Shown piece after piece: positions 1 to 38,228 of a DNA stretch of 38,228 nucleotides (positions within the stretch are counted from its first letter, which is position 1; the number at the start of each line of letters is the position of its first letter). A program made the translations under genes and the position numbers. Below the pieces are notes generated by a model. It was not told the DNA's origin. It ran no database searches and saw only the letters and a list, made by a program, of their open reading frames with translations. Origin of the DNA: an uncultured SAR86 cluster bacterium (GTDB lineage Bacteria > Pseudomonadota > Gammaproteobacteria > Magnimaribacterales > D2472); the NCBI GenBank assembly GCA_902624425.1, contig CACNXK010000007.1, positions 1-38,228 of the forward strand, written 5' to 3'.

Positions 1-529
1 TTTTACTGGTAAAAACAGAATGCTCAATGCTGAGCTAAATCAGGAAGCAGAATTTAAATATATAAACTCAAAAGTCTTTCCTGAATATTATTCTCAAAAA
101 ATTAAAGTGCCCTTGAGAGGTGCGTTAAAGCAGACAATAAACTATGATTTTAAAAATCAAAAAATCACTTCAACTGGTGATGTGAATTGGGTCATAGATT
201 TTCTAGGTGAGTCTACTCCCCTTGATCCTTTATCCAGCGGCTTCCAGATTAGAGAAAATGTTAAGAAAGGACTGACTGACTTTGATATAAATTTAATAAA
301 GCTTGATGAAGGCCTTATTTACAAAAACTCATACTCAGTTGTTGGTGAGGAAGTTCTTGAAATTAAAGACACTAAATATCCATGCATAGTTCTTCAGAGA
401 GTTAATAATAATCGTAAAACTCTATATTATGTTGCAAAAACTTTGGATTTTATTTTGATTAAGGTTTCTGATGATAGAAAAGAAAGAAGGCTTTCAATAG
501 AAGCAGAGAAAGTTTTAAGTTTTGGGTAG
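1..529 (+). CDS. DUF3108-like protein, 5'-truncated by window edge
   Basis: The reading frame is open from base 2, and the first ATG (position 20) is preceded by in-frame codons with no stop, so the true start and any signal peptide probably lie upstream of the window. The visible part is a beta-rich sequence with a Y-Y-V-A-K-T-L-D-F stretch near the end and a charged tail. This layout fits the C-terminal half of DUF3108 proteins, which are periplasmic proteins of unknown role in Proteobacteria. The gene is convergent with dcd and their 3' ends overlap by 15 bases. In gammaproteobacteria DUF3108 genes often sit near nucleotide-metabolism genes such as purN and purM; only dcd is visible here. 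Family assignment is by sequence style, moderate confidence. Confidence 0.6.
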
Positions 530-1084
530 CGTAACGCCCGTTTGGCCTTGATATTTGCCATCTCTATCTTTATAGCTTACCTCACATTGCTCATCAGATT
601 GATGAAATATCATTTGTGCAACACCTTCACCAGCATAAATCTTTGCCGGTAAATTGCTTGTATTTGAGAACTCAAGAGTTACATGACCTTCCCACTCAGG
701 CTCAAGCGGCGTGACATTTACAATTATTCCACATCTTGCATAAGTTGATTTACCAAGACAAATAGTAAGTACATCTCTTGGAATCCTGAAATACTCTACT
801 GTTCTTGCCAAAGCAAAAGAATTTGGAGGTATTACACAAACATCTGAGTTAATATCTACGAAGCTTTTTTCATCAAAAGATTTTGGATCTACGATCGCAG
901 AGTGGATGTTGGTAAAAACCTTAAATTCATTTGCACATCTTACATCGTACCCATAGCTTGATAGACCATATGAAATGAGTCGAGACTTATCTTCGGCATA
1001 TCTAATTTGATCCTCTTGGAATGGGTCGATCATGCCATGATCAACAGCCATCTTTTTAATCCATTTATCTGATTTAATCGTCAT
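515..1084 (-). CDS. dcd: dCTP deaminase
   Basis: Encodes 189 residues, the usual length for Dcd. The enzyme deaminates dCTP to dUTP, which dUTPase converts to dUMP for dTMP synthesis; it acts in the cytoplasm as a trimer. The sequence carries the Dcd core: the S-S-Y-G-Y-D-V-R segment near residue 43, the catalytic-site stretch [10 protein letters not shown], then [12 protein letters not shown], and a terminal [12 protein letters not shown]. It matches the Pseudomonas-type Dcd much better than the E. coli type. The ATG overlaps the 3' end of recR by 11 bases, so the two are probably translationally coupled. No anomaly is seen. Confidence 0.96.
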
Positions 1085-1670
1085 TTATTTCAACTCTGCT
1101 AATTATTGATCTTGCAATTGTATTACTATCTACATACTCTAACTCTCCTCCAATTGGAATACCATAAGAAATTCTTGAAACCTTTATATTTTCGACGTGA
1201 TCTTTGATAAAAATTGCAGTAGCATCGCCCTCAACAGTCGAGCTGAGTGCAAGTATTATTTCTTTGATACTATCTCTTTTAATTGTCTCTAAAAGTTGTG
1301 GAATTCCTAATTCATCAGGACCTAAGTTATCTAAAGGTGACAGTCTCCCCATAAGAACATAATATTTTCCTTTATAGCCACCTGTTGACTCAATCGCTAG
1401 AAGATCAGATGGACTTTCAACAACGCAGATACATTGAGAATCCCTTGTTTCATCTTCACAAACAATACATTGATCATTTGTTGTTAGCATTCTGCAAGAC
1501 TTACACCTTTGAATATTTTCTAGTGCATCACTTAATGAGCTTGCTATCTCCTTGGCACCATTCTTATTCTTATCAAGAAGATATAAAGCCATTCTCTGTG
1601 CAGATTTCTTCCCAACTCCAGGAAGCACTGTCAAATCTTTAATTAATTTCTCTAATAAATCAGAACTCAT
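1074..1670 (-). CDS. recR: Recombination mediator protein RecR
   Basis: RecR (198 residues, typical length) works with RecF/RecO to load RecA onto SSB-coated single-stranded DNA at gaps. Visible parts in order: a helix-hairpin-helix around L16[11 protein letters not shown], a four-cysteine zinc finger (C56, C59, C68, C71), and a Toprim domain starting near V-V-E-S-P-S-D (about residue 83) and containing the S-T-V-E-G-D segment. The gene starts two bases after the dnaX stop, the classical dnaX-recR linkage, but the small ybaB gene that usually lies between them is absent here. It overlaps dcd downstream. Confidence 0.97.
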
Positions 1671-1672
1671 TT

Positions 1673-3232
1673 CTAATTTTTTATTTTAGTTACTGTCTCT
1701 ATTTGGCCATCAAATTCATTCAGAAAATCTTTAATTTCAGAATCATTTGAAAGTTCTTTTTTTGTGTCTTCAATATCTTTAAGTTTTTTTTCTTCGTTAA
1801 TTTTGTTTGGAGAAGATGAAGATATTCCCTCTTCTAAAACAACTTCAATTTTACCAAATTTCTCATTAACCTTATCTTGAAACTCACTTAGGATTTTTTT
1901 AGGAATATCAAGCTGATCTTTTGGTCCACACAAAAATATATTTTTGTCATTACTTTTAACAAATGAAAGATTTCCAAAATAATTCTTAGCAAAGGATGAT
2001 AACTGCAATTTGTTAAAAAGATCAGGCCATGAGGATGAAGTTATTTGTTCATTTTCATGAACAACCTTATTAACTATCTGTTTTTCCTTTTTAGTTTCTT
2101 TTGCTGCAGCTTTGTTAGTCTTTTTTTTTTGAGTTTTTGAATCGCCTTCATTTATATTTTGAACAGGCTGGAAGGCTAACATCCTTAATAAGCACATCTC
2201 CACCGCTTCTCTTGGTGAAGGATGGGTGTGGATTTTTTGGAAAGAATTAAGCCCTATTTCATAGATAAGTTGGCAAAACTGAGGATCGATTTTAGAGGCA
2301 ATATTTGAAATAGATTCATTATTTGAATCGCCAATAACTTGATGCAAAGAAACTTCATGAATATTTGAGATTAAGTCTTTCAAAAGAGATTCATAATCTG
2401 GATTAAGTTTTTCGATTTCACTCAATGTCATGAATGCGTCCTCTTTTCTTCCATCTACAATAGATTCAAGCAATTCATGTATCAAACTGTCGTCTATGGT
2501 GCCTAAAAGATTTTTTACTTCATGTGCATCTAGTTTTCCACTCCCATGAGCAATAGCTTGATCAAGCAATGTTAAACCATCCCGAACAGATCCATCAGCT
2601 GCCTTTGCAACTAAAGAAAGAGACTCATCATCTGATTTGATTCCTTCTTTTTTACAGATATTCCTGAAGTGCTCGCAAAGTTCAGGCCTAGATACTGTTT
2701 TTAAATTCAATTGCAGACATCTCGAAATCACTGTTTTGGGAACCTTTTCAGGGTCTGTGGTAGCCATAAGAAAAATTACATGACTTGGTGGCTCTTCTAG
2801 CGTTTTCAGAAGAGCATTAAAGCTGCCTTTAGAAAGCATATGAACCTCATCGATTAAAAAAATCTTATATCTGGAAACGCTTGGCGATGTATGAACAGAC
2901 GAAAGAAGTTCTCTCATATGCTCGACTCCAGTTCTTGAAGCAGCATCAATCTCAAGAAAATCAATACTTTTTCCCTCTTGAATTCCTATAGATGACTCAC
3001 ATTTTCCACAAGGTTCTGAGGTTGGAGAGTCAGAAGACATACAGTTAAGACATTTAGCGAGTAGCCTTGCAATTGTTGTCTTTCCTACTCCTCGAGTCCC
3101 ACTAAAAAGAAAAGCCTGATGGACTCGATTCTGCTCAATACTATTCTTGATTACTTGAACTATATGATCCTGGCCAATAACTTCATCAAAGGAGTTTGGC
3201 CTATATTTTCTTGCAAGAACTTGATACGACAT
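1673..3232 (-). CDS. dnaX: DNA polymerase III tau subunit (gamma by predicted frameshift)
   Basis: The clamp-loader ATPase that loads the beta clamp and, as tau, ties polymerase cores together. The start is taken as the ATG at 3232 (M-S-Y-Q-V-L-A-R-K-Y-R-P, the usual DnaX opening) rather than an in-frame TTG three codons earlier; 519 residues. Seen: Walker A G45-T-R-G-V-G-K-T52, zinc-module cysteines C64, C75 and C78, Walker B D-E-V-H-M-L, and the S-R-C sensor/arginine-finger motif. The fourth zinc cysteine expected near residue 81 is serine, with an extra cysteine at 61. Domains I-III end near residue 370, followed by a lysine-rich linker and a tau-specific C-terminus. The linker starts at a run of ten A residues that would allow a -1 frameshift to gamma. 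Sits between recX and recR. Confidence 0.96.
   Translation of the reverse strand: MSYQVLARKYRPNSFDEVIGQDHIVQVIKNSIEQNRVHQAFLFSGTRGVGKTTIARLLAKCLNCMSSDSPTSEPCGKCESSIGIQEGKSIDFLEIDAASRTGVEHMRELLSSVHTSPSVSRYKIFLIDEVHMLSKGSFNALLKTLEEPPSHVIFLMATTDPEKVPKTVISRCLQLNLKTVSRPELCEHFRNICKKEGIKSDDESLSLVAKAADGSVRDGLTLLDQAIAHGSGKLDAHEVKNLLGTIDDSLIHELLESIVDGRKEDAFMTLSEIEKLNPDYESLLKDLISNIHEVSLHQVIGDSNNESISNIASKIDPQFCQLIYEIGLNSFQKIHTHPSPREAVEMCLLRMLAFQPVQNINEGDSKTQKKKTNKAAAKETKKEKQIVNKVVHENEQITSSSWPDLFNKLQLSSFAKNYFGNLSFVKSNDKNIFLCGPKDQLDIPKKILSEFQDKVNEKFGKIEVVLEEGISSSSPNKINEEKKLKDIEDTKKELSNDSEIKDFLNEFDGQIETVTKIKN
2114..2130 (-). promoter_or_regulatory. Predicted -1 programmed frameshift site in dnaX
   Basis: On the coding strand the frame reads CAA AAA AAA AAG ACT AAC, so it contains the heptamer A-AAA-AAG in the same phase as the E. 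coli dnaX slippery site, inside a run of ten A. A -1 slip gives AAG GAC TAA, i.e. one aspartate and then a stop. The short product would be about 372 residues, ending just after clamp-loader domain III, as E. coli gamma does. An AAGG stretch lies about 18 bases upstream of the heptamer, and an 8-bp hairpin with a GAAA loop lies at 2045-2064, about 55 bases downstream. Neither stimulator is at the E. coli spacing. Slippage could be ribosomal or transcriptional, the latter as reported for the A-run of Thermus dnaX. Confidence 0.75.
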
Positions 3233-3254
3233 AAGTATCAAATAATACCATGTA

Positions 3255-3686
3255 CTAGTCTAAAACTGATTCAATTTGATAAAAAGTAAATCCTTTATTG
3301 GATAGAAAGTTTTTTTGTTTTTGAAGTTCTTTAAAATCTTTGCTGATGCCTTCTGGAAATCTCTTTTGAAAGGTTGACTGAGCTAAATCATCCCAATCCT
3401 CATAAATATTAATCTGTGCAGAAATAAGTGAATCACTTATACCTCTTTTTTCAAGCTCAGCAGAAATTTTTATTGGTCCAAAGCCTTTTCTTCTTCTTGC
3501 TTGCACATATTCTTCAGTAAATCTTGAATCACTTAAAAGCTTATTTTTCTCTAACTTGTTAAGAATTAAATTTATATCCTCTTTTGATTCAAAACGAGAT
3601 ATAAGTTTAAGATACAGCTCTTTTCTGGAATGCTCTCTTCTTGATAAAAGATCTAAAGCCTTGTTATAGATTTCGGCTGACGCCAT
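3255..3686 (-). CDS. recX: Regulatory protein RecX
   Basis: A small protein (143 residues) of the RecX family, which binds RecA filaments and modulates recombinase and coprotease activity. The sequence is built of three-helix repeats typical of RecX: A-L-D-L-L-S-R-R-E-H-S-R-K-E-L near the N-terminus, the R-F-T-E-E-Y-V-Q-A-R-R-R-K-G-F-G-P-I-K-I segment in the middle, and a third repeat at the C-terminus. It usually lies next to recA, but here it is between a lipoprotein gene and dnaX. Its ATG overlaps the stop of the upstream lipoprotein gene by one base, and dnaX follows after 22 bases, so it is probably in the same transcript. Confidence 0.9.
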   Translation of the reverse strand: MASAEIYNKALDLLSRREHSRKELYLKLISRFESKEDINLILNKLEKNKLLSDSRFTEEYVQARRRKGFGPIKISAELEKRGISDSLISAQINIYEDWDDLAQSTFQKRFPEGISKDFKELQKQKNFLSNKGFTFYQIESVLD

Positions 3687-4147
3687 TAATTATTAAAAGG
3701 TTGAACTCTACTTCTATAGTTTGATTTAACTACTTTAACTCTTTGACCTTCAAAAAAACTGTACTTATCAGAAACTTCCTGAACAATAGATATAATTTTT
3801 CCATTGTCTAGTTCAATTGTAAGCTCAACTGCCCTTTTTTCATTAATCTTCGCTCCAATTTCTGCTCCTACAGCAGATCCTATCAAGGCTCCTATCACTC
3901 CAGCTGCAAGTGGCGCTTTATCATTGTCGGATCCTAAATCGCCTCCAACTGCAGCACCTGCAGCGGCACCAAGATCTCTATCACCCTCAAGAACTACAAA
4001 CTCTAACTGAAGAATTTTTCCTAACAGAACAGTTTCAATTTCTCCTGCTTGATACTTTGTGATTGATTCGGGCTTGTAATCGGCCATAGAGCAAGCTGTG
4101 CCCAAAAAGAGTAAAGATATTAAGCTAATGCTCTTAAGAGTCCTCAT
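3686..4147 (-). CDS. Glycine-zipper lipoprotein (SlyB/Pcp-like)
   Basis: 153 residues with an N-terminal hydrophobic signal ending L-G-T-A-C19, an acceptable though not ideal lipobox, so it is probably anchored to the outer membrane. The centre holds a glycine/alanine zipper in two pieces (G-A-A-A-G-A-A-V-G-G and I-G-A-L-I-G-S-A-V-G-A-E-I-G), followed by a beta domain containing L-D-N-G-K-I and F-F-E-G-Q-R-V-K-V. This is the layout of the SlyB/Pcp glycine-zipper 2TM family. An acidic insertion, G-S-D-N-D-K, splits the zipper. The gene overlaps the 3' end of the upstream gene by 14 bases. The precise role is unknown; an envelope-stability role is inferred from the family. Confidence 0.75.
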   Translation of the reverse strand: MRTLKSISLISLLFLGTACSMADYKPESITKYQAGEIETVLLGKILQLEFVVLEGDRDLGAAAGAAVGGDLGSDNDKAPLAAGVIGALIGSAVGAEIGAKINEKRAVELTIELDNGKIISIVQEVSDKYSFFEGQRVKVVKSNYRSRVQPFNN

Positions 4148-4553
4148 TTTCTTCGTTCTCCTCTAACAAGTACTTTTTTGTTAAATCATCAGCTATTGCA
4201 TAATAGAATCTTCCCTTAAATCTTCCGTCAAGGAGCTTTACTTTTAGAACCTCATTAGAATAAAGTTTTTCTGTTACTTCGATCTCATATCCTTTTCTCA
4301 ATCTTACAAGGTCTCTTGAATCAACAACTGAAAATATATCCCAATCATCAAACATTCGAGCTCTGTGAGTATGGTATGCATCAGAAGCAATCTGATATAA
4401 AACTTCACCGGACCCATTCATGGATGCGCTACTCCTTACATTGAGCTTCCATATTTGACCAACCTCAATAGAGTCATCATTTGCATACGAGTGAAAGCCT
4501 ACAAATAATGGAAGTGTTAATAATAATCTTAGATATTTATTTTTTTTGTTCAT
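4134..4553 (-). CDS. Secreted protein of unknown function
   Basis: 139 residues with a clear Sec signal peptide: basic M-N-K-K-N-K-Y-L-R, a leucine-rich core, and likely cleavage after S-Y-A. The mature part is short, beta-rich and without cysteines: repeated V/L-K-V strands, R-L-R-K-G-Y-E-I-E-V, then K-L-L-D-G-R-F-K-G-R-F-Y-Y. It ends in an acidic tail. I do not recognise the family; an SH3-like barrel is possible because of the G-R-F-K-G-R-F-Y turn. It is first in a minus-strand run and overlaps the lipoprotein gene by 14 bases, suggesting coupled translation and a shared envelope role. It is separated by about 200 bases from the divergent heat-shock gene. Confidence 0.65.
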   Translation of the reverse strand: MNKKNKYLRLLLTLPLFVGFHSYANDDSIEVGQIWKLNVRSSASMNGSGEVLYQIASDAYHTHRARMFDDWDIFSVVDSRDLVRLRKGYEIEVTEKLYSNEVLKVKLLDGRFKGRFYYAIADDLTKKYLLEENEENEDS

Positions 4554-4638
4554 ATTTATATAGATTCTGTAACGTTAGTTAAGTTCCATTTATTGTAGTT
4601 TTTTCTTGATGTTTTGTAATAAAAAAGATGAAATTTTA

Positions 4639-4667
4639 TTGAATTTTTTATTTTTAGCCACAAATAA
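4639..4667 (+). promoter_or_regulatory. Possible promoter of small heat shock gene
   Basis: TTGAAT at 4639-4644 followed 17 bases later by AAATAA at 4662-4667 is the best sigma70-like pair ahead of the gene. It would start transcription near the first leader hairpin at 4672. The -10 match is weak, and no convincing sigma32 box (CTTGAA ... CCCCATNT) was found, so this is tentative. Confidence 0.3.
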
Positions 4668-4671
4668 ATAG

Positions 4672-4748
4672 TGTAAGCGCCATTAGGGCTTACATATTAT
4701 TAACCAAGCATGCCTTTATGGATGCTACTTAGTCGCTAAGGAGGACTA
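4672..4748 (+). promoter_or_regulatory. Structured 5' leader of heat shock gene, candidate RNA thermometer
   Basis: Three hairpins follow one another before the start codon. Hairpin 1 (4672-4694) pairs TGTAAGC with GCTTACA, then a bulged G, then CC with GG around an ATTA loop. Hairpin 2 (4707-4726) pairs AGCAT with ATGCT, again with a bulged G and a CC/GG closure. Hairpin 3 pairs CTTAG (4728-4732) with CTAAG (4736-4740), taking in the first part of the ribosome binding site AAGGAGG (4738-4744). An alternative fold pairs TAGTC (4730-4734) with GACTA (4744-4748), placing the site in the loop. Serial hairpins ending at the Shine-Dalgarno are the layout of ROSE-type thermometers of small heat shock genes. 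Hairpin 1 could instead be a 7-9-7 protein operator. Confidence 0.5.
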
Positions 4749-4750
4749 TT

Positions 4751-5200
4751 ATGTTAAATTTTACTGATCCATTTTTCTCAACAAGAGTTTTAGGATTTGA
4801 ATCACTTTTTGATAGGCTGCAAACCCTATCTGAATCATCTTCAAGATCATCTTACCCGCCATACAATATAAGGCGTGATGGAAATGATATATTCGTTGAA
4901 GTAGCTGTTGCAGGTCTTTCAAAAGAAGATTTAGACATTGAGCTAGCTGATGGAATACTCTCAATTTCATATGCTGGTCCAAATACCCAAGTGGTAAATG
5001 GAAGTAATGATCTTGTTTATCAAGGTATTGCGCAAAGAGCTTTTCAACAACAATTCACATTATCTGATGATGTAGTTGTAAAAGGTGCAGAACTTGTGAA
5101 TGGACTTCTAACTCTATACTTAGAGAAGATAATTCCTGACGAGAGAAAACCTAAAAAAATTGAAATTAAATCTCCTAAAAGAATATTAGGAAAAAAATAA
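4751..5200 (+). CDS. Small heat shock protein (Hsp20/IbpA family)
   Basis: An ATP-independent holdase chaperone of 149 residues that binds unfolding proteins until DnaK/ClpB refold them. It opens with an IbpA-like segment (L-N-F-T-D-P-F-F-S-T-R-V-L-G-F-E-S-L-F-D-R-L), followed by an alpha-crystallin domain starting at P-P-Y-N-I-R-R-D-G. That domain includes V-A-V-A-G-L-S-K-E-D-L-D-I-E and A-F-Q-Q-Q-F-T-L-S-D-D-V. The C-terminal I-E-I motif, which docks into neighbouring subunits, is present. A strong AAGGAGG sits seven bases before the ATG and may be masked by leader structure. An intrinsic terminator follows directly, so the gene appears monocistronic. Confidence 0.95.
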   Translation: MLNFTDPFFSTRVLGFESLFDRLQTLSESSSRSSYPPYNIRRDGNDIFVEVAVAGLSKEDLDIELADGILSISYAGPNTQVVNGSNDLVYQGIAQRAFQQQFTLSDDVVVKGAELVNGLLTLYLEKIIPDERKPKKIEIKSPKRILGKK

Positions 5201-5206
5201 GTATGA

Positions 5207-5234
5207 GAAAATGGGGCTTTAAGCCCCATTTTTT
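5207..5234 (+). terminator. Intrinsic terminator after heat shock gene
   Basis: The arms ATGGGGCTT and AAGCCCCAT (5211-5228) form a near-perfect hairpin followed by a run of T. It lies 10 bases after the Hsp20 stop. It separates the heat-shock gene from the dsbD-like gene, whose ATG is only nine bases beyond the T run. Confidence 0.9.
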
Positions 5235-5242
5235 AATTCAAT

Positions 5243-7195
5243 ATGAATAAAAGCATCTTTTCAATCATAGTAATTTTTTCTTGCTTTGTTGCATCTGAAC
5301 CAGTTGATACTGGACATGCCAGAATTAGTCTTATAAAAGACCATAGTGACTTTGTTCCAGGAACTTCGATTAATATAGGTTTGAAGGTTTCGATGGATAC
5401 AGGCTGGCATACATATTGGAAAAATCCTGGTGATTCCGGTGGACCTATTGAAATTAGTTGGGACTTGCCTGATGGCTTCAGTGTGAGCGATATACAGTGG
5501 CCTCTCCCCGAAAAGATTGAATATCCACCATTAATGACTTACGGATATGAAGATTTTGTTATATACCCCATGATTTTAACAATTCCTGATAATTATAAAG
5601 AAGATGGTTTTGAAATGGTGGCAGATATACTTATTTGTGCCGATGTTTGTATACCAGAATCTGGAAAAATATCTTCCAACCTATTAGAGATTGAAAGTGA
5701 CTCTCTAATATATGAGTGGCTAGAATCTATTCCGTCAAAGTCTATTCCAATTCAGACTTCGATAAGAAATAATATTTTAGAAATAGAATTTACTTTTGAA
5801 AAAGAAGTAAAAGAAATTTATTTTTTTCCTGATGAAAATCGTTCAATTGATTATTCATCAAACCAAAATTTTTATAAAAATGATGATAGCTATCTCCTTT
5901 CTATAAATCTTTTTGATGATGAACTACAAAGCATATCTGGTGTTTTAGATATAGACGGAACTGGTTATAACGTTTCGAGTAGCGGTGTTAAAGATTCTAA
6001 TGAAGAAGGCGCCTCTTTTATTACTGCATTAATTTTTGCATTAATTGGAGGTTTAATTCTTAATTTAATGCCCTGCGTATTTCCTGTCATTTCACTTAAA
6101 GTGTTGAGCTTTGTCTCAATGGGAGGAAGCTCATCGCAAAAAATACGCAATCATGCTTTAATTTTTACTGCTGGCGTTATTGCCTCCTTCATGTTAATTG
6201 CCTTGGTTATTGTTCTGTTTAAACAAGCTGGGAATGCCGTTGGATGGGGATTTCAACTGCAATCACCTCTGATTGTTGGAATACTTAGTATGATAATGGT
6301 CTTTATTTCTCTTGTTCTAATTACAGATAATAGTTTTGGAGAATCTCTTACAAAACTAGGAAATATTGGAAATAGCCAAAATGGATATTATTCATCTTTC
6401 TTGACAGGAGTTTTAGCAGTTGTAGTTGCATCTCCATGCACTGCGCCCTTCATGGGAACCGCTATTGGGTATGCTTTAATACAACCCTCTGGTGAAACTG
6501 TTCCAATTTTCTTATCATTATCCTTTGGATTTTCACTTCCATATTTACTTTTAGCAGTAAATCCCAAATTGATTGATTTTTTACCTAAGCCAGGAAATTG
6601 GATGGTGACTCTAAAAGAATTTTTTGCTTTTCCTATGATGGCTACTGCTATATGGTTATTGTGGGTATTTTCTCTTCAGGTTAGTCAAAATCTTGTAATT
6701 TTCTTATTAATTGGTTGGCTATTGCTAGCATTAAATTTTTGGATTTTTCAAAAAAATTATAAAACAATAACTAAAATTATATTCCTTGTTGTTTCGCTTG
6801 TTAGTATGCTTTATTTTCTACCATCATCTGAGGATGTTGAAATTGAACAGAATCAAATCATCGGTTCGGCTACACAGTGGTATGAGGGAATTGAAGACGA
6901 AATGAGAAACAAAAATCAACCCTACTTCATAAACTTTACTGCAGCTTGGTGCATAACTTGTCAGAGTAATGAAATTACTGCTTTTTCAAAACAGGATTTT
7001 AAAAATCTACTAAAAGAAAGAAATATCGAATACATTAAAGCTGACTGGACTAATAGAAATGATGCTATTACGAAATCTTTAAAAAAATATGGCAGATCTG
7101 GAGTTCCTTTTTACGTTTATTGGGAGCCAGGATACGCAAATCCAAAAATTCTACCTGCAATACTTACAGATCAAATAATTAGAAATAATATTTAA
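5243..7195 (+). CDS. Thiol:disulfide interchange protein, DsbD/ScsB type
   Basis: 650 residues with three parts. After a signal sequence comes a periplasmic alpha-like domain (about 20-235) with a C132-x3-C136 pair. Next is an eight-helix-type membrane core (about 255-545) with the two electron-carrying cysteines in L-M-P-C278-V-F-P and S-P-C399-T-A-P. A C-terminal thioredoxin-like gamma domain follows with W-C570-I-T-C573 and A-D-W-T. The protein would move electrons from cytoplasmic thioredoxin across the membrane to periplasmic substrates. The long N-terminal domain with G-W-H-T-Y-W-K-N-P-G resembles ScsB/DsbC-corrector proteins more than classical DsbD. Possible partners in the window are the secreted thioredoxin-like protein at 19672 and the cysteine-rich receptor at 20220. 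Converges on the HNH gene with a four-base overlap. Confidence 0.9.
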   Translation: MNKSIFSIIVIFSCFVASEPVDTGHARISLIKDHSDFVPGTSINIGLKVSMDTGWHTYWKNPGDSGGPIEISWDLPDGFSVSDIQWPLPEKIEYPPLMTYGYEDFVIYPMILTIPDNYKEDGFEMVADILICADVCIPESGKISSNLLEIESDSLIYEWLESIPSKSIPIQTSIRNNILEIEFTFEKEVKEIYFFPDENRSIDYSSNQNFYKNDDSYLLSINLFDDELQSISGVLDIDGTGYNVSSSGVKDSNEEGASFITALIFALIGGLILNLMPCVFPVISLKVLSFVSMGGSSSQKIRNHALIFTAGVIASFMLIALVIVLFKQAGNAVGWGFQLQSPLIVGILSMIMVFISLVLITDNSFGESLTKLGNIGNSQNGYYSSFLTGVLAVVVASPCTAPFMGTAIGYALIQPSGETVPIFLSLSFGFSLPYLLLAVNPKLIDFLPKPGNWMVTLKEFFAFPMMATAIWLLWVFSLQVSQNLVIFLLIGWLLLALNFWIFQKNYKTITKIIFLVVSLVSMLYFLPSSEDVEIEQNQIIGSATQWYEGIEDEMRNKNQPYFINFTAAWCITCQSNEITAFSKQDFKNLLKERNIEYIKADWTNRNDAITKSLKKYGRSGVPFYVYWEPGYANPKILPAILTDQIIRNNI

Positions 7196-7761
7196 AATAT
7201 ATACTTTGCCCACTCACTGTCGGGAAAAGTATTTTCATCTATTTTGTGCCCATTCAATAAATGTGAGAAAGTTGGTTTGAAGGGTTCTCTTATTGGCTTT
7301 TGGAGACTTGAGCCTTTTTCAGAATTACATGATTTACAAGAAGTGACAACATTCTCCCAATTAGTTAGGCCATTTTTGGATTTGGGAATAACATGATCAA
7401 GTGTCAATTCATTCCTAGAAAAAATATTTTGACAATACTGACATGTATACATATCTCTTAAAAAAACATTTGATCGAGAAAACTTTACATAATTATGAAA
7501 TTTATGAAATCTTTTAAGCATTAGAATACTTGGAAGCTCTATAGAAATTGATGGAGATCGAACATACTTGTTGTCATGAGCTTTTATAAGGATGACATTT
7601 CTTGCGAGCAAAAGCTTTACAGCCGTTTTCCAATTTATTACAGAAAGCGGAAAAAAGCTTACTGGCTTTCCGTTACCATTGAGTAGAAGGCAATCTCGTG
7701 ACAAATCTTTATTCCTATGTAAATTTATTTTAAAAATACTATAATTGTGACGAAGAACCAA
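7192..7761 (-). CDS. HNH endonuclease family protein
   Basis: About 189 residues. The C-terminal half is a cysteine-supported HNH domain: C107-x2-C110, then L-D122-H123-V-I-P-K-S-K-N-G, N-W-E-N-V-V, and C142-x2-C145-N-S-E-K-G. The N-terminal half (L-L-L-N-G-N-G-K-P-V-S, with a tryptophan near residue 44) matches the common stand-alone chromosomal HNH family rather than intron or phage enzymes. Its biological role is unsettled. The start is uncertain: the frame begins at a TTG (7761) and no in-frame ATG precedes the conserved N-L-L-N-like segment. It is convergent with the dsbD-like gene and divergent from the downstream operon, whose ATG is 34 bases away. Confidence 0.85.
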   Translation of the reverse strand: MVLRHNYSIFKINLHRNKDLSRDCLLLNGNGKPVSFFPLSVINWKTAVKLLLARNVILIKAHDNKYVRSPSISIELPSILMLKRFHKFHNYVKFSRSNVFLRDMYTCQYCQNIFSRNELTLDHVIPKSKNGLTNWENVVTSCKSCNSEKGSSLQKPIREPFKPTFSHLLNGHKIDENTFPDSEWAKYIF

Positions 7762-7795
7762 TTCAATACTTTTTATTAAAGTTTGGGAAGGAATT

Positions 7796-8497
7796 ATGGA
7801 AGGACCAGAATTTAATTTATTTGGGGCAACGCACCTGATAAGTCTTGCACTTATTTTTATTATGATGATTGCTTTTCCAAAGATTGTAAATAAATATTTT
7901 TCCTTGAAAAAGGATTTAATAGCAAAAGTTATAGGATATCTTGCAATCTTTCACACATTTTTTTCGCCCTACAGTGATCTCTTCTTAGTTGTTGAACCCT
8001 ACAGTTGGAAAGAGGTACTTCCATTTCATATGTGCGACTTTTCTTTGATATTTATTGCAATTTACCTTCTCGGTGGTAATAAGTTTTTCTTTAATTGTGC
8101 CTTCTTTTGGGGAATTGCTGGAGCTTCAATGGCTCTTCTTACACCAGATATTCCTTATGGGTTTCCCAGCATGAACTTCTTAATGTTCTTTTATGGTCAT
8201 GGGTTAATACTTTTTGGTGTCTTTTATGCTGTAATTGCTTTAAATCAAAGGCCTTATTTTAAAGAAATGAATCGAGTAATTGTATTTACTTTACTCTTGG
8301 CGATTCCGATATACTTTATTAACGTCATTCTTGGCGAGCCTGCTAATTTTTGGTACTTAGCTGATAAACCGGCTGGCGGAAGTATTATGGATTTCATGCC
8401 TGAGCCTCCAATGCATATTGTGTATACATTGCCAATTGCTCTCGCCGCTTTTTATTTGGTTTATCTTCCATATTTCATTAAAGACAGGATTAAATAG
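7796..8497 (+). CDS. TIGR02206/YwaF-like integral membrane protein
   Basis: 233 residues with about six membrane helices. It has the marks of the YwaF family: an N-terminal F-N-L-F-G-A-T-H-L-I-S-L, an L-P-F-H-M-C-D-F segment in the middle, and a G-F-P-S-M-N-F-L-M-F-F-Y-G-H-G motif with conserved histidine. The function of the family is unknown. The ATG is preceded by GGAAGGAA at good spacing. It is first in a plus-strand operon; the stop is three bases before the next start. Its association with an MscS channel and an anion permease hints at a solute or ion role, which is inference only. Confidence 0.85.
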   Translation: MEGPEFNLFGATHLISLALIFIMMIAFPKIVNKYFSLKKDLIAKVIGYLAIFHTFFSPYSDLFLVVEPYSWKEVLPFHMCDFSLIFIAIYLLGGNKFFFNCAFFWGIAGASMALLTPDIPYGFPSMNFLMFFYGHGLILFGVFYAVIALNQRPYFKEMNRVIVFTLLLAIPIYFINVILGEPANFWYLADKPAGGSIMDFMPEPPMHIVYTLPIALAAFYLVYLPYFIKDRIK

Positions 8498-8500
8498 TAA

Positions 8501-9481
8501 TTGTTAGACCTTCAAAAAGAGTTTAACAAAATCCAAGATTCCTTCCACAGGATTTCTGATATTGTTTATCAAACTCCCATTCTTGAAAGCTCAAGCATTA
8601 ACAAAATTTTGGGTGCTGAAATAACCTTTAAAGCTGAGTGCCTTCAAGAAACTGGATCATTTAAGTTGAGAGGTGCATCATCAGCAATATCAATATTATC
8701 TGAAGAAGAAAGATCGCGAGGAGTTGTTGCTTTTTCATCAGGCAATCATGCTCAAGGAATCGCCTTTGCCTCAAGAAAGCTTGGAACAAATGCAAAAATA
8801 GTTATGCCATCTGATGCGCCAAAAATAAAAATACAAAAAACTCAAGAATATGGGGCAGAAGTTATTTTTTATGACAGAGACAAAGATAACAGAGAGATAA
8901 TTGGGTTAGCTATTGCAAAGAATGAAAAAAGGAAACTTATAAAACCATTTGATGATCTAAATGTAATATACGGTCAAGGAACTGCTGCTCTTGAAGTTAT
9001 AAACGAAGTGGATACAAAGTTTGATATGTCTGTGATATGTTGCAGTGGCGGTGGTTTAGCTGCGGGCACTGGGATTGTTCTTAAAAACAAAGTGAGTGAA
9101 TGTCAGCTTTATACCGCGGAACCTAAAAATTGGAATGATCATGAAGAATCATTCATTCAAAAAAATAGGGTTTCAATTAAATCGCAAAATCATGGTATCT
9201 GTGACGCACTTGAGAATCCTCAACCAGGAGAAGTTACTTTTAGAATAAATCTTGCTCTAAATACAAAGGGTTTATCAGCAGATGACAAGCACATAATTGA
9301 GGCAATGAAAATTCTTTATGATGAGTTTGATCTAATTGTTGAACCAAGTGGTGCGATAGGACTGGCATGCTTACTTCAAAATAAAGATATTTGTCAAAAT
9401 AAAAGGATTTTCACAATTCTGTCAGGTGGAAATATAGATGCAAATAGATACAATGAGCTTTTAGGTATCAATAATGGATAA
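8501..9481 (+). CDS. Threonine/serine dehydratase (PLP fold type II)
   Basis: A 326-residue single-domain enzyme that would deaminate L-threonine to 2-oxobutanoate, or L-serine to pyruvate. Seen: the PLP lysine in T51-G-S-F-K55-L-R-G-A, the substrate loop S-S-G-N-H-A-Q-G, the phosphate-binding S-G-G-G-L, and a terminal L-S-G-G-N-I-D. There is no C-terminal ACT regulatory domain, so it resembles catabolic TdcB-type or serine-racemase-like enzymes rather than IlvA. The start is a TTG three bases after the previous stop. The last codons overlap the start of the MscS gene by eight bases. Racemase activity cannot be excluded from sequence alone. Confidence 0.88.
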   Translation: MLDLQKEFNKIQDSFHRISDIVYQTPILESSSINKILGAEITFKAECLQETGSFKLRGASSAISILSEEERSRGVVAFSSGNHAQGIAFASRKLGTNAKIVMPSDAPKIKIQKTQEYGAEVIFYDRDKDNREIIGLAIAKNEKRKLIKPFDDLNVIYGQGTAALEVINEVDTKFDMSVICCSGGGLAAGTGIVLKNKVSECQLYTAEPKNWNDHEESFIQKNRVSIKSQNHGICDALENPQPGEVTFRINLALNTKGLSADDKHIIEAMKILYDEFDLIVEPSGAIGLACLLQNKDICQNKRIFTILSGGNIDANRYNELLGINNG

Positions 9482-10568
9482 CTTTTTGACAATTTTAAAT
9501 GAAGTCTGGGCTAATGGCCTCCTTGGGGTCAGTATGACCAAGATTATTATCTCCATTGCTGTTTTGTTGCTTTCTTTCTTGCTTAGGGGATTTGTTGTTA
9601 CTGTGGTTGTCTCAGCAATTGAGAGACTTGCTAAAAGCACAGAATCAACACTCGACGATGAAATTCTTAAAGCTGTAAAAAAACCTTTAAGTTATGTGCC
9701 TGTTACCGTTGGAATATATATAGTGACAATGGTTTTACCTCTTGAAGGTGTTGCCGGCGATATATCTTCAAATGTAGTAAAAGCTTTAATAGTTTTTACA
9801 ATTTTTTCTGCATTAGCAAACTCAATACATCCTATATTTACAGCTATGTCCTCCACCTCGTGGCTAACGGAGTCTATGCAAATATGGCTAGAAAGGTCTT
9901 CTAGAGTAATAATTTGGATTATCGGTATTGCAATTATCCTTGAGCTTTTTGGAATACAAATCGGGCCACTTGTTGCAGGTTTAGGTTTATTTTCTGTTGC
10001 AGTTGCACTTGGAGCTCAAGATTTCTTTAAAAATCTTATTTCAGGGATCTTGATAATTGGTGAAAACAGATTCCAGCCTGGAGATAGGATTGAGGTACCA
10101 GGTCAACTCCATGGAATAGTGGATACAATTGGTTTTAGATCAACGATTATTAAAACTTTTGATACAGCGCCAATGATCATTCCTAACAAAGACTTATCAG
10201 ACATGAGACTAATAAACCATGGCAATATGGAATACAGAAGAATCAACTGGGTGATAAATCTTATTTACTCAACATCTCTTGAGGATTTAGAAAATATTTG
10301 TGAGCAGATTTCAGATCATATTAAGAGTTCAGATGACTTCATAGATAATCCAAATCAAGAACATCTTGTAACAATTAATGAATTGGCTGCTAGCTCAATA
10401 GATGTTGGAGTACTTTGCTACTCTGATGTATGTGGTTTCTCTGATTTCAAAAAGATTAAGCATAGGCTTATCAAGAATATAATAAAGATAGTTGAGGCCA
10501 ATAATTCTGAATTTGCGTTCCCAACCTCTTCCGTTTTTGTAGAGTCATTCCCAAAGAATAGTGAATGA
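9474..10568 (+). CDS. MscS-family mechanosensitive channel
   Basis: 364 residues, longer than E. coli MscS (286). Several N-terminal membrane helices lead to the pore helix and beta domain: V-A-L-G-A-Q-D-F-F-K-N-L-I-S-G, then F-Q-P-G-D-R-I-E-V, G-I-V-D-T-I-G-F-R-S-T, and I-I-P-N-K-D-L. These are the standard MscS signatures. The channel would release solutes on osmotic downshock. The extra length is at the N-terminus, suggesting one or two more helices than MscS. It is translationally coupled on both sides, with eight-base overlaps to the dehydratase and the permease. Confidence 0.93.
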   Translation: MDNFLTILNEVWANGLLGVSMTKIIISIAVLLLSFLLRGFVVTVVVSAIERLAKSTESTLDDEILKAVKKPLSYVPVTVGIYIVTMVLPLEGVAGDISSNVVKALIVFTIFSALANSIHPIFTAMSSTSWLTESMQIWLERSSRVIIWIIGIAIILELFGIQIGPLVAGLGLFSVAVALGAQDFFKNLISGILIIGENRFQPGDRIEVPGQLHGIVDTIGFRSTIIKTFDTAPMIIPNKDLSDMRLINHGNMEYRRINWVINLIYSTSLEDLENICEQISDHIKSSDDFIDNPNQEHLVTINELAASSIDVGVLCYSDVCGFSDFKKIKHRLIKNIIKIVEANNSEFAFPTSSVFVESFPKNSE

Positions 10569-12324
10569 TCAGCTAATACTGTCCCTTGTAATAATTGGAC
10601 TTTTAGTTTTTTTTATTTCAGGCAAATACAGATATGATTATGTTTCACTCGGTGCCCTTGCTCTTCTAATATTATTTGATGTAATTAAAATTGAGAATGC
10701 TTTTATAGGCTTTTCTCATCCTGCAGTTATAACAGTCGCTCTAGTTTTACTAATTAGCAAAGGTCTTCAAGATGCAGGCTTGTCCGCTGTTACGGGAAAT
10801 ATTATCGGGAGATTCTCTCCTTCAGAAACTCAGTTTTTATTTCTTGTTATGTTTATAGCTGCCATTCTTTCATCATTTATCAATAATATAGGTGCTATGG
10901 CTTTGCTCCTGCCAATAACGCTGTCGACATGCCAAAAAATGGGATGGCATGCAGGAAAATTTCTTATGCCTCTAGCTTTTGCATCTATTTTAGGAGGAAT
11001 GAATACATTAATTGGTACACCTCCAAACATAATCATTGCTGAATTTAAAGAAACATATACTGGTGAAGCTTTTAATTTCTTTGACTTTTCTTATGTCGGC
11101 TTGCTCGTTAGCTTTTTAAGCATAATCTTTATCGGTTTAATTAGTCATAAACTTGTTGCAAAGAGAAAGCTTGCAAAAACTAATAATCTTATAGATCTTG
11201 ATAATTTTTTGTTTGAGCTCGTTGTTCCAGAAGGAAGTAATGCAATCGGATTAACATTTTCAAGCTTTGTTAAGAAAGCTGGTAATGAAACTGAAATACT
11301 GGGCCTTGTAAATGAAAAAGGGGCTGTATCAAAAGTTGGAAATAATTCAAAAATAAAAGCGAATCAGCACTTAGTGATGAAAATTTCACCAAATCATATC
11401 TCTTCTATACAGGATAGATTTGGTCTTAAGATTGCTGAAAGCTCTGAAGAATTAAAGGAAGAGTTAATTGATGAGATAGAGGTTGTGATTACTCCGGGAT
11501 CTAGGCTTGTAGGAAGAAAACAGAATTATTTTATGAAGTTAGCATATGAAGAACTGTTTTTGCTAGGTATGTGGAGAAAAGGTGCTAAATTTAGGACTAG
11601 GCTTTCAAAACAGATTTTTAAAGTTGGAGATGTTTTGCTCTTAGGGGTTCGAGATCCAGATAAAGAGGATGTTTCTGCAAAAATTAATCTGCTAGGTCTT
11701 ATGCCGATAAGATCAAGAGAAATTTCAACTCTTCCAAGCAGAAGTAGATTCTTAAAAGCAATAATATTTTTCACTACAGCTATTTTGCTGACTGCCTTTA
11801 ATGTAATTAATGTTCTTACTGCATTTCTTTTATGTGTCTTAGGTTTTGTTGGCATTAAGATTCTAAAAAGTAATCTTTACAGGCATATTGAGTGGCCAAT
11901 TGTAATAATGCTTGCAGCTATGATTCCTATTGGACAAGCCCTTGAGTCAACAGGTATTACTGCTCAAATAGCAAGTGAAGTTGTTACATTGGCGGGTGAT
12001 CTTCATGTCTTTTGGGTCCTAATGATCATTCTAATAATTACAATGCTAATAACAGATGTAATCAATAATGCTGCAACAGCTGTAATTATGGCTCCCTTCT
12101 CTGTAAATATTGCCCTTCAATTAGGTCAACCTTTAGAACCATTTCTTATGGTAGTTGCTGTTGGTGCGAGCTGTGCTTTTTTAACGCCTATCGGACATCA
12201 ATGCAATACATTGGTGATGGGTCCAGGCAACTATAAGTTCTCTGACTATTGGAGACTTGGATTGCCGTTAGATGTTCTTATAGTTTTAGCATCAATTCCA
12301 ATGATACTTTTTGTCTGGCTCTAA
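10561..12324 (+). CDS. SLC13-family permease with two RCK-C (TrkA-C) domains
   Basis: 587 residues. N-terminal helices carry S-S-F-I-N-N-I-G-A and G-T-P-P-N, the anion-binding motifs of the DASS/SLC13 family; the C-terminal half repeats them with V-I-N-N-A-A-T-A and F-L-T-P-I-G-H-Q. Between about residues 215 and 375 lie two soluble RCK-C-like domains, with L-V-V-P-E-G-S and V-V-I-T-P-G-S-R-L-V-G-R as the domain openings. Such proteins import sulfate, dicarboxylates or similar anions, with the RCK-C domains thought to sense a ligand. The substrate is not readable. It is the last gene of the operon, and its stop overlaps that of the convergent serine hydrolase gene. Confidence 0.9.
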   Translation: MNDQLILSLVIIGLLVFFISGKYRYDYVSLGALALLILFDVIKIENAFIGFSHPAVITVALVLLISKGLQDAGLSAVTGNIIGRFSPSETQFLFLVMFIAAILSSFINNIGAMALLLPITLSTCQKMGWHAGKFLMPLAFASILGGMNTLIGTPPNIIIAEFKETYTGEAFNFFDFSYVGLLVSFLSIIFIGLISHKLVAKRKLAKTNNLIDLDNFLFELVVPEGSNAIGLTFSSFVKKAGNETEILGLVNEKGAVSKVGNNSKIKANQHLVMKISPNHISSIQDRFGLKIAESSEELKEELIDEIEVVITPGSRLVGRKQNYFMKLAYEELFLLGMWRKGAKFRTRLSKQIFKVGDVLLLGVRDPDKEDVSAKINLLGLMPIRSREISTLPSRSRFLKAIIFFTTAILLTAFNVINVLTAFLLCVLGFVGIKILKSNLYRHIEWPIVIMLAAMIPIGQALESTGITAQIASEVVTLAGDLHVFWVLMIILIITMLITDVINNAATAVIMAPFSVNIALQLGQPLEPFLMVVAVGASCAFLTPIGHQCNTLVMGPGNYKFSDYWRLGLPLDVLIVLASIPMILFVWL

Positions 12325-13511
12325 CTAGAGGACAATTCGTCTATTGCATCAAGAATAAGGCCATAGTTTTCATAAAACTCTTTAGAAGCGCCGTCTCTAT
12401 CTGTATTAGGTGTAATAACAGTAACTTCTCTTCCTTCTTTAGCTTCAATGGATATAAATCCCCATTTTTCTAATTTTTGATAAAACCAAATTAAGAATTC
12501 AACATTATTTAGAGCACTCAACCATGAAAGGTTGCCCCATTTTTGAACAGATCCCTCTGATGGCTTATATTTAGTAATTCTTACAAAGACAATGTCATTT
12601 TTTGGGTCAACAAAAATATATTGTCCAAACCTTCCACTCGCATTAAAGATTTTTGATTCTTCTGTATATCTTGATACCCACCAGTGAAGTGAATATCCCC
12701 TTTTCTCGTCAGTCCACCAATTAGGTGTATCCCAAACATATTGGAATGTTTCATCAACAAGCTCTTTTGAAATAATTTGTTCGCCATTCCAACTACCACC
12801 ATTGGAGAATAGCTGTCCAAATTTTGCATAATCCCGCGCTGACATATCAATACAGCAATAAGTTAGAACATTTTGGGCTTCATCACGCCAAAGTGTTTTT
12901 TTCTTGACTCCTATCTTATTAAGTATTCTCTCTTCAAGCAGGATATCTGCTTTTTTGCCTGTAGCAACTTCTAATATCTCGCCCAAAAGCATTGAATTAA
13001 CATTATTATATTCAAACAAGGTATCAGGTTCTTTTTCTAATTTAACATTTCTTGAATATTCAAGATGATCTTTTCTAAAAAACATAGTTTCATGTTGATG
13101 ATCAGGATATCTGAGTCCGCTAGACATATTTAAAAGTTGTCTGATTGTTATAGCTGATCTTTCATCATCAAAAAAAGTAAGATAATTTGAAGCTTTTTCA
13201 TCAAGACTTTTTATCTCTCCCTTATCTATGGAGATTAAAATTAGAGCAGCATAAAAACTCTTTGCCATGGACCATGAAGTTCCATATGAGTCTTTAGTGA
13301 ATCCATCAGCATATCTTTCTCCAATAAGATAGCCATTTTTTAAAAGAGCGACTGATTGAGTCGAATCGTCTTGAAAAGATAAATTAAATAAATTATCTAT
13401 ATTAGATTGATTTATACCTAGGTCATTTGGATTTTTGGTTTCCAAGTTTTCATTAGCTATTAAATTTAAATTTAATAACAAACTTAAAAATAATAAAGAT
13501 TTAATCAACAT
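12321..13511 (-). CDS. Secreted serine hydrolase (class C beta-lactamase-like)
   Basis: 396 residues with a signal peptide (M-L-I-K-S-L-L-F-L-S, probable cleavage near A19). The catalytic pattern of the PF00144 group is present: nucleophile S81-M-A-K84, Y168-N-N170, and an H-W-W motif in the C-terminal half in place of a classical K-T-G. The family includes esterases, D-aminopeptidases and penicillin-binding-like enzymes, and a resistance role should not be assumed. The gene starts 16 bases after the 3' end of tRNA-Val, with ribosome-binding AGGAG in that gap, so it may be transcribed from the same promoter as the tRNA. Confidence 0.88.
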   Translation of the reverse strand: MLIKSLLFLSLLLNLNLIANENLETKNPNDLGINQSNIDNLFNLSFQDDSTQSVALLKNGYLIGERYADGFTKDSYGTSWSMAKSFYAALILISIDKGEIKSLDEKASNYLTFFDDERSAITIRQLLNMSSGLRYPDHQHETMFFRKDHLEYSRNVKLEKEPDTLFEYNNVNSMLLGEILEVATGKKADILLEERILNKIGVKKKTLWRDEAQNVLTYCCIDMSARDYAKFGQLFSNGGSWNGEQIISKELVDETFQYVWDTPNWWTDEKRGYSLHWWVSRYTEESKIFNASGRFGQYIFVDPKNDIVFVRITKYKPSEGSVQKWGNLSWLSALNNVEFLIWFYQKLEKWGFISIEAKEGREVTVITPNTDRDGASKEFYENYGLILDAIDELSSS

Positions 13512-13527
13512 AAATACTCCTTTTAAA

Positions 13528-13605
13528 TGGTGACTCTGGCTGGACTTGAACCAGCGACCTCTTGCATGTCAAGCAAGCACTCTAACCAAACTGAGCTACA
13601 GAGTC
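13528..13605 (-). tRNA. tRNA-Val(GAC)
   Basis: A complete cloverleaf of 78 bases including encoded CCA. Acceptor arms GACTCTG and CAGAGTC pair; the D-stem is GCTC/GAGT; anticodon stem CTTGC/GCAAG encloses loop TTGACAT with anticodon GAC; T arm GCTGG-TTCAAGT-CCAGC. It reads valine codons GUC and GUU. It lies only nine bases after the stop of the acyl-CoA dehydrogenase gene and 16 bases before the serine hydrolase start, all on the same strand. Confidence 0.97.
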
Positions 13606-13614
13606 AAAACAAAT

Positions 13615-14835
13615 TTATCTACTTATATACTTTCCTAGCTCATATCTTGCAACAGCCCTTCTATGAACCTCATCCGGCCCATCAGCAAGCCTCAAAGTTC
13701 TCATATGAGCAAACATTGATGCCAGTGGAGTTAGTTGTGAAACACCCTCACCACCGTGTATTTGTATTGCTCTGTCAATTATATCCAGAACAACGTTAGG
13801 AACCATGACCTTAATTTGAGCGATTTCACTAGCTGCAACCTTATTTCCAACTGTATCCATCTTGTGAGCAGCGTCTAGTGTGAGTAATCTTGCTGCATTA
13901 AGTTCAATTCTTGAGTTTGCAATATGATCAAAGTTACCGCCAAGTTGAGCAAGAGGTTTACCAAAAGCATTTTTATTTGGATCTATCCCACGAGTACACA
14001 TCAATTCAAGAGCTCTTTCACCTACACCTATTGCTCTCATACAATGATGAATCCTTCCAGGACCTAGTCTACCTTGTGCAATTTCAAATCCTCTTCCTTC
14101 ACCAAGAAGTAAATTATCTTTTGGAACTCTTACATTATTGAATTTAATATGAGCGTGTCCATGCGGAGCATCATCATATCCAAATACATGCATCATTTTT
14201 TGAACTTCTAAACCCTCAACATCCATTGGCACTAAGATCATTGAGTGTCTCTGATGTTTTGCATTATCTGGATTAGTTACTCCCATAAAAATCATGATCT
14301 TACATCTTGGATCGCCTGCACCCGAAGTCCACCATTTCTCACCATTTATTACATACTCATTACCATCCAAGACAGCAGTTGCTTGCATATTTGTTGCATC
14401 AGATGAAGCAACACCAGGTTCTGTCATACCAAAACATGATCTTATTTCCCCATCAAGCAATGGTTTTAGCCATTCTTCTTGATGCTTTTCATTGCCATAT
14501 CTAGCTATTACTTCCATGTTCCCGGTATCAGGAGCTGAACAATTAAAAACCTCTGATCCCATGCTGTATTTTCCCATTTGCTCAGCTAGATGCGCGTATT
14601 CATAATTTGTAAGTCCTGCTCCAAACTCGCTTTCTGGTAAAAAAAGATTCCAAAGACCTTGAGATTTAGCTTTATCTTTAATTTCTTCAACAATCTCAGG
14701 AAAATAATTCCATCTATCCTCATCAGTTTTAATTTGTTCATGAAATTTAGCTTCATTAGGAGCAACCTCATTTTCAAGAAAATTAGTGACTCTTTCTAAT
14801 AGATCTTGAGCTTCAGGTCTTAAATTCATACTCAT
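13615..14835 (-). CDS. Acyl-CoA dehydrogenase, ACAD10/11-like
   Basis: 406 residues. FAD-dependent alpha,beta-oxidation of an acyl-CoA, passing electrons to electron-transfer flavoprotein. Visible: helical N-terminal domain; [16 protein letters not shown] and W-W-T-S-G-A in the middle; and [15 protein letters not shown] and [10 protein letters not shown] at the C-terminus. These are marks of the ACAD10/11-like subgroup that is common in bacteria. At the usual catalytic position (E of Y-E-G-T in MCAD) it has aspartate. GAGGAT precedes the ATG at 14835. It is divergent from the LysR gene across 117 bases and is a plausible target of that regulator. Confidence 0.93.
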
Positions 14836-14861
14836 TTTTTATCCTCACTATGGTTTGACTT

Positions 14862-14914
14862 ACAGTACATTATAAATACTGTGAATATTACAAATATATT
14901 GTTATCATGATAAC
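14862..14914. promoter_or_regulatory. Operator-like repeats between acyl-CoA dehydrogenase and LysR genes
   Basis: Two palindromes lie in the divergent spacer. ACAGTA (14862-14867) and TACTGT (14877-14882) form an inverted repeat with a nine-base gap whose phasing contains the T-N11-A pattern of LysR boxes. The gap holds a minus-strand TATAAT (14869-14874), the probable -10 of the dehydrogenase gene. Farther on, GTTATCATGATAAC (14901-14914) is a perfect 14-base palindrome. The adjacent LysR protein is the likely binder; this is inference from position and symmetry. Confidence 0.55.
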
Positions 14915-14952
14915 TTTAAGTATAAAGCAAATCTATATATGTCTCTCAAAAT

Positions 14953-15858
14953 ATGAAAATAAGTACGTTTGATTTAAATCTTTTTGTAGTTCTTAACGCC
15001 ATATATACAGAGGGAAGTCTTACAAAAGCAGCTGAAGTTGTTGGGATAACTCAACCTGCAGTAAGTAATGCTTTAGCTCGATTAAGAGAAAAATTTGATG
15101 ATGATCTCTTTATCAGAACAGGTTCAGGCATGACCCCTACCCAAAAAACTGAAAATATTATTTTAGATGTTAAAAAGGCCTTGGATTTAATGCAGAAGAG
15201 TGTAAATGAGCCTGATGAATTTAATCCTGAAACTAGTGAACTAACTTTTAGAATTTCTTTGAGTGATATTTCTGAGGAGAGAGTCCTTCCTTATATATTA
15301 AAAAAGATTAAAACAATTGCGCCTAAGGTATCAATTGAAAGTTACCAGTTTGAGAGAAAAGATTTTGTTCATGCTCTTGCAACTAATCAATTAAATTTTG
15401 TTGTTGATCCAGTTATTCCAAGATCTAAAGATATTAAACATGATCTGATTTTTGAGGATGAGTTTGTTTGTGCGCATAGAAAAAATCATCCAATTGGTGA
15501 TGAGAAGAAACTCACTATGAAAGAATTTTTAAGTTTGAAACATATCAATATATCTAACAGAAGAAGAGGTCCTTCTTTAATCGATGTTGAGTTAGAAAAA
15601 CTTCAACTTAAGAGAGATATTGCATTAAGAGCGCAGCATTTTATGGTGACACCTCAAATTGTCAAAAACAGTGATTACGTATTAATTTGCTCAAAAACTT
15701 TTGCTATTAAAAATAACCTAGCTTTTCAAAAGCTTCCAATAGATTTACCGAAAGTTGAGCAACATTTAATATGGCATTCCAGTGATGATAACGAGGGTCC
15801 GCATCTTTGGATGAAAGATTTATTAATGGAAGCCTTTGCCGAAGCTCAAAAAATCTAG
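14953..15858 (+). CDS. LysR-family transcriptional regulator
   Basis: 301 residues, normal for the family. The N-terminal winged helix-turn-helix is clear: F-D-L-N-L-F-V-V-L-N-A-I, then G-S-L-T-K-A-A-E-V-V-G-I-T-Q-P-A-V-S-N-A-L-A-R-L-R. The ligand-binding domain starts near residue 90 and is of the NodD/LinR-like subclass that often controls catabolic genes. It is transcribed away from the acyl-CoA dehydrogenase, with operator-like repeats in the shared spacer. The 3' end overlaps the convergent RhlG-like reductase gene by four bases. Confidence 0.93.
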   Translation: MKISTFDLNLFVVLNAIYTEGSLTKAAEVVGITQPAVSNALARLREKFDDDLFIRTGSGMTPTQKTENIILDVKKALDLMQKSVNEPDEFNPETSELTFRISLSDISEERVLPYILKKIKTIAPKVSIESYQFERKDFVHALATNQLNFVVDPVIPRSKDIKHDLIFEDEFVCAHRKNHPIGDEKKLTMKEFLSLKHINISNRRRGPSLIDVELEKLQLKRDIALRAQHFMVTPQIVKNSDYVLICSKTFAIKNNLAFQKLPIDLPKVEQHLIWHSSDDNEGPHLWMKDLLMEAFAEAQKI

Positions 15859-16652
15859 CTTAAATCATGTCCTGAGGCATTTACTAGGCCTCCGTCACAA
15901 GTAATTGTCTCGCCTATAGTATATGAACCTGCTCTAGAACATAAAAATATGGCTAATCCTGCAATATCCTCAGGAGTTCCAACTCTTTTTCTTGGATTTC
16001 TAACTGCAATTCCGGAATAATCATGATTTACAGCAGAGCCCAGCATCATACTTGGAAATGGGCCAGGCGCAATAGCGTTAACAAGAACATTTTCTTTAAC
16101 TAGCTTGCTGGCAAGTGCCCTAGTTAGATGGTGAACTGCGGCTTTTGAAGCACTGTAAGAAAAAGTTTCAAATATAGGTACATTTATTCCATCAATTGAT
16201 CCAATATTTATAACTCTGGATGGCTCTTCATCTGAAGCATTTTTCACAAGAGCAGGAGTTAAATCTCTTGTTAAAAAAAACATGCTTTTAACATTTGTAT
16301 CCATTACTTTATCCCAGCCCTTTTCTGAAAATTTCTCATAGGGTTCACCCCAAGCAGCACCAGCATTGTTAACCAAAATATCTAAACTTTCTTCATAATT
16401 AAGATAGTCAGAAGCAAGCTTCTGTATTCCTTCCATATTACTTAGGTCACAAGGTATTGCTATGCATTCTCCATCAAATTTTTCTGATAGCTCCTTTGCT
16501 TTTTCTATTAATGGGGCTTCCTTTCTGGCAGTGATGTAGACCTTAACACCATTAGCTAAGAATCCTGCAGCAATCATCTCACCTATGCCCCTAGATCCCC
16601 CCGTTATAAGTGCTGTCTTTCCATCAATATTAAATAATTTTTGTATATCCAT
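15855..16652 (-). CDS. SDR-family oxidoreductase, RhlG-like
   Basis: A classical short-chain dehydrogenase/reductase of 265 residues. Cofactor motif T17-G-G-S-R-G-I-G24, N95-N-A-G98, catalytic serine in N-I-G-S, and Y166-S-A-S-K170. The sequence resembles RhlG, an NADPH-dependent beta-ketoacyl reductase, in segments such as R-V-I-N-I-G-S and I-A-P-G-P-F-P-S-M-M. The ATG at 16652 was chosen because AGAGGA lies five bases upstream; the frame extends farther to 16775 but without a better start, and that part overlaps the divergent gene. The substrate is probably a hydroxy/keto acyl or similar carbonyl compound, which is inferred. Confidence 0.9.
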   Translation of the reverse strand: MDIQKLFNIDGKTALITGGSRGIGEMIAAGFLANGVKVYITARKEAPLIEKAKELSEKFDGECIAIPCDLSNMEGIQKLASDYLNYEESLDILVNNAGAAWGEPYEKFSEKGWDKVMDTNVKSMFFLTRDLTPALVKNASDEEPSRVINIGSIDGINVPIFETFSYSASKAAVHHLTRALASKLVKENVLVNAIAPGPFPSMMLGSAVNHDYSGIAVRNPRKRVGTPEDIAGLAIFLCSRAGSYTIGETITCDGGLVNASGHDLS

Positions 16653-16694
16653 TTTTCCTCTCTTTTTAAACATTATTATAACTTTGAAAAGAAT

Positions 16695-16724
16695 TGTATT
16701 ACGAAATTGTTTAAGTAATATAAT
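16695..16724 (+). promoter_or_regulatory. Promoter giving a nearly leaderless transcript
   Basis: TTGTAT (16695-16700), an 18-base gap, and a perfect TATAAT (16719-16724). The expected start of transcription is about 16731-16732, right at the ATG of the FAD oxidoreductase. No Shine-Dalgarno precedes that ATG, consistent with leaderless translation. Confidence 0.55.
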
Positions 16725-16731
16725 CTTAATA

Positions 16732-17877
16732 ATGAACAGAAGAGACTTTCTGAAGATCTTAGGCCTTTTTGCCATATCTCCAAAAAAAATCTATGCCCAA
16801 AAAAATAAAACTAAAGAAGTTATTGTCGTTGGGGCAGGAATTATTGGCACCACAATTGCTTACGAGTTATCAAAACGTGGAACAAATGTAATCTTGATTG
16901 ATAAAAATAAGCCAGGCTCTGGCTGTAGTGGAAGTTCATTTGCATGGATCAATGCAACTTATCCAAAACAGCCATACTCATACAATTTGTTTTCACAACT
17001 TGGTATTAATGCATTTCATTTAATAGAAAAGGAATTGTCACTTGATATTAAATGGAATGGATCTTTAGAATGGGCTTTAAAAATAGAAGATCAAAGCAAA
17101 CTTATTAAGAGTATTAATAAGTTGAAGAGTTATCCTAAATTTTCACCAACTGAGATTATTGGATATAAAAAGGCAGAGCAATTAGAGCCCAACATAAAGT
17201 TTAAAAATAATAAAAGCATCGTTTTCTCAAGATCGGATGGTGCAATTGATCCTAAAGATGCTATATCAAAAATGATAAGCGGAATTAGAACAAATGGAGG
17301 CTCAGTTTTATATCCTTGTAAGTTTGAAAAAATTTTAGAGAGTAATGATGCTTTTACAAAGATTAAAACATCAACGGGAATATTAAAATGTCAAAATATA
17401 ATTTTTTGCAACGGAACCGATCTTGATAATAGTTTTGGTACGAAATTTTTAAAAGCACCGAGGCCAGGAGTAATAATCAAGACTGAACCTACTGAAAGTC
17501 TTGTAAATTCTATTGTTTATGGACCTCAAATTCATGCTCATCAGCAAAGAAATGGTCAGCTAATAATTGGTGAACAAATTACGACCCCTTTAAAGGAAAG
17601 TCCTAAAAATCATTTACGAAGAATTAATAAACATTTTAAAAATATGGTAAGAACCTCGAACAACTTAAATGCATCAGAAGTATTGATTGGATGGAGACCC
17701 ATTCCAAAAGATGACTTACCAATTATTGGAAGGTTTAAAAATAAATCAATTTATTTGGCTGTGATGCATAGCGGTATAAGTCTTGCTGCAATTGTGGGTA
17801 CTCTAGTCACTCAAGAAATAGTAGATGAAGTTGACAGTTTGCTTTTAAATGATTTCAGGCCTTCTAGATTCTTTTAA
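16732..17877 (+). CDS. FAD-dependent oxidoreductase (DAO family) with Tat signal
   Basis: 381 residues from the ATG at 16732. The protein opens with a twin-arginine signal: N-R-R-D-F-L-K, a short hydrophobic core I-L-G-L-F-A-I, and a likely cut after I-Y-A. Next comes the FAD-binding G34-A-G-I-I-G39 with a terminal acidic residue in L-I-D-K. The rest fits the D-amino acid oxidase/glycine oxidase-like (PF01266) family, with G-W-R-P-I-P-K-D-D-L-P-I-I-G at the C-terminal FAD contact. Export of the folded flavoprotein to the periplasm is the prediction. The amine or other substrate is unknown. The longer in-frame start at 16585 lies inside the divergent SDR gene and was rejected. Confidence 0.87.
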   Translation: MNRRDFLKILGLFAISPKKIYAQKNKTKEVIVVGAGIIGTTIAYELSKRGTNVILIDKNKPGSGCSGSSFAWINATYPKQPYSYNLFSQLGINAFHLIEKELSLDIKWNGSLEWALKIEDQSKLIKSINKLKSYPKFSPTEIIGYKKAEQLEPNIKFKNNKSIVFSRSDGAIDPKDAISKMISGIRTNGGSVLYPCKFEKILESNDAFTKIKTSTGILKCQNIIFCNGTDLDNSFGTKFLKAPRPGVIIKTEPTESLVNSIVYGPQIHAHQQRNGQLIIGEQITTPLKESPKNHLRRINKHFKNMVRTSNNLNASEVLIGWRPIPKDDLPIIGRFKNKSIYLAVMHSGISLAAIVGTLVTQEIVDEVDSLLLNDFRPSRFF

Positions 17878-17907
17878 TTTTTTTAATTAAATCTATACAA
17901 TATATCT

Positions 17908-18855
17908 GTGTTTATAAATATCTCACTCCTTATTTTATCTATAGCAACTCTAGTCTTTGGGGCTGAACGGTTTGTAGATGCCTCTTCTAAAATAGCTAAA
18001 AACTTTGGTATTAGCGACTTATTTGTAGGTCTAACGATTGTTGCTCTTGGAACTTCAGCGCCTGAAATATTTGTTGCAATTAGCTCTATTGTTAATTCAG
18101 TCGAATCTGTTTCTATTGGAACAATAGTTGGCTCAAATATTACAAACATTGCACTTATATTTGGCTTATCATGTTTTGCAGTTAATCAAATAAAAAATAA
18201 ATTTTCACTAGAATCTCTTATTCCTTTCTTATTAAGTTTTCTTTTGTTTTTATTCGCCCTTAAAGATTTGAAATTTAGCTTAATCGAAAGTCTTGGATTT
18301 ATTGCAATCTTATTTTATTTTTTGATGATACTTTCAAAGGAGCGCTCAAATGTTATGGAGGTTGTTTCAGGATCGGCTGACATGCTAAAAAATTCAATAA
18401 TACTTGTTATTGGTTTGATTCTTTTGGTGGTTGGTTCTAATTTTGCAGTTATTTATGCAGAAAAGTTTGCCCTTTCTATTGGTATCTCAGAAGTAATAAT
18501 TGGTTTAACAATTTTAGCACTTGGGACAAGCCTTCCAGAGCTTGCTGCAACAATGTCTGCCATCATAAAAGGTAAAAACCAAATGGTAATAGGAAATATT
18601 ATTGGCTCAAACATACTTAATCTTGTAATAATTGTCCCTATTATTGGAATATTCTCATCAGCCGTGATGCCTGTAGAATTGTGGGAAAGGGACTCAACTC
18701 CCCTGATTATTTTAACCATAGCTTTCACTCTTATAATGCTCTTTTTATCGAGAGCGCAGATGCCTAAGTATTTAGGATTTCTTTTAGGATTTGGATTTGT
18801 AGGATTCTATATTGTATATATCTTAAATCTAATTAATTTAATCAGTGTTTTTTAA
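17908..18855 (+). CDS. Na+/Ca2+ exchanger-type cation antiporter (CaCA family)
   Basis: 315 residues with about ten membrane helices in two inverted halves. Each half has the ion-binding alpha repeat: G-L-T-I-V-A-L-G-T-S-A-P-E-I (about residues 42-55) and G-L-T-I-L-A-L-G-T-S-L-P-E-L (about 196-209). Each is followed by I-V-G-S-N or I-I-G-S-N. The conserved acidic residues in P-E are present in both. YrbG in E. coli is the nearest known relative. The start is a GTG at 17908, 30 bases after the previous stop. The 3' end runs 18 bases into the convergent small membrane protein gene. Confidence 0.92.
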   Translation: MFINISLLILSIATLVFGAERFVDASSKIAKNFGISDLFVGLTIVALGTSAPEIFVAISSIVNSVESVSIGTIVGSNITNIALIFGLSCFAVNQIKNKFSLESLIPFLLSFLLFLFALKDLKFSLIESLGFIAILFYFLMILSKERSNVMEVVSGSADMLKNSIILVIGLILLVVGSNFAVIYAEKFALSIGISEVIIGLTILALGTSLPELAATMSAIIKGKNQMVIGNIIGSNILNLVIIVPIIGIFSSAVMPVELWERDSTPLIILTIAFTLIMLFLSRAQMPKYLGFLLGFGFVGFYIVYILNLINLISVF

Positions 18856-19272
18856 GGCTTGAATAAAAAATAAGCCAACTAAAAAAACAATAATTTCAAA
18901 TATAAGAAAAGCGTTTATTTCCGCAGGTAATCCAGCTTGGGATCCAAGCAGCATCAGTAAAAATCTTCCTAGGGCTATTGAGCCAACTAAGAATACAAGA
19001 ACTTTTATTGAAAATAATGCGACCTTTCTTTTAAAAATGCCAATTAGAAACATCAAACCAATAACAATATTAATTCCGCCATATATGCCTGCAAATTCGG
19101 AGTATCCTATTGGTGAGATTACAGACAAACCCACTGCTTCATAAAAAGATGGAAGCTCTAAGCCCAAAGCATCTTGAGCAGGAGCAATAATGGCCCATAA
19201 ACCTATTGGTAAATATACCGCCGCCATCATAAGTAGAAAAATTATTAAACTTATTCTTAAAACTATATTCAT
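18838..19272 (-). CDS. DUF4345-like small membrane protein
   Basis: 144 residues with four predicted membrane helices. After helix 1 comes a periplasmic loop, then S-E-F-A-G-I-Y-G-G-I-N-I-V-I-G-L in helix 2 and A-L-G-R-F-L in helix 3. This G/S-E-F...Y-G-G...G-R pattern is typical of DUF4345 proteins, whose function is unknown. It directly follows another small membrane protein: the ATG codon shares one base with that gene's stop. Similar topology recurs at 26394-26774 in the same window. Confidence 0.7.
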   Translation of the reverse strand: MNIVLRISLIIFLLMMAAVYLPIGLWAIIAPAQDALGLELPSFYEAVGLSVISPIGYSEFAGIYGGINIVIGLMFLIGIFKRKVALFSIKVLVFLVGSIALGRFLLMLLGSQAGLPAEINAFLIFEIIVFLVGLFFIQALKNTD

Positions 19273-19679
19273 TAAAATGTACCCATTCTTATTTCTTTTT
19301 TCCTTTTTGCATGACTTAACCGAACAAAAAGAGTTACAAAAATTGAAACTAAAAACATTACCATTCCAGGAAAACCAAATTTATATGGATCATCAAAAAA
19401 TAGAAGTCCTTGTGTTAGGGTAAAAAAAAGAAGTATCAAAAAAACCGGCCAGAGTGTGGTAGTTGGACTTTTTCCTAGAAAATGCCTCATTAAAAAATAT
19501 GATGCTGTCATATAAAAAGCTGGTTGAATAGTTCTCGTTCGCCATTCAGCCATTAGCATTGGATCAAATTCGGTTCCTGGAAAAACTAACACTAAATGAT
19601 TGGCAAACATAAAAATGCCAGACATAATTACTAAAAAAATAAATAACGAGATAAGGACTAAATTTTCAATAATGTTCAT
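19272..19679 (-). CDS. Small membrane protein of unknown function
   Basis: 135 residues with four hydrophobic segments. A short periplasmic region after helix 1 contains F-P-G-T-E-F-D-P and E-W-R-T-R-T-I-Q-P-A-F-Y, and the tail is basic (H-A-K-R-K-K-E-I-R). I do not recognise a family. The stop overlaps the start of the DUF4345-like gene by one base, so the two are likely cotranslated. Its ATG (19677-19679) lies inside the 5' end of the divergent thioredoxin-like gene, an unusual arrangement. Confidence 0.65.
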   Translation of the reverse strand: MNIIENLVLISLFIFLVIMSGIFMFANHLVLVFPGTEFDPMLMAEWRTRTIQPAFYMTASYFLMRHFLGKSPTTTLWPVFLILLFFTLTQGLLFFDDPYKFGFPGMVMFLVSIFVTLFVRLSHAKRKKEIRMGTF

Positions 19680-20175
19680 AAAAGCTAAAAATACGTTTTT
19701 AACATTTTACTTAGTTTTAGTATCATTGCCTATGATGTCGTCAAATATTATCGTTCCAAATGAGGAAATTCTGCAAAAGCCTTTTCCTTTGCCTTATGAA
19801 AGGATAGATCTAACGGAAAAAGATTTAGTAGATTTTATTGATTTAACAATAGCAAATAATAAGCAGCCTGTTATTGTTTTTGGTGCAAACTGGTGTCCTG
19901 ATTGCAGGATATTAAGTGCAGTTATTGAGCTCCCAACTATTCAAGAGTATATGGATGAAAATTTTGAAGTCTTATATATAGATTTAGGAAGATATGATAT
20001 CAATATGTCTATGATGGAGTTTTTTAATATCATGCCTCAACAAGGAATCCCTCGAGTTGTTGTTTTAAATAAGAATAGAGAAGTACTTAATATCAAAGAC
20101 ACAGGTGAATGGACAACAGCTAGGTCCAGAACTAAACAAGAAATATTTAACTATTTTCAAGAATATAAGGAATAA
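19672..20175 (+). CDS. Secreted thioredoxin-like protein
   Basis: 167 residues from the ATG at 19672. The N-terminus M-F-I-K-A-K-N-T-F-L-T-F-Y-L-V-L-V is a signal peptide or membrane anchor. The mature part has a thioredoxin fold with G-A-N-W-C-P-D-C as the active site, Y-I-D-L-G and a cis-proline region Q-G-I-P-R-V-V-V. The C-P-D-C motif suggests a periplasmic reductase or disulfide handler. It could receive electrons from the DsbD/ScsB-like protein at 5243, which is inference. The longer start at 19600 was rejected because it lacks a signal and reads through the divergent gene. An intrinsic terminator follows. Confidence 0.82.
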   Translation: MFIKAKNTFLTFYLVLVSLPMMSSNIIVPNEEILQKPFPLPYERIDLTEKDLVDFIDLTIANNKQPVIVFGANWCPDCRILSAVIELPTIQEYMDENFEVLYIDLGRYDINMSMMEFFNIMPQQGIPRVVVLNKNREVLNIKDTGEWTTARSRTKQEIFNYFQEYKE

Positions 20176-20203
20176 AAAAAGCCAGGCATAAACCTGGCTT
20201 TTT
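20176..20203. terminator. Bidirectional intrinsic terminator
   Basis: The arms AAAAAGCCAGG and CCTGGCTTTTT are perfectly complementary around a CATAAA loop, with T runs on both strands. It can end the thioredoxin-like transcript on the plus strand and the TonB-receptor transcript on the minus strand, whose stop is 17 bases away. Confidence 0.92.
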
Positions 20204-20219
20204 ATAATCTAATATTTCT

Positions 20220-22553
20220 TTAATATCTAAACGTATACCTTAATGAAACACTTCTTGGAGGAATCCACTGAAGATAATTTCTTGGTCTCCAGCCAGGACT
20301 ATCAGCAGAAAACTTAAACGCCTCTGCTCTGTTATCCATTAAGTTATCAACACTTAACTGAAGTGAAGAGTTTTCATTCAGCTCAACGCCAATATTAAGA
20401 TTAAATTTTTCATATTCTGGTGACATCTGATCTTCAGATTGTCCAAAAGTAGCATAACTATCGCCATAATATAGATAATCTAATCTTGTATAGGCTGGTT
20501 TGGAACCAATTGTATGATCATAGGAGAAACCGATGTTATATTGTTCTTCAACTGTTCCAGGCAAACTATCGCCAGCTGAAGCACCAAAACTTGGCATATC
20601 AATTGTAGTTTCTGCTGTCATAAATGATCCAGCAAAGTCCATATAAAGACCTTCAGCTAACATTAGATCAAAATCTAGTTCAACACCTTTTGTTTCTGCT
20701 TCACCACCATTACTTGTGAAACTCCATCCACATGCAGGAGCAATACCGATTTGGATGTCAGTCCAGTCGATCATAAAGTAAGTAGCATTAAAGTTGAAAG
20801 TATCACCTCTAGCTTTCAATCCAAATTCAGTATTTTCAGCTTTATCTGATGTATATCTTCTTTGGAATGTTGATGCTTCTGGATCGCCTGCACAAAAAGG
20901 TGGTAATGCAGAATTATTTCCACCAGGTCTATAACCTGCCGATGAAACTGCAAATAAAGTAAGATCTTCATTTGGCATATATGAAGCTGTAAGCTTAGGT
21001 CTTGTATCTGATTCCGTTCCTGCCTCTTGATTACATGTCGTCCCTTCCGTAGCAGTCCCATCACATCCATTGCCGGAGTAGAAGATTCCAAATTCAGACT
21101 GCTTGTAACCATCTGATATCTCATAATCTCTTAATCCAGCCGTAAATTTCCATTTATCAAGATTTAGAGCAACCTCTCCATACATAGCTTTTTCAGTTGA
21201 GTAGCTATAAAAAGTATAGCTTCCATAGTAGAAATATGGACTTGCATCGTCACCACAGTAAGGTGGGCAATATGCAGCACCATCGTATCCATCTGGTACC
21301 ATGAATCCAATATAATCGAATGCTTCGGCACTAAGCAGAGCTTGATTTTCAACAATGGAATCTGGATCAGCATTTGACTCAAAATCATAAAGACCAACTG
21401 TCCACTCAATCATTCCAGGATTTGAGCTAAGCCTTAATTCAGTAATTTCTGTCTCACTGTCTGATGTAACAATTAGTGGAGCAGGATATAAATCATCAGT
21501 ATCAATCCTTCCCCATTCAGTATCACTATCTTCATCATAGTCTCTAAACATTGTAGTTAATGTTGCTGAACCCCAATCGAAACCGACTTTAGTTGTTGAA
21601 GCCAAAGTTGTCAAAACGACGTTATGAACCTCATCAGTAACATCTGCAAAAGATAGCAACGGATGATAATCAGATAGGTCTCTTCCATAAGCATCAGCCA
21701 AGGCAGTCAATCTTGTACAAGACTCTCCATAATAAAAAGCCGTACTTGTATTACAGTTAGGATCAAAAATATCTGCGGTTCCTGGCTTATCACCATTACC
21801 TTTTTCCTTCATGCCTTCATCAAATCGATCACTAACTATGTATCTAATCATGCTTGAGATATTGCCATCATGAATAGGAGAGTCATCTCTTTCAAAACCA
21901 AGAGTTATGGTATATCTTTCATCATCTTGATCACCTACATCCTTGTTTTGAGTAATGATATTTTCATATATACCTGGATCTAAAGATTGTGAATAAGTTG
22001 CTCTCAACGCAAAAAGATCATTCAGAGGAACATTAACCATAGCATTGTAGTTAACAATTGCATTTCCAGCGAAACGCTTCTTTCCATACTCTACAGAGTA
22101 TGCATAATCAAAACCTGATAAATCTGGTTTCTTTGTTATATATCTTATGGTTCCACCGATTGCATTTGATCCATATAAAGTTCCTTGTGGACCTCTAAGT
22201 ACCTCAATTCTTTCTATATCCCAAATGTTCATTGTAGTACCAGGAATTTCATCAATATAAGTAGATGTTGTTCCAGATGATCTTTGAGCTGAGCTGGTAT
22301 TTAATCCTCTAAATGAGTAATACCTCGCTCCACCTGGTGTTGTGACACCAGCTAAAGTTCTTAAAAAATCTTCTGGATTTGAAATACCCCTTTCTTGAAT
22401 ATCAACCTCAGTGATAACTGAAATATTCATTGGAATTTCTTGAACTGTTTCTACCTTTTTGTTAGCTGTAACTATCACTTCTTCGACATCAGCTTGAATA
22501 AAAGCAAATGGAGTTAAAAGAGCCATAAAAGCTAATTTGTTTAGAAAATGCAT
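20220..22553 (-). CDS. TonB-dependent outer membrane receptor
   Basis: 777 residues from the ATG at 22553, chosen because AGGGGA lies eight bases upstream and a signal peptide (M-H-F-L-N-K-L-A-F-M, cut after F-I-Q-A) follows. A TonB box E-E-V-I-V-T-A-N comes next, then the plug domain with I-E-R-I-E-V-L-R-G-P-Q-G-T-L-Y-G-S-N-A-I-G-G-T-I. The barrel ends V-S-L-R-Y-T-F-R-Y. Active import of a substrate too large or scarce for porins is expected; the substrate is unknown. Extracellular-loop regions hold several close cysteine pairs (for example C-P-P-Y-C), which is unusual. It is the last gene of the block that includes an MFS transporter and a P450. Confidence 0.94.
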   Translation of the reverse strand: MHFLNKLAFMALLTPFAFIQADVEEVIVTANKKVETVQEIPMNISVITEVDIQERGISNPEDFLRTLAGVTTPGGARYYSFRGLNTSSAQRSSGTTSTYIDEIPGTTMNIWDIERIEVLRGPQGTLYGSNAIGGTIRYITKKPDLSGFDYAYSVEYGKKRFAGNAIVNYNAMVNVPLNDLFALRATYSQSLDPGIYENIITQNKDVGDQDDERYTITLGFERDDSPIHDGNISSMIRYIVSDRFDEGMKEKGNGDKPGTADIFDPNCNTSTAFYYGESCTRLTALADAYGRDLSDYHPLLSFADVTDEVHNVVLTTLASTTKVGFDWGSATLTTMFRDYDEDSDTEWGRIDTDDLYPAPLIVTSDSETEITELRLSSNPGMIEWTVGLYDFESNADPDSIVENQALLSAEAFDYIGFMVPDGYDGAAYCPPYCGDDASPYFYYGSYTFYSYSTEKAMYGEVALNLDKWKFTAGLRDYEISDGYKQSEFGIFYSGNGCDGTATEGTTCNQEAGTESDTRPKLTASYMPNEDLTLFAVSSAGYRPGGNNSALPPFCAGDPEASTFQRRYTSDKAENTEFGLKARGDTFNFNATYFMIDWTDIQIGIAPACGWSFTSNGGEAETKGVELDFDLMLAEGLYMDFAGSFMTAETTIDMPSFGASAGDSLPGTVEEQYNIGFSYDHTIGSKPAYTRLDYLYYGDSYATFGQSEDQMSPEYEKFNLNIGVELNENSSLQLSVDNLMDNRAEAFKFSADSPGWRPRNYLQWIPPRSVSLRYTFRY

Positions 22554-22653
22554 ATTTTTTCCCCTAAAAATAAATTTATTTATTAAATATAGCACTAAAT
22601 ATGCTTAAAAAAAATATTTTTTGCTCCTGAAAGTATTGTTCTTAAAGGTTTTT

Positions 22654-23910
22654 TTAGTCAAATTGTTTTTGATCACTTGCAAAAAATAAGTAAACAAGCC
22701 CGCCTACAACTATTAGAGTGGCTGCTATATGAAAAACCAATGTCCACGAGTTGGTCATGTCTAATACATATCCTGAGACTGCATTTCCTATTACTCCTGC
22801 AATCATTCCAAATGTAGATGCTATGCCAACGAGCGTTCCAGTTGTGTTTGGACCAATATCGGCATGATTAACACCAAATCCACCAGCAGCTGCGCCTGTA
22901 AATAGGTTTGTGATGCAGATTAAAACAATTATTATCATGATTGATTCAAAAAATGGCACCATAAATAGGCATATAGCAGATCCAAAAAACCCTATTGAAT
23001 TCAGTATTTTTCTTACTTTAATTACTCTAATGCCTCTCTTAATGAGGCTATCAGCTAAATACCCACCAGCATTAAGTGCTATTACAGAGATAATGCTAGG
23101 AATAATAATGAGAATTACAAAAGTACTCGATTCAAGATCTATTCCTAATTCATTATCTATAAACTTTGGTAGAAATGATAAAAAAACAAAAAGACTCCAA
23201 TTATTGGCAAAAGTTGCAGCAACAATTGCTAAAAAAGGCTTATTTACTAACAACTTTTTAAGTGGAATTTTTTTTGCAGGCTTCGATGAGGGAGCATTTT
23301 CTTGAATATAATTTAATTCTTTATAGGTGATACTCTTGTGCTCACTTGGATATGAAGTCACATTCCTATACCAAAAGAAAAACCATACTATGCCGACAAT
23401 GCCAAAAATATAAAAAGCCCACTCCCAGCCCATTGCAATAATAATCATCTGTGTGCCTATATAGCCAATAATAGTTCCAATAGATATTCCACTATTAGTA
23501 AAAGCTATAGCTCTTGTTCTTTCATTGAATGGTATCCATCTTGCATATAGACTGTGCCATGCAGGAAAAGTAACTCCCTCTCCTACTCCCATTAAAATTC
23601 TTATAAAAAATAATGCAAAAAATCCGTTGTGGGCAGCGAGTGGTGTAAGAATTGTAAAGATTGACCAAAGTACGACTCCCCAACCCAAAACTCGCTTACC
23701 TCCAAACTTATCAGATAGATATCCACCTAAAGCCATAGTAAGCATATATCCAAGATAAAAAGATGAAAAAATAAAACCGACCTGAGAGTCACTCCAGCCA
23801 AACTGCTCTTGCATGGGAATGATTGCAACAGAAATATTTACTCTATCTATGTAACAGATAATTACAGCAAGAGTTGAATAAAAGATTAAATTAATTCTTT
23901 GTGGCACCAT
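22654..23910 (-). CDS. MFS transporter, anion:cation symporter type
   Basis: 418 residues with twelve predicted helices. Diagnostic parts: C-Y-I-D-R-V-N-I-S-V-A in helix 1, the loop 2-3 motif G-Y-L-S-D-K-F-G-G-K-R, and R-I-L-M-G-V-G-E-G-V-T-F-P-A in helix 4. These fit the ACS group, which imports organic anions such as hexuronates, phthalates or tartrate. Its start is five bases after the P450 stop, and the TonB-receptor gene follows after 100 bases, so a route from outer to inner membrane is plausible. The substrate cannot be deduced. Confidence 0.92.
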   Translation of the reverse strand: MVPQRINLIFYSTLAVIICYIDRVNISVAIIPMQEQFGWSDSQVGFIFSSFYLGYMLTMALGGYLSDKFGGKRVLGWGVVLWSIFTILTPLAAHNGFFALFFIRILMGVGEGVTFPAWHSLYARWIPFNERTRAIAFTNSGISIGTIIGYIGTQMIIIAMGWEWAFYIFGIVGIVWFFFWYRNVTSYPSEHKSITYKELNYIQENAPSSKPAKKIPLKKLLVNKPFLAIVAATFANNWSLFVFLSFLPKFIDNELGIDLESSTFVILIIIPSIISVIALNAGGYLADSLIKRGIRVIKVRKILNSIGFFGSAICLFMVPFFESIMIIIVLICITNLFTGAAAGGFGVNHADIGPNTTGTLVGIASTFGMIAGVIGNAVSGYVLDMTNSWTLVFHIAATLIVVGGLVYLFFASDQKQFD

Positions 23911-23915
23911 GCCTA

Positions 23916-25274
23916 CTATTTAGGCGTAAATTTTATCGGCATTTCTTGAATAGCGTGAACAAAATTATTCGGTGCTACTTTCCATTCACCATTCATTTCA
24001 AAATCAGGGAATCTAGTAAGAAATTGTGAATAAAATTCTCTCAACTGCATTAAAGCAACAGGTTTTCCTAAACAAGTATGCCTGCCGATACCAAATGCTA
24101 GATGTTTATCAGCATTTTCTCTAAGAATATTAAAAGTATCCGGATCCTCAAAGACTTCAGGATCCCTATTAGCCGCGCCATACCACAATGAAATCTTTTC
24201 ATAGGGTCCAATCTTTTGTCCATTTATTTCTGTTTCTTCCAAAGAAGTTCTTCGCATATGAATTACTGGAGAAACACATCTTACTGTCTCATTTATAAAA
24301 TTTGGAAGATGGTCTAAGTTATTAATTAATAGCTCTTTCTGATCTTGATTATCATGCAGCAACTTGATACCACCGCTCATAGTATTTCTAGTAGTATCAT
24401 TTCCTGCAAAAATTATTAATAGCCATGATCCATCTAAAAATTCTTGTGACAATTCCTCGCCTTCAATTTTTGCATTGGCTATTGCGCTTAATAGATCGTT
24501 TTTAGGATTTTTTCTCTTGTCATGCAAAATAAATTTTCCATAATCAAACATTTCATCGACCATAGCATTAAAAAGATTAATCATTTCTGGATCAGGCGAA
24601 GAATCAGTGACACCTTCATTTTGTTGTTTGATTTGCTCAACTGCAAAGTATTGAGCTAATTCCAAAAACTCCATCCAAGAAACAAGCTTTTGTCTATCAG
24701 CTTCAGGAATTCCCAAGATTTCAGATAAAGTATAAATAGGCAGTTGCTGAGAAACTTCACTTACCAAGTTACACTCACCCATTGGAGCTATTTGGTCTAA
24801 AAGTTGTCCTACCTTAAAGGTAACTTTTTTTTGCAAATCCTCAACGAAGCCTGGTTTAAAAAAAGGCATATGTTCTTTTCTAAGCCCGATATGCATTTCA
24901 CCATCAAGATTAAGCATGTGATCAATGGTTGATTTGAATAGTCTGGGATGTCTATTTTCTTCAGATCCTTGAGTCAACATATTCCCAGTTGCATATTGCG
25001 AAGAGAATATTTTGGGATTCATTGATACATATTTTATATCTTCATGTCTTGTTAATACCCAATAACCGGGTTCGGGGTCTGTAGGCATTGGATCGTGAAA
25101 ATATACTGGCGCGTTATCTCGAAGTTCTTTATATAAATTTGTAGGTTGGCCTTTTGTAAAGAGATCTAAATCATTCAGTGACTCACTTGCTTTGTAAGAA
25201 GAGTTATTAGGAAAGGCAGGATCGTTGATCTTATTTTTTAGAACTTCATCTGATAAAACGAAACCTGTACTCAT
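23916..25274 (-). CDS. Cytochrome P450 monooxygenase
   Basis: 452 residues from the ATG at 25274; this start lies four bases after the upstream stop, whereas the longer frame would overlap it. P450 signatures: I-helix A290-G-N-D-T-T295, K-helix E329-T-V-R332, and heme loop F-G-I-G-R-H-T-C401-L-G. It is soluble, without a membrane anchor, so it is a class I bacterial P450 needing ferredoxin and a reductase; neither is seen in the window. Segments such as A-N-R-D-P-E-V-F and H-L-A-F-G recall the CYP124/125/142 and linalool-hydroxylase groups that oxidise steroids and terpenoids. That resemblance is from memory of the family and moderate. Confidence 0.95.
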   Translation of the reverse strand: MSTGFVLSDEVLKNKINDPAFPNNSSYKASESLNDLDLFTKGQPTNLYKELRDNAPVYFHDPMPTDPEPGYWVLTRHEDIKYVSMNPKIFSSQYATGNMLTQGSEENRHPRLFKSTIDHMLNLDGEMHIGLRKEHMPFFKPGFVEDLQKKVTFKVGQLLDQIAPMGECNLVSEVSQQLPIYTLSEILGIPEADRQKLVSWMEFLELAQYFAVEQIKQQNEGVTDSSPDPEMINLFNAMVDEMFDYGKFILHDKRKNPKNDLLSAIANAKIEGEELSQEFLDGSWLLIIFAGNDTTRNTMSGGIKLLHDNQDQKELLINNLDHLPNFINETVRCVSPVIHMRRTSLEETEINGQKIGPYEKISLWYGAANRDPEVFEDPDTFNILRENADKHLAFGIGRHTCLGKPVALMQLREFYSQFLTRFPDFEMNGEWKVAPNNFVHAIQEMPIKFTPK

Positions 25275-25278
25275 TTTT

Positions 25279-25722
25279 TTATAACCATCTTCTGACTTTT
25301 GATGTGTATTCCTCCCAATCATCAAATTTTTCTTGCATGGCTCGTTCCTCAGGCATTATTTGGAAGAAAGTAATATAGAGGACGAACAAGACCAATAAAC
25401 AAATTGTGAGCTTTGCACCAAAGATAATGCCAAACCCTAAAAGCATTATGCTCATTCCGAGATACATTGGATTTCGGGTATATTTGAAGGGACCAATTAT
25501 GGCAAGTTTAGAGGCTTGTGAAGGGTCCATTGGATTGATTGTGGTTTCTAATTGCTTAAAAACTCTCGCAGCTGAAATTAAAACTGCTAAGCCGGAGACT
25601 ACTATTAAGATTCCAACTGGTAGCTGATATTCAAAACTAAACGGTTCAATGAGTCTGTTTGATAAGCTGATTAAAAAAATAAAAATCAACGTAACAATTG
25701 GTGGTGGTATTTTTGTTTCCAT
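25279..25722 (-). CDS. Isoprenylcysteine methyltransferase-like (ICMT/PEMT) membrane protein
   Basis: 147 residues with three to four membrane helices. The C-terminal half shows the shared ICMT/PEMT/NnrU core: G-P-F-K-Y-T-R-N-P-M-Y-L-G, then E-E-R-A-M-Q-E-K-F-D-D-W-E-E-Y-T-S-K-V-R-R-W. Bacterial relatives are S-adenosylmethionine-dependent methyltransferases of lipidic or unknown substrates. The ATG at 25722 was chosen over a TTG seven codons earlier. The gene is immediately before the P450 gene, four bases apart, so the two likely act in one pathway. Confidence 0.82.
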   Translation of the reverse strand: METKIPPPIVTLIFIFLISLSNRLIEPFSFEYQLPVGILIVVSGLAVLISAARVFKQLETTINPMDPSQASKLAIIGPFKYTRNPMYLGMSIMLLGFGIIFGAKLTICLLVLFVLYITFFQIMPEERAMQEKFDDWEEYTSKVRRWL

Positions 25723-25769
25723 GCAAAAAATTATATCAATCAAAACTAAAAATGCTAATAAACATATAT

Positions 25770-26390
25770 TTAGCCATGTGTGACGGTTGAAGAAGCCGCT
25801 GCAGCTTCATCCTCTAATTGCTGATTTAGCGATGAAATTGATGAAACAAAAGATACGCCATTGCCCAGATATGCAGTAACACCTTTTACATTAAACTTTT
25901 CAGTAAGCTCTTCATCTAATGCACTATCTCCTGTTTCAATATCAATTTTGCGGATTTCTTTTTCAGAGAAAGCTATTAATGTCTTACCGACATAAATAAT
26001 TTCAAATTTTTCAAAGGAGAGAAATCTTTTCTGCTTGATGTTTTTTTTAAAAATTATTGTTCCTGTCTCACAACAAAGTTTTGTAAAATCTACAGCACCA
26101 GATTTAAAAATTAAATTTTTACCTACAAAGATTGGTTGGAAATAAATATTCCAGCCGCATAGAAAATCATATCTATATCTCCATAATAAGTTGCCTGAGC
26201 TTTCGCTAAAACAGCTTATATTTTTTGTCCCTGCCCAATTTTGATGAATAACCAAGAGAAAATCTTCGTACTGAGCAATGGCTTTTGGTGTTTGTCCATT
26301 AGGTAAATCTGCAACCCACAAAGATTCGTGTGTATCCAAATTGTACTTTACAACAGAATTCTTCTTCCCAAAAATCCCTATCTTTTCCAT
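25770..26390 (-). CDS. Short PQQ-propeller-like protein, unknown role
   Basis: 206 residues without a signal peptide. The chain shows repeated beta-propeller blade pieces: V-V-K-Y-N-L-D-T-H-E-S-L-W near the start, S-G-N-L-L-W-R-Y in the middle, E-T-G-T-I-I-F-K, and I-R-K-I-D-I-E-T-G-D. This is the pattern of PQQ-like (WD-like) repeats. Only three or four blades fit, too few for a closed eight-bladed enzyme, and the lack of a leader suggests a cytoplasmic location. The C-terminal tail is alanine/serine-rich. It starts three bases after the DUF4345-like gene. I cannot assign a function. Confidence 0.6.
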   Translation of the reverse strand: MEKIGIFGKKNSVVKYNLDTHESLWVADLPNGQTPKAIAQYEDFLLVIHQNWAGTKNISCFSESSGNLLWRYRYDFLCGWNIYFQPIFVGKNLIFKSGAVDFTKLCCETGTIIFKKNIKQKRFLSFEKFEIIYVGKTLIAFSEKEIRKIDIETGDSALDEELTEKFNVKGVTAYLGNGVSFVSSISSLNQQLEDEAAAASSTVTHG

Positions 26391-26393
26391 TGG

Positions 26394-26774
26394 TTAGGAA
26401 AAACTGTTTTCTTTTCGTTTTACTAAAAAGAGCAAAAATCCTGCTAATACTAATTCGACTAAGATCTTGTCAGTTGATAAAGCTGCATCATGAAATACAA
26501 ATGCAACTAATCTTGAAACAGCTGCAAACCCAAATAAGGCAATTGGCGTATATAACCAAACTTTATTCTTTTTAATAGCCGCACAAAGAGTAAAAACACC
26601 AACAACAAGAAAGAAACTTGCAAGATCTCCAATTTGCGTACTGAGGCCGTGTCCTGAGAGCAAGCTCATACCTAAACCTGCTGCAGCTGAAGTTGGATCA
26701 ACCAACCACTGAAGACCCATCAATAAGAAAAGAAAACCTATTACATAGGTAAGAATATTAAATAATTTGTCCAT
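26394..26774 (-). CDS. DUF4345-like small membrane protein
   Basis: 126 residues, four predicted helices. After helix 1 the loop contains W-L-V-D-P-T-S-A-A-A-G-L-G. Helix 2 starts I-G-D-L-A-S-F-F-L-V-V-G-V, and helix 3 contains S-R-L-V-A-F-V-F-H-D. The layout matches DUF4345 and the gene at 18838, so they are probably distant paralogues. Function unknown. It begins 20 bases after the 3' end of tRNA-Leu and is followed after three bases by the propeller-like gene, so it opens the lower half of the minus-strand block. Confidence 0.65.
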   Translation of the reverse strand: MDKLFNILTYVIGFLFLLMGLQWLVDPTSAAAGLGMSLLSGHGLSTQIGDLASFFLVVGVFTLCAAIKKNKVWLYTPIALFGFAAVSRLVAFVFHDAALSTDKILVELVLAGFLLFLVKRKENSFS

Positions 26775-26794
26775 AATTTTATTATATTACAAAT

Positions 26795-26879
26795 TGGTAG
26801 GGATGGAGGGAGTCGAACCCCCACGCCTTGCGGCACTTGGTTCTAAGCCAAGCATGTCTACCAGTTCCATCACATCCCC
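26795..26879 (-). tRNA. tRNA-Leu(UAG)
   Basis: 85 bases including encoded CCA. Acceptor GGGGATG pairs with CATCCCT (one G-U), anticodon stem CTTGG/CCAAG encloses CTTAGAA with anticodon TAG, a long class II variable arm (GCCGCAAGGC) is present, and the T arm is GGGGG-TTCGACT-CCCTC. It decodes CUN leucine codons. It sits between the haloalkane dehalogenase stop (28 bases upstream) and the DUF4345-like start. Confidence 0.96.
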
Positions 26880-26907
26880 GGGGTAGAAGAATTATATATT
26901 ATCTTAC

Positions 26908-27792
26908 TTAGATTGATAGGATTGTTTGTGCAATTAGCTCTGGCTGATTTTCTTGAGAAAAGTGTCCTGCATCGATTATTTGATGATGCATATCTTTGGC
27001 ACCAGGGATCTTTTCTATGAAAAATTTTTCTCCACCTATAAAAGCCATATCGTGCTCACCAAAAAGAGTAATGGTAGGTTTATCAAAGCTTCTAAGGACT
27101 TCCCATGCTTGTATATTTTCTTGAACTTGGGGATGTTCTTTGGTTATTGGGACTAAAGTAGGAAAAACTCTTGGTCCTGCTTTATATGAATCATCAGGAA
27201 ATGGAGCATTATATGCTGCTATTTCAGCTTCACTAAGTTGTTTTAGACTTCCTTGATTTACTATCTTTCCGCAGTCAAAGTCTTCTACATTTTGGCTAAA
27301 ATCCAGCCACTGCATAAAACCCTCAGTTGCTCCGCTACCAACAGGAAGGCCTGAGTTTGATACTACTAATCCTTCATATAAATCTGGATATTTTGTTAAT
27401 AACCTAAGACCGATGAGGCCACCCCAATCTTGCGCAAAAAAAATGATGTTTTTTAAATCGAGTTTCTTTATTAATGTCTCAACCCAAATGATATGGTTTG
27501 CATAAGAATAATCCTCTCTTGATGAGGGCTTATCTGATTTTCCAAATCCAATTAGATCAGGAGCAATGACTCTTTTGCCATTAGAAACTAAGATAGGGAT
27601 AATTTTTCTATATAGGTATGACCACGTTGGTTCACCATGCATTAAAAGAACAACTTCCTCAGATTCATGATTTTCATCAAGATAATGCATCCTTAAAGTC
27701 TGATTATCATGATCTATGTCAATATAATTTGGCTCAAAAGGATAACCTTCTAAATTATTAAAACATTCATCAGGAGTTCTCAGAATTTTCAT
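26908..27792 (-). CDS. Haloalkane dehalogenase, DhlA-like (HLD-I)
   Basis: 294 residues, alpha/beta-hydrolase fold. The enzyme hydrolyses carbon-halogen bonds to an alcohol plus halide. Catalytic set: nucleophile D122 in A-Q-D-W-G-G, acid D248 in G-E-H-D-M-A-F, base H277 in D-A-G-H-F. Halide-holding residues: W123 next to the nucleophile, plus a tryptophan in the cap segment G-F-M-Q-W, which aligns with the second halide tryptophan of DhlA. H-G-E-P-T-W-S-Y-L-Y-R-K and A-P-F-P-D-D-S-Y-K-A-G are shared with DhlA. These features set it apart from generic epoxide hydrolases. It starts one base after the GST gene stop. Confidence 0.92.
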   Translation of the reverse strand: MKILRTPDECFNNLEGYPFEPNYIDIDHDNQTLRMHYLDENHESEEVVLLMHGEPTWSYLYRKIIPILVSNGKRVIAPDLIGFGKSDKPSSREDYSYANHIIWVETLIKKLDLKNIIFFAQDWGGLIGLRLLTKYPDLYEGLVVSNSGLPVGSGATEGFMQWLDFSQNVEDFDCGKIVNQGSLKQLSEAEIAAYNAPFPDDSYKAGPRVFPTLVPITKEHPQVQENIQAWEVLRSFDKPTITLFGEHDMAFIGGEKFFIEKIPGAKDMHHQIIDAGHFSQENQPELIAQTILSI

Positions 27793-27793
27793 G

Positions 27794-28849
27794 TCAGCTA
27801 TTTAGCAATCTTTCACAACCTGAACCATCGAGTATCTCTAACACCTTCGCCCTATCCTCTTCAGAGAGACTTTCAAATTCTTCTCTTATCCACTTTAAGC
27901 ACTTAGCCTGGTATGGAAAAGCTTTTTGACTCCATACAACACCATCTATTTCCGTTTCCCAAGTTTCATCTCCATTTTCTAATGCTTTGGCATTTGCTAT
28001 CAATGCTGGAGCATAAACTTTACCGATTTCTGCAAAAAGCTCTTTTAGACTACTTGGAATAGAGTCAAGATCCAACCACTCTTTATTCTCAATCTTTAAA
28101 CCTGATAAATCCTCCATTGAGTTTATCCAAGCAACTGTTCTCTTAGATATTTCATGAGCTATATTCCTAGATGTTGGGTCGAATCCAATTAATTGCGTAA
28201 GCTGACCGAATATCGCGAAATCTGCAGAGCTTGGTTTTTGTCCCAGAATGAATGGACTATTAGCAAGATGTTTTTCCATAATTGACAGAAAACGTTTATA
28301 GCTTTCTTCAATTACCGGTGCTGTATTATCGTTAGAGCCAACAACCCACAATCTTTCAATCTGTCTTGGTCCTATATAATCACTGAATTGTTTCCAATGC
28401 TCATCTGGCAAGCTTGCATTATGATTAAGAGGTAACAAATAAGCTGCGTTTTGAGCATCCTCTTTAAAATGCCATCGATAATGGAACATATATTTTGTAA
28501 CCCATTCATCTCCAAAATCTTCCAATAAAAAGTTTAGAAAAGACAGAACTGAATTCTTTGGTATTACACTCCTTTCTAAGTACTCCTTTTCAAAGCGTCT
28601 TATAATCGGCGTAGAGTCAGTAACTGCAACCATATCACCATCTTCATTGGGAAGGATGAATGTAGGGAGTAAGGCTGGTTTTGGTTTTTCAATATTGAGT
28701 TCTGCAAAAATCTCATTGCTATCGAGGATAGTACCTGGATCACCCCAAATAATTTCATAGTTTATGTGTCTATATCTCAACAATGAAATCATTTTTCTTG
28801 TATACGGAGATGGAGGTGCTCCAATTAGAGTAATTCTCTCGGACTTCAT
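27794..28849 (-). CDS. Glutathione S-transferase family protein
   Basis: 351 residues, longer than typical GSTs (about 220). The N-terminal thioredoxin-like domain contains P-P-S-P-Y-T-R-K near the active site, then L-P-T-F-I-L-P with the cis-proline, and T-D-S-T-P-I-I binding the gamma-glutamyl group. The C-terminal helical domain includes F-I-L-G-Q-K-P-S-S-A-D-F-A-I-F-G-Q-L, a clear GST fingerprint. About 100 residues beyond the usual length follow and form a helical extension. It lies three bases after a small membrane protein and one base before the dehalogenase gene. Conjugation or isomerisation of a hydrophobic electrophile is the likely chemistry; the serine in S-P-Y may be catalytic. 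Confidence 0.87.
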   Translation of the reverse strand: MKSERITLIGAPPSPYTRKMISLLRYRHINYEIIWGDPGTILDSNEIFAELNIEKPKPALLPTFILPNEDGDMVAVTDSTPIIRRFEKEYLERSVIPKNSVLSFLNFLLEDFGDEWVTKYMFHYRWHFKEDAQNAAYLLPLNHNASLPDEHWKQFSDYIGPRQIERLWVVGSNDNTAPVIEESYKRFLSIMEKHLANSPFILGQKPSSADFAIFGQLTQLIGFDPTSRNIAHEISKRTVAWINSMEDLSGLKIENKEWLDLDSIPSSLKELFAEIGKVYAPALIANAKALENGDETWETEIDGVVWSQKAFPYQAKCLKWIREEFESLSEEDRAKVLEILDGSGCERLLNS

Positions 28850-28852
28850 TTT

Positions 28853-29065
28853 TTAAAGAACTCCTAAAAGATTGAGTGCTAAAAAAATACTCAAAAAAGT
28901 AAGTGCTAGAAAAATATAGAATTCATTCATTCTATTAAAATTGTATGCATTATAGGTCATGCCAGAAAGAATAATTGGAAGGACAACGATGAAAATGCTG
29001 CCAGCCAATATTATAAGTGGGATAAATGCTAATAATGTAAGCGCCTGCAGAAAATATCTATTCAT
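28853..29065 (-). CDS. Small membrane protein of unknown function
   Basis: 70 residues, almost entirely hydrophobic, with two to three membrane helices and a short polar loop N-A-Y-N-F-N-R-M-N-E-F. I recognise no family. It overlaps the upstream coiled-coil gene by eight bases and precedes the GST gene by three, which supports real translation and cofunction. ORF reality rests mainly on this tight packing. Confidence 0.6.
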   Translation of the reverse strand: MNRYFLQALTLLAFIPLIILAGSIFIVVLPIILSGMTYNAYNFNRMNEFYIFLALTFLSIFLALNLLGVL

Positions 29066-29669
29066 CTACAACATCATCGTTATTTATAGAGTTTTGTATT
29101 TCAAGTAATATCTGGTTGTTTTGTGTTCTATATGCTTCGAGTGCCTGAACTGACTCCTCAATAAAAAGAATTTGCCTCTTAAGAGATCTTATTTCCGTCT
29201 CTGACTGATTAACAGTTCCGGATAAGTCAGGCATATTCTCAATTGACTGTGAAAGATTATTTAACTCTGTATTTATAGAGGCAATAGCATCATCAATCTC
29301 TCTATCAGTTTTATTATATTTTTGAATGAGTTCATTTAAACTTTTGGTAAGTTTTTCAATATTAACCTTATTTCTTTTGTTGCTTAGATCCCAAAGTTTT
29401 CTTATTTCTTTATCTAAAAACTGAAGCTCTGCGCCTACTTCAATCAATGAATCTGAGTTAACTTCATCGAGCATAAGCAACTGATCTTCAATTTTGGATA
29501 ATCTCTCATCTAATGATGCTGATGTTGAATCAATTTTAGTGCTTGTTTGTTCAGACCTAAGAAGTAAGAAAAGAACTGAACCAAGGATTGCAGCAAAGAT
29601 CATTCCTAACATCAAACTGCTATTTTTTTGTGGTTTAAAATTAATACTATCTTCTCTGCTAACTTTCAT
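29058..29669 (-). CDS. Membrane-anchored coiled-coil protein
   Basis: 203 residues. A polar N-terminus (about 18 residues), one membrane helix (L-M-L-G-M-I-F-A-A-I-L-G), then a long heptad-rich region to the end: S-L-D-E-R-L-S-K-I-E-D-Q-L, I-E-K-L-T-K-S-L-N-E-L-I, I-R-S-L-K-R-Q-I-L-F-I-E-E. The motif I-R-K-L-W-D-L-S-N-K-R-N interrupts the coils and recalls conserved hypothetical proteins of gammaproteobacteria. Topology is probably N-in with a periplasmic coil. It opens the operon with the small membrane protein, GST and dehalogenase; whether it is functionally linked is unclear. Confidence 0.75.
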   Translation of the reverse strand: MKVSREDSINFKPQKNSSLMLGMIFAAILGSVLFLLLRSEQTSTKIDSTSASLDERLSKIEDQLLMLDEVNSDSLIEVGAELQFLDKEIRKLWDLSNKRNKVNIEKLTKSLNELIQKYNKTDREIDDAIASINTELNNLSQSIENMPDLSGTVNQSETEIRSLKRQILFIEESVQALEAYRTQNNQILLEIQNSINNDDVVDE

Positions 29670-29747
29670 AAGTTAATTTATATATTTTTTTAAAAGTAAT
29701 ATAATTTACTATCTTTGTAAAAGTATATTTTAACTGAAAAAAAAATT

Positions 29748-30863
29748 ATGAATCTAGATTTCTCAGATGATCAAAAACTTCTCCAAGAAGAAGCTAAAAA
29801 ATTTCTTACTAAGGAAGATGCTCTAAAGATAAATAGAGCAGTAATGGATAGTGATAAAACCTTCGATCAAGGGCTTTGGGATAAGATTGTAGAGCTTGGA
29901 TGGACTGGTATAAGAATTCCAGAAGAGTATCAGGGGCTTGGACTTTCTCATTTAGAACTTTGTGTAATTGCTGAAGAGCTTGGAAGACAGCTTGCGCCAG
30001 TACCCTTTTCTTCTTCGGTATATTTGTTTACAGAGGCTTTAATAGAATTTGGCAGTGAGCAACAAAAAAATTCAATACTTCCAAAATTAGTTAGCGGCGA
30101 TGTTATCGGAACTCTTGCAATTGCAGAAACAAATTCAGCTCCAAATAAAGACAATATTTTAGTAGAGCTCAAGGATGGAAAACTTTCTGGAACTAAGATC
30201 GCTGTTCCTGACGCAGAAGTAGCAACTCATGCAGTTGTAGTTGCAAAGAATGGTGATAGTGTCTCCTTATGCGTTGTAGATTTAAATTCAAATGATGTTG
30301 AGATTAATGTCCAAAGAAATATCGATGAAAGCAGAGGTTATTATTCTGTATCTTTTAATGATGTTGATGCTGAAATTATTGGTGATGAGGATTCAGGTTG
30401 GTCAAACCTCGAAAAAATTATGGACCATGGGGCAGTTTTATTCTCTTTTGAGCAAATAGGTGGTGCTCAAGCAAGTCTAGATATGGCAAATACTTATGCT
30501 AAAGAAAGATATGCGTTTGGAAGACCTATAGGATCTTTTCAATCTATGAAACATAAATTGGCTGATATGTATGTAGCTCTTACCTTAGCCAAATCAAATT
30601 CTTTTTATGGAGCATGGGCTTTATCTTCAAATGCTGCCGAACTTCCGACAGCTGCTGCGACAGCCAGAGTATCTGCAACCAAAGCTTTCCAGCTATGTTC
30701 ACAAGAAAATATTCAAACTCATGGCGGTAATGGCTTCACATGGGAATATGATTGTCATATGTTCTACAAAAGATCAAAAGTACTTTCACTTAACTTGGGT
30801 TCGCTTCCGTCATGGCGCGAAAAACTTATTAAAAGCTTAGAACAAGCAAACGTTAAACTATAG
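29748..30863 (+). CDS. Acyl-CoA dehydrogenase, smaller subunit-type
   Basis: 371 residues in the acyl-CoA dehydrogenase fold: N-terminal helical domain (M-N-L-D-F-S-D-D-Q-K-L-L), beta domain, and C-terminal helices with R-Y-A-F-G-R-P-I-G-S-F-Q-S-M-K-H-K-L-A-D-M and Q-T-H-G-G-N-G-F-T-W-E-Y-D. The usual Y-E-G-T segment with the catalytic glutamate is missing; the chain ends soon after H-M-F-Y-K-R-S-K. This is typical of one partner in the two-gene acyl-CoA dehydrogenases known from steroid side-chain degradation in actinobacteria. No clear ribosome binding site precedes the ATG. The second subunit gene follows after eight bases. Confidence 0.9.
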   Translation: MNLDFSDDQKLLQEEAKKFLTKEDALKINRAVMDSDKTFDQGLWDKIVELGWTGIRIPEEYQGLGLSHLELCVIAEELGRQLAPVPFSSSVYLFTEALIEFGSEQQKNSILPKLVSGDVIGTLAIAETNSAPNKDNILVELKDGKLSGTKIAVPDAEVATHAVVVAKNGDSVSLCVVDLNSNDVEINVQRNIDESRGYYSVSFNDVDAEIIGDEDSGWSNLEKIMDHGAVLFSFEQIGGAQASLDMANTYAKERYAFGRPIGSFQSMKHKLADMYVALTLAKSNSFYGAWALSSNAAELPTAAATARVSATKAFQLCSQENIQTHGGNGFTWEYDCHMFYKRSKVLSLNLGSLPSWREKLIKSLEQANVKL

Positions 30864-30871
30864 GAGAAAAA

Positions 30872-32098
30872 ATGGATTTTAATGATACTCCACAAGAGGC
30901 AGAATTTAGAGCAAAGTGCAGAACTTGGTTAGAAGCCAATGCTGAGCTCAAAACAAAGAAAACTAATTCTGCAAAAAATATGAATGTTGGAAATAAAAGT
31001 CTCCTTGAGGCGGCTGCTGAATGGCAAAAGAAAAAATATGATGCGGGGTGGGCAATGATTCATTGGCCTAAAGAGTTTGGAGGAATTGGTGCTACGCCTA
31101 TTGAAAGAATCATTTGGGCGCAAGAAGAGTCCAAATTTAATGTTCCAAAAGGCGTTTATGAGATTGGTTTAGGTATGGCTGGTCCTGTAATGATGGAATA
31201 TGCAACTGATGAACAGAAAGAAAGATATTTACCACCAATGGCAGAAGGAAAAGAAATATGGTGTCAGCTCTTCTCAGAACCATCTGCTGGTTCTGATGTT
31301 GCAGGCTTGAGATCAAAAGCTGTTCAAGATGGTGAGAATTGGATTGTTAATGGTCAAAAGGTATGGACCTCTGGAGCTCATTTTTCTGACTATGGTATTT
31401 TAGTTGTAAGGCATGATCCTAGCTTAGAAAAACATAAAGGACTTACTTTCTTCTTCGTTGATATGAAATCTCCAGGGATTGAGGTCAAGCCAATCAAACA
31501 ACTTACTGGCGGCTCTAGTTTTAATGAAGTTTATTTTAATGATGTGGTAATACCTGACTCACAAAGACTTGGTGAGATTGGTGATGGATGGAAGGTTGCT
31601 ATTACTACTCTTATGAATGAGAGGCTTGCTGTTGGTGATGCTGATGGAGTGGATGCTAATGAGGCTTTTGAACTTGCAAAAAAACATGATAAAGACGGAG
31701 AACAGCTAATCGATAATAATGCTGTAAGGGAGTCTATTGCTGATTGGTATTGTGAGGCATCAGGGCTTAAAAATACAAAACTCAGAACTATGTCGGCTCT
31801 TTCTAGAGGAGATACTCCTGGACCTGAAGCTTCAATCACGAAAATTGTAAGCGCCAATAAGCTTCAAGCAATAGGTAACTTTGGAATGGATTCATCAGAC
31901 ATGTCAGGCATGTTGATGGATGAGGAGTCTGATTTTATTAAATTCCAAATGGCATGGATGGGCGCAGCTGGATTGAGAATAGCCGGTGGAACTGATGAAA
32001 TTCTTAAAAATATCATTGCTGAGCGTGTTCTAGGCTTACCTCAAGAAGCGAGAGCTGATAAGGGTCTTGCCTTTAAGGATATACCTAGCGGCTCTTAA
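30872..32098 (+). CDS. Acyl-CoA dehydrogenase, larger subunit-type
   Basis: 408 residues. FAD/substrate segments: C-Q-L-F-S-E-P-S-A-G-S-D-V-A-G-L, V-N-G-Q-K-V-W-T-S-G-A, and F-V-D-M-K-S-P-G-I-E-V. The C-terminal stretch R-I-A-G-G-T-D-E-I-L-K-N-I-I-A-E-R-V-L-G occupies the place of Y-E-G-T-x-x-I, with glycine where MCAD has its catalytic glutamate. Together with the smaller gene just upstream it probably forms a mixed oligomer. AGGAGA precedes the ATG. The end overlaps the convergent alkylsulfatase-like gene by four bases, and a terminator lies 27 bases past the stop, inside that gene. Confidence 0.92.
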   Translation: MDFNDTPQEAEFRAKCRTWLEANAELKTKKTNSAKNMNVGNKSLLEAAAEWQKKKYDAGWAMIHWPKEFGGIGATPIERIIWAQEESKFNVPKGVYEIGLGMAGPVMMEYATDEQKERYLPPMAEGKEIWCQLFSEPSAGSDVAGLRSKAVQDGENWIVNGQKVWTSGAHFSDYGILVVRHDPSLEKHKGLTFFFVDMKSPGIEVKPIKQLTGGSSFNEVYFNDVVIPDSQRLGEIGDGWKVAITTLMNERLAVGDADGVDANEAFELAKKHDKDGEQLIDNNAVRESIADWYCEASGLKNTKLRTMSALSRGDTPGPEASITKIVSANKLQAIGNFGMDSSDMSGMLMDEESDFIKFQMAWMGAAGLRIAGGTDEILKNIIAERVLGLPQEARADKGLAFKDIPSGS

Positions 32099-33798
32099 TC
32101 AGTAAATTTTGATAAATAAGTGAGAAAGGCAACTGAGTTGCCTTTTTTCATTTCCATCTCACCAGCGCCTAAAGTTTTTATGGGTCCCTTCAGTCCAGCT
32201 AATACCTCTTTAAAAGTTATTTCTTCACTTTGAACAATAAAATCGCAATCCTCTTCTTCGAAAGAAGATGAAATCTCTAATACTTGGTTTCTTATAGTGG
32301 TTTTAATTTGTTTCTTATTATCAAAAACAAAACATCCATTCGTTAACTCTCCATCAACTTTAGAGGGATTTAGCCTAACGGATAATATGCTGAAAAAGTT
32401 TTCTACAGGTATCTGATAAAGTGTATCGCTGTTAGACAATCCTATTGCTGGATCTCTTCCTTCCATGAACTCTTTCGCAGAAGAAAGGAAAAAATTCCTC
32501 TTGGGTGGATTAGTTTCATAAATGCCAATCTCCATGACTGACTTATTCCTAATTTTCATTACTTCTTCAGTCTTGAAGTCTAAGCTTATTAACATATTTG
32601 AAAGCTCCAAAACCCATTGATGTTCGCCTGCATCACTTGCTCTAATAATCTCAAAAAATAAATTTTCGGCACCCCCAACTAGATCAGAAATTTTTTGAGA
32701 CCTCTCGTCTATATTTAAAGGATCTAAATCTGCTAAATCTCCGCTAAACCAGCCTAAATATCCATTAAAAATACTTCTAACTGAATATCTAACAGTTCCA
32801 TAAAACTCAGCTAAGTATGGTGATTCTTTTAGATTTTGAGGAAGATCAAGCTCTTCAACAATCTGATCTGGTGTAAGTCCCTTGTTCATCAATCTAACAG
32901 TTTGATCGTGAACATACTGCATGCCATCTCTATAAATAATGAGTGCATTTGATATCTCCTCACCTACAATTGGCATAGTATGGCTTGGGAAAAGATATTG
33001 CGGATCTAATGATCTCATTTTATCAATACTATTTACCCACCCAATAACATCGCGGTGAGAAGTACCTCTAATAGTATAAAGATTAGGGAATGTTGTATAA
33101 AAATTATCACCTGGCATAAGCGCAGATAATTCTGGGAACCATACAAATAATTGATCATCAGTTTCACCTGGAGCATGGTAGAGTTCAACTTTGTGCCCTG
33201 CTAATTCAAGCTTAAGCTCTTTTTCAAAAGTCATTGTTGGAGCTATGTATCCAGGCGAAGTCCTTCCAGCACTTAAATAAGGCCCAAGACCTACATTAAT
33301 AAGCTCATCATCATCAAGATTTGTTCCAAACATCTTACCGCTCCTGAGCGTAATTATTGGATTTATAATTCCAAGGATTTTCTCAACTTTTTCTGCAGTT
33401 GTGGAATGGGCAATCACTAAAGGTTTTTCTTCTTGTGAATTATAAAATTCAGAAGCACCAAAAACGTGATCTCCATGATTATGCGTATATATAATCGCTT
33501 TGATTGGATTTTGATTGATCTTTTGGAATTCACTCAAAACTTCTTTTGCTTGAGATACATCATCTGTAGTATCAATAATAATATTGCCCCCATCTCCTTC
33601 AACCATTATTGAGTTAGCGATACCAAAGCCTATGGCAACATGAATTCCGTTATCATAAGAATATATGCCCTTTAAAAATTGATTTGAATGTTCCTCAAGT
33701 TTTTCAAGCTCGCTTATTTGGGGAATATCAAAATCATTCGAATTTGAACAACTTGCCAAAAAAATGAATAAAATAGGTATTATTAAGAAAATTCTCAT
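32095..33798 (-). CDS. Alkylsulfatase-like metallo-beta-lactamase lipoprotein
   Basis: 567 residues from the ATG at 33798, chosen because GAGG lies six bases before it and a lipoprotein signal follows (F-I-F-L-A-S-C17). The zinc site is T-H106-N-H108-G-D110-H111, then Y-H-A-P-G-E-T-D-D-Q-L, M-P-G-D-N and L-F-P-S-H-T. These match the SdsA1/Pisa1 alkylsulfatase group, which cleaves the sulfate ester of primary or secondary alkyl sulfates. The middle dimerisation region (Y-R-D-G-M-Q-Y-V-H-D-Q-T-V) and a C-terminal SCP2-like domain follow. The lipid anchor places it at the envelope. Longer starts up to 33840 would overlap mnmC. Confidence 0.87.
   Translation of the reverse strand: MRIFLIIPILFIFLASCSNSNDFDIPQISELEKLEEHSNQFLKGIYSYDNGIHVAIGFGIANSIMVEGDGGNIIIDTTDDVSQAKEVLSEFQKINQNPIKAIIYTHNHGDHVFGASEFYNSQEEKPLVIAHSTTAEKVEKILGIINPIITLRSGKMFGTNLDDDELINVGLGPYLSAGRTSPGYIAPTMTFEKELKLELAGHKVELYHAPGETDDQLFVWFPELSALMPGDNFYTTFPNLYTIRGTSHRDVIGWVNSIDKMRSLDPQYLFPSHTMPIVGEEISNALIIYRDGMQYVHDQTVRLMNKGLTPDQIVEELDLPQNLKESPYLAEFYGTVRYSVRSIFNGYLGWFSGDLADLDPLNIDERSQKISDLVGGAENLFFEIIRASDAGEHQWVLELSNMLISLDFKTEEVMKIRNKSVMEIGIYETNPPKRNFFLSSAKEFMEGRDPAIGLSNSDTLYQIPVENFFSILSVRLNPSKVDGELTNGCFVFDNKKQIKTTIRNQVLEISSSFEEEDCDFIVQSEEITFKEVLAGLKGPIKTLGAGEMEMKKGNSVAFLTYLSKFTD
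32125..32148 (+). terminator. Intrinsic terminator inside the convergent gene
   Basis: AAAGGCAA and TTGCCTTT pair around CTGAG, and the T run continues to 32148. It is in the right place to end the acyl-CoA dehydrogenase transcript, but it lies within the last codons of the minus-strand alkylsulfatase-like gene, which read K-G-N-S-V-A-F. Confidence 0.8.
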
Positions 33799-33822
33799 TA
33801 AGAGCCTCATCATAATTCTAAC

Positions 33823-35595
33823 TTGAAAGTGAACGATCATCCATTAAAAGTAGAACATCACAGAGTAACCTTAGATGGTGCATCTATTACTTCTAGGGAT
33901 TATAAAGATAGGTACTTCCAAGATAATGGATTTGATGAGTCAAAGGAAGTTTATATTGATGGTAATGACTTAGAAAAGAGGTGGGAAAATTTCTCAGGAA
34001 GTTCTTTTACCATCGGAGAGTTAGGCTTCGGATTAGGTTTAAATTTCTTAACTACACTTCATTGTTGGTTAAAAAAAGAAAGGGCTTTTAATCTTGATTA
34101 CATCGGTATTGATAAAAAGGTATTACAAAAGAGAAATTTAAGACTGCTTGAGGAAAGGTTCCCTAAACTGCATAAAGAAATAAAAATTCTTAAAGAGTGC
34201 GATGTGGTAGGCCACAATGGTTTCGAATGCATTTCTATACCTAATCTCAAAATCAGATTAATTTTAATAACTGAGGATATTCAAAAGGCAGTAAATGACA
34301 TTTGCATATCAAATATAGATGCATGGTTCTTGGATGGATTTGATCCAAAGAAAAATCCTGAAATGTGGGCAGATGATGTTCTTAAAGCAGTTTTTAATCT
34401 TAGCTCATCTGATTCATCTTTTAGTACATTTACTTCAGTAGGTAGAATAAGAAGAGCGCTTTCAGCAAATGGCTTTGAAATAAAAAAAGTGTCTGGATTT
34501 GGTTCTAAAAGACATAGATTAATTGGCAAGAAATCAAAAGAAAAAAAGAAATCTCATGATATTAAAAGAGTTGCTGTCATTGGAACTGGACTATCAGGAA
34601 GTAACATAGCTTACAACTTGGCAAATTCAAATATTAAAGTAGATATATTTGATACTCATGATGATTTAAGTAAGGGATCATCTGGAGGTCCAATTGCTTC
34701 CATGTATCCAAAATTTTCTCTAAATAATGATCTAAGATCTAATTTTTTAATTTCATCCTATTTCTTTTCATTAAATTTTTATAAAAAAACTCTTGGATTT
34801 AAAAATACTGGATTACTATTTTATGGATCTGATGACGCTAAAAGTAAATGGATCTCTAAAATCTCTGCGCTAGGAAGAGATGACCTCTTTGAGCTATTAA
34901 TAGATGATGAGATCATTAATTATCTGGGAAAAAGCAAAATTAAAGAGATCTTAAACGTAAAAAAAGGTTTATTTCTTCAGCCATTGGAATTAAGGAATAA
35001 ATTACTCAAACATGACAATATTAAAAAATTTTTAAATGAGGAATTTGTATCATTTTTGGAAGATAAAAATAATATCGAAGTAAATTTTAGATCTGGGCTA
35101 AATAAATCCTATGATGCACTCATTATTTGTTCAGGTAAAAATCTTAAAGATTTTGATAAAAATCTCAAAGTTAGCTATGGATTAATGGCAGGTGTTGAAA
35201 ATAAGGACCTATTTAATATTAAAAAACCTCTTAATCATCAAGGATATGTTATTCCAAAAGTTAATGGTATTAATTGGATTGGAAGCACATATGAAAATTC
35301 TCCTGAATTTAAAAAAGACGAAATTAAAAAGAAAGTTCAATTAAATCTTGAAATTTTTGATCACGAAGATTTTGCGGTTGAAATTAAAGATTATTGGAAG
35401 GGTGAGCGTGTGTCTGCAATGAATAATTTGCCAAGGGCGTCAAGACTTGCGAATACAAAAAATATTTACTGTATAGGCGCGTTGGGATCAAGAGGTTTAT
35501 CTTATGCTCCTTTTCTAGCAGAAATAGTTTCATCAATGATTCAAAATAAACAGATACCTATTAGTGAAGGGGTATTAACTTTACTAAAGATTTAA
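33823..35595 (+). CDS. mnmC: Bifunctional tRNA mnm5s2U modification protein MnmC
   Basis: 590 residues. The N-terminal half is the SAM-dependent methyltransferase (G-E-L-G-F-G-L-G-L-N-F-L-T near residue 66, F-L-D-G-F-D-P-K-K-N-P near 170). The C-terminal half is the FAD oxidase, opening with V-I-G-T-G-L-S-G-S-N-I-A near residue 253. The enzyme turns cmnm5s2U into nm5s2U and then mnm5s2U at the wobble base of certain tRNAs. It is shorter than E. coli MnmC (668), mostly in the FAD domain. The start is a TTG at 33823, with GTG at 33829 as an alternative. Divergent from the alkylsulfatase-like gene by 24 bases. Confidence 0.95.
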   Translation: MKVNDHPLKVEHHRVTLDGASITSRDYKDRYFQDNGFDESKEVYIDGNDLEKRWENFSGSSFTIGELGFGLGLNFLTTLHCWLKKERAFNLDYIGIDKKVLQKRNLRLLEERFPKLHKEIKILKECDVVGHNGFECISIPNLKIRLILITEDIQKAVNDICISNIDAWFLDGFDPKKNPEMWADDVLKAVFNLSSSDSSFSTFTSVGRIRRALSANGFEIKKVSGFGSKRHRLIGKKSKEKKKSHDIKRVAVIGTGLSGSNIAYNLANSNIKVDIFDTHDDLSKGSSGGPIASMYPKFSLNNDLRSNFLISSYFFSLNFYKKTLGFKNTGLLFYGSDDAKSKWISKISALGRDDLFELLIDDEIINYLGKSKIKEILNVKKGLFLQPLELRNKLLKHDNIKKFLNEEFVSFLEDKNNIEVNFRSGLNKSYDALIICSGKNLKDFDKNLKVSYGLMAGVENKDLFNIKKPLNHQGYVIPKVNGINWIGSTYENSPEFKKDEIKKKVQLNLEIFDHEDFAVEIKDYWKGERVSAMNNLPRASRLANTKNIYCIGALGSRGLSYAPFLAEIVSSMIQNKQIPISEGVLTLLKI

Positions 35596-35597
35596 TT

Positions 35598-36119
35598 CTA
35601 TAGTTCTTCTAAGAGATTGTTTACGAGTGTTTGAATTATTTCAGTATCGCTTGAATCGTTAAGCCTGTTTTGATTCCAACTGGTAAAACCAGTCCATAAT
35701 GACTTATCTTGAGTTTTATCTTTAATGGTTAACCTTAAAACAAATCTTTCTTCAGTTTCAATATCATCATCTAAATAAAAATATCTTCTATCATAATAGT
35801 AACTTCTTGAACCAAATCTATTAGACTCAATTTCATCTTTAGCTGATATGGAAAGTTCAAATAAAAGGTCAGAATCTTCAGAAGATTTTAGGCCCCTTAA
35901 CTCTAATTCATTCGCTAATCTCGATTCAATTGCTTCAAGTACCAAGGGATTTACCTCTGGAGAAAGATTTTCGCTGTTAGTTGAAAGGCTGAAATCGCTG
36001 TAGTTTAAAAGAGTGAATTGATTTACTGAATCAACTTTTACAGAGAAGGATTGTGTTGTAACACATCCAGTTAAAAAAACTATTGTCAGTAATGCGAGTG
36101 AGTTTTTAAAATTTTTCAT
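35598..36119 (-). CDS. DUF4136-type lipoprotein
   Basis: 173 residues with lipoprotein signal V-F-L-T-G-C19. The mature domain runs from S-V-K-V-D-S-V through I-E-S-R-L-A-N-E-L-E-L-R-G-L, L-L-F-E-L-S-I-S-A-K-D, L-W-T-G-F-T-S-W and a final helix. This is the DUF4136 layout, whose function is unknown. The middle carries an unusually tyrosine-rich stretch, R-S-Y-Y-Y-D-R-R-Y-F-Y. The gene ends two bases from the mnmC stop on the other strand and lies downstream of the SLT-type lipoprotein gene after 55 bases. Confidence 0.82.
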   Translation of the reverse strand: MKNFKNSLALLTIVFLTGCVTTQSFSVKVDSVNQFTLLNYSDFSLSTNSENLSPEVNPLVLEAIESRLANELELRGLKSSEDSDLLFELSISAKDEIESNRFGSRSYYYDRRYFYLDDDIETEERFVLRLTIKDKTQDKSLWTGFTSWNQNRLNDSSDTEIIQTLVNNLLEEL

Positions 36120-36174
36120 ACTACTAATATGCAGTTCATACTTTAAAAATTCAAGGCAAATGAAATAAAAAAGA

Positions 36175-38228
<2,054 letters not shown>

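Follow-up and report, generated by a model that had tools for sequence, protein, structure and literature searches.

The window analyzed here, a 38,228-nucleotide stretch of contig CACNXK010000007.1, derives from a SAR86 genome (Gammaproteobacteria; 963,240 bases, 79% complete) and has an A+T content of 66%. It encodes DnaX, the tau subunit of DNA polymerase III, and every one of the closest named relatives by DnaX (82-90% identity) is an uncultured SAR86 cluster bacterium. The gene recR (1074-1670) lies directly after dnaX, with no ybaB/ebfC between them; the usual gene order is dnaX-ybaB-recR. The features of the locus are as follows:

1673-3232, minus strand: dnaX, encoding DNA polymerase III tau (519 aa counted from ATG; identified by Pfam, NCBIfam, and PDB matches)
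2147-3232, minus strand: domains I-III (AAA+ ATPase, lid, and oligomerization), common to both products (PF13177, PF22608, PF12169)
2121-2130, minus strand: ten consecutive A in the coding strand, candidate slippage site (from sequence and conservation)
2120-2126, minus strand: heptamer A_AAA_AAG, phased as in E. coli and conserved in the window's own genus only
2115-2120, minus strand: GAC TAA in the -1 frame, end of a predicted gamma-like product of 372 aa
2074-2076, minus strand: TAG stop in the +1 frame, predicted product of ~385 aa from mRNA with 9 or 12 A
1697-2080, minus strand: tau domain V-like, alpha-binding region, absent from the short product (PF12170; 5fku)

The A run is located ~71% through dnaX, directly after domain III. 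The coding strand at the site reads TCA AAA ACT CAA AAA AAA AAG ACT AAC AAA, with the part from CAA to AAC at 2131-2114, the ten A at 2130-2121, and the next base (G) at 2120. An earlier, sequence-only reading of this DNA had noted the ten A, the heptamer in the E. coli phase, a -1 slip that meets TAA after a single GAC codon, and a short product of about 372 residues, all of which agree with the gene: GAC occupies 2120-2118 and TAA 2117-2115, and the predicted product comprises DnaX residues 1-371 plus D, for 372 residues. The -1 frame would be reached either through an mRNA longer by one A or through a -1 ribosomal shift; its stop is 6 nt after the run, and that of the +1 frame 47 nt after it. 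The part of DnaX encoded before the run aligns with residues 1-367 of E. coli gamma, and thus the short product would have all three clamp-loader domains. These domains end near residue 355-362. The likeness to the end of E. coli gamma drawn in the earlier reading does not stand, given that gamma (431 aa) extends ~58 residues past the 373-residue domain I-III construct. For the C-terminal part, PF12170 was matched by nine of nine SAR86 DnaX C-termini tried (E = 2.2e-4 for the window's own, 8e-8 at best), and the tau C-terminal region of the window shows a weak match to the E. coli tau C-terminal domain (5fku). The site should therefore, as predicted from the encoded domains, give a clamp-loader-only (gamma-like) product.

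dnaX was obtained from 103 of the 107 genomes of the family, yielding 95 distinct genes with a readable site (the set omits G043 (L187), which has many stops, and G096, in which the contig ends before the site). A run of 9-11 A occupies the site in 94 of the 95 genes (A10 in 77, A9 in 14, A11 in 3, and A8 in 1). Synonymous breaks in the run, which the sequence-only reading had proposed looking for in relatives, did not appear: none of the 95 genes has a synonymous G inside the run, and three successive codons of the run end in A in 92 of 92 main-phase genes, compared with 56-97% for conserved Lys/Glu columns within domains I-III of those genes. Of 40 dnaX genes sampled from three additional families of the order, 39 have 9-10 A at the same place; the sole sampled dnaX of the SAR86 order without the run (L227; G162) has 7 A at its longest, a natural loss. 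Among other Gammaproteobacteria, such a run was found at the site in 3 of 60. Unrelated genomes with a GC content of 0.56-0.71 also carry A9-A10 at the site (L062, L066, L071, L104, L105, L108, and L293), and base composition therefore cannot explain the run there. Separately, a common AAA AAA AAA run was observed near the end of dnaX, at codon 524, in Fonsibacter/Pelagibacterales-like sequences (L102, L106, L109, and L111).

Within the family (n = 95) the codon phase of the run is phase 1 in 93 genes, phase 0 in one, and phase 2 in one; across the rest of the order the phases divide 16/16/7, and six phase changes are placed on the tree. Conservation in relatives thus holds for the run and for a nearby -1 stop, and fails for the phase across lineages. 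In 97% of family genes, both off-frame stops fall within 30 nt, vs. 41% at other linker/C-terminal positions (statistics that include the row for genome G056, read at a later A9 run), and both are close in the other families of the order as well (90% vs. 49% at other positions). In the window's own genus, the -1 stop is 6-9 nt after the run, and the +1 stop is 5-29 nt after it in the relatives. Judging from these comparisons, SAR86 conserves the homopolymer rather than the heptamer of E. coli, and the A run is almost certainly a real, selected, order-wide recoding site.

Such runs are scarce in the rest of the genome. A pattern search of all 963,240 bases found two A10/T10 runs, whereas Markov models of the window (order 1-5) predict ~90-190, and the run in dnaX is the only one within a gene. 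The other A10 of the genome (L191, 1501-1510) lies between genes, 6 nt ahead of an inositol-monophosphatase ORF, and is likewise present in G001 (L336). The remaining 37 coding genes of the window contain neither A9+ nor T9+ runs, compared with expectations under synonymous shuffling of 3.4 (a count as low in 0 of 300 shuffles) and 2.1 (as low in 7 of 300), respectively. Genes here thus exclude long A/T runs, with dnaX as the exception. A coding A10 was also observed in a gene for a FAD-dependent oxidoreductase (DAO) (L325, 1001-1010); it is conserved in three sister species (also in L330 and L337), and the gene is a second candidate for slippage in the window's genus. Coding A10 runs in glycosyltransferase genes and a PNPOx-like gene (L326, L333, and L334) are found in one species each.

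In two relatives, dnaX is off frame by one base at the run, with the tau part downstream of the run intact: G006 (L188; contig as AG-447-G17, L048), which has 11 A, and G056 (L158), which has 8 A. Elsewhere in the G006 assembly, A10 runs sit in intact ORFs, and general homopolymer error is therefore not evident. The two genes represent either one-base assembly errors or natural versions with slippage-dependent tau. It is conceivable, but we think unlikely, that the arrangement in some SAR86 lineages (G006 and G056) is reversed, in that gamma would be encoded in frame and the essential tau would be made via slippage, with run length drifting and transcription acting as the buffer.

We consider it probable (roughly 0.66) that SAR86 produces two forms of DnaX from one gene by RNA polymerase slippage of the Thermus type. 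RNA polymerase would slip on the A10 run, generating dnaX mRNAs with varying numbers of A; those with 10 (or 10+3n) A would be translated to full-length tau, and those with other counts would be read into one of the remaining two frames, reach a nearby stop, and thus yield a clamp-loader-only, gamma-like protein (here 372 aa with one additional A, and ~385 aa with one A fewer or two more). The outcome would be DnaX with and without the alpha-polymerase-binding C-terminus, as in Thermus thermophilus, for which two reports describe two dnaX products generated by transcriptional slippage on 9 A (PMC1088944, PMC5009743). As in T. thermophilus, SAR86 dnaX has one open tau frame, 9-10 A after the clamp-loader domains, and nearby stops in both other frames, and an mRNA hairpin would not be needed. 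The two differ in the position of the run, which in Thermus is about seven-eighths through the gene (PMC1088944); furthermore, for SAR86 we infer the occurrence of slippage, its transcriptional nature, and the product ratio from sequence. The conserved run is independent of phase, which favors slippage on a homopolymer over an E. coli cassette, and the close stops in both off-frames also favor slippage because a -1 ribosomal shift needs just the -1 stop. In addition, coding T runs are avoided as well as A runs, which favors slippage by the polymerase. Against the proposal, avoidance of A/T runs can also stem from replication slippage, and in the window's own genus the +1 stop is farther away than the -1 stop (the 47 nt of this genome). 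The sequence-only reading had put transcriptional slippage on an equal footing with an E. coli-type shift; we rate it as better supported.

The alternative closest to E. coli is a programmed -1 ribosomal frameshift at A_AAA_AAG in the window's own genus, ending at GAC TAA, which we regard as rather unlikely. The heptamer is in frame with a nearby -1 stop in the window and seven close genus members, and is correctly phased in all eight frame-intact, phase-1 close members of the genus; it has been reported as more shift-prone than any other site in E. coli (PMC5009743), and tRNA-Lys(UUU) is the sole tRNA-Lys detected in the 79%-complete genome. The heptamer, immediate -1 stop, and tRNA-Lys(UUU) of the genus suit ribosomal -1 shifting too, which counts against the transcriptional proposal, and there could be a ribosomal contribution in this genus via the retained heptamer. 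However, of 94 family genes, just 8 have A_AAA_AAG in frame, and all 8 come from the window's genus; outside it, the run is followed by T (mostly AAT), C, or a non-Lys codon, or consists of nine A, such that the heptamer is gone but the run is kept. The first four A of the run are also conserved, although this type of shift would not need them. The E. coli DnaX element (RF00382) had no match in the 107 family genomes (the E. coli control was positive), and an Rfam scan of the window locus returned only chance matches to eukaryotic snRNA/snoRNA, far under threshold. Shine-Dalgarno-like stimulators ~10 nt upstream show no excess (32/95 vs. ~25/95 at random sites), and the upstream AAGG is not conserved within the genus. 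No stable structure was found downstream, where the 60 nt after the run have less structure than the gene has elsewhere (mean z +0.85). The lack of RF00382, of Shine-Dalgarno excess, and of downstream structure therefore favors homopolymer slippage over the E. coli cassette, and the initial description of the site as E. coli-style is not upheld. A hairpin at 2045-2064, previously noted near the site, was rejected as an element of it; the hairpin is confined to this genome and is absent from every relative's locus.

Ribosomes might also slide on the A run in either direction without E. coli-type stimulators, possibly in addition to transcriptional slippage. E. coli ribosomes are known to slide on iterated AAA (PMC4363877), and sliding would likewise account for the both-frame stops and the indifference to phase; however, sliding on Lys codons does not predict avoidance of coding T9+ alongside A9+, and we judge nine to ten A to be short for it, leaving this explanation decidedly unlikely. 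It is very improbable that the run has no function and follows from the Lys content of the linker and the AT richness of the genome: AAA is indeed the commoner Lys codon in family dnaX genes (3369 vs. 1022) and the linker is rich in Lys, but the expectation from codon usage of an uninterrupted run is 0.40 per genome (with the G056 row again included), or ~2e-9 if only 22 genera are counted as independent. Moreover, other genes show selection against A9+, and the run is also present in the lineages with a GC content of 0.56-0.71. Toggling of tau at the DNA level by a replication-slippage (phase-variation) tract seems scarcely credible; G006 and G056 are off frame exactly at the run, as such a tract would have it, but tau is expected to be essential, phase-compatible runs of 9-11 A are present in all except these two, and either of them may be an assembly error.

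Transcriptional slippage, the reading we prefer, can be set beside other dnaX systems. SAR86 shares with E. coli the gene and the kind of short product and, in the window's genus only, the same heptamer with a stop one codon later; unlike E. coli (RF00382), it is without a Shine-Dalgarno stimulator or stem-loop, its heptamer is not conserved beyond the genus, and the run in the window has ten A vs. six in E. coli. In Chlorobi and others, dnaX is split into two ORFs with 10 A (GeneTack, PMC3711429). Both these two-ORF genes and SAR86 dnaX have 7-10 A where slippage joins or separates (in SAR86, would join or separate) the tau and gamma frames, and G006 and G056 resemble the two-ORF form, whereas nearly all SAR86 genomes encode tau in a single open frame. 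Blochmannia dnaX is likewise an AT-rich gammaproteobacterial gene for which poly-A slippage has been proposed (PMC3017870), but the Blochmannia tract lies downstream of an E. coli-type site and repairs tau; furthermore, Blochmannia genomes contain 114-153 coding A9+ tracts (PMC3017870), whereas SAR86 avoids such tracts.

The production of two products from dnaX by slippage is already known, and SAR86 is clearly a new case of a known trick; a literature search found no paper that joins SAR86 and dnaX. To our knowledge, the gamma form of DnaX outside a few model bacteria, and how it is made, are mostly unstudied. If slippage takes place as proposed, dnaX reads with 9, 11, or 12 A would be expected in SAR86 metatranscriptomes. 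The E. coli and Thermus solutions may thus alternate within one bacterial class, and an essential replication gene would carry a selected slippage site throughout an entire order of abundant, uncultured marine bacteria.
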